Source: Candidatus Saccharimonadales bacterium (lineage in GTDB: Bacteria; Patescibacteriota; Saccharimonadia; Saccharimonadales; UBA10212). From it: a DNA stretch of 34,732 bases. Below, piece by piece: positions 1 through 34,732 of the stretch (position 1 is the first letter of the stretch; each line of letters opens with the position of its first letter). Under the pieces are notes generated by a model. It was not told the origin of the DNA. It did not search any database and saw only the letters and a program-made list of their open reading frames with translations. Location of the stretch: positions 1 through 34,732 of the forward strand of contig JANWHE010000003.1 in NCBI GenBank assembly GCA_025450575.1, in the 5' to 3' direction. Made by a program: the position numbers and the translations under genes.

Positions 1-379
1 CTGCCATTCTACTGAAGGCCCCAAAGCTTCTAGGATTGTCAGTTTCAATGCTAGTGGTGATTGCTATTGCTCCCGATTCGCGAGCAACATTAATGACCCG
101 GTCTTGTAACTCGTCAATCACTCCGTTGCCTCGATGTTCGGGCAGTATTCCTGCTTGCCATATAAACCACTCGATTAAGGGAGTTGTCGTTGGATGGCTG
201 GTTATAAAACCTATAGGCCGATTTTCAACAGTCGCGATAAAACTGGCATTGCCAAAATTACGGAATAAATTCCAATAAGTGTACTTGGTATGCGGTGTGA
301 GGGGAGCCAATTCGGGAACGAGTTTAAAAATGGCGTCTGTATCATTAGTTTGGCTGGGGCGATAAAGAATATCTGACAT
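1..379 (-). CDS. GNAT-family N-acetyltransferase, EctA-like (3' end cut by window)
   Basis: Reading left from ATG at 379 gives at least 126 residues, starting MSDILYRPSQTNDTDAIFKL. The frame is open to the window edge, so the C-terminus is missing. It has the acetyl-CoA transferase layout: the acceptor-side segment TKYTYWNLFRNFG, a strand with FIWQAGILPEHRGNG (the acetyl-CoA loop, Q/RxxGxG-like), and TSIETDNPRSFGAF near the end. These segments resemble diaminobutyrate acetyltransferases (EctA: YSYL, FVWQ, RGrGL, TTxxPDNxxS), but no ectB or ectC is visible, so the substrate is open. There is no Shine-Dalgarno sequence. A promoter ends exactly at the start codon, suggesting a leaderless message. 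The region is AT-richer than the core genes to its right. Family call is good; substrate is a guess. Confidence 0.75.
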   Translation of the reverse strand, partial: MSDILYRPSQTNDTDAIFKLVPELAPLTPHTKYTYWNLFRNFGNASFIATVENRPIGFITSHPTTTPLIEWFIWQAGILPEHRGNGVIDELQDRVINVARESGAIAITTSIETDNPRSFGAFSRMA

Positions 380-385
380 TTAAAT

Positions 386-414
386 AAAATACAATAAAGT
401 ACTCTATACGTCAA
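386..414 (-). promoter_or_regulatory. Promoter for the GNAT gene, leaderless type
   Basis: On the minus strand, TTGACG (409-414) and TATTTT (386-391) are separated by exactly 17 bases. Only six bases lie between the -10 box and the ATG at 379, so transcription should start at or next to the A of the start codon. Confidence 0.6.
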
Positions 415-418
415 TATA

Positions 419-492
419 TGGCTGGGGAAGAGGGATTCGAACCCCCGATCCTGGGACCAGAACCCAGTGCCTTACCGCTTGGCCATTCCCCA
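419..492 (-). tRNA. tRNA-Gln (anticodon CTG)
   Basis: Minus-strand cloverleaf: acceptor TGGGGAA paired with TTCCCCA, discriminator G, encoded CCA. The anticodon stem CTGGG/CCCAG encloses loop TTCTGGT, giving anticodon CTG, which reads CAG. T-arm GGGGG-TTCGAAT-CCCTC is present. The start TGGGGAATGGCCAAGCGGTAAGGC is cut short here to its visible character: a typical bacterial tRNA-Gln with the U1-A72-like weak first pair. Confidence 0.95.
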
Positions 493-508
493 TTATTCGA
501 CCCCTGTT

Positions 509-537
509 ATTATACTTATTCTAGCGTTAATTCACAA
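509..537 (-). promoter_or_regulatory. Promoter for tRNA-Gln
   Basis: On the minus strand, TTGTGA (532-537) and TATAAT (509-514) are 17 bases apart and lie about 17 bases upstream of the tRNA 5' end. Confidence 0.6.
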
Positions 538-560
538 CGGCGGTTATACTTTAGATAATC

Positions 561-1202
561 ATGATCCATCCTATCGGCCGCAAGGAGTTATGGCACGCCC
601 AGCTGGTTTTTTTGTTGGCGGTCATCCTGCAGTACACTTTGCCAAAGGAACTCCGTGTTGGCGACCGCTGGACTATCGCTATCATCGAACTGGTCCTGAT
701 AGCCTGTATAGGCGTTACCGCGCCTAAACGCCACATCAGTTTCAAGAGCATTAACCGCACCATAGCGGTACTGCTGATAACTGTTATCTCCTTCACCAAC
801 ATCACTTCCCTCTGGCTGGTCATCAACGGCCTGCTGAATGGCAGCGATGTGCCCGGTAAGCATCTGGTGACGGCCGCTTTCGCTATCTTCATAACCAACA
901 TAATTTCCTTCAGTCTGTGGTACTGGGAAATCGACAGTCCGGGCCTGACCGGCGTGAAAAAACACGATTCCGACCCCCAGTTTGATTTTCCGCAGATGGA
1001 ATCGCAGCTTAAACACAACGAAGGCTGGGAGCCGACCTATTTCGACTATCTATATCTGTCGGTCACGAACTCCACGGCCTTCAGCCCGACCGACACCATG
1101 CCGCTGACGCATTTCACTAAAGCTCTAATGAGCGTCCAAGCGCTTATCGCGTTACTGACCGTCGTCTTGGTGACGGCCCGCGCCGTGAATGTTCTTGGTT
1201 AA
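561..1202 (+). CDS. Multi-pass membrane protein, DUF1345/ion-channel-like
   Basis: The 213-residue protein has about five hydrophobic segments (roughly residues 14-27, 38-55, 67-90, 104-125 and 185-211). The end, YFDYLYLSVTNSTAFSPTD followed by a final helix, has the shape of a two-helix channel: pore helix, filter-like loop, last helix. A canonical potassium filter (TVGYG) is absent; the loop reads STAFSPTD. This pattern also occurs in DUF1345 membrane proteins. No clear Shine-Dalgarno site precedes ATG 561; TATACT lies ten bases upstream. It converges on sodA, with a shared hairpin at the junction. Function unknown; transport of an ion is inference only. Confidence 0.7.
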   Translation: MIHPIGRKELWHAQLVFLLAVILQYTLPKELRVGDRWTIAIIELVLIACIGVTAPKRHISFKSINRTIAVLLITVISFTNITSLWLVINGLLNGSDVPGKHLVTAAFAIFITNIISFSLWYWEIDSPGLTGVKKHDSDPQFDFPQMESQLKHNEGWEPTYFDYLYLSVTNSTAFSPTDTMPLTHFTKALMSVQALIALLTVVLVTARAVNVLG

Positions 1203-1224
1203 ATACTTAACAAGTCAAGTATTT
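1201..1224. terminator. Short bidirectional hairpin between convergent genes
   Basis: AAATACTT and AAGTATTT form an 8-bp AT-rich stem around an 8-base loop, overlapping the stop codons of both the upstream membrane gene and sodA. There is no long T-tract, so termination strength is uncertain. Confidence 0.45.
1203..1219 (+). repeat. 17-bp motif, copy 1 (see 25196)
   Basis: ATACTTAACAAGTCAAG is identical to 25196-25212. Both copies lie immediately after a plus-strand stop codon. Here it forms part of the hairpin overlapping the sodA stop. Confidence 0.7.
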
Positions 1225-1802
1225 AGCCGTTTGGCGACGACATCCCAGTTGACCACGTTCCACCACGCTTCTATGTATTCCGGGCGGCGGTTCTGATATT
1301 TCAAGTAGTAGGCGTGTTCCCAGACATCCAAACCCAGCACAGGCGTCTTGCCGTCTTTGAGCGGTGTCTCCTGATTGGCCGTCGACATGATTTCAAGCTG
1401 ATCGCCATTTTTGACCAGCCAAGCCCAGCCGGAGCCGAACTGGCCGACGGCGGCGTCTGTGAACTTGGTTTTAAAATCGCCGGCGCCGCCAAAAGTCTTG
1501 GTAACGGCTTCCGGGATATCCTTGCCGCCTTCCGGTTTCATGGTTTCCCAGAACATAGTGTGATTGTAGTGGCCGCCGCCATTATTGCGCACCGCCGTAC
1601 GGATATCGCCCGGCAGGGACTCGATGTATTTTAAGATTTCCTCGATCGGCTTGTTCTGCCACTCCGGAGCGGCCGACAAGGCATCGTTTAGCTTGGCTAC
1701 GTAAGCAGCGTGGTGTTTGTCGTGATGGATTTCCATCGTCTTGGCGTCGATATAGGGCTCCAGCGCATCAAAAGCGTAGCCCAGCTCTGGCAACTCGAAC
1801 AT
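1215..1802 (-). CDS. sodA: Superoxide dismutase, Mn type
   Basis: The 195-residue protein has the full Fe/Mn superoxide dismutase fold and converts superoxide to oxygen and peroxide in the cytoplasm. Metal ligands are visible as H26 (IHHDKHHAAYV), H81 (GGGHYNHTMFW), D159 and H163 (LDVWEHAYYLKYQNRRPEY). Manganese rather than iron is suggested by Gly at the GGGHYNH position and by Gln in STANQETP (Q144), the MnSOD arrangement. Length is normal for the family. ATG 1802 is preceded by an excellent site, AAGGAGG, about five bases away. It is probably monocistronic and ends in a hairpin shared with the convergent membrane gene. It implies at least transient exposure to oxygen. Confidence 0.97.
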   Translation of the reverse strand: MFELPELGYAFDALEPYIDAKTMEIHHDKHHAAYVAKLNDALSAAPEWQNKPIEEILKYIESLPGDIRTAVRNNGGGHYNHTMFWETMKPEGGKDIPEAVTKTFGGAGDFKTKFTDAAVGQFGSGWAWLVKNGDQLEIMSTANQETPLKDGKTPVLGLDVWEHAYYLKYQNRRPEYIEAWWNVVNWDVVAKRLNT

Positions 1803-1823
1803 TAGACCCTCCTTTCCGGCTTA

Positions 1824-2312
1824 CTAAGAGCGCTCAGGGCGCCACTTCAGAAGTTCGGCGGCGTATGCGATCCAAAACAGCAGGACGCTGATTTCTATGA
1901 CCGTCCACCAGCCGGGCGACTGGCTGAGGTATTTACCGAAGTAGCCGCTGTTCTGTAAAGCTTTAGCAGTGTCGCTGGTTACCAAAAACAGGTTTTCGAT
2001 GAACCAGAAGCCGGTTACTAAAACGGCCAAAGCGACACCCCAGAACCGCGCCATGGCGCTCATCGGTACCCGCAGCAGGCTAAGCGCGCCCCAGACCTCG
2101 GCTATGATTATCACGATAGCCACGACTACCGGCCAACCGACGCTAATGTTGTCTAGGAAGTCTTTGAACTTCCCGAAGCCGATAACCTGCAATATGGCCA
2201 TTACGAATAAAACGGCCGCCGGTATGGCCAGCGCGTTCCAGCTTGCCGGGCTTAACGCCGGAGTCTTTTCCCCACCAGACCAGTTTGACCTGTAATCTCG
2301 ATAAGATCTCAT
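1824..2312 (-). CDS. Four-helix membrane protein, unknown function
   Basis: The 162-residue protein has a basic, hydrophilic N-terminus (MRSYRDYRSNWSGGEK) followed by four hydrophobic segments at about 27-47, 58-80, 86-110 and 134-153. The layout of four helices with a charged first loop resembles DoxX-like small membrane proteins, but no diagnostic motif is seen, so no function is assigned. The start at 2312 is supported by AGGGGAC a few bases upstream. It lies directly upstream of sodA on the same strand with a 21-bp gap, so co-transcription with sodA is possible, although sodA keeps its own strong ribosome-binding site. Confidence 0.75.
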   Translation of the reverse strand: MRSYRDYRSNWSGGEKTPALSPASWNALAIPAAVLFVMAILQVIGFGKFKDFLDNISVGWPVVVAIVIIIAEVWGALSLLRVPMSAMARFWGVALAVLVTGFWFIENLFLVTSDTAKALQNSGYFGKYLSQSPGWWTVIEISVLLFWIAYAAELLKWRPERS

Positions 2313-2362
2313 ATGTCCCCTCGCTTTTATTTATTGTTTCTATAATACACCAAAAGCGGCAT

Positions 2363-3004
2363 CTATTTCTGATTTTCGCGGCGCCATTTGGCGATTTGGG
2401 CGTGGTGGCCGCTAAGCAGGACGTCCGGCACTTTCAGACCGCGGAACTCTTCAGGCCGCGTATAGTGCGCGTGCTCTTTCTCGTCTTGAGCGCTGAAACT
2501 TTCATTGACGGCGCTGGTTTCGCCGCCCAGCACGCCTGGGATCAGCCGCGTCACGGCATCAGCTACAACCATAGCCGGAATCTCACCGCCGGTTAGAATA
2601 TAATTACCAGCCGATATTTCTTTATCGACCAGAGTAGTAATCCGCTCATCATAGCCTTCATAATGGCCGCAGATAATAATCAGGCCGGCTTCGGTGGCCG
2701 CGAATTCGCGGGCCATCTTCTGGCCGAAGATTTCGCCCCGCGGCGTCATCAGCAGGACTTGGGCGTCGGGGTCGATCTTTTTAGCGTGCTCAACGGCCGC
2801 GAACAGCGGCTCCGGCCGCAGCACCATGCCATCCCCGCCGCCATACGGTGTATCATCGACCTGCTTGCGTGGGCCGATGCCGAAATCCCGCAGATTGATC
2901 AGCTCATACTCTACCAAGCTCTCTTTTTGGGCTTTCCATAGCATGCTGGAATTCAAAACGCCCTCGAACATCTCCGGAAATAGCGTTATTATCTGAATTT
3001 TCAC
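2363..3004 (-). CDS. trmD: tRNA (guanine(37)-N1)-methyltransferase TrmD
   Basis: TrmD methylates G37 next to the anticodon of tRNAs reading CNN codons, using S-adenosylmethionine, and prevents +1 frameshifting. The sequence begins MKIQIITLFPEMF and contains DTPYGGGDGMVLRPEP, ICGHYEGYDERI (the knot strand with the catalytic region) and LTGGEIPAMVVADAVTRLIPGVLG, the SPOUT trefoil-knot signature. At 213 residues it is shorter than typical proteins (about 240) because the C-terminal domain is trimmed. The start is GTG at 3004, one base after the khpA stop codon, so translation is probably coupled. The rimM gene that often sits between khpA and trmD is absent here. Confidence 0.97.
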   Translation of the reverse strand: MKIQIITLFPEMFEGVLNSSMLWKAQKESLVEYELINLRDFGIGPRKQVDDTPYGGGDGMVLRPEPLFAAVEHAKKIDPDAQVLLMTPRGEIFGQKMAREFAATEAGLIIICGHYEGYDERITTLVDKEISAGNYILTGGEIPAMVVADAVTRLIPGVLGGETSAVNESFSAQDEKEHAHYTRPEEFRGLKVPDVLLSGHHAQIAKWRRENQK

Positions 3005-3005
3005 T

Positions 3006-3470
3006 TTAAACGTCGAGGTCGTCTAGGTCGGCTAGTTCGGCTCGGGTGCGCGATACAACATCCGACGGCTCGTCTTCGGCTATGACTTCTTCGACCTGTT
3101 CTTCTTCTACGACCTCTTCGTCGGCCGGCTCGTCCTTGGCCGGAGGTGTATCATCGTCAGCAATATCGTCGGCTGGCGCCGGTTTGTCGTCGCGTCGCGG
3201 CGCCGGACGGTCGCCAGGTTCGCCGGTATCAATTATTTTTAAGTTATAACGGGCGTCGTTCTTGGTACCCAGAGCCCGTAATAAGGTACGCAGGCTTTGG
3301 GCGGTAGCGCCGCGCTTGCCGATTACCCGGCCCAAGTCTTCCGGATCTACCGACAGTTCCAGCAGAACGCCTTTTTCGTCGATGGTGCGCTCGATTTTAA
3401 CGGCATCGGGATTGTTGACGAGTGATTTTACGATGTACTCAATGAATTGCTGGTCTATGCTGGCGGCCAT
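3006..3470 (-). CDS. khpA: KH-domain RNA-binding protein KhpA with acidic tail
   Basis: The first 75 or so residues form a single KH domain of the KhpA/YlqC type, with the GxxG loop as GKRG in DLGRVIGKRGATAQSLRTLL, which binds single-stranded RNA. KhpA homologues are usually about 75-85 residues. This one is 154, because a tail of about 65 residues very rich in Asp, Glu, Pro and Ala is added. The start at 3470 has AAGGAG seven bases upstream, and a TATAAT box lies at 3501-3506. It forms an operon with trmD and follows rpsP, the conserved rpsP-khpA order. The tail is probably disordered; its role is unknown. Confidence 0.9.
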   Translation of the reverse strand: MAASIDQQFIEYIVKSLVNNPDAVKIERTIDEKGVLLELSVDPEDLGRVIGKRGATAQSLRTLLRALGTKNDARYNLKIIDTGEPGDRPAPRRDDKPAPADDIADDDTPPAKDEPADEEVVEEEQVEEVIAEDEPSDVVSRTRAELADLDDLDV

Positions 3471-3500
3471 ACGGAATCTCCTTATCTAGTAGCAATAATT

Positions 3501-3506
3501 ATTATA
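3501..3506 (-). promoter_or_regulatory. -10 box for khpA-trmD
   Basis: TATAAT on the minus strand lies about 30 bases upstream of the khpA start, in the rpsP-khpA gap. No good -35 is visible at 17 bases. Confidence 0.45.
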
Positions 3507-3554
3507 TCAGTATGATTTGACAGGTTATGTAAGAATTCTCTTGGTCTGAACGGT

Positions 3555-4088
3555 TTACTCGGCCAGCTTTTCGGCGGCTGGTTCTTCAGCTTCGGGTTCG
3601 ACGGCCGGCACCTCTTCGGCTGGAGTTTCCGGCTCAGATGGAGTTTCTTTGGCCGCGGGTTCGGCGGCTTCGTTGGTGGTCTCAGCTTCTTGAGTGACAG
3701 CTTCTTCAGCTACCGGAGCTTCGGCGGCCGGCTCGGTCGTCGCGTCGCCTCCCTGGGACGGCGCTTCGGCTTCGGCCGGGCGGGTGCTGCGGCGTTTGTC
3801 CGGATTGCGCACCGTCCGCTCCCTGGGTTCGCTGAGCTTTACCCAAGCCGGTAATTTTACGCCTTGGCTTTGCAGCAGACGCGCCACCCGGTCGGACGGC
3901 TGGGCGCCGTTCTCTAGGTATTTGGCGGCCTGCTGGCTATCGATGGCGGCGGTCTTGGTGTGCGGGTCATAGCTGCCCAGATAAGCTACTATGCGGCCGC
4001 CAGTGGGGCTGAAACGGCTGTCCTGAACAATCACCCTGAATTGGGCGTGGCCGCTGCGGCCGGTTCTTTGAAGACGGATGGCTAACAT
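3555..4088 (-). CDS. rpsP: 30S ribosomal protein bS16 with long Ala/Glu/Pro tail
   Basis: Residues 1-85 are a standard bS16: MLAIRLQRTGRSGHAQFRVI, the GRIVAYLGSYDPHTK loop and the segment QPSDRVARLLQSQGV. The protein is needed for 30S assembly and sits in the lower body of the subunit. A normal bS16 ends near residue 80-90. Here about 90 further residues follow, almost entirely Ala, Glu, Pro and Thr (AEAPSQGGDATTEPAAEAPV and onward), giving 177 in all. A strong AAGGAG site about nine bases upstream fixes the start at 4088. It has its own consensus promoter inside the end of rnc. The acidic tail parallels that of the neighbouring KhpA. Confidence 0.96.
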   Translation of the reverse strand: MLAIRLQRTGRSGHAQFRVIVQDSRFSPTGGRIVAYLGSYDPHTKTAAIDSQQAAKYLENGAQPSDRVARLLQSQGVKLPAWVKLSEPRERTVRNPDKRRSTRPAEAEAPSQGGDATTEPAAEAPVAEEAVTQEAETTNEAAEPAAKETPSEPETPAEEVPAVEPEAEEPAAEKLAE

Positions 4089-4116
4089 TAAATACTAACT
4101 CCTTGTAGTCCCTGAA

Positions 4117-4145
4117 ATTTTACAGATATCCACCTCTGTTGTCAA
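4117..4145 (-). promoter_or_regulatory. Consensus promoter for rpsP
   Basis: A perfect TTGACA (4140-4145) and TAAAAT (4117-4122) are separated by 17 bases on the minus strand. The -35 box overlaps the stop codon of rnc. This is the best sigma-70-like promoter in the window and gives a leader of about 20 bases containing the rpsP ribosome-binding site. Confidence 0.75.
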
Positions 4146-4837
4146 TTCTTCTTATATTGTTTGATGGCCGCGGTGGCGGCTGCCACCTGGGCCGCCTGCT
4201 TGCTGGGCCCGGTTCCTTCGCCCATCAGCTGGTTATTCACGAATGCGCCGACGACGAATACCTTATCATGGTCCGGGCCTTCTTCGCTGATTACCTTGTA
4301 TACCGGAGTAAAGCCCTCTTTGTTCTGCACCAGCTCCTGCAGGCGCGATTTGGGGTCAAGCCAGGTGCCGGATTCTAAAATGGTGTCGAAGGTCGTCAGC
4401 AGGGTTTTGGTAATGTAGTCTTTGGCGGCTTCATAACCTTTCTCCAAATAAAGCGCCCCGATTACGGATTCGTAAGTATTGGCCAGTATCTGCTGGCGGG
4501 CCCGTTCCGAGCCACGCTTCTCGCCGCGGCTTAAGCGTAGCAGTGGTTCAAACCCCTCGCGGGCGGCGGCGGCGCTGATGCTCTCGGTACGCACCAAAGC
4601 GCTGCGCCAGTTGGTCAGAATGCCTTCCGGCTCTTTATAATTGCCATAAAGATATTCGGTGACTACCAGTTCCAAAACGGCATCGCCTAGGAACTCCAGC
4701 CGTTCGTTATGTTCCAGCGCGGTCTTCTTATGCTCGTTCAGGTATGAGCGATGCGTGAAGGCCGTCACCAGCAGCTGGGTGTCATCAAAACCGCCGAAAT
4801 GGTCATTGGCGAAAGCTTGGTATTTGGTAATGTCCAT
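4142..4837 (-). CDS. rnc: Ribonuclease III
   Basis: RNase III cleaves double-stranded RNA, including rRNA precursors. The signature HNERLEFLGDAVLELVVTEY holds catalytic E48 and D52. The second catalytic pair lies in LANTYESVIGALYL, where Asn (N120) stands at the position usually Asp and E123 is kept; Asn here also occurs in other bacterial homologues. A double-stranded RNA-binding domain fills about residues 160-231 (PKSRLQELVQ to QAAQVAAATAAIKQYKKN). Length is normal. The ATG at 4837 lies 16 bases from GGAG, a long spacing; an in-frame CTG lies upstream but is too close to that site. It ends the rpmF-nusB-NUDIX-rnc run. Confidence 0.96.
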   Translation of the reverse strand: MDITKYQAFANDHFGGFDDTQLLVTAFTHRSYLNEHKKTALEHNERLEFLGDAVLELVVTEYLYGNYKEPEGILTNWRSALVRTESISAAAAREGFEPLLRLSRGEKRGSERARQQILANTYESVIGALYLEKGYEAAKDYITKTLLTTFDTILESGTWLDPKSRLQELVQNKEGFTPVYKVISEEGPDHDKVFVVGAFVNNQLMGEGTGPSKQAAQVAAATAAIKQYKKN

Positions 4838-4857
4838 GAGTTTTTTGGTCAGTCTCC

Positions 4858-5355
4858 TTACTTACTATTCCTGATTTTCTTTAAGCCGAGCAGAATCAAT
4901 TTGCCGATGTCCTCGTATTCGATCTTGTCTAAGGCCTCGTTAGCGCTCAGCCAGCCGATACTTTTCATCCATTCCTCGGCCTTTATCTTGCCACTGTCGC
5001 CTAGAGCCTCGACTAAGAATATTTCGGTGGTCATCAGCACCAGGCTGTCGGCTCGGCGATAACGGAAGTTGATCTTGCCCAGCCAGTCGCCGACCTTCAT
5101 CTTCTGCAGCCCGGTCTCCTCGCGGATTTCCCGTTCAGCGGTCGTCCGGGCGGCCTCGCCATCTTCGATATGGCCTTTAGGAATCGTCCAGCGGCCCTTG
5201 GAATCCTGGATCAGAAGTATCTCAACGCCGCCGGCCCGGTTTTTGCGGTAAACGATACCGCCGGCGGTCGGCTCGCGCACCACTTCCTTGATAGCCGGAC
5301 GATGCGTCTGAACAAATTTTCGCAAGCCGGAAATCGGCTTGGGCCTTTTCATCAT
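4858..5355 (-). CDS. NUDIX hydrolase
   Basis: The 165-residue protein contains a perfect NUDIX box at about residues 61-83, beginning GHIEDGE and ending REIREETGL, preceded by GRWTIPK. The box coordinates magnesium and cleaves a nucleoside diphosphate linked to another moiety. The GRWTxPKGHIExGE context is common in MutT-like and dinucleoside polyphosphate hydrolases, so removal of damaged nucleotides or Ap4A-type molecules is likely, but the substrate cannot be read from the sequence. About 25 basic residues precede the domain. It lies between nusB (9-bp gap) and rnc (20-bp gap), in one apparent operon. It is distinct from the NUDIX-like insertion in leuS. Confidence 0.92.
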   Translation of the reverse strand: MMKRPKPISGLRKFVQTHRPAIKEVVREPTAGGIVYRKNRAGGVEILLIQDSKGRWTIPKGHIEDGEAARTTAEREIREETGLQKMKVGDWLGKINFRYRRADSLVLMTTEIFLVEALGDSGKIKAEEWMKSIGWLSANEALDKIEYEDIGKLILLGLKKIRNSK

Positions 5356-5364
5356 CTTAAAGTC

Positions 5365-5844
5365 TTATCCTTTTTTGGCAGTTGGTTTAGGTTTGGCGGC
5401 TTTTTTGGCGGCCTTTGGTTCTTCTTTGTTACGCAGGACGGTGCCTAGCACGCCGTTGATGAACTTAGAGGAGTTGTCGCCACCAAAAGCCTTGGCCAGC
5501 TCCACCGCCTCGTTGATTACGACTTTCGGCGGCACGCCTTCCTCGAACAGCAATTCGTAAACGCCGATCCGCAGGATTACGCGGTCCATCCGGGCGATCT
5601 GTTCGATCGGCCATTCTGGAGCCACTGGCCGGATGATGTCATCCAGCTCCTGCTGCTTGTCATGAATGCCGTGGACTAACTCGCCGATAAAGTTTTTGTC
5701 CTCTATCGTTTCCTCGTATCGCCCAATGTTTCGCTCCAAAACCTCGTCAAGGTTTAGGCCGGAGTCTTCAACTTCCCGACGAAAATCCTCCTCGTAAAGA
5801 GTTTGGAGTGCAACAATGCGGCCAAGATGGCGATTAGCGCTCAT
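5365..5844 (-). CDS. nusB: Transcription antitermination factor NusB
   Basis: NusB binds boxA RNA with S10 (NusE) and supports rRNA antitermination and processing. The 159-residue sequence has the family landmarks: an N-terminal [20 protein letters not shown], the core [23 protein letters not shown] and the end [27 protein letters not shown] Lys/Ala-rich tail ([15 protein letters not shown]) extends the normal end slightly. The start ATG at 5844 has only a weak AGAAAG upstream. It follows rpmF and precedes a NUDIX gene; a hairpin in the rpmF-nusB gap could tune read-through. Confidence 0.96.
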
Positions 5845-5874
5845 ACGTTGTCAATCTTTCTAGCTTTGTTTAGC

Positions 5875-5908
5875 CGAACCACTCATTTTAGTATACCTTA
5901 GCGGTTCG
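5875..5908 (-). other. Hairpin in the rpmF-nusB gap
   Basis: On the minus strand CGAACCGCT (5900-5908) pairs with AGTGGTTCG (5875-5883) through one G-U pair, enclosing 16 bases. There is no T-tract, so it is not an obvious terminator. It may be an attenuating or processing stem. Confidence 0.35.
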
Positions 5909-5925
5909 TCCGAGCTACGAGCTTT

Positions 5926-6063
5926 TTAGGCTTCAGGAGTCTTACTGGCGGCCCCGACTTTGACCGGGCTTTTGGCGTTGACGCGGCGGGCTAGTTTTCG
6001 GACCAGGTGGCTGCGGCGCATGCCGGTGCGGCGGGAACTGGTTCGTTTCTTGGGCTTTCCCAC
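5926..6063 (-). CDS. rpmF: 50S ribosomal protein bL32 (short, no zinc cysteines)
   Basis: The 45-residue basic protein begins MGKPKKRTSSRRTGMRRSHL, matching the bL32 N-terminus (PKKRTSxSRRxxRRSH). bL32 is part of the large subunit near the exit tunnel. Normal length is 55-60 residues, often with a C-terminal CxxC pair; both are missing here and the end is a plain VNAKSPVKVGAASKTPEA. The start is GTG at 6063, placed by AAGGAG eight bases upstream. An independent promoter with TTGTAA and TATAAT 17 bases apart lies upstream, partly in the end of leuS. It leads into nusB. Confidence 0.88.
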   Translation of the reverse strand: MGKPKKRTSSRRTGMRRSHLVRKLARRVNAKSPVKVGAASKTPEA

Positions 6064-6111
6064 TAAGAACACTCCTTTTTGGGGCTTAAATTAACTTGTA
6101 GCTTAGGCTCG

Positions 6112-6140
6112 ATTATACCGTTTATCACCTTAGATTACAA
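6112..6140 (-). promoter_or_regulatory. Promoter for rpmF-nusB operon
   Basis: TTGTAA (6135-6140) and TATAAT (6112-6117) on the minus strand are 17 bases apart. The -35 box lies inside the last codons of leuS. The leader of about 40 bases includes the rpmF ribosome-binding site. Confidence 0.65.
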
Positions 6141-9012
6141 GGCTGACCAGCCGGCCGGGAACGTAGATGGCTTTTTTAACTGGCCTGCCGGCTATCTGAG
6201 TAGCGATTTTTTCATCGGACTTAGCGGCGGCGATAGCGTCTTCTTCGGTTATATCGGCGGCTACGACGATTTCGGAGCGGACTTTGCCGTTGACCTGGAC
6301 AGCCAAGGTAATTACTTCCTCGGCGACCAGCTTATCGTCCCAGAGCGGCCAGTTCGAGATATGGATCGAGCTGTCATGGCCCAAGCTTTCCCAGATCTCT
6401 TCGGTGATATGCGGAGCGAAAGGCGCTAAAAGCTGGGTTAAGGTTTCCAGCGCGAACCGCCATCCAGTCGACTGGCTGATACCTGTTTCGGCCTTGATCT
6501 TATAAAGTTCGTTAACCAGACTCATCATGGCGGCGATGGCCGTGTTAAAGCCCAACTGTCCTAGGTCCCGGCTGACTTTTTTAATCGCCTTATGGGTGGT
6601 GGCGGCAATCTCTAAATCTTTTGAGTTATTCGGGCCTTCGGCTTCCAGAAATTCGCCGACCAGCACCCATAGCCTGTCCAGGAACCGGCGGCTACCGGCG
6701 ATGCCACTCATATCGTACGGACCGCCTTGCTCGTATGGGCCCATGAACATCAGATATAGCCGTAAGCTGTCGGCGCCATAGCTATTGACCTGTTCGTCAG
6801 GATTGACGACATTGCCGCGGCTTTTGCTCATCTTCTGGCCGTCGGGGCCTAAGATAATCCCCTGATTGGTCAGCTTCTTAAACGGCTCTTCGAAATCCAA
6901 GCCGTAGTTATCATGTAAGAATTTGGTTACGAAACGAGCGTATAACAGGTGCAGGATAGCATGTTCGATGCCGCCGATATAATGGTCCATCGGCATCCAC
7001 CGATTGATTAAATCGGTGTCAAACGGGGCTTTGTCATTCTTGGCGTCCAGATAGCGCAAAAAGTACCAGCTGGAATCCACGAAGGTGTCCATGGTATCGG
7101 TTTCACGCTTGGCCGGACCGCCGCACTCCGGGCAGCTGGTATTAACGAAGTCAGGCCGGTGCGTCAGCGGCGATTGGCCGGATAGCTCAAACTCTACGTC
7201 TTCGGGCAGAATCACCGGCAGATCCGCCTCCGGCACCGGCCGGATGCCGCATTTCTCGCAGTAAATAATCGGGATCGGCGTACCCCAGTAACGCTGGCGG
7301 CTGATCAGCCAATCACGCAGCTTGTAATTAACCTGTTCCTTGGCGACGTCCTCCTTAGCCAGGTCGGCCACGATCTTATCGCGGGCCTCAGCCGAGCTCA
7401 ATCCAGTGTATTTCCCCGAGTCGATAAGCTCTCCCTCGTCGTCCAAAGATGTTTCGTCCCACAGCTGGTTCCACACCAGTTTCTGATGTTCGGGCGTCAA
7501 TCGGTCTAAAACTTCCTTTTTATCTACCCAGACCAGGGTATGAAGTTTTTTCTCGGAAGCCGCTATCTCCGCCTGGTTATCCAGGTTCTCGACTTCGGCG
7601 ACCAATCCGTAGGCCACTGCTTTACGGTTCTGCTGTTTGTGCGACGCGCAGTAACGCGCGCCGGTTACCCAAGCCAGCTTCTTGGTTATCTTGGCATCTT
7701 TAATCGACGCTTCCTCTTTGATCTCATTCAAAGCGGCTTGTTCGGGGGTCTGGCCTTTCTCTATGCCGCCCATGACCGCCGTGGTGATTCCTTCCAGGCT
7801 TTCGTGCCAATCCAACAAGGCATACTTGCCGGTCGACTTATCCAAAAGATGGACTATTACCGTCGGCCGCTCCACCTCCTCGAACTCCTCTTTGGGCGGG
7901 TTGGTACTGTCGTCTTCGCACGGCATAATCACTTGCTTTATGGGCAGATTGAATTTTTTGGCAAACTCATAATCGCGCTGGTCGTGGGCCGGAACGGCCA
8001 TGATAGCGCCAGTACCATAGCTGAACAGCACATAATCCGCTATCCAAATTGGAATCTTTTCTTTGGTCGCTGGATTAAGAACGTAAGCACCAGTGAACGA
8101 ACCGGTCTTGTGTTTTTCGCCTTCTTTGCGTTCCAGCTCGGTCTTGTGGCTGGTCTCTTCTATATATTGCTCTACCCGCGGCCGGCATTCATCGGTCGTG
8201 ATCACTTTGACTAGCGGATGTTCCGGCGCCAGCACCATATAGGTGGCGCCGTAGATCGTATCCGGCCGGGTCGTGAATACTTCGATTTGATGTCTGGTAT
8301 CCGGAACTCGGAATTTTATCAAGGCGCCCTGGCTTTTGCCGATCCAGTTGACCTGCATGGTCTTGACCTTCTGCGGCCACTCCACGGTTTCAAGGTCGTC
8401 TAATAAGCGTTCGGCGTAATCGGTGATCTTAAAGAACCATTGCTCCAGCTCCTTTTGGATGACCGGCGTGCCGCAGCGCTCGCAGACATTGTCTTCGCCG
8501 ACCACCTGTTCGTTAGCCAGCACCGTCTGGTCCTTGGGGCACCAGTTGACCACGCGCTTGGCCCGGTAAGCCAGTCCTTTTTCGTACAGCCTGAGAAACA
8601 GCCATTGGTTCCAGCGGTAAAAGTCCGGCTGGCAGGTAGCCAAGGTGTGGTCCCAGTCGTAGCTGGCGCCGATCTGGGCAATCTGGCGTTTCATGCTGTC
8701 AATGTTGCTGTAAGTCCATTTAGCCGGCTGGATGCCGCGTTTGATCGCGGCGTTTTCGGCCGGCAGGCCAAATGCGTCAAAGCCGATGGTCGTCAGGACG
8801 TTATTGCCCAGCATTCGCCGGAAACGGGCCACCGTATCTGTCGGCCCGAAGTTATACCAATGTCCGATATGCAGATCGCCGGAGGGATAAGGCAGCATAG
8901 GAATGACATAGAACTTGTCGGCCGTGCGGCTCATGTCGGTCTTATAAATGCCGGATTCGGCCCAGACCTGCTGCCACTTAGGCTCTATCTCCTTGGGATT
9001 ATAACGCCTCAT
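6130..9012 (-). CDS. leuS: Leucyl-tRNA synthetase with large NUDIX-like insertion
   Basis: This class I synthetase charges tRNA-Leu. The HIGH motif is at 48-51 (YPSGDLHIGHW) and KMSKS at 727-731. The editing domain shows FTTRPDTIYGATYM and AIMAVPAHDQRDYEFA, which includes the aspartate used to discriminate the mischarged amino acid. CxxC clusters (CERCG, CEKCG, CPECGG) are present. At 960 residues it is roughly 100 longer than usual bacterial enzymes, because about 160 residues (365-524) replace the short stretch between the editing domain (NLPIKQVIMP) and GELIDSGKYTGLSS. The C-terminal anticodon and tail domains appear complete. No Shine-Dalgarno sequence precedes the ATG; TAAAAT lies nine bases upstream. 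The synthetase call is certain; the role of the insertion is not. Confidence 0.98.
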   Translation of the reverse strand: MRRYNPKEIEPKWQQVWAESGIYKTDMSRTADKFYVIPMLPYPSGDLHIGHWYNFGPTDTVARFRRMLGNNVLTTIGFDAFGLPAENAAIKRGIQPAKWTYSNIDSMKRQIAQIGASYDWDHTLATCQPDFYRWNQWLFLRLYEKGLAYRAKRVVNWCPKDQTVLANEQVVGEDNVCERCGTPVIQKELEQWFFKITDYAERLLDDLETVEWPQKVKTMQVNWIGKSQGALIKFRVPDTRHQIEVFTTRPDTIYGATYMVLAPEHPLVKVITTDECRPRVEQYIEETSHKTELERKEGEKHKTGSFTGAYVLNPATKEKIPIWIADYVLFSYGTGAIMAVPAHDQRDYEFAKKFNLPIKQVIMPCEDDSTNPPKEEFEEVERPTVIVHLLDKSTGKYALLDWHESLEGITTAVMGGIEKGQTPEQAALNEIKEEASIKDAKITKKLAWVTGARYCASHKQQNRKAVAYGLVAEVENLDNQAEIAASEKKLHTLVWVDKKEVLDRLTPEHQKLVWNQLWDETSLDDEGELIDSGKYTGLSSAEARDKIVADLAKEDVAKEQVNYKLRDWLISRQRYWGTPIPIIYCEKCGIRPVPEADLPVILPEDVEFELSGQSPLTHRPDFVNTSCPECGGPAKRETDTMDTFVDSSWYFLRYLDAKNDKAPFDTDLINRWMPMDHYIGGIEHAILHLLYARFVTKFLHDNYGLDFEEPFKKLTNQGIILGPDGQKMSKSRGNVVNPDEQVNSYGADSLRLYLMFMGPYEQGGPYDMSGIAGSRRFLDRLWVLVGEFLEAEGPNNSKDLEIAATTHKAIKKVSRDLGQLGFNTAIAAMMSLVNELYKIKAETGISQSTGWRFALETLTQLLAPFAPHITEEIWESLGHDSSIHISNWPLWDDKLVAEEVITLAVQVNGKVRSEIVVAADITEEDAIAAAKSDEKIATQIAGRPVKKAIYVPGRLVSLVI
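7441..7920 (-). other. NUDIX-like domain inserted in LeuRS (residues 365-524)
   Basis: The inserted segment resembles a NUDIX domain: strand PTVIVHLLDKSTGKYALLDW, then MGGIEKGQTPEQAALNEIKE at about 414-433, followed by E434. Compared with the canonical box GX5EX7REUXEEXGU, the metal-binding E-I-K-E-E core (E430, E433, E434) is kept. The first Glu is Gln (Q421), the Arg is Asn (N429) and the final Gly is Ser (S436). Catalysis is therefore doubtful. A strand and helix typical of the fold follow (AVAYGLVAEVENL, LVWVDKKEVLDRL). Confidence 0.7.
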
Positions 9013-9048
9013 ATCGTTCTAATTTTAACAGAGAAAGAAGACTATTTA

Positions 9049-10617
9049 TCAGTATCTGTGGCGCAAGGTGGCGTGCCAGGCTATATCTCCCAAGGCGCGG
9101 GACATCGTTTCGGCGTCGGCCCGGGGAGCCAGGAACAGCCTGTCCCATTCCTGCTGGACCTGGCTCAACTTCCCCTTCAGTTCGGTAGCGAAGTCCGGCG
9201 CCAGGTGTATCCGCGCCACGTAAGCTTGGGCCTGGATGGCCTTATGCTGCCCCAGCAACTGTGCGAAATATTTATCGGACCGGCTCAGGCGGGCCACTTT
9301 ACCTTTCGAAGTGAAGAATAACGGGTCCACGGCCCGCGGCTTAAGAGGCGGCATAAAAACATCTAGCGTACTTTTATTCCGACCGTAATCTTTGACGTCA
9401 GCGGCTTCAGCTACCGGGACGAACTCCAGGTTGGGCGGCTTCGCGCCGGCATACTCCCCTTTCCAAGTCCGGGATTCCAGAGGCGGCAGATAATCCCGGA
9501 TTTCTTCCGCGAAAGGACTTTCTTTATCCCTCATCGCCGTCCGGATGAAATTTTCTATTTCGTCTTCCCGGCCCCAAGCGAAACATCGCCGCTGGTCGCG
9601 GGCGATATCGAGCATCACGGCGTGCAGATCGTTATTAAGGATGCCGACTTGCTGGGTGGATTCGAATATGTCCGTATCGGTCGTATACAGGAAATCGGCC
9701 GGATGACGGATACCGTACCGGCTCAACACCGGCGAGCCGTTCTCCACTATGCCGCCTTTGACCAGGTCGGCGAAAAGATGCAGCTGCAAGCGATGAGTGG
9801 GATGAGACCAATGTTCGGTGGCTAAAAGTCCGAAAGCCACGCCGAAGAACTTCGCTGATTTCTTATCCTTCATCACGATCCTATTGTCGACCAACCGGAA
9901 GTGCGAAATCGGGTCGTGAAGCCAGTTATAAGGATAGGGGTCTATCCATCGGGTAATTTCCCGCGCTCCATAATCAACCCTGTCGACGCACAGGTCAGGC
10001 GATGGGTTCTCGATCCAGTCGGGCTCTTTGACGTATAAGACGGCCGAAGGGTCGATGTTGTACTTGCGCAGCAGCTCGTTGATGCCGCCGATTTCCAGCA
10101 ACTGAAGCAGGGCGATATCATGGTAGTCCTCGGTACCGCCGAAGCCTTGCAACAGCCAATCGCCAAGGTGGGAGCCGGCCATCTGACCCAAGTCGTGCAG
10201 TAAGGCCCTAAGTTGGAGAACGAGTTTTTCTTTTTGGTCGAAAATCCGGCCATCGGTTTCAGCCCGCTCAACCATCTTTCTAATAAAGGCCACGCTTCCC
10301 CATAGATGTTCATGACGAGGCAGATCGGTAGAGCCGGGCATCGTGGAGTATTTCTGAGGCAGAGTGAGCTGTTCCACGTCCATGGTCCGCTGGACCAAAG
10401 GATGGTTGTATAGCTCTATTAGTAAGCCGTCGCCCGGCTGGCGGCCAATCTCCACCGTATTCCAAATAGGGTCTTCTATTGTCAGCAAGCCCTGCCCCTC
10501 GTCATACTCATGTCCGCGGCGCAGCCGGGCCTGGCGGGGCGTCAGGTAATAACGGTCCTCATCGCCGTGGAGCTGATCCAGCCTCGGTATCGAAACATAA
10601 CGCCCGCCTTCTGTCAT
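9049..10617 (-). CDS. HD-domain phosphohydrolase, SAMHD1/dGTPase-like
   Basis: The 522-residue protein has the ordered metal ligands of the HD superfamily: H104 in LPRHEHLWGS, H141-D142 in LRALLHDLGQMAGSHLGDW and Asp at 212 or 215 in CVDRVDYGAREI. The preceding YNHPLVQRTMDVEQLTLP, with HPxxQR, is typical of dNTP triphosphohydrolases of the SAMHD1/YwfO kind, which cut dNTPs to nucleoside and triphosphate. The C-terminal 250 residues contain no motif I recognise. The start ATG 10617 follows AGAGG at short distance. It stands between ilvE and leuS on the same strand. Control of nucleotide pools is plausible; the actual substrate is not shown by the sequence. Confidence 0.8.
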   Translation of the reverse strand: MTEGGRYVSIPRLDQLHGDEDRYYLTPRQARLRRGHEYDEGQGLLTIEDPIWNTVEIGRQPGDGLLIELYNHPLVQRTMDVEQLTLPQKYSTMPGSTDLPRHEHLWGSVAFIRKMVERAETDGRIFDQKEKLVLQLRALLHDLGQMAGSHLGDWLLQGFGGTEDYHDIALLQLLEIGGINELLRKYNIDPSAVLYVKEPDWIENPSPDLCVDRVDYGAREITRWIDPYPYNWLHDPISHFRLVDNRIVMKDKKSAKFFGVAFGLLATEHWSHPTHRLQLHLFADLVKGGIVENGSPVLSRYGIRHPADFLYTTDTDIFESTQQVGILNNDLHAVMLDIARDQRRCFAWGREDEIENFIRTAMRDKESPFAEEIRDYLPPLESRTWKGEYAGAKPPNLEFVPVAEAADVKDYGRNKSTLDVFMPPLKPRAVDPLFFTSKGKVARLSRSDKYFAQLLGQHKAIQAQAYVARIHLAPDFATELKGKLSQVQQEWDRLFLAPRADAETMSRALGDIAWHATLRHRY

Positions 10618-10653
10618 GCCTCTATCGTGGCATAAGAGGTTGGTTTTGCAAGC

Positions 10654-11586
10654 TTAAGGGTTTACGGAGGTAAGCCAGTTTTTATAGGCCGCGGTTCCGC
10701 CAATCTGAGCCTGCCCATATGCTTTGGCTATCTTATCCGTTAGGTCGCCTATCTTTCCGTTACCGATAGTCCGTTTATCAATCGACAGCACCGGCGTCAC
10801 GCGGGCCGAGCTGCCGCACATGAAGGCCTCCTCGGCGACGTAAAGTTCACTGCGGTCAATGCTACGTTCCTGGGCGGGGATGTTTAAGTCCTGGGCAATC
10901 GTTAGAACGCTGCTGCGGGTAATGCCCTCTAAGATATCGGTCGCCGGGTCCGGCGTAATCAGTACGCCCCCTCGAATGATGAACAAGTTAGCCACCGTGC
11001 CTTCGGCCACGTGGCCATGCTCGTCCACGGCGATGGCATCATCATAACCGTTCAGCAGGGCTTCGTTCTTCATCAGGCTGGCGTTGACATAACTGCCGTT
11101 GACTTTGGCCCGCGACGGGATGGCGTTGTCCGGATTACGCGTCCAGCTGGATATGCAGACGTGCGCGCCGGCTGGCGGCAGAATCTCGCCCATCGGGTAA
11201 ACGTAGGCGCTGAGCGCGTTCTTAAGGCCGTGGATTTTGGTACCGGCGACCAATTCGTCTATGAATACGGTTACCCGTACCAGCGCGCTTTCCTTAACTT
11301 CGTTCCGGCTTAGCAGCTCCAGCATCGTCCGCTGGAACTTTTCGTACGGCCACTCGTTAGCGAAAGAATCGAAGTCCATAATTTTAGCCGAGTTCACCAG
11401 CCGGTCGTAATGTTCGCGCAGCCTGAAAACATAGAGTTTCTGCTGTTTATCGTTCCAGTTGGCCGAAAAAACGGTGTAGATGCTCAGTCCGTAAAGTACC
11501 GGCGAACTGGCGATACTCACATTGGCCTCGCTGAACGGAACGAAACCGTTTCTGAAATAAGCTTGCGTGGAATTCAACTCTATCAT
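10654..11586 (-). CDS. ilvE: Branched-chain-type class IV aminotransferase
   Basis: This is a 310-residue fold-type IV PLP enzyme. The Schiff-base lysine is K161 in SRAKVNGSYVNASLMKNEAL. PLP and substrate motifs include FRLREHYDRLVNSAK, EGTVANLFI, ILEGITRSSVLTIAQDL and FMCGSSARVTPVLSID. The last blocks follow branched-chain aminotransferases (ITR, GTAAxVTPV) more closely than D-alanine aminotransferases. It would interconvert Leu, Ile or Val with their keto acids, using glutamate. The rest of the branched-chain pathway is not in the window. It overlaps ddl by four bases (ATGA), so it is the last gene of murF-ddl-ilvE. That context keeps open a role in supplying a D-amino acid or keto acid for cell-wall synthesis. 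Confidence 0.88.
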   Translation of the reverse strand: MIELNSTQAYFRNGFVPFSEANVSIASSPVLYGLSIYTVFSANWNDKQQKLYVFRLREHYDRLVNSAKIMDFDSFANEWPYEKFQRTMLELLSRNEVKESALVRVTVFIDELVAGTKIHGLKNALSAYVYPMGEILPPAGAHVCISSWTRNPDNAIPSRAKVNGSYVNASLMKNEALLNGYDDAIAVDEHGHVAEGTVANLFIIRGGVLITPDPATDILEGITRSSVLTIAQDLNIPAQERSIDRSELYVAEEAFMCGSSARVTPVLSIDKRTIGNGKIGDLTDKIAKAYGQAQIGGTAAYKNWLTSVNP

Positions 11587-12497
11587 CCGTCTCCCAACCT
11601 AAAATCTCTTTTAACTAAATCGGCGAACCGCTTTACTAGGTCGGCCATAGACAGGCCGGCGGCGGCGGCGGATTTAGGATACAGGCTGCCGGTCGTCATA
11701 CCAGGCATAGTGTTTATTTCCAGGACGAACAAGCTCCCCTGCTTATCTATCATCATATCCACCCGTGACAAGTGCCTGGCGCCCATAGCCGTATTAATCT
11801 GTTCGGCTAAGCCGCGGGCTTGGGCTTGGATCTCTTGGCTGACGGATTTAGCGGGCACCAGTTCCTGGGTCCGGCCGTTATATTTATTGTCGTAATCGAA
11901 CTCTTCGTCCTGCGGCGGCACTATCTCTATTACCGGTAAAGCCTTGCCGTCCAGCACCGGCACGGTTATCTCGGTACCTTCGATGAGTTTTTCGAGTACG
12001 GCCTTGTCTTCCATGGCGAATATCTCGCTGACCGCTTGCTCGTCCTGCGCCTCGTCTTGCCTCACGACCAGGGTACCGATACTGGAGCCGCCGTGAACTA
12101 TCTTTAACACATGATGGACCTTGTTGAGGGGATGTGATTGGTAGCTTTTCTCGTCAACCAGCGCCGCCTCGGCCATCAGGATGTTTATCTGCAGCAGTTC
12201 CAGCCTGGTAGTCCATTTATCGAAACAGGCTATCGAAGCGGCGCTGTCCGATCCTAAGTATGGCAATCCGCGGGCTTCTATTTCTTTCTGGATAACGCCG
12301 TCTTCGCCGTTCTTGCCATGCAGGATCGGAAAAACCAAGGTGTCCTTCAGGCCATCAAGGACATCCAGGCCGTCGGCCGGATCGGCCTCTATGATTTCGA
12401 AGCCAGCTTGGCGGCCGGCATCGGCGACGGCCGTGGCCGACCGTAGCGAAACCTGACGCTCCGGCGATATCCCGCCGCCCAGCACCAATATTTTCAT
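11583..12497 (-). CDS. ddl: D-alanine--D-alanine ligase
   Basis: Ddl joins two D-alanines with ATP to make the peptidoglycan dipeptide. In 304 residues the ATP-grasp layout is complete: N-terminal VLGGGISPERQVSLRSA (the GGxSxExxVSL motif), HGKNGEDGVIQKEIEARGLP, the glycine-rich loop VHGGSSIGTLVV and the magnesium site VLEINTMPGMTTGSLYPKSA. Length is normal. It overlaps murF by four bases upstream and ilvE by four bases downstream, so the three genes are almost certainly co-translated. Together with murF it makes the D-Ala-D-Ala end of the pentapeptide. Confidence 0.96.
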   Translation of the reverse strand: MKILVLGGGISPERQVSLRSATAVADAGRQAGFEIIEADPADGLDVLDGLKDTLVFPILHGKNGEDGVIQKEIEARGLPYLGSDSAASIACFDKWTTRLELLQINILMAEAALVDEKSYQSHPLNKVHHVLKIVHGGSSIGTLVVRQDEAQDEQAVSEIFAMEDKAVLEKLIEGTEITVPVLDGKALPVIEIVPPQDEEFDYDNKYNGRTQELVPAKSVSQEIQAQARGLAEQINTAMGARHLSRVDMMIDKQGSLFVLEINTMPGMTTGSLYPKSAAAAGLSMADLVKRFADLVKRDFRLGDG

Positions 12498-13699
12498 CGG
12501 CTGAATGCCTTTTTCTTAACTTTCATCCAGTCCTCGCTCTGGCGGACCAATTTAGCGACATCGGCCGGATCGGCCAGAAAGCTTTTGATGGCTTCTTCGG
12601 CGAATACTTTGTTCTGCGAACCCTTCACTAAGACTACCGCGCCCTTTTTAATAACCGGTTTTAGGAAATCCCCGGCATCGTACGGGCTGTCAAAGCTGTG
12701 TACCCGGCACTCCTTGGCCGATGCCGCCGGCGCCAGATATTTGTTGGCGTCCGGACCGATCGTCACTACCAGTTCCAGCTGCTTCGGATCGCATAAGTCG
12801 CCTATCTCTTCGTGGGCCTTTTTGGAATAATCGCCAAGTTCGTTCATATTCCCCAGCACCGCGATCTTTTGCGGTGCTTCGGTCTCATAAAGCGTGTTTA
12901 GCGCCAGCTTGACGGCATTGGGGCTGGCATTATATGAATCATCGATGATGGTCGAACCATTTACGCCGGCCAGCCGCTGCATGCGGCCTGGGACGGGTTT
13001 GATATTCTCCAACCCTTTTTCAATCGCCCCGGCATTCATGCCTAATTTCCGGGCCACGGCCGACGCCGCCAAAGCGCTGTAGATTTCAGCCTTAGACTTA
13101 CCGGTGGTTGTTTTGGCATCCGGCTTGAAGTCGGCGGCGGTGTCTAGGCCGTAAGTCAGTAATCCGCCGGCGCTAGGCAGGTACTTTCGCGGGCATAAAT
13201 CCCTGTTAGCCAGCACCAGGCTGGAAAATTGGCTGACGGCCAGCTCCTCTTTGGCTACGGCGTCCATATTTCCGAAAGCCTGCATGTGTTCCGGGGTAAT
13301 AGCCGTCAGTACGCCGATTTCCAGATTCAGGTATTTCTTAAATGGCAGTATCGAGCCGGGCTCGTCGCTGCCCAGCTCGACTACGACCACGTCATAAGGA
13401 TATGACCGGCTCAGCTGTCTTTGGTTGCGCCAAAAAACCGCCAGCCAAGCTATCGGATTAAATAAGCTTGGGATATTCTCGCCGAAAAATATCAAAGGCA
13501 CGCTGACTATATCGTTATAGTTACCTTCTTGGTACCGCACCCGAAAGCCGGCCTGCAACACTTCGGCGATAGCCAGTTTGGTGCTGGTTTTGCCGATACT
13601 GCCGACCACGCCTATCACTTTGATATCGTTTTTTTTAGTCAGGGCGCGTATCTGGTAGCCAAGGATGGCGGCGACTATTCTCTTAGCCTGTTTTTTCAC
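12494..13699 (-). CDS. murF: MurF-type Mur ligase lacking the usual N-terminal domain
   Basis: MurF adds D-Ala-D-Ala to the UDP-MurNAc tripeptide. The ATP-binding loop is GSIGKTSTK at 33-41. Further Mur-ligase landmarks are VVVELGSDEPGSI, TAITPEHMQAFGNMDAVAKE and the C-terminal-domain start RMQRLAGVNGSTIIDDSYNASPNA (shown here as two joined short motifs: VPGRMQRLAG and IIDDSYNASPNAVK). At 401 residues it is about 50 short. Only about 30 residues precede the P-loop, so most of the N-terminal UDP-sugar-binding domain is missing. Ddl follows with a 4-bp overlap, supporting MurF over other Mur ligases. The start is GTG, seven bases after TATAAT, without a Shine-Dalgarno sequence. Confidence 0.88.
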   Translation of the reverse strand: MKKQAKRIVAAILGYQIRALTKKNDIKVIGVVGSIGKTSTKLAIAEVLQAGFRVRYQEGNYNDIVSVPLIFFGENIPSLFNPIAWLAVFWRNQRQLSRSYPYDVVVVELGSDEPGSILPFKKYLNLEIGVLTAITPEHMQAFGNMDAVAKEELAVSQFSSLVLANRDLCPRKYLPSAGGLLTYGLDTAADFKPDAKTTTGKSKAEIYSALAASAVARKLGMNAGAIEKGLENIKPVPGRMQRLAGVNGSTIIDDSYNASPNAVKLALNTLYETEAPQKIAVLGNMNELGDYSKKAHEEIGDLCDPKQLELVVTIGPDANKYLAPAASAKECRVHSFDSPYDAGDFLKPVIKKGAVVLVKGSQNKVFAEEAIKSFLADPADVAKLVRQSEDWMKVKKKAFSR

Positions 13700-13706
13700 T
13701 GTCTGA

Positions 13707-13712
13707 ATTATA
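13707..13712 (-). promoter_or_regulatory. -10 box for murF-ddl-ilvE, leaderless type
   Basis: TATAAT on the minus strand ends seven bases before the GTG start of murF. No ribosome-binding site fits in between. It lies in the 27-bp gap after typA. Confidence 0.55.
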
Positions 13713-13726
13713 CCAAGAGGAGGGTT

Positions 13727-15553
13727 TTAGCGCTGGTTTTGGCGTTTGCGCCTATTGGGGTCGAGCTCACGCTTGCGCAGGCGCAGGGATTTGGGAGTAA
13801 CTTCTAACAGTTCGTCGTTTTCTATGAAGTCTAGGCATTGTTCCAGGCTGAAGATGGTCGGCGGCGTCAGCTGCACGGTGCCATCCGAGCTAGAGCTTCG
13901 CATATTGGTCAGGTGCTTGGCTTTGCAGACGTTTATTTCCATGTCGTCGCCGCGGCGGTTTAAGCCGATAATCTGGCCGGCGTAAACTTTCTCGGCCGGT
14001 GCTACAAAGATGGTGCCGCGGGCTTCGGCGGTTTCTAGGCTGTAAGCCATAGTCGTGCCGGTTTCCCAGGCGATTAACGCCCCATTGCGCAGTTTGTTCA
14101 GCGGCGCGCCCAGCGGGCTGTAGCCTACCATCAGGCTATTCATGATCACCGTGCCTTTGGTGTTGGTGATAAGGATGCTGCGCAAGCCCAGTAGCGCGCG
14201 GGTGGGCATTTCGTAAATAAGTTTGGTGACGCCTTTGGGGCTGGCGAACTGTTCTTTTAAAGTGGCCCGCCGGGCACCCAGTTCCTGCTGGACCGAGCCG
14301 ACGTGTTCGGCCGGGACTTCTATAATTACTTCCTCTACCGGCTCGACGGTTTTGCCGTCTTCTTCGTGGGTTACGACTTGCGGCCGGCCGACTTCAAATT
14401 CGTAGCCCTCGCGGCGTAGTTCTTCGATTAATACGGATAGGTGCAGTTCACCGCGGCCGGACACGTTAAAGCCTATGCCGTCGTCTACAACCCGCAGGCC
14501 GACGTTGGTTTCCAGCTCTTTTTTAAGCCTATCGCCGATTTGGCGGGAAGTGTTGAATTCGCCTTCCAACCCCTTGAACGGGCTGGTGTTGGGGCCTAAA
14601 TAAATTTTCAGGGTCGGGGCTTCGACTTCCATCACGGGCAAAGCCTCGGGCTCAGTGTCATCAGCCACGGTCTCGCCTATCTTGGCGTTGCCGATGCCGG
14701 TCAGCTGCACAATGTCGCCGGCGATGCCGGCTGGCACTTCGGCCTTACCAGTTCCGTGACTTATCAGCACGCTGTCGACTTTGGCTTTGGCCTGGGTGCC
14801 GTCTATTTTGCATAGGGTAACTTGGTCGCCGGGTTTTACACTGCCGCAGTTTATGCGGCCTATGGCGTATTTACCTTTAAAATTGTCGTACGCCAGGGCG
14901 GAGATTAACATCTGGAAAGGTTTGCCGCTTTCCACCTGTGGTGCCGGGATCTGGTCGCGAATAGCGTCAAAAATAACTTCCAAATCGCCCGGCGCTTCGA
15001 TATCTTCCGGCGGTTTGGCCCAGGCTTTGCCGGTGCGGCCCACGGCGTAATAGACTGGGTAATGCAACTGCTCTTCATGCACGGCCAGCTCTAAAAATAA
15101 ATCGGCGAGTTCGTCCTCTACTTCGGCAATTCGGGCGCCGTTTTTATCGATTTTATTGATAATAACAATCGGTTTCAGCTCGTTGGCTAAAGCTATGCCA
15201 AGTACGAACTTGGTCTGGGGCATCGGGCCTTCCTGGGCGTCGACAATCAGCAAACAGCCATCGGCCATGTTGACGGTGCGTTCCACCTCGCCGCTAAAAT
15301 CAGCGTGGCCCGGCGTATCTATGATGTTAATCCGATAATCATTGTGCTGCACAGCCGTTACTTTGGCGGTAATGGTGATGCCCCGCTCGCGCTCCTGGTC
15401 GCCGCTGTCCATTATCAAGTCTTGGCTCATCTCGGCCTGGTTGTCGCGGAAGGTGTGGCTCTGTTTTAACAGCCCGTCTACCAAGGTAGTCTTACCATGG
15501 TCGACATGGGCGATAATAGCTATATTTCTAATCTTTGACGGGTCTTGCTTCAT
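13727..15553 (-). CDS. typA: Ribosome-associated GTPase TypA/BipA
   Basis: This translational GTPase of the EF-G family binds the ribosome and aids 50S assembly and stress growth. The G domain shows IIAHVDHGKTTLVDGLL (G1), RGITITAK (G2), DTPGHADFSGEVERTVNMAD (G3) and INKIDKNGAR (G4). Domains II, III and V and the TypA-specific C-terminus follow (GYSPLGAPLNKLRNGALIAW, VCKAKHLTNMRSSSSDGTVQ). Length of 608 residues is standard. No Shine-Dalgarno sequence is visible in front of ATG 15553. A TATAAT box lies at 15601-15606, giving a leader of about 40 bases. Confidence 0.97.
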   Translation of the reverse strand: MKQDPSKIRNIAIIAHVDHGKTTLVDGLLKQSHTFRDNQAEMSQDLIMDSGDQERERGITITAKVTAVQHNDYRINIIDTPGHADFSGEVERTVNMADGCLLIVDAQEGPMPQTKFVLGIALANELKPIVIINKIDKNGARIAEVEDELADLFLELAVHEEQLHYPVYYAVGRTGKAWAKPPEDIEAPGDLEVIFDAIRDQIPAPQVESGKPFQMLISALAYDNFKGKYAIGRINCGSVKPGDQVTLCKIDGTQAKAKVDSVLISHGTGKAEVPAGIAGDIVQLTGIGNAKIGETVADDTEPEALPVMEVEAPTLKIYLGPNTSPFKGLEGEFNTSRQIGDRLKKELETNVGLRVVDDGIGFNVSGRGELHLSVLIEELRREGYEFEVGRPQVVTHEEDGKTVEPVEEVIIEVPAEHVGSVQQELGARRATLKEQFASPKGVTKLIYEMPTRALLGLRSILITNTKGTVIMNSLMVGYSPLGAPLNKLRNGALIAWETGTTMAYSLETAEARGTIFVAPAEKVYAGQIIGLNRRGDDMEINVCKAKHLTNMRSSSSDGTVQLTPPTIFSLEQCLDFIENDELLEVTPKSLRLRKRELDPNRRKRQNQR

Positions 15554-15600
15554 AAAAAATAGCGCCCAAATAGCGCCGCTTAAACGAACTATTACACCAT

Positions 15601-15606
15601 ATTATA
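15601..15606 (-). promoter_or_regulatory. -10 box for typA
   Basis: TATAAT on the minus strand lies about 47 bases upstream of the typA start. The -35 region 17 bases further (TGGCAT) is weak. A degenerate copy of the local spacer repeat lies just upstream. Confidence 0.45.
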
Positions 15607-15630
15607 GCATAAGCTAAACTGTTATGCCAC

Positions 15631-15659
15631 TTTTAGGGAATTTTGATGGGATTTAAGCC
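15631..15659 (-). repeat. Degenerate copy of the 31-bp spacer repeat
   Basis: Read on the minus strand this begins GGCTTAAATCCCATCAAAAT, matching the first part of the exact repeats at 16257 and 16646 (GGCTTAAATTCCCTCAAAAA) and diverging afterwards. It overlaps the stop codon of the PQ-loop gene and precedes the typA -10 box. Confidence 0.45.
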
Positions 15660-16231
15660 CCGGCGGTTAAAGTCTTGCGGCGCGATATAAGCATCAGAGC
15701 GAACAATCCATTGCAGACGGCCCACATGACCGGCCATATTGCCGTGATGAAGCTGAACTGTTCCAATGCTATGGCGCCAAGCCCGAAACGGAGCGTATTT
15801 AACTGATAGAGTGATAAAGTTTCGCTAAACGGTTTATTCCACGACTTGCGTACCGTAGGCACAAAAGCCAACAAATCCGCTAACGACGCCAGAATAATCG
15901 CCAGCAGTGGGCGCTTAACGAACAGCCAAATAACAATGGTCAGAAGAGTGAGAACCAATACGACTTTATCGGCCAAAACAATGTCTCGTTTACCCTTCTT
16001 CAGTCCCAGGAAAATCACAATCAAGCACATCGCTCCCGCCGCCAGTGTTACGAAACTGCCTGGGCCGGCGTGATGGCTAATCTGAATTCCAAAGATGACG
16101 ACAGTCAAAAGCCCCCAGAGAAACCAACTATAAACATGCGGATGAGTTTTCCCTTTAAGAATATCCCTGATATATGGCACATAACCAACAAAAACCAGGA
16201 TTGCGGCGATGAAACCAATAGCTTCTTTCAC
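15653..16231 (-). CDS. PQ-loop/SWEET-like membrane protein
   Basis: The 192-residue protein has about seven hydrophobic segments, organised as two similar halves. The halves are marked by VGYVPYIRDILKGKTHPHVY near residue 16 and FVPTVRKSWNKPFSETLSLY near residue 125. In each, a Pro is followed by a basic loop and then Ser-rich helix starts. This is the pattern of PQ-loop and SemiSWEET transporters, with the canonical PQ replaced by VP. Transport of a sugar or another small solute is possible but not shown. The start is GTG at 16231, eight bases after a TATAAT box, with no Shine-Dalgarno site. A 31-bp repeat lies 26 bases upstream. Confidence 0.6.
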   Translation of the reverse strand: MKEAIGFIAAILVFVGYVPYIRDILKGKTHPHVYSWFLWGLLTVVIFGIQISHHAGPGSFVTLAAGAMCLIVIFLGLKKGKRDIVLADKVVLVLTLLTIVIWLFVKRPLLAIILASLADLLAFVPTVRKSWNKPFSETLSLYQLNTLRFGLGAIALEQFSFITAIWPVMWAVCNGLFALMLISRRKTLTAGA

Positions 16232-16239
16232 TACGTCGA

Positions 16240-16245
16240 ATTATA
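16240..16245 (-). promoter_or_regulatory. -10 box for the PQ-loop gene, leaderless type
   Basis: TATAAT on the minus strand lies eight bases before the GTG start. The 31-bp repeat begins 11 bases further upstream. Confidence 0.5.
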
Positions 16246-16256
16246 GCTGAAGAGCC

Positions 16257-16287
16257 GAGAAATTTTGTTTTTGAGGGAATTTAAGCC
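16257..16287 (-). repeat. 31-bp direct repeat, copy B
   Basis: Identical over 31 bases to 16646-16676. On the minus strand it begins GGCTTAAATTCCCTCAAAAA and ends CAAAATTTCTC. It fills the gap between the tautomerase-like stop and the -10 box of the PQ-loop gene. Confidence 0.9.
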
Positions 16288-16290
16288 GGG

Positions 16291-16623
16291 CTATTCCCAG
16301 CTGTGGCCTAGTTCGGATAATATCAGCCAGACTTTGATATCTGGTATTTGCAGTTTATTCAGTAGGAGTTTTTGAATATTAAGGCAGATCTGATCCTGCT
16401 TATCTACTCGTTCTTTGAACGCGGCGGCGGATATTTCGAGTTCGACTGGCGCCAGCATCCCGTCGCTTTCGTTTTTTAGAAACCTGACACTAACCTCATC
16501 GGGACTCAGTTCGATGTCGCCGCACGTAAGCTGTTCGGCAGCATATTTCTTAAGCGACGCCGTTACTTTCTTAAGCTCGGCCTCAAATCCGGCGTCATTG
16601 TAAAAAATATTAATGGTCGGCAT
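16291..16623 (-). CDS. Small tautomerase-like protein
   Basis: The 110-residue protein begins MPTINIFYND, so processing would expose an N-terminal proline, the catalytic base of the tautomerase superfamily. An alternating beta-alpha-beta layout follows, including DEVSVRFL and a C-terminal IKVWLILSELGHSWE. The length fits 5-carboxymethyl-2-hydroxymuconate isomerase-like members. The similarity is by shape and Pro-2 only, so the enzyme activity is a hypothesis. The start ATG 16623 lies six bases after TATAAT and has no ribosome-binding site. Copies of a 31-bp repeat flank the gene on both sides. Confidence 0.6.
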   Translation of the reverse strand: MPTINIFYNDAGFEAELKKVTASLKKYAAEQLTCGDIELSPDEVSVRFLKNESDGMLAPVELEISAAAFKERVDKQDQICLNIQKLLLNKLQIPDIKVWLILSELGHSWE

Positions 16624-16629
16624 GCTTGG

Positions 16630-16635
16630 ATTATA
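16630..16635 (-). promoter_or_regulatory. -10 box for the tautomerase-like gene, leaderless type
   Basis: TATAAT on the minus strand ends six bases before the ATG at 16623. The 31-bp repeat ends ten bases further upstream. Confidence 0.55.
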
Positions 16636-16645
16636 CGCTCAGGGA

Positions 16646-16676
16646 GAGAAATTTTGTTTTTGAGGGAATTTAAGCC
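16646..16676 (-). repeat. 31-bp direct repeat, copy A
   Basis: Exact match to 16257-16287, in the same position relative to the next gene's -10 box (ten to eleven bases upstream). It follows the stop codon of a small basic reading frame. Confidence 0.9.
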
Positions 16677-16695
16677 CCAGCAACGACAATCAGGC

Positions 16696-16923
16696 TTAGG
16701 AGTTTTCCCTGCGCATCTTAATCGCCAGACGGCGGAAGACCGCTTTACGCAGGTAAGTTTCTTTTATGACGGCGTCTTTAACGTTTTGATTCGAAGGCTT
16801 TACCTCTGTGATCAGCTCCGCCGGCTCCTTTTTATTCGTAAGGTACTGCTGAGCGTTTACCTTGGGAGCGAGAATACGAGGAATTATATGAATTATTCTT
16901 ATTGTTTTTATGCTTGAGGTCAT
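16696..16923 (-). CDS. Possible 75-residue basic protein
   Basis: The frame runs from ATG 16923 and ends VKDAVIKETYLRKAVFRRLA plus a short basic tail. It is rich in Lys, Arg, Ile and Glu and has no transmembrane segment. GAAAGG about six bases upstream of the ATG could serve as a ribosome-binding site. I recognise no family. The opposite strand also has an open frame here (16654-16917), but it starts at TTG inside the 31-bp repeat and is less convincing. Between this gene and 17140 the DNA is AT-rich and holds nothing else I can name beyond a seven-codon frame at 17092. Confidence 0.4.
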   Translation of the reverse strand: MTSSIKTIRIIHIIPRILAPKVNAQQYLTNKKEPAELITEVKPSNQNVKDAVIKETYLRKAVFRRLAIKMRRENS

Positions 16924-17127
16924 AGCAGCCTTTCTTTTACCGTAATATTTTTAGATTCGGCAATTTTGGCTGCGCGATTTTCCGTTTACATCGTGCACGT
17001 TTTTTTGTCGGACTAACTGTATAAAACATACATTATTGTTGAGATAATTACAACTTCTCTCTGTTAAGCATTTCTAGACGACGGTAATTTTATGCAACAG
17101 CTAAAAAAGAGGTAATGATAAACAGAG

Positions 17128-17133
17128 TATAGT
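17128..17133 (+). promoter_or_regulatory. -10 box for the small anchored protein, leaderless type
   Basis: TATAGT lies six bases before ATG 17140. The bases between (TAGGGA) are too close to the start to act as a Shine-Dalgarno site. Confidence 0.45.
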
Positions 17134-17139
17134 TAGGGA

Positions 17140-17352
17140 ATGATTAAAATACTCCTAATTATTGTGGCGATAGTTGTCGCTGGCAGTGTTTTTGGCTGGC
17201 AGCGCCACGAGGACCAGCTTAATAAACTGGCCATCAAGAACGCCACTAAGAGTGCCTGCGAACTGGCCAGCCAGGCCCAGCAGCAGAAGGACGAAGCCGA
17301 ACAGAAAGCCACTAACGGACGCTTCCACGGCGCTCCTTTGCCTAGCTGCTAA
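17140..17352 (+). CDS. Small membrane-anchored protein
   Basis: The 70-residue protein starts with a hydrophobic helix (IKILLIIVAIVVAGSVFGW), followed by a charged, helical, Gln/Glu/Lys-rich stretch (ASQAQQQKDEAEQKATNGRF) and a terminal Cys. This is the layout of a single-pass protein with its C-terminus outside, or of an uncleaved signal anchor. There is no lipobox. It converges on the large membrane gene to its right with a few bases of overlap. No family is recognised. Confidence 0.55.
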   Translation: MIKILLIIVAIVVAGSVFGWQRHEDQLNKLAIKNATKSACELASQAQQQKDEAEQKATNGRFHGAPLPSC

Positions 17353-18389
17353 ATACCCCGGGGCGCTTTGCGGTGAGTTTTATCAGCTGATAACAGCTCA
17401 AGATTTATAAGAAGAAATAGAGTCACGGCCAGCCACACCAAAGCCACGCCTTCGCTCTTAAAGAACAGTACTATCTGGCCGATGAATATGTTGACTAGCA
17501 GTCCCTGTTCGAAATATTTGTAGGCTTTACGGGTCCGGCCGCGCGTGTATTTATAAGCCCCGGCCGCCGCTAGCAGCGCCGAGATCAGGGCCGATACGCC
17601 GCCTAGCAGGTCCGATTCGTCGCCTTGCAGGAAATTCGTAACATGGATACTGTCCGGCAAAGCCGCACCGGCGAAGAAAAAGATTGCCGCCATCAAAGAC
17701 ACGAAGCCGTAGAGCAACGCGACATTGACGACCAGCCGCGGAAAGTACTCCTGCTTGCTTAGCGTCAGCAGAGGCCATTTGAAGGCTTGGATCAGCTTAT
17801 CTAGCAGCGACGGCTGGCGGTCCGGCGCCGGTTTGACTTTCTCCAGCATCTCCTTGGTGGGACCGTACATCACGTGATGCGGCGAAACATGCGCCAGTAA
17901 CTCCTTCGCATGGCTGTATTCACGGTGGTCCAAGTCTTTGATGGCCGCGTCTTTTAAAAGATCCAGCACATTGGCCATATAGTCATCCTGGGTGAAACGG
18001 CGCTGGGCGCTGTAGCGTACCAACAGGTATAAGATCACGAAGGTTAGATAGATCAGCCCCGGCGTGGCGTGGAAAAAATAATTGTTGTCTTTAGTGATGA
18101 ACTTACCCAGCTCGTCCCAGGCCAGCCCGAAACCGATACCGGCCAGAACGGCCGCGAAGCCGCGGGCCGCCCGGTTGACGGCCGCCAGCAGCACCATGAT
18201 CGAAGCCAGCATCAGCAGGCTGCCCGGCAATAGATGAGAAATGTGCAGAGTGGAATTACCAATCTCGGGATAGCCGGTGACTTTCAGGTAAAATCTAACA
18301 GCTAGAATCGTGGTGATGGCCGTGATGAAAAAGGTATCGAACAGCTGGGCGAACTCGACGTTCCTGACTATACGGACCACGCGGATCAT
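17349..18389 (-). CDS. Multi-pass membrane protein, unknown family
   Basis: The 346-residue protein has hydrophobic segments at about 18-35, 50-70, 76-92, 108-125, 215-242, 262-280 and 305-330. A central soluble stretch (residues 128-205) carries the charged region YSHAKELLAHVSPHHVMYGP. The first four helices with WDELGKFITKDNNYFFH resemble prenyl or lipid-handling membrane proteins only loosely, so no function is assigned. It begins five bases after the stop of the RluB-like gene and is probably co-transcribed with it. Its end overlaps the end of the convergent small protein. Confidence 0.7.
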   Translation of the reverse strand: MIRVVRIVRNVEFAQLFDTFFITAITTILAVRFYLKVTGYPEIGNSTLHISHLLPGSLLMLASIMVLLAAVNRAARGFAAVLAGIGFGLAWDELGKFITKDNNYFFHATPGLIYLTFVILYLLVRYSAQRRFTQDDYMANVLDLLKDAAIKDLDHREYSHAKELLAHVSPHHVMYGPTKEMLEKVKPAPDRQPSLLDKLIQAFKWPLLTLSKQEYFPRLVVNVALLYGFVSLMAAIFFFAGAALPDSIHVTNFLQGDESDLLGGVSALISALLAAAGAYKYTRGRTRKAYKYFEQGLLVNIFIGQIVLFFKSEGVALVWLAVTLFLLINLELLSADKTHRKAPRGI

Positions 18390-18393
18390 ATCT

Positions 18394-19071
18394 TTACTTT
18401 AGCAGTTTTATTTCGGTTTCGGCCAGGTCGCGCCAGTGGCCCGGTTTTAAGCTGTCCAGGTCCAGCGGCCCGTATTTCGACCGGTGCAATCTTTTGACCG
18501 GCAGCCCCACCGCCGCCAGCATCCGCTTGACCTGATGATTACGGCCCTCGTGGATAATTAGTTCGATCTTGTTATCAGCGAGCCTCTTGGCGGCCGCCGG
18601 CGCGGTCTTTCCGTCTTCCAGGTTTACGCCGATACTTAACTTGTTAAGTATCTCGTCCGTAACTTCGCCTTCCACGACGACTTCGTAAACCTTATCGACT
18701 TCGAAACTGGGGTGCATAAGCTTATTGGTAAGCTCGCCGTCGTTGGTTAATAGCAGCGCGCCGGTAGTATTGAAGTCCAGACGGCCTACCGGCACCACCC
18801 TCTCGTTTATCTTTACTAAGTCGGTTACCTTCACCCGGTTGTCGGGGTCCTTGAGCGTAGTTATATAGCCGGCCGGTTTATATAAGAGTATATAGCGCGG
18901 CTTTTGGGCGTTGATACGCCGGCCGTTCACCCGGATGTCATCAGCCTCTGATACGTCGTCGTTAAGCTGGCCCAGCCGGCCGTTGACGGATATCCTACCG
19001 GCTTTGATCAGCCGGTCGGCGCCCCGCCGCGAATCTATCCCTGCTCTAGCCAAAAAAGCATTCAATCTCAT
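18394..19071 (-). CDS. 23S rRNA pseudouridine synthase, RsuA/RluB family
   Basis: Starting at ATG 19071 the protein has 225 residues. The S4 RNA-binding domain is MRLNAFLARAGIDSRRGADR through GRISVNGRL. The catalytic domain carries GRLDFNTTGALLLTNDGEL with the catalytic Asp, then LMHPSFEVDKVYEVVVEG, and ends with EGRNHQVKRMLAAVGLPVKRL. The GRLDxNTxGLLLxTNDGEL form is typical of RluB, which modifies helix 89-type positions of 23S rRNA, but RsuA, RluE and RluF cannot be excluded. A longer frame runs upstream through the antisense of tRNA-Ala and is not credible as coding. TAAAAT at 19079-19084 lies seven bases before this ATG, which suits a leaderless start. Confidence 0.9.
   Translation of the reverse strand: MRLNAFLARAGIDSRRGADRLIKAGRISVNGRLGQLNDDVSEADDIRVNGRRINAQKPRYILLYKPAGYITTLKDPDNRVKVTDLVKINERVVPVGRLDFNTTGALLLTNDGELTNKLMHPSFEVDKVYEVVVEGEVTDEILNKLSIGVNLEDGKTAPAAAKRLADNKIELIIHEGRNHQVKRMLAAVGLPVKRLHRSKYGPLDLDSLKPGHWRDLAETEIKLLK
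18631..18652. repeat. Palindrome with 10-bp arms inside the RluB-like gene
   Basis: GATACTTAAC, two bases, then GTTAAGTATC. Its minus strand reads ATACTTAACAAGTTAAG, one base different from the 17-bp motif at 1203 and 25196. It encodes ILNKLSI, a sequence common in this protein family, so the resemblance may be accidental. Confidence 0.5.
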
Positions 19072-19080
19072 TACCGGTAT

Positions 19081-19108
19081 TTTAACAGTAGTGGAATTTT
19101 TGTATAAT
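19081..19108 (+). promoter_or_regulatory. Promoter for tRNA-Ala(CGC)
   Basis: TTTAAC (19081-19086) and TATAAT (19103-19108) are 16 bases apart and end 14 bases before the tRNA. The region also holds the divergent -10 box of the RluB-like gene. Confidence 0.5.
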
Positions 19109-19122
19109 AGGCGGGCAAACAA

Positions 19123-19198
19123 GGGGCTGTAGCTCACCTGGTAGAGCGCGGCATTCGCATTGCCGAGGTAAGGAGTTCGAGTCTCCTCAGCTCCACCA
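19123..19198 (+). tRNA. tRNA-Ala (anticodon CGC)
   Basis: Acceptor GGGGCTG pairs with CAGCTCC. The anticodon stem CGGCA/TGCCG encloses TTCGCAT, giving CGC (reads GCG). T-arm AGGAG-TTCGAGT-CTCCT and an encoded CCA are present. Confidence 0.96.
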
Positions 19199-19203
19199 TA
19201 TAG

Positions 19204-19209
19204 TATAAT
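19204..19209 (+). promoter_or_regulatory. -10 box for tRNA-Ala(GGC)
   Basis: TATAAT in the short gap between the two tRNA genes, ten bases upstream of the second. The -35 region would lie in the T-arm of the first tRNA. Confidence 0.4.
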
Positions 19210-19219
19210 TTGCAAATTC

Positions 19220-19296
19220 GGGGCATTGGCGCAGTTGGCTAGCGCGCCTGCATGGCATGCAGGAGGTCAAGGGTTCGAATCCCTTATGCTCCACCA
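19220..19296 (+). tRNA. tRNA-Ala (anticodon GGC)
   Basis: Acceptor GGGGCAT pairs with ATGCTCC. The anticodon stem CCTGC/GCAGG encloses ATGGCAT, giving GGC (reads GCC and GCT). T-arm AAGGG-TTCGAAT-CCCTT and an encoded CCA are present. Confidence 0.96.
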
Positions 19297-19297
19297 A

Positions 19298-19330
19298 TGA
19301 AAATATCCGTCATTTTGACGGATATTTTCA
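19298..19330 (+). terminator. Strong hairpin after the tRNA-Ala pair
   Basis: TGAAAATATCCGTC and GACGGATATTTTCA form a perfect 14-bp stem with a five-base loop. The downstream T-tract is weak, but the stem is the longest perfect one seen in the window and starts two bases after the CCA end. Confidence 0.7.
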
Positions 19331-19331
19331 T

Positions 19332-19448
19332 CTTCGCGCAGCCCACCCGCGGGCCCGGGTCGGAAGCTTTTGTTTTTGGTCCAAGACTTTAGCCTTAGAC
19401 GTGTGGGTGTTTATTTTGCTTTCTTAGCGCGAGCCCTGGTGCGCGAAG
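19332..19448. other. Structured intergenic stretch of unknown role
   Basis: CTTCGCGCA (19332-19340) and TGCGCGAAG (19440-19448) form a 9-bp perfect inverted repeat closing about 100 bases. Inside, CCCAC can pair with GTGGG. A run of overlapping GC palindromes lies at 19347-19360. Just outside is a plus-strand TATAAT (19453-19458) leading nowhere obvious. No known RNA family was recognised. Confidence 0.3.
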
Positions 19449-19472
19449 CTTGATATAATTACACGCTTGAGC

Positions 19473-22435
<2,963 letters not shown>

Positions 22436-22441
22436 TCCTAT

Positions 22442-22447
22442 ATTATA
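22442..22447 (-). promoter_or_regulatory. -10 box for the membrane protein-ligA operon, leaderless type
   Basis: TATAAT on the minus strand ends six bases before ATG 22435. Confidence 0.55.
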
Positions 22448-22475
22448 TCTTAAAACAGGGGTATTTTAACCGTTT

Positions 22476-23348
22476 TTATAACTTCATTTCCTTTAGGGCC
22501 GTGATGCGGGCCTCAAGCGGAGGGTGAGTGCTGAATAAGTTTAAAAGGCTGTGGCCTTTTAGCGGATTAGCAAAGAACATGTGGGCCGTAGAGGTGTTTT
22601 GGACGCGGGTCGCGCTGCCGGTGCGTTCCAGCTTTTGCAGGGCGCTAATTAAACCTTCGGGGTAGCGGGTAGTCAAAGCGCCGGTGGCGTCGGCTAAGTA
22701 TTCGCGGCGGCGACTTATGGATAATTGCAACAAAGTCGCGGCTATAGGGGCTATAATTGCGGCTCCCAGCGCTAAAACGATTAGCAGCTGATTGTTGCCT
22801 TGGCGGTCGTCGCGACCGCCAAAGAATGACCAGCGCAGAAAGAAATCGGCGATCAGCGAAATAACGCCGACCAGGGCGAACGCCAGGGTGTTAACCCGCA
22901 TATCGTAATTTTTGACGTGACCTAGCTCGTGGGCTATCACTCCCTGCAGTTCGTTATCGTCCATTATCTGCAGCAGTCCGGAGGTGGCGCAGACTACCGC
23001 GTTATCGTAATTGCGGCCAGTGGCGAAAGCATTAGGCGAGGGATCGTTCATTATATAAACTTTAGGCATCGGTAGGCCGTCGGTAATCGCCAAATTCTCT
23101 ACTGTCCGCCACAGCCGCGGATCATCGCTTTTTTGGATCTGCTTGGCGCCGTTAATGGCCAGCGCCCACTTAGAGCCGCTAAAGTAACTGATTATCGAGT
23201 AACCGATCGAAAACAGGCCGAAAAAGAACAGCAGTCCTGGATTGCCGGTAGCTTTGCCGATCAGATAGCCAAGCGCCCACAGGATTACCAGGAAAAACAC
23301 CATTAAAAAGATGGTACGCCGCTTATTAGACGCTATTTGCTCATACAT
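22476..23348 (-). CDS. htpX: Membrane zinc metalloprotease HtpX
   Basis: HtpX is an M48 protease that degrades misfolded membrane proteins. The zinc motif HELGH is in LQGVIAHELGHVKNYDMRVN, about residue 140. The third ligand region is SRRREYLADATGALTTRYPE, and the end LLNLFSTHPPLEARITALKE is characteristic. Two N-terminal helices (about 13-55) and two central ones (about 157-205) anchor it. Length of 290 is normal. It lies five bases after the lemA stop, the usual lemA-htpX pair. Confidence 0.97.
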   Translation of the reverse strand: MYEQIASNKRRTIFLMVFFLVILWALGYLIGKATGNPGLLFFFGLFSIGYSIISYFSGSKWALAINGAKQIQKSDDPRLWRTVENLAITDGLPMPKVYIMNDPSPNAFATGRNYDNAVVCATSGLLQIMDDNELQGVIAHELGHVKNYDMRVNTLAFALVGVISLIADFFLRWSFFGGRDDRQGNNQLLIVLALGAAIIAPIAATLLQLSISRRREYLADATGALTTRYPEGLISALQKLERTGSATRVQNTSTAHMFFANPLKGHSLLNLFSTHPPLEARITALKEMKL

Positions 23349-23353
23349 GGGGC

Positions 23354-23947
23354 TTATTTTTTAGCGGGTTGCTTAGAATCAGATGAGAAATCGACATTCA
23401 CGGGCTGGCCGACAGCCGCCGCCTCGGAGTCGCTGACTTCGAAGAAATCGCGCGGTTTAAAGCCCAGCATGTTGGCGAAAAATTTACCGGGGAAAGTCTG
23501 GATACGGACGTTGAAATCGCGGGCGGCGCCATTATAGAACCGGCGGGCGGCCTGGATCTTGTCCTCGGTGTCCACTAGCTCGCCCTGTAATTGCTGGAAG
23601 CTTTGGTTGGCCTTAAGGTCAGGATAAGCTTCGGCGACAGCGAACAGACTTTTCAGGGCGGCCTGGAACTGATTATCGGCTTTGGCAGCCTCGGATACGG
23701 TCTGGGCGTTAAGCGCCTGGGCCCGGGCTTCAGTGACGTCTTCAAAAACGCTTTTTTCGTGGGCGGCGTAACCCTTGACGGTATTGACCAGGTTAGGAAT
23801 GAGGTCGTAGCGGCGTTTCAGCTGGACCGAGATGTCGCTCCAGGCCTCGTCGGTGCGGACCTTGGCGCGGACCAGCCCGTTATAAATAAGGCCTACCACC
23901 AGGGCCAAGACGCCTACGACAATTAAGATTATAATGGCTGCCGACAT
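23354..23947 (-). CDS. lemA: LemA family protein
   Basis: The 197-residue protein has one N-terminal transmembrane helix (IIILIVVGVLALVVGLIYNG) and a long helical periplasmic or cytoplasmic domain. The family landmark is RTDEAWSDISVQLKRRYDLI followed by PNLVNTVKGYAAHEKSVFED, and near the end RRFYNGAARDFNVRIQTFPG with the Asn-Phe pattern. The biochemical role of LemA is unclear; the constant pairing with htpX suggests membrane-protein quality control. An AGGGA site and a promoter (23975-24003) precede it; it diverges from the carboxypeptidase gene. Confidence 0.95.
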   Translation of the reverse strand: MSAAIIILIVVGVLALVVGLIYNGLVRAKVRTDEAWSDISVQLKRRYDLIPNLVNTVKGYAAHEKSVFEDVTEARAQALNAQTVSEAAKADNQFQAALKSLFAVAEAYPDLKANQSFQQLQGELVDTEDKIQAARRFYNGAARDFNVRIQTFPGKFFANMLGFKPRDFFEVSDSEAAAVGQPVNVDFSSDSKQPAKK

Positions 23948-23974
23948 ATTATTTTTCCCTGTTTACTCCTTTTG

Positions 23975-24003
23975 ATTATATCCTAAAAGCGTTGGCGTTT
24001 AAA
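23975..24003 (-). promoter_or_regulatory. Promoter for lemA-htpX
   Basis: TTTAAA (23998-24003) and TATAAT (23975-23980) on the minus strand are 17 bases apart. They lead to a leader of about 20 bases with AAGGAG and AGGGA. Confidence 0.55.
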
Positions 24004-24023
24004 AAGGTTATTATTGAAAGAGC

Positions 24024-25193
24024 ATGAAACGAGTCATCGTTCTAGCCGGCTTGATTGTAATTTTAGCTTTAGCCCTTTATTCGCGGCCGGTGCCTTTGGC
24101 TGTCCCGACAGTCGATACGCTAGAGCCGCCTAAAACGGCGGCTATCGCCCTGCCCTGGCCGGCGAGTGGCCAGGGGGCGCTAGGCGCCCAAGGTTACGGG
24201 GTATTGGAGACTCACGGCGACGCAACGCCGCTGCCCATCGCCAGCACGGCCAAAGTTATAACGGCGCTGGCCGTGCTTCAGAAAAAGCCCATCGCAGCCG
24301 GCAGCCAAGGGCCGATGATTACGCTCAGCCAAAAAGACGTCGACTTGTTTGACTATTACTACCTAAACAACGGGTCGGTGGCTCAAGTCCAAGCCGGCGA
24401 GCAGATTACCGAATATCAGGCGCTTCAAGCCATACTGCTGCCTTCGGCCAATAACCTGGCTGACACTTTGGCGATATGGGCCTTCGGCTCTATTAACTCC
24501 TATACGGCCTACGCCAATAATATGGTCAGGTCTATGGGCCTGACCCAGACCAAAGTAGGCGATGCCACCGGTTTTAACGACGATACGTTCAGTACCGCCA
24601 GCGATATGGTCAAGCTGGGCCTGACGGCCATCAGTAATCCCGTTATTGCGGCTATAGCCGCCCAGCCATCGGCGGATTTACCGGTGGCGGGCACCGTCCA
24701 AAACGTCAACTGGCTGCTGGGCCAGGACGGCGTGGTGGGTATCAAGACCGGCAATACCGATAAGGCCGGCGGCTGTTACCTATTCGCCGCCCGGCGGCAG
24801 GTCTTGGACCATCAATTAACGTTAGTCGGAGCTATCTTGGACGATACCAGTCTTAATGACGCTATCCACCAGGCCGATTCGATCGTCAAAGCCAGCGATG
24901 CCGGATTTGAAAAGATTACGCCGGTTCAAAAGAGTCAGGCGGTAGCCAACTATCAAACGCCTTGGCAAGCCGCCGCGCGCGTCCAGTCCGCCAAATCCTT
25001 ATCGCTCCTGGTTTGGAAAGGCCAGACCGTCAAAATCATCAGCAATCCCCGGTCCCTGCCGGCGCCGGCCCGCTCTGGTAAGGCGGCCGGCACTATAACG
25101 GTGATCAGCGGCCAGCAATCAGCTACCGGCCAACTGGTATTGGCCGACAGCCTGCCCGGTCCCTCTTGGCGCTGGCGAATCTTCCACCGCTAA
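24024..25193 (+). CDS. D-alanyl-D-alanine carboxypeptidase (PBP5-like)
   Basis: This enzyme trims the terminal D-Ala of peptidoglycan stems outside the membrane. All three active-site motifs are present: SxxK at S74-K77 (PIASTAKVITALAVLQ), SxN at S141-N143 (LLPSANNLADTLAIWAFGS) and KTG at 240-242 (VVGIKTGNTDKAGGCYLF). An N-terminal helix (VIVLAGLIVILALALYS) is a signal peptide or anchor. About 100 residues follow the catalytic domain, as in PBP5-type enzymes, though no amphipathic anchor helix is obvious. It diverges from lemA. It acts on the product chain that ddl and murF complete. Confidence 0.93.
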   Translation: MKRVIVLAGLIVILALALYSRPVPLAVPTVDTLEPPKTAAIALPWPASGQGALGAQGYGVLETHGDATPLPIASTAKVITALAVLQKKPIAAGSQGPMITLSQKDVDLFDYYYLNNGSVAQVQAGEQITEYQALQAILLPSANNLADTLAIWAFGSINSYTAYANNMVRSMGLTQTKVGDATGFNDDTFSTASDMVKLGLTAISNPVIAAIAAQPSADLPVAGTVQNVNWLLGQDGVVGIKTGNTDKAGGCYLFAARRQVLDHQLTLVGAILDDTSLNDAIHQADSIVKASDAGFEKITPVQKSQAVANYQTPWQAAARVQSAKSLSLLVWKGQTVKIISNPRSLPAPARSGKAAGTITVISGQQSATGQLVLADSLPGPSWRWRIFHR

Positions 25194-25195
25194 AT

Positions 25196-25212
25196 ATACT
25201 TAACAAGTCAAG
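25196..25212 (+). repeat. 17-bp motif, copy 2 (see 1203)
   Basis: ATACTTAACAAGTCAAG, identical to 1203-1219 and again starting three bases after a plus-strand stop codon. Here the flanks pair less well, so no good hairpin forms. Confidence 0.7.
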
Positions 25213-25214
25213 CA

Positions 25215-25243
25215 TTATTGCTCTCTGTTATTTATGCTAAGAT
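25215..25243 (+). promoter_or_regulatory. Possible promoter for tRNA-Leu(CAG)
   Basis: TTATTG (25215-25220) and TAAGAT (25238-25243) are 17 bases apart. A TGN extension precedes the -10 box, and the tRNA begins 16 bases later. Confidence 0.4.
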
Positions 25244-25259
25244 ATTACATGTTATTCTC

Positions 25260-25346
25260 GGGCGAATGGCGAAATTGGTAGACGCGCTAGCTTCAGGAGC
25301 TAGTGTCCGCAAGGACGTGGAGGTTCAAGTCCTCTTTCGCCCACCA
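25260..25346 (+). tRNA. tRNA-Leu (anticodon CAG)
   Basis: Class II tRNA of 87 bases: acceptor GGGCGAA/TTCGCCC, anticodon stem CTAGC/GCTAG around TTCAGGA (CAG, reads CTG), long variable arm GTGTCCGCAAGGACGT, T-arm GAGG-TTCAAGT-CCTC, and encoded CCA. Confidence 0.96.
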
Positions 25347-25380
25347 CGAATAATTAGCATCAATATAAGCCAAAAGGCTC

Positions 25381-25386
25381 TAAAAT
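25381..25386 (+). promoter_or_regulatory. -10 box for the FAD-linked oxidase, leaderless type
   Basis: TAAAAT lies six bases before ATG 25393, and there is no Shine-Dalgarno sequence. A small hairpin (AGCC/GGCT) lies just upstream. Confidence 0.45.
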
Positions 25387-25392
25387 AAATAT

Positions 25393-27021
25393 ATGAGCAA
25401 AATTGCCGACTATCTGCAGGAGCACCTCGACGGCGAGGTGACCGATTCGCTAGAGGTGCGGCGTTTTTTTTCGACCGACGCCAGCATACTGCAGATAATG
25501 CCCTCGGTGATCGTTTACCCGATTAACGAAAACGATGTCCGCAAGATCGCCCGCTTTTCCTGGCAACTGGCCCAGCGCGGCAAGCTCCTGCCCATCACCG
25601 CTCGCGGCGGCGGCAGCGACACTTCCGGCGCGGCTATCGGCAGCGGCATCATGATGGTCTTCACGGCCCACATGAACCGGATCATCACACTGGACCCTAA
25701 GAAAGAATTCGTCACCGTCGAGCCGGGTATCACTTTCGGCAGTTTACAGCAGACGCTTTATACCCACGGCCTGTTTCTGCCCCCCTATCCCGTTTCCAGC
25801 GCTTATGCCACGGTGGGCGGCGGCTTGGCCAATAATGCTATCGGCGAAAAGTCGGTGAAGTACGGCGCGCTGGGAAAATACGTCGAAAAACTGAGCGTGG
25901 TCTTAGCTAACGGAGAGGTTATAGAAACCAAGCCTCTCACTAAACGCGAACTTAATAAAAAACTTGGGCTGACCAGCCTGGAAGGCGACATCTATCGCGG
26001 TATCGATACCCTGCTTGAGGAAAACCATTCACTGCTGCAGGACGAACGCCAGCGTATCCGGACATTGCACAACCGAGCCGGCTATAACCTGTTCGACATC
26101 AAGAAAAAGAACACTTTCGATCTGACGCCTCTGTTCTTGGGGTCGCAGGGTTCGCTGGGAATCATCACCGAAGCCACCCTGCAGCTGGTGCCGCATAATC
26201 CCCAGACCGAGCTGGCCATACTGTCGCTAGACAGCCTGGCCGAACTGCAGGACCTGCTGCCACGGATCATCGACCTAAAACCCAGCATCTGCGAAATGAT
26301 AAATAAGACCACGGTCTACGAGATAACCCGCTTGAGTCCGAATCAGCTGCGTGGCGTGCTGGACAATCCTTCGGCCGATATCCACCTGATCTTAGAATTC
26401 GATGACAGCAAGGAAGGTTCCCAGAAGAAAGCCTTGAAATCGCTCCAAAAGCTAGCCGAGCGCGGCGGCGGTTACTTACGGGTAGCCGACAATAATGACG
26501 AGCGGGAGAAGATTAACAAACTGCGGCGGTCGGTAGCCACGCTTTTCTTCGAGACCCGAGGCAACGCTAAGGCCGTGCCGGTCGCCGAAGACGTATCCTT
26601 GCCCCTGGACCGACTGGCCGACTTTTTGCATAAAGCTATCGATATCTACGCCGCCGCCCAGCTGAAGCCGGCCATATGGGGCCACGCCGGCGACGGCGTC
26701 GTCAAGATGCATCCGGTCTTGGATCTGGCCCAGACCGGCGACCGCCAGAAGCTCTTCAAGGTTTCGGACCTGATCTATAACACGGCGCTGACGATGGGCG
26801 GCAGCATCAGTGCCAGTTCCGGCGACGGCCGCGTTCGAGCGCCCTACCTGGGCCACGTCTACGGCAAAGAGGCCCGCCAGCTAATGCTGGCCGTCAAAAA
26901 GATCTGCGATCCGCACGGTATCTTAAACCGCGGCGTCAAGACCGCCTCGGCCCAAGAAGTCAAAGCCATGATGCGCAGCGAATACCACCATCAGCGCCAC
27001 GATTATCTGCCGCACAGCTAG
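25393..27021 (+). CDS. FAD-linked oxidase, GlcD/D-lactate dehydrogenase-like
   Basis: The 542-residue flavoprotein has the PCMH FAD-binding domain: PITARGGGSDTSGAAIGSGI contacts the diphosphate, with VTVEPGITFGSLQQTL and SSAYATVGGGLANNAIGEKS following. Further on are GSQGSLGIITEATLQLVP and a FAD-oxidase C-terminal domain ending AVKKICDPHGILNRGVK. In glycolate and D-lactate enzymes the C-terminal domain carries HAGDGNxH and EHGxG. Here they read WGHAGDGVVKMHPVLD and SASSGDGRVRAPY, so the second His is lost and the acceptor site may differ. A 2-hydroxyacid is the likely substrate class. No partner iron-sulfur subunit is adjacent. Confidence 0.85.
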   Translation: MSKIADYLQEHLDGEVTDSLEVRRFFSTDASILQIMPSVIVYPINENDVRKIARFSWQLAQRGKLLPITARGGGSDTSGAAIGSGIMMVFTAHMNRIITLDPKKEFVTVEPGITFGSLQQTLYTHGLFLPPYPVSSAYATVGGGLANNAIGEKSVKYGALGKYVEKLSVVLANGEVIETKPLTKRELNKKLGLTSLEGDIYRGIDTLLEENHSLLQDERQRIRTLHNRAGYNLFDIKKKNTFDLTPLFLGSQGSLGIITEATLQLVPHNPQTELAILSLDSLAELQDLLPRIIDLKPSICEMINKTTVYEITRLSPNQLRGVLDNPSADIHLILEFDDSKEGSQKKALKSLQKLAERGGGYLRVADNNDEREKINKLRRSVATLFFETRGNAKAVPVAEDVSLPLDRLADFLHKAIDIYAAAQLKPAIWGHAGDGVVKMHPVLDLAQTGDRQKLFKVSDLIYNTALTMGGSISASSGDGRVRAPYLGHVYGKEARQLMLAVKKICDPHGILNRGVKTASAQEVKAMMRSEYHHQRHDYLPHS

Positions 27022-27041
27022 CATGTGGGCGGTTTTACCCT

Positions 27042-27047
27042 TATAAT
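27042..27047 (+). promoter_or_regulatory. -10 box for the ABC exporter operon
   Basis: TATAAT lies ten bases before the GTG start at 27058, leaving a leader of only a few bases. Confidence 0.45.
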
Positions 27048-27057
27048 GTCTGCTTAA

Positions 27058-27972
27058 GTGATCGAAGCTAAAAACCTCACCAAAAAATACCGTAAAAAGA
27101 CTGCTGTCAGCAATTTGTCATTCACCGTGGAGACCGGCAAGGTCACTGGTTTTTTAGGGCCTAACGGCGCCGGCAAAAGCACTACTATGCGGCTGATGCT
27201 CGGCCTTGATAACGGTAAGGGCTCAACCAGCTATGACGACAAGCCGCTGCACGAATACGACGATCCCTCCAAAGTTGTCGGTATCCTACTTGAGGCTAAG
27301 GCTTTCCACCCCACCCGCACTGCCCGCCGGCACCTGTCAATCCTGGCAACCGCTGGCAATATTCCACACAGCCGGGCTGACGAAGTCCTGGATTTAGTCG
27401 GGCTTAAAGACGTCGCTAAGGATAAGCCCGGTAAATTCAGCTTAGGTATGAGCCAGCGGTTAGGCATCGCCGCGGCCATCTTGGGCGAACCCAAATACCT
27501 GATACTTGATGAACCCGCCAATGGCCTGGACCCCGAAGGCATCGCGTGGATGAGGCAGTTTCTACGCGATTACGCCAAGGATGGCAGGGGCGTATTTGTT
27601 TCGAGCCATCTTTTAAGCGAGATGGCCCAGCTGGCCGACAACACGGTGGTCATTGGTAAAGGCAAACTGATTGCCGATACATCGATGGACAAGCTGATTG
27701 CTGGTGCCGGCAGCACCGTTTTCGTGCGTGTCAGTAACCAATCAGCCCTGGCAAAAGCCCTGGACCGGGCCGGCATGAAGTACCAAAAAGAGAACGCGGG
27801 TTTAGCGGTTGCCGGAGTCAAAACCGACGATGTCGGCAAACTGGCCCACGAATCGAAAGTTACCGTCCTGGAGCTTTCGGCCCAGGCCGCCTCGCTGGAA
27901 AAAGCCTTTTTGGAGTTAACCGAAGGAGCTGCCGAATACGAAGCCCATAGTCAAAAGGAGGCCCGAAAATGA
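27058..27972 (+). CDS. ABC transporter ATP-binding protein
   Basis: The 304-residue ATPase has Walker A GPNGAGKST, a Q-loop region, signature LGMSQRLGIAAAIL (LSGGQ is degenerate), Walker B YLILDEPANGLDP and the switch His in FVSSHLLSEMA. About 90 C-terminal residues follow the nucleotide-binding domain, as in the BcrA/NatA group. It energises the membrane protein encoded next, with which it overlaps by four bases. The start is GTG. This pair type exports peptides, antibiotics or sodium; which one applies here is not visible. A two-component or GntR regulator, often seen beside such pairs, is absent. Confidence 0.94.
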   Translation: MIEAKNLTKKYRKKTAVSNLSFTVETGKVTGFLGPNGAGKSTTMRLMLGLDNGKGSTSYDDKPLHEYDDPSKVVGILLEAKAFHPTRTARRHLSILATAGNIPHSRADEVLDLVGLKDVAKDKPGKFSLGMSQRLGIAAAILGEPKYLILDEPANGLDPEGIAWMRQFLRDYAKDGRGVFVSSHLLSEMAQLADNTVVIGKGKLIADTSMDKLIAGAGSTVFVRVSNQSALAKALDRAGMKYQKENAGLAVAGVKTDDVGKLAHESKVTVLELSAQAASLEKAFLELTEGAAEYEAHSQKEARK

Positions 27973-28730
27973 TGGCCGCCTTAAAAGCCGAATTCAAAAA
28001 ACTGCTGACGGTCCGTTCGACCTATTTCATTTCGGGCTTGGTCATCTTATTCGTAATTTTCATTGCCTTTTACGTCACCGGTTGGCGGCTGGCATCTAGT
28101 GATCTGCACAGCTCGACCCAGCTGGCTAGCGACGTAACCGGCGCTCTCAATCTCATGGTTTTCGGAGCTGTTATCGCTATCCTGCTAGTGACCCACGAGT
28201 ATCGCTATAACACTATTATTTATACCCTGACTAACAGCAATAGCCGCAGCAAAGTCTTGTTTGCTAAGCTCGTAGTCGCCAGCTCTTACGCCCTGGCCCT
28301 GGCGATGGTTATCGGTGTTTTATCACCCGTTATGACGTACCTAGGAGTCCATGCCGCTGGGCATAGTTTAGTTCCGCAGACCCTTGATTACGGTAATTTA
28401 GTCTGGCGAGGACTTTTCTATGGCTGGGGCTATGGCATGGCCGGACTGCTTCTAGCTCTTTTGCTACGCAACCAGGTGGCTGCTATTGTCGCCCTGTTTG
28501 TAATACCTGGACCGGTCGAACAGCTGCTTAGCCTCCTTCTCAAGCACAATACGGTATATTTGCCGTTTACCGCCCTTAACCAGGTCATTAGCATGGGTGA
28601 CGGCGAGCCCCGGATCGGCAGGATCTCACCTAGCCGCGGCGCTCTCATCTTCCTTGTATATATCGTAGTCGGCTGGATAGCTGCTTGGTATCTGTTCTTA
28701 CACCGCGACGCTACCAAACTCGATTCATAA
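27969..28730 (+). CDS. ABC-2 type permease
   Basis: The 253-residue protein has six hydrophobic segments (about 20-38, 55-75, 100-125, 140-165, 170-190 and 225-245). The start MMAALKAEFKKLLTVRSTYF and the first loop fit the ABC-2 permease pattern, and HEYRYNTIIYTLTNSNSRSK is the typical cytoplasmic coupling segment (E-Y-R-x-x-T-x-x-Y). It partners the preceding ATPase. Two hairpins follow its stop codon. Confidence 0.85.
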   Translation: MMAALKAEFKKLLTVRSTYFISGLVILFVIFIAFYVTGWRLASSDLHSSTQLASDVTGALNLMVFGAVIAILLVTHEYRYNTIIYTLTNSNSRSKVLFAKLVVASSYALALAMVIGVLSPVMTYLGVHAAGHSLVPQTLDYGNLVWRGLFYGWGYGMAGLLLALLLRNQVAAIVALFVIPGPVEQLLSLLLKHNTVYLPFTALNQVISMGDGEPRIGRISPSRGALIFLVYIVVGWIAAWYLFLHRDATKLDS

Positions 28731-28748
28731 AGACAGTCAAAGAGTTAG

Positions 28749-28806
28749 GTTCGCCCTCTAGTCTACCCCGATTTACGCGGAGCTGCGTAAAACGGAAAGA
28801 GGGAAC
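28749..28806 (+). other. Nested stem-loop downstream of the ABC operon
   Basis: GTTCGCCCTCT at the left pairs with AGAGGGAAC at the right (one bulged base), and inside CCGATTTACGC pairs with GCGTAAAACGG around GGAGCT. The element is 58 bases and precedes a second hairpin by seven bases. It is too regular to be chance; its role is unknown. Confidence 0.5.
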
Positions 28807-28813
28807 AATACGA

Positions 28814-28860
28814 AACCCCGCTATTTTTCGGCTACTTGATTGCCGAAAAAAAGCGGGGTT
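28814..28860. terminator. Bidirectional terminator hairpin
   Basis: AACCCCGCT pairs with AGCGGGGTT and, inside, TTTTTCGGC pairs with GCCGAAAAA, each arm separated by one unpaired A. It lies between the ABC operon (plus) and tRNA-Val (minus) and could end both. U-rich tracts are weak on both sides. Confidence 0.6.
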
Positions 28861-28876
28861 GATTTTGATTCTGACG

Positions 28877-28953
28877 TGGTGGGATTGGAGGGACTCGAAC
28901 CCCCGACATCCTCGGTGTAAACGAGGCGCTCTAGCCAACTGAGCTACAATCCC
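28877..28953 (-). tRNA. tRNA-Val (anticodon TAC)
   Basis: Acceptor GGGATTG/CAATCCC, D-arm GCTCAGTTGGCTAGAGC, anticodon stem CCTCG/CGAGG around TTTACAC (TAC, reads GTA and GTG), T-arm GGGGG-TTCGAGT-CCCTC, encoded CCA. Confidence 0.96.
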
Positions 28954-29038
28954 TGGTGGGTGAGAGAGGACTTGAACCTCCACGCCTTGCGGCACAGCCA
29001 CCTCAAGGCTGCGTGTATACCAATTTCACCACTCACCC
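28954..29038 (-). tRNA. tRNA-Leu (anticodon GAG)
   Basis: Class II tRNA: acceptor GGGTGAG/CTCACCC, anticodon stem CAGCC/GGCTG around TTGAGGT (GAG, reads CTC and CTT), long variable arm, T-arm GAGG-TTCAAGT-CCTC, encoded CCA. Its last base abuts the first base of tRNA-Val, with no spacer, so the pair must be cut from one transcript. Confidence 0.95.
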
Positions 29039-29057
29039 GTTTTTAAAGAACCTGTAC

Positions 29058-29086
29058 ATATTACTAAAAAACAGGGGTAAGTACAA
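29058..29086 (-). promoter_or_regulatory. Promoter for tRNA-Leu(GAG)-tRNA-Val
   Basis: TTGTAC (29081-29086) and TAATAT (29058-29063) on the minus strand are 17 bases apart, about 19 bases upstream of the first tRNA. Confidence 0.55.
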
Positions 29087-29139
29087 TCAGTTAGCACTAT
29101 TTGTCCGTTTGGATATACAATAATATCAAGGGGAGATTT

Positions 29140-29901
29140 ATGGGATTTCTAATTTTTATAATCATCGTTCTGGTCATCTGGGTCTTAACCGGGATACGGA
29201 TCATCAACCAATACGAACGCGGCGTAGTGCTACGGCTGGGCAAAGTCCGGCCGGGGGTCAAGGAGCCGGGTCTGAGACTGATAATCCCTATCGTGGACCA
29301 GATGCGCAAAATCAGCATCCGCATAGTGACGCTGCCGGTAGACAGCCAGCAGGTCATTACCAAAGATAACGTTTCTATAGACGTGGCGGCGGTGGCTTAT
29401 TACCAGGTCAAGGACGCCATCAAATCGGTCGTCGAAATCGAGAATGTCATCAGCGCCACTTACCAGATCGCTCAGACTACCGTCCGTAACGTGGTCGGCC
29501 AAAGCGCGCTGGACGAAGTACTTAGCAACACCGCCGACATCAACGATAAGATCAAAGAAATACTAGATACCGCCACCGCCGGCTGGGGTATCTACGTCAG
29601 CACCGTAGAGCTTAAAGATATAAAACTGCCGGACAGCATGCAGCGGGCCATGGCCCGCCAGGCTGAGGCCGAGCGTGAAAAGCGGGCCAAGATAATCGCC
29701 GCCGAGGGTGAAAAACTCAGCGCCGCGGCCCTTGGCGACGCTGCCGACATCATCGCCAAACATCCTATCGCTCTGCAGCTGCGCAACCTGCAGACCCTTA
29801 CCGAGATCTCCAGCGAAAAGAACAGCACCGTTATCTTCCCCGCCCAATTTATGAGCACCGTCGAAGATATCAAGTCATTCCTGGCCAAAGAAAAGAAATA
29901 A
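29140..29901 (+). CDS. Slipin/stomatin-like SPFH protein
   Basis: The 253-residue protein has one N-terminal helix ([17 protein letters not shown]) and an SPFH domain: [55 protein letters not shown] and the helix [20 protein letters not shown]. Stomatin-like proteins form oligomers at membranes and organise them. The usual NfeD partner is not adjacent. I place the start at ATG 29140, because AAGGGGAG lies about six bases upstream. A TTG at 29101 in frame would add 13 residues that break the hydrophobic start. A hairpin follows the stop. Confidence 0.92.
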
Positions 29902-29902
29902 A

Positions 29903-29926
29903 AAACCTCAGTAAAGGCTGAGGTTT
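29903..29926. terminator. Bidirectional terminator, slipin / tRNA-Phe
   Basis: AAACCTCAG and CTGAGGTTT form a 9-bp stem with a six-base loop. On the minus strand it is followed by TTTTTTATTTC-like sequence, a good terminator for tRNA-Phe. On the plus strand the T-tract is short. Confidence 0.75.
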
Positions 29927-29928
29927 CG

Positions 29929-30004
29929 TGGTGGCTCCTCCCAGACTCGAACTGGGGACACAAGGCTCTTCAGGCCTCTGCTCTACCAACTGAGCTAAAG
30001 AGCC
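29929..30004 (-). tRNA. tRNA-Phe (anticodon GAA)
   Basis: Acceptor GGCTCTT/AGGAGCC with G-U and mismatch-tolerant last pairs, D-arm GCTCAGTTGGTAGAGC, anticodon stem GAGGC/GCCTT around CTGAAGA (GAA), T-arm CCCAG-TTCGAGT-CTGGG, encoded CCA. Confidence 0.95.
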
Positions 30005-30014
30005 ACGCTAAGTA

Positions 30015-30044
30015 ATTCTATTACAGATTAGCGCCTCTAGGCAA
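30015..30044 (-). promoter_or_regulatory. Promoter for tRNA-Phe
   Basis: TTGCCT (30039-30044) and TAGAAT (30015-30020) on the minus strand are 18 bases apart, ten bases upstream of the tRNA. Confidence 0.5.
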
Positions 30045-30126
30045 TGAGGGGTTGGAGTAAGTTATTTTACTGCGCCATTTTGTTTCTTCTGTAAATATCA
30101 ATATGTAATAAGCAGGAGGGTTAGCT

Positions 30127-31020
30127 ATGCGCAGATTTATCTATGGTTTGGCGGCACTTGGTTCAAGTTTATTAATGGCGATCGGCTTACCTTTAGCGGC
30201 TAAGGCCGCGGCGACCGTTACCGTGACGCCTCAGTCGATGGATGGCTGGGCTTTCGTGGACGACACTAACGATACCACCGTTACGGCGACCGGACACATG
30301 ATCAAGGGTCCCGGGACTCCGCCTTTGGGAATCGGCAGCGCCGAGTTGGAGACAACCTCTCCTATCGACGGCCAAGCCTTGATGAAAAACGCTTACGCCG
30401 GCCGGAAGTTCTCTGACCTGACAACCCTTACCTACTCAACCTATGTCAAGGCCGGTAACGGCACTATCGCGCCGTCCGTGCAGTTCAGCGTAGATAAGGA
30501 TGTCACCGATAGCATAACTTCTTGGCAGGGCCGCGTCGTGTTTGAGCCGTATCTGAACGGTACGGTCACTGACGGCCAGTGGCAGTCCTGGGCGGCAAAC
30601 AATGGCAACTGGTGGCTGACAAAGCCCGGGCTGTTCAACGATACGTGTCCTCAATCATCACCGTGCACCTTAAACGACCTAATATCCGCGTTCCCGAATA
30701 TAGGGGTTAACGGCGGTTCTAACGCCCAAATCCTATTTAAAGCCGGTTCTGGCTGGACGACCCAGTTCGTCGGCGACGTAGACGCTTTAACTGTCGCTTT
30801 CTCTGGCAATCCTACCACCTACGACTTCGAGCCTTACCAAATAGCCAGCACCACGGACCAATGTAAGAACAATGGCTATAAGGATGTCCGCGACGGCGAC
30901 GGCCAGGAGTTCAAGAACCAGGGCCAATGCGTCAGCTGGGTCCAGCACAATGTCAACGGCAACGGCCAAGGCAACACCCAGCATCAGAGCGCGGCTACCA
31001 ACAACAACCCTTCGTTCTAA
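30127..31020 (+). CDS. Secreted protein with C-terminal FKNQGQCVSWV motif
   Basis: The 297-residue protein has a classic signal peptide (MRRFIYGLAALGSSLLMAIG, cleavage likely after LAAKAAA). The mature region of about 200 residues is rich in Thr, Gly, Asn and aromatic residues and looks like a beta-sandwich (STYVKAGNGTIAPSVQFSVD). A C-terminal segment reads DQCKNNGYKDVRDGDGQEFK then NQGQCVSWV. This DQCKxxGW...FKNQGxCVSxV pattern ends many secreted proteins of Saccharibacteria and actinobacteria; I know no established function for it. Two Cys in it could pair, as could the pair in DTCPQSSPCTL. ATG 30127 has AGGAGGG at good distance. The AT-richer block begins shortly after. Confidence 0.75.
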   Translation: MRRFIYGLAALGSSLLMAIGLPLAAKAAATVTVTPQSMDGWAFVDDTNDTTVTATGHMIKGPGTPPLGIGSAELETTSPIDGQALMKNAYAGRKFSDLTTLTYSTYVKAGNGTIAPSVQFSVDKDVTDSITSWQGRVVFEPYLNGTVTDGQWQSWAANNGNWWLTKPGLFNDTCPQSSPCTLNDLISAFPNIGVNGGSNAQILFKAGSGWTTQFVGDVDALTVAFSGNPTTYDFEPYQIASTTDQCKNNGYKDVRDGDGQEFKNQGQCVSWVQHNVNGNGQGNTQHQSAATNNNPSF

Positions 31021-31094
31021 ATAGTCCTCAATAGTCCGCGTTTTTGTTAGATGAGTTACAGAGCGTAACCGGCCGGTGTAATAAGCTGGACGTC

Positions 31095-31193
31095 ATGGGT
31101 AAAGAGGTCAAAAAGTTCCAGGATATCAAACCGATTATAAAGCCGCGCCCAAAGCGAGTTCGGCGGCGGCTAATCGGCGCTCACCTGGATTAA
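31095..31193 (+). CDS. Possible 32-residue basic peptide
   Basis: ATG 31095 opens MGKEVKKFQDIKPIIKPRPK followed by RVRRRLIGAHLD and TAA. The peptide is highly basic and Pro-containing. TTACAG and TGTAAT 16 bases apart lie upstream, with the -10 about a dozen bases before the ATG. No family is recognised. It fills most of the 314-base gap between the secreted protein and the MFS gene, together with the tRNA remnant. Chance occurrence cannot be ruled out. Confidence 0.35.
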   Translation: MGKEVKKFQDIKPIIKPRPKRVRRRLIGAHLD

Positions 31194-31198
31194 AAAAA

Positions 31199-31272
31199 TA
31201 CAGGTAGGGAGACTCTAGCTCCCGACCTGTAGCTTGATAAGGGGACGCCCTAAACAACTGAGTTACACCTGC
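31199..31272 (-). pseudogene. Decayed tRNA gene (perhaps from tRNA-Asp)
   Basis: On the minus strand an acceptor GCAGGTG/TACCTGT (two G-U pairs) and a D-arm region TAACTCAGTTGTTTAGGGCG are present. The variable region AGGTC and T-stem GGGAG/CTCCC are intact. The anticodon stem is destroyed: TCCCC faces GCTAC. The loop TTATCAA would give an ATC anticodon, not used in bacteria. The T-loop is CTAGAGT instead of TTCGAGT, and no CCA is encoded, unlike all intact tRNAs here. The D-arm most resembles tRNA-Asp. It sits at the boundary to the AT-rich accessory segment. Confidence 0.65.
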
Positions 31273-31322
31273 TTAGTGATAGCTGGGTTATTTACTATTA
31301 TTCACCTGCTGATAACTTATGT

Positions 31323-31328
31323 TATATT
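31323..31328 (+). promoter_or_regulatory. -10 box for the MFS transporter, leaderless type
   Basis: TATATT lies six bases before the GTG start at 31335. No ribosome-binding site is possible in between. Confidence 0.5.
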
Positions 31329-31334
31329 CAGGGC

Positions 31335-32738
31335 GTGAAGCCACAACTCCGACTAATTTTAATAATTAGCATTCTTGCTTCTCTCATTGCGTTTTTAGAC
31401 TCAACAGTCGTAAACGTGGCATTACCCGCTATCGTACGTCAGCTTGGGGGCGGGTTAATAGTTCAGCAGTGGATAGTTGACGCTTACTTACTAACTCTTG
31501 GTTCGCTTATTCTTCTGGCCGGTTCTTTGTCAGACATGTTTGGCCGTAAGCGCATTTTAACCATAGGCTTAGTAGGTTTTATGCTTGCTTCCGTAGCCTG
31601 TGGCCTAGCGCCAACCTCTACCTTTTTGATTATTGCTCGTGCATTTCAGGGTTTTGCTGGCGCGCTTCTTGTGCCAAGTTCACTGGCGCTTATTGTGTCA
31701 AATTTTTCTGGGCGAGAACAAGGCAAAGCCATCGGTACTTGGACGGCCTGGACTGGCATTGCCTATGTTATCGGGCCCTTGCTGGGCGGTTTTTTGGTGA
31801 CATATACAACGTGGCGCTGGATATTTTTAATCAACATCTTTCCAATTTTACTAACGCTATATCTCTTGAGCCGCTTGAAACTTAATGAAAAGCCAGACCC
31901 TGATGCCAGGGTAGATTATTTTGGCGCCGTGCTATGTGCTATTGGTCTAGGCGGCATTGTTTATGCATTTACCGAGGGGCCTAAATATGGCTGGTCAAAT
32001 ACTTTAGTACTGTTCTCCCTAATGGTTGGACTAGCTGGGCTAGTTACCTTTATCTTATACGAACTCCGAATCAAAAAGCCTATGTTGCCAATGTCTCTAT
32101 TTAAGGTTCGCAATTTTAGCGTTGGGAATATAGCTACCTTAGCAATTTATGGCTCACTAGCTATTGCCACTTTTATTCTGGCGATCTTTCTGCAACAAAC
32201 AGCTCATTTTACAGCCCTTCAAGCCGGCTTGGCCCTTATACCCGTCGCGGTCGTCATGTTTTCGTTCTCTACTCTTTTTGGCAGTTTGTCCGGCAAGTAT
32301 GGGCCCCGGCTTTTTATGACCCTAGGGCCGATTATCGCTAGTATTGGCTATCTGTTGTTCTTCCGTGTCACGCCGCCGATTAGTTACTTAACCCAGATAC
32401 TGCCTGGGATTTTGGTGTTTGGATTTGGACTATCAATGACAGTCGCACCACTTACGGAAGCCGTATTAGGAAGTGTTGACCAAGCGCACTCAGGAATCGC
32501 TTCGGCAGTTAATAATGCGGCATCCCGTGTCGCCGGTTTGCTGTCAGTGGCCGCTATCGGAATAGTGATTGGGACAGCGCCTTTTAGCGGAGCTCAGGAG
32601 CACGGTGTTAATTCGTTGCATAGAAACGCCGTGTTTATGGCGGTACTACTGTCTATCGGTGGCATTATTTCGCTAATTGGAATTCGGAATCCAAAAACTA
32701 AAAACGCCAACGAAGCCCAAGCTAAAGCCCCGGCTTAA
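31335..32738 (+). CDS. MFS multidrug transporter, DHA2 (14-helix) family
   Basis: The 467-residue membrane protein has the DHA2 signature in its first helix (FLDSTVVNVALPAIVRQL), then WIVDAYLLTLGSLILLAGSL, the loop 2-3 motif GSLSDMFGRKRIL (motif A), and motif C-like GPLLGGFLVTYTTWRWIFLI. Helix count is about 14. Such proton-driven pumps (EmrB, QacA) export drugs, dyes and other toxic compounds. No EmrA partner or regulator is adjacent. The start is GTG. The coding sequence is clearly AT-richer, with many TTA, AAT and TTT codons, than the housekeeping genes to the left, suggesting acquisition. It opens the block carrying the 119-bp elements. Confidence 0.93.
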   Translation: MKPQLRLILIISILASLIAFLDSTVVNVALPAIVRQLGGGLIVQQWIVDAYLLTLGSLILLAGSLSDMFGRKRILTIGLVGFMLASVACGLAPTSTFLIIARAFQGFAGALLVPSSLALIVSNFSGREQGKAIGTWTAWTGIAYVIGPLLGGFLVTYTTWRWIFLINIFPILLTLYLLSRLKLNEKPDPDARVDYFGAVLCAIGLGGIVYAFTEGPKYGWSNTLVLFSLMVGLAGLVTFILYELRIKKPMLPMSLFKVRNFSVGNIATLAIYGSLAIATFILAIFLQQTAHFTALQAGLALIPVAVVMFSFSTLFGSLSGKYGPRLFMTLGPIIASIGYLLFFRVTPPISYLTQILPGILVFGFGLSMTVAPLTEAVLGSVDQAHSGIASAVNNAASRVAGLLSVAAIGIVIGTAPFSGAQEHGVNSLHRNAVFMAVLLSIGGIISLIGIRNPKTKNANEAQAKAPA

Positions 32739-32741
32739 ACT

Positions 32742-32766
32742 AATAAAAAAACCCGGAATTACTGGG
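32742..32766 (-). terminator. Weak terminator-like stem facing left
   Basis: CCCGG and CTGGG form a 5-bp stem with one G-U pair around AATTA. The A-run before it means a T-run after it on the minus strand, so it would end leftward transcription. No minus-strand gene is visible here. Confidence 0.25.
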
Positions 32767-32784
32767 ATAGAATAATTAAACTTG

Positions 32785-32886
32785 GTGCAGCAACTACGAA
32801 AATCTTTACACCAAATCAGGGATGAAATGGCTCGCTGGAGAAAGATTTTAGAAGTGCCGTATCGAGAATATTTACTAAGTGGGTAA
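32785..32886 (+). CDS. 33-residue peptide, copy 1
   Basis: Frame GTG to TAA. The peptide runs from MQQLRKSLHQIRDEMARWRK into ILEVPYREYLLSG, a basic, probably helical sequence. Compared with copy 2, only residues 4, 10, 15 and 33 differ, whereas about a dozen codons have silent third-base changes. That is what selection on protein sequence leaves behind. An in-frame stop lies shortly upstream, so it is not the visible end of a longer local gene, although it might descend from one. No clear ribosome-binding site is seen. Family unknown. Confidence 0.5.
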   Translation: MQQLRKSLHQIRDEMARWRKILEVPYREYLLSG

Positions 32887-32903
32887 GAGCTGGGAGTTAC
32901 ATT
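32785..32903 (+). repeat. 119-bp cassette-like element, copy 1
   Basis: Starts GTGCAGCAACTACGAAAATC and ends GAGCTGGGAGTTACATT. It aligns base for base, without gaps, with copy 2 at 33434-33552. Most of it is a 33-codon frame followed by a conserved 17-base tail. It separates the MFS gene from the following membrane protein. Confidence 0.85.
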
Positions 32904-32957
32904 TTCCTTAAATGTTATATTCTGTTAAATATAAACAATCTACAAGACAAAAGTAAA

Positions 32958-33398
32958 GTGCGGGAGTGGCTTCATAGATATATACCCGCGGAAGTGCTTG
33001 GCACGGTCCTCGCTCTCATAGCAGCATGGCTTGTTTATAACCACACTCATTCATATATTGCTGCGGCGGCCGCTGGCTGGGTTGGTGAGGGCGTGGGCTT
33101 TTATGGTTATTTTGTTACAACCGAACTAATACATAACCATAGAAAATACAACCAATACAGATTTTTAAAACGCATCCCTTTGGCTGTAGCCGCGGCTAGT
33201 ACAAATCTCTTGGTTGAGTTCCTGCCAGCTGAGATAATCGATAATTTCATTTTTCGCCCATATCTAATGTACTTAATACCTCAATATATACACCCATATG
33301 CCGTTGGGTTTTTGGTCGCTAAGTTTACTGCAGACATAATCTTTTATGTGGTTGCTGTAATGGGCTATGAAACCAGGAAGCGCCTATTGCATCGCTAA
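32958..33398 (+). CDS. Four-helix membrane protein, unknown family
   Basis: The 146-residue protein has four hydrophobic segments (about 12-27, 30-53, 70-88 and 108-136). They are separated by short charged loops such as IHNHRKYNQYRFLKRIP, and the end is YETRKRLLHR. The start is GTG at 32958. There is no clear ribosome-binding site and no -10 box directly at the start; TATATT lies about 35 bases upstream. I recognise no family. It lies between copies 1 and 2 of the 119-bp element and shares the AT-rich composition of the block. Confidence 0.6.
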   Translation: MREWLHRYIPAEVLGTVLALIAAWLVYNHTHSYIAAAAAGWVGEGVGFYGYFVTTELIHNHRKYNQYRFLKRIPLAVAAASTNLLVEFLPAEIIDNFIFRPYLMYLIPQYIHPYAVGFLVAKFTADIIFYVVAVMGYETRKRLLHR

Positions 33399-33433
33399 AA
33401 AGTGTAAATCGCCCATTTGGTATAACAGATGTG

Positions 33434-33535
33434 GTGCAGCAAGTACGAAAATCTTTACATGTTATTAGGGATGAGATAGCTCGCTGGAGGAAAATATTGG
33501 AAGTGCCGTATCGGGAATACTTGCTGAGCAAATGA
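33434..33535 (+). CDS. 33-residue peptide, copy 2
   Basis: Frame GTG to TGA. The peptide runs from MQQVRKSLHVIRDEIARWRK into ILEVPYREYLLSK. Differences from copy 1 are Leu/Val, Gln/Val, Met/Ile and Gly/Lys; the RKILEVPYREYLLS core is identical. A second GTG directly precedes the chosen one. The frame stays open upstream to about 33372, so a longer N-terminus cannot be excluded. No family is recognised. Confidence 0.5.
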   Translation: MQQVRKSLHVIRDEIARWRKILEVPYREYLLSK

Positions 33536-33552
33536 GAGCAGGGAGTTACACT
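33434..33552 (+). repeat. 119-bp cassette-like element, copy 2
   Basis: Starts GTGCAGCAAGTACGAAAATC and ends GAGCAGGGAGTTACACT. It is the same length as copy 1 and lies between the membrane protein and the OB-fold-like protein. The promoter of the next gene begins eight bases after it. Confidence 0.85.
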
Positions 33553-33559
33553 GTCACGC

Positions 33560-33565
33560 TATAAT
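33560..33565 (+). promoter_or_regulatory. -10 box for the anchored OB-like protein
   Basis: TATAAT lies nine bases before ATG 33575, just after element copy 2. No Shine-Dalgarno site is present. Confidence 0.45.
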
Positions 33566-33574
33566 ATAGCTACT

Positions 33575-33982
33575 ATGAATAAGTTATTGAAGAATAAGCC
33601 AGTTGTTATATCAGTCATCGTTTTCATGTTGCTACTAGGAGGCCTAATTGTCGCCTGGCAAAGCTCACTATATACCCTAAATCGCCTTAGTATTAGAGAG
33701 GTTACTCCAACGCAGCTTGCTGCTGCTATGAGACAAGATGAGTTCTGGTCAACTTATAGATTTAATACTCTAGTTTTTGATGGCAAAGTAAAATCTAAAA
33801 ATATGATCAATGGGACCACCTCATTTGCCTTTGAGACCTCTGATACTTACGGTGTGAGTTGTGAGTTTCAGAACCAAAATACAGACCTTAAGGTTGGCAA
33901 AAGCTACAAGCTTATAGTAGAGACATACCAGGCTGAGCGTCAACCCAGAGGTGTTTTATTACACAACTGCATCAATTTATAA
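33575..33982 (+). CDS. Membrane-anchored protein with OB-fold-like domain
   Basis: The 135-residue protein has an N-terminal helix (KPVVISVIVFMLLLGGLIVAW), a helical linker (LSIREVTPTQLAAAMRQDEF) and about 80 residues of alternating strands. The stretch FDGKVKSKNMINGTTSFAFE, then DTYGVSCEFQNQ and GKSYKLIVETYQAE, then LHNCINL, resembles the small OB-fold proteins often called tRNA_anti-like. The two Cys in the domain could bridge outside the membrane. Function unknown. It lies between element copy 2 and the truncated copy 3. Confidence 0.6.
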   Translation: MNKLLKNKPVVISVIVFMLLLGGLIVAWQSSLYTLNRLSIREVTPTQLAAAMRQDEFWSTYRFNTLVFDGKVKSKNMINGTTSFAFETSDTYGVSCEFQNQNTDLKVGKSYKLIVETYQAERQPRGVLLHNCINL

Positions 33983-33995
33983 TTATCACCTATTC

Positions 33996-34025
33996 GTGCA
34001 GCAAGTGAGAGCAGGGGCTTACACC
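33996..34025 (+). repeat. Cassette-like element, copy 3 (internally deleted)
   Basis: GTGCAGCAAG, as in copy 2, is joined directly to TGAGAGCAGGGGCTTACACC, the tail of the element. All but the first ten bases of the 33-codon frame, up to its stop, has gone, leaving 30 bases. It lies between the convergent ends of the OB-like gene and the peptidase. Confidence 0.7.
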
Positions 34026-34675
34026 TAGTTCACTTTATAAGGCTGGCTTCCAATAAAGTTCTGTTCTGCACCGTTTACAACCAATGCTGCGTCGTCCTGA
34101 AGCCCATAAACAGGAAAGCCTAGGCCTTTTGCGACTTCTTCCAGTACTTCAGGTCGGTTATTAGGAAAATGGGGTGAGTTTAGATGGGGTTTAATGGCTA
34201 AATCAACAAACCTTAAATATTCCTTAATCCCGTAATCGTCGTGCTCTCCATATATTTTTAGATAGGCTTCGGCAGAGACCCTCTTGCCCATCACCATTGA
34301 GCCTGCGCTGCTACCAATATAAACTTTCGTTTCCAATAATCTGGGTAATAGGTTTGAAAATCCCGACTTATCAAAGACGTGCATTAAGTAGTCAGTATTG
34401 CCACCAACCACAAAAATGACGTCCTTCTGCATTATTCGTTTCTCCACCTCTTCTAATGGAAGAGCCAGTAAGTTAACGATGTCTAGCTCAGCGGAAAAGT
34501 GTTTCGATACATCATTGAGGTTATCTAGAACCCACCGCTTATCGCCACCTTCAACAGCATATGCTTCATTAATAACTGCAATAGATATTTTGTCTTGTGG
34601 CTTGCCAACTAGCTCCACACAGGCCTTGACGGTATTGGGGGTATGGAAGCCCTCAGAGCAAAGTACAAGTTTCAT
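34025..34675 (-). CDS. Peptidase E-like serine hydrolase (family S51)
   Basis: The 216-residue protein has the S51 nucleophile elbow YIGSSAGSMVMG with Ser123. It follows the Gly-rich strand IFVVGGNTDYLMHVF, and LQDDAALVVNGAEQNFIG near the end matches the GLxDxxA part of the fold. Peptidase E cleaves Asp-X dipeptides; other members act on cyanophycin or cyclic dipeptides. NSPHFPNNRPEVLEE contains the His expected near the active site. Length is slightly below the 229 residues of the best known enzyme. TAGTAT six bases before ATG 34675 suggests a leaderless message. It is AT-rich like its neighbours. Confidence 0.88.
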   Translation of the reverse strand: MKLVLCSEGFHTPNTVKACVELVGKPQDKISIAVINEAYAVEGGDKRWVLDNLNDVSKHFSAELDIVNLLALPLEEVEKRIMQKDVIFVVGGNTDYLMHVFDKSGFSNLLPRLLETKVYIGSSAGSMVMGKRVSAEAYLKIYGEHDDYGIKEYLRFVDLAIKPHLNSPHFPNNRPEVLEEVAKGLGFPVYGLQDDAALVVNGAEQNFIGSQPYKVN

Positions 34676-34681
34676 AAGTAC

Positions 34682-34687
34682 ATACTA
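34682..34687 (-). promoter_or_regulatory. -10 box for the peptidase E-like gene, leaderless type
   Basis: TAGTAT on the minus strand ends six bases before the ATG at 34675. Confidence 0.45.
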
Positions 34688-34725
34688 ACAAAAGTTGATA
34701 ATAAAAACGGCATTTTACAGAGGTC

Positions 34726-34732
34726 GTGGTGC
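34726..34732 (+). repeat. Possible start of a fourth cassette-like element
   Basis: The last seven bases, GTGGTGC, equal the beginning of copy 2 including its upstream GTG. The window ends here, so this cannot be confirmed from the sequence given. Confidence 0.2.

Follow-up and report, generated by a model that had tools for sequence, protein, structure and literature searches.

A tRNA-Gly-anchored array of gene cassettes in Saccharibacteria, probably assembled by a self-splitting serine integrase

At the right-hand end of the window (the whole stretch of 34,732 nucleotides of Candidatus Saccharimonadales DNA analyzed here), successive genes of unrelated function are separated by copies of a repeated element, raising the question of what the element is and which kind of recombination could have placed it between them. 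The features of the locus are as follows.

29929 to 30004, minus strand: tRNA-Phe(GAA), marking the distal edge of the site
30005 to 34732, no strand: probable island, between tRNA-Phe and tRNA-Gly (the latter past the contig end)
31335 to 32738, plus strand: gene for an MFS transporter (PF07690), in the interval from tRNA-Phe to copy 1
about 32782 to 32902, plus strand: element of copy 1, from TTGGTGC (putative attachment core) to GTTACAT
32785 to 32886, plus strand: tail copy 1, 33 codons (VQQLRKSLHQIRDEMARWRKILEVPYREYLLSG) and a stop codon
32958 to 33398, plus strand: gene for a 146-aa putative membrane protein with no family match; cassette, against the usual direction
about 33431 to 33551, plus strand: element of copy 2, right end GTTACAC
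33434 to 33535, plus strand: tail copy 2, 33 codons (VQQVRKSLHVIRDEIARWRKILEVPYREYLLSK) and a stop codon
33575 to 33982, plus strand: gene for a 135-aa membrane-anchored protein with no confident family; cassette, against the usual direction
33996 to 34024, plus strand: tail copy 3, internally deleted, left end GTGCAGCAAG fused to right end TGAGAGCAGGGGCTTACAC
34025 to 34675, minus strand: peptidase E-like hydrolase gene (PF03575), the cassette adjoining tRNA-Gly; its stop codon abuts copy 3
34727 to 34732, minus strand: last six bases of the contig, TGGTGC; probably the GCACCA 3′ end of tRNA-Gly(GCC) and the primary attachment site

The two full copies (32783–32906 and 33432–33555) align without gaps over 124 nt at 81% identity, confirming the repeats that the original prediction had placed at 32785 and 33434, and the intervening genes and their mixed orientation also match its description. 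The copy claimed at 33996 is present but not full: the sequence at 33996–34024 (GTGCAGCAAGTGAGAGCAGGGGCTTACAC) has undergone an internal deletion, joined at a short AGCAA repeat, and shares 88% identity with copy 2 over its final 25 nt. The window's genome (87% complete) yielded no other full copy; a weak, diverged copy occupies positions 2127–2203 of locus L135 in the same genome (contig C17, G000:C17), where no tRNA was called within the fetched 14 kb.

Further copies, expected by the original prediction, are abundant in relatives. A profile (E 0.001) located the repeat in 92 of 393 genomes of the order (Saccharibacteria), and a peptide search with a loose limit in 63 of 149, often as two to eight copies in one orientation, about 1 kb apart, around unrelated genes; within single loci of the first set fetched, the copies share their orientation. 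As also anticipated, the cassette genes differ between genomes. The record titles of the DNA-pattern matches are mostly Candidatus Saccharibacteria. One record titled as a Chlamydiae bacterium (CAJCIR010000070.1, L102) also carries the element, but it appears to equal the saccharibacterial locus L185 (G161:C70), and its title is probably wrong.

Each copy of the repeat encodes 33 codons that are under protein-level selection. Across 28 gapless copies the entropies of the three codon positions are 0.62, 0.56 and 1.07, the third being the most variable, and position 17 is drawn from the synonymous arginine set CGN/AGR in all 28. For the tail, pN/pS is 0.27 (228 pairs of 48 intact copies), whereas the two alternative frames give control values of 1.03 and 1.41 and the reverse strand gives 1.21; an early stop interrupts six of 54 copies. 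Copies 1 and 2 of the window each contain this frame, which the earlier description lacked, and differ from one another mainly at synonymous sites (pS 0.60, pN 0.06). Conservation at the DNA level begins at TTGGTGC, practically at the first codon, and stops at GGGAGTTACAC, about 18 nt past the stop codon; the flanks are not conserved, except that a hairpin, probably a terminator, often precedes the left end. At that end, TGGTGC corresponds in reverse complement to the 3′ end of a tRNA. The idea of a longer host gene that terminates in the element was discarded, as in the genomes searched the tail matches lie in short frames. The frame could instead be an independent small gene (for a peptide, an antitoxin or a regulator) in each cassette, its adjacency to the core being secondary: it has a start codon at the left edge and a stop codon of its own, and the selection is seen in copies without a nearby recombinase gene, those of the window included, but no conserved ribosome site or promoter precedes the start.

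Two variants of the element were observed alongside the main form. The copy at L066 (1697–1819) is interrupted by a pair of short palindromes, TTCGCTGTCCAGCGAA and TCCGCTATACAGCGGA. A second tail class, WCSIVDxLQTSA...LVxxFxLSxxLL, has the TGGTGC core in common with the first and uses a different reading frame; its sites include L060 7738, L061 9845, L063 5066, L140 5160, L183 704 and others, and no recombinase for this class was found.

The element was also considered as an attC site that is recombined as a folded single strand by IntI, which would make the locus an integron-type array. The elements do run in one direction, the gene at the TTACAC end is convergent with the element in 36 of 49 cases, often from within a few dozen bases, so that a recombination site stands at the 3′ end of the gene as in integrons, and the cargo is both unrelated and variable (asparaginase/peptidase E, NUDIX, GDSL lipase, methyltransferase, SDR, BrnT/CopG, PIN, RibD and others). 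However, neither strand of the element folds better than shuffled sequence (z near 0, 28 copies), no Rfam RNA family was detected at the elements of four array loci, no genome among 20 gave an IntI match over the TIGR02249 cut-off, and most array genomes encode a single Xer-like tyrosine recombinase, located away from the array. The element, moreover, is coding. The absent fold and the lack of IntI over the cut-off in the 20 genomes refute a canonical attC and IntI system, and we regard any integron-type array of this kind as exceedingly unlikely. The claim of a recombination-driven array other than a canonical integron holds in its general form, but the element is not attC-like.

A different anchor emerged from the other array sites, which have only TTGGTGCAGCA in common with those of the window's family. 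Its reverse complement, TGCTGCACCAA, is like a tRNA 3′ end, and a tRNA scan revealed that the arrays adjoin tRNA-Gly(GCC). In the 33 loci with a tRNA-Gly, 47 of 47 elements lie downstream of it and on the opposite strand (the set includes L191, where the nearest tRNA is tRNA-Gly(tcc), possibly by coincidence). In the window's genome, contig C21 terminates exactly at the CCA of tRNA-Gly(GCC) (...CCGCACCA), and the right end of the window, read backwards, begins GCACCACGACC, which suggests that the two contigs probably meet there. Since C21 ends exactly at this tRNA, the TGGTGC at 34727–34732, which had been proposed as a possible further copy beginning at 34726, is probably the 3′ end of that tRNA. 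In the same-family genomes G003 and G008, tRNA-Phe follows one base after tRNA-Gly, representing the empty site; as the window has its tRNA-Phe at 29929–30004, the island probably fills 30005–34732, and the MFS transporter gene probably belongs to it too. The geometry in the 33 loci and the empty Gly-Phe site agree with an element that integrates at a tRNA 3′ end and leaves the tRNA gene intact. Inside the probable island, positions 31208–31272 (minus strand) hold a degenerate tRNA-Gly-like stretch, without an ARAGORN call and 74% identical to the tRNA-Gly of a relative over the initial 65 bases of that gene, which is perhaps a decayed tRNA copy delivered by an insert.

Comparison of cassettes between genomes provides sequence evidence of movement. 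The peptidase E-like cassette of the window has homologs in L062, L185 and L144, and identity to the L062 cassette is 84.7% for L185 and 84.2% for L144. L144, from another family, carries the cassette inside its array; there, the shared sequence starts at GCACCA, with unrelated DNA before it, and the similarity continues through the gene into the tail. Homologous cassettes in different families are 84–86% identical, again from GCACCA onward, and at about 80% the second cassette in L063 corresponds to the first one in L194 and L199. Exchange between repeats by homologous recombination, as might follow DNA uptake, could spread copies and shuffle cassettes without any site-specific enzyme, the repeat being long enough for this, and L061 contains two identical copies with different flanks. 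The start of the L144 similarity at a 6-bp GCACCA preceded by unrelated DNA, the fixed placement behind tRNA-Gly and the location of recombinase genes at the tRNA all argue against this explanation, to which we assign very little probability.

Of 20 array genomes examined, 13 contain recombinases that match PF00239 over the cut-off. The recombinase that the original prediction proposed to look for is thus present in relatives, where a large serine recombinase (LSR) gene lies beside tRNA-Gly and outside the window, but none was detected over the PF00239 cut-off in the window's own genome (87% complete). Four of four LSRs tested contain PF00239, with PF07508 over the cut-off in two and PF13408 in one, and on these domain matches the enzyme is judged to belong to the LSR class (Resolvase, Recombinase, zinc ribbon). 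Seven loci (L074, L141, L142, L147, L152, L153 and L189) have an LSR gene that runs antisense into tRNA-Gly and terminates in tRNA-derived codons (for example, KKDLPKLEKSLM followed by VRVKRL and the stop codon), and all seven genes have the identical phase at TGGTGC. When the gene is joined in silico across TGGTGC to the far-end element, an in-frame tail results for six of the seven (L074, L142, L147, L152, L153 and L189), which would place the attachment site inside the integrase frame; in L141 an element is at the expected place, yet it was not ranked by the junction scan. None of the genomes searched contained an intact LSR that still has its tail. The last codons of LSR genes (KKDTEVS and similar; for example, L074 3318–3380) form a hairpin that is followed by a T run on the tRNA strand, and the end of the LSR gene seems to double as the terminator of tRNA-Gly.

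Among 32 LSR reading frames, 21 terminate antisense in or beside a tRNA gene. For LSRs at other tRNAs, four of 80 candidate tails are profile-related to the Gly type, with E-values of 2.6e-7 for tRNA-Arg, 0.0045 for Met, and 0.0072 and 0.03 for Glu, the last ones being weak and the control set of this comparison, which included true Gly tails, offering no clean null. LSRs in L155–L174 commonly terminate antisense in tRNAs for Met, Glu, Gln, Pro, Leu, Lys, Asn and Arg; as LSR ends fall antisense at so many kinds of tRNA, self-splitting may be general in this LSR group. The agreement of the 33-codon frame with the phase of the LSR gene, together with the related candidate tails at other tRNAs, speaks against the independent small gene introduced above, which we consider improbable. 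Four LSRs of the Gly clade have no tRNA end (L060, L149, L183 and L192); they are followed by out-of-frame second-class sites in three cases and an unclassified site in one, with an in-frame tail in none. This is compatible with excision by restored enzymes, the numbers being small.

Taken as a whole, the locus is, with good confidence, most readily understood as an array of cassettes anchored at tRNA-Gly and belonging to a self-splitting serine integrase, the repeat being half of attP plus the severed LSR tail, because of the coding selection, the tRNA-Gly geometry, the in-silico continuity of the frame, the GCACCA boundaries and the empty sites. Each repeat would then unite one half of the LSR attachment site with the final 33 codons of the recombinase gene. 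In the predicted circular form, the LSR frame would cross the attP core TGGTGC into the tail. Integration of TGGTGC with the GCACCA of tRNA-Gly(GCC), through a crossover that we place within the 6-bp core, would cut the LSR gene at the core. The body of the gene would remain beside the tRNA, ending in a few antisense-tRNA codons, and the tail would be left at the far end of the insert, so that 33 residues are traded for a few tRNA-derived ones; the truncated enzyme may differ from the full-length one in activity or direction. Small cassettes without an LSR are probably mobilized in trans, and repeated insertion beside the same tRNA, of LSR-bearing elements and of cassettes, would build the array. 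The window would represent such an array without an LSR, in which two tails are intact, a third is deleted and the contig probably stops at the end of tRNA-Gly. Several observations count against this model: the genomes searched contain no intact LSR with a tail, the window's genome (87% complete) has no LSR match, the L141 element was not ranked, the shared core is only 6 bp, the model gives no reason for the conserved right edge, GTTACAC, and the second tail class has the core but no recombinase found for it. A further step, which we put forward only tentatively, is integron-like gene capture, in which a cassette inserted between tRNA-Gly and the LSR would give the LSR a new C-terminus. If so, the enzyme would be encoded in part by the cassettes that it moves, and this would account for the selection on the tails. 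The small set of four Gly-clade LSRs with no tRNA end and no in-frame tail is in line with this idea.

Several known systems resemble parts of this arrangement. Integrons and integron-less attC clusters likewise have single-gene cassettes in which most genes are followed at the 3′ end by a site, all sites pointing one way, with the primary site at an edge, and their arrays occur with and without a recombinase gene; here, in contrast, there is no IntI and no folding attC, the sites are coding and a tRNA 3′ end serves as the primary site. The LSR has the N-terminal Resolvase domain of phage large serine integrases, and that of Listeria A118, at about 26% identity over 62%, is among its nearest phage proteins. 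In phage large serine integrases, attP lies outside the coding frame and the protein is unchanged by integration. A phage origin was discarded, the scans having returned no viral contig with the pattern or an LSR relative. In archaeal SSV-type suicidal integrases, as here, the attachment site is within the integrase gene, integration into a tRNA gene splits that gene, and the protein carries the translated site (PMC8371274); such self-disrupting integrases have been described as exclusively archaeal (PMC8371274). SSV-type enzymes are archaeal tyrosine recombinases from which the split detaches the catalytic C-terminal part, whereas the present enzyme is a bacterial serine recombinase whose loss would be confined to a short tail at the C-terminus, and whole cassette arrays are marked by orphan tails. 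The closest island types found are additive flexible genomic islands and tycheposons, in which cargo also accumulates at one tRNA gene, the additive islands being marked by tRNA 3′-end repeats (PMC10872708); the tycheposons described differ in using a tyrosine recombinase (xerD), in place of an LSR with repeats that carry its tail (PMC10872708). The open-access literature searched, outside which most subscription journals lie, yielded no description of integrons in Saccharibacteria, nor of serine recombinases that target tRNA genes there. The array combines known kinds, and an earlier description may exist beyond these open-access publications.

If the proposed reading is true, the array would constitute a bacterial, serine-recombinase case of self-splitting with many natural copies. 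Loss of the tail upon integration would act as a built-in switch, which could make a serine integrase directional, and the system would offer a mechanism by which Saccharibacteria, with their tiny genomes, acquire and shed genes at a single, fixed tRNA.
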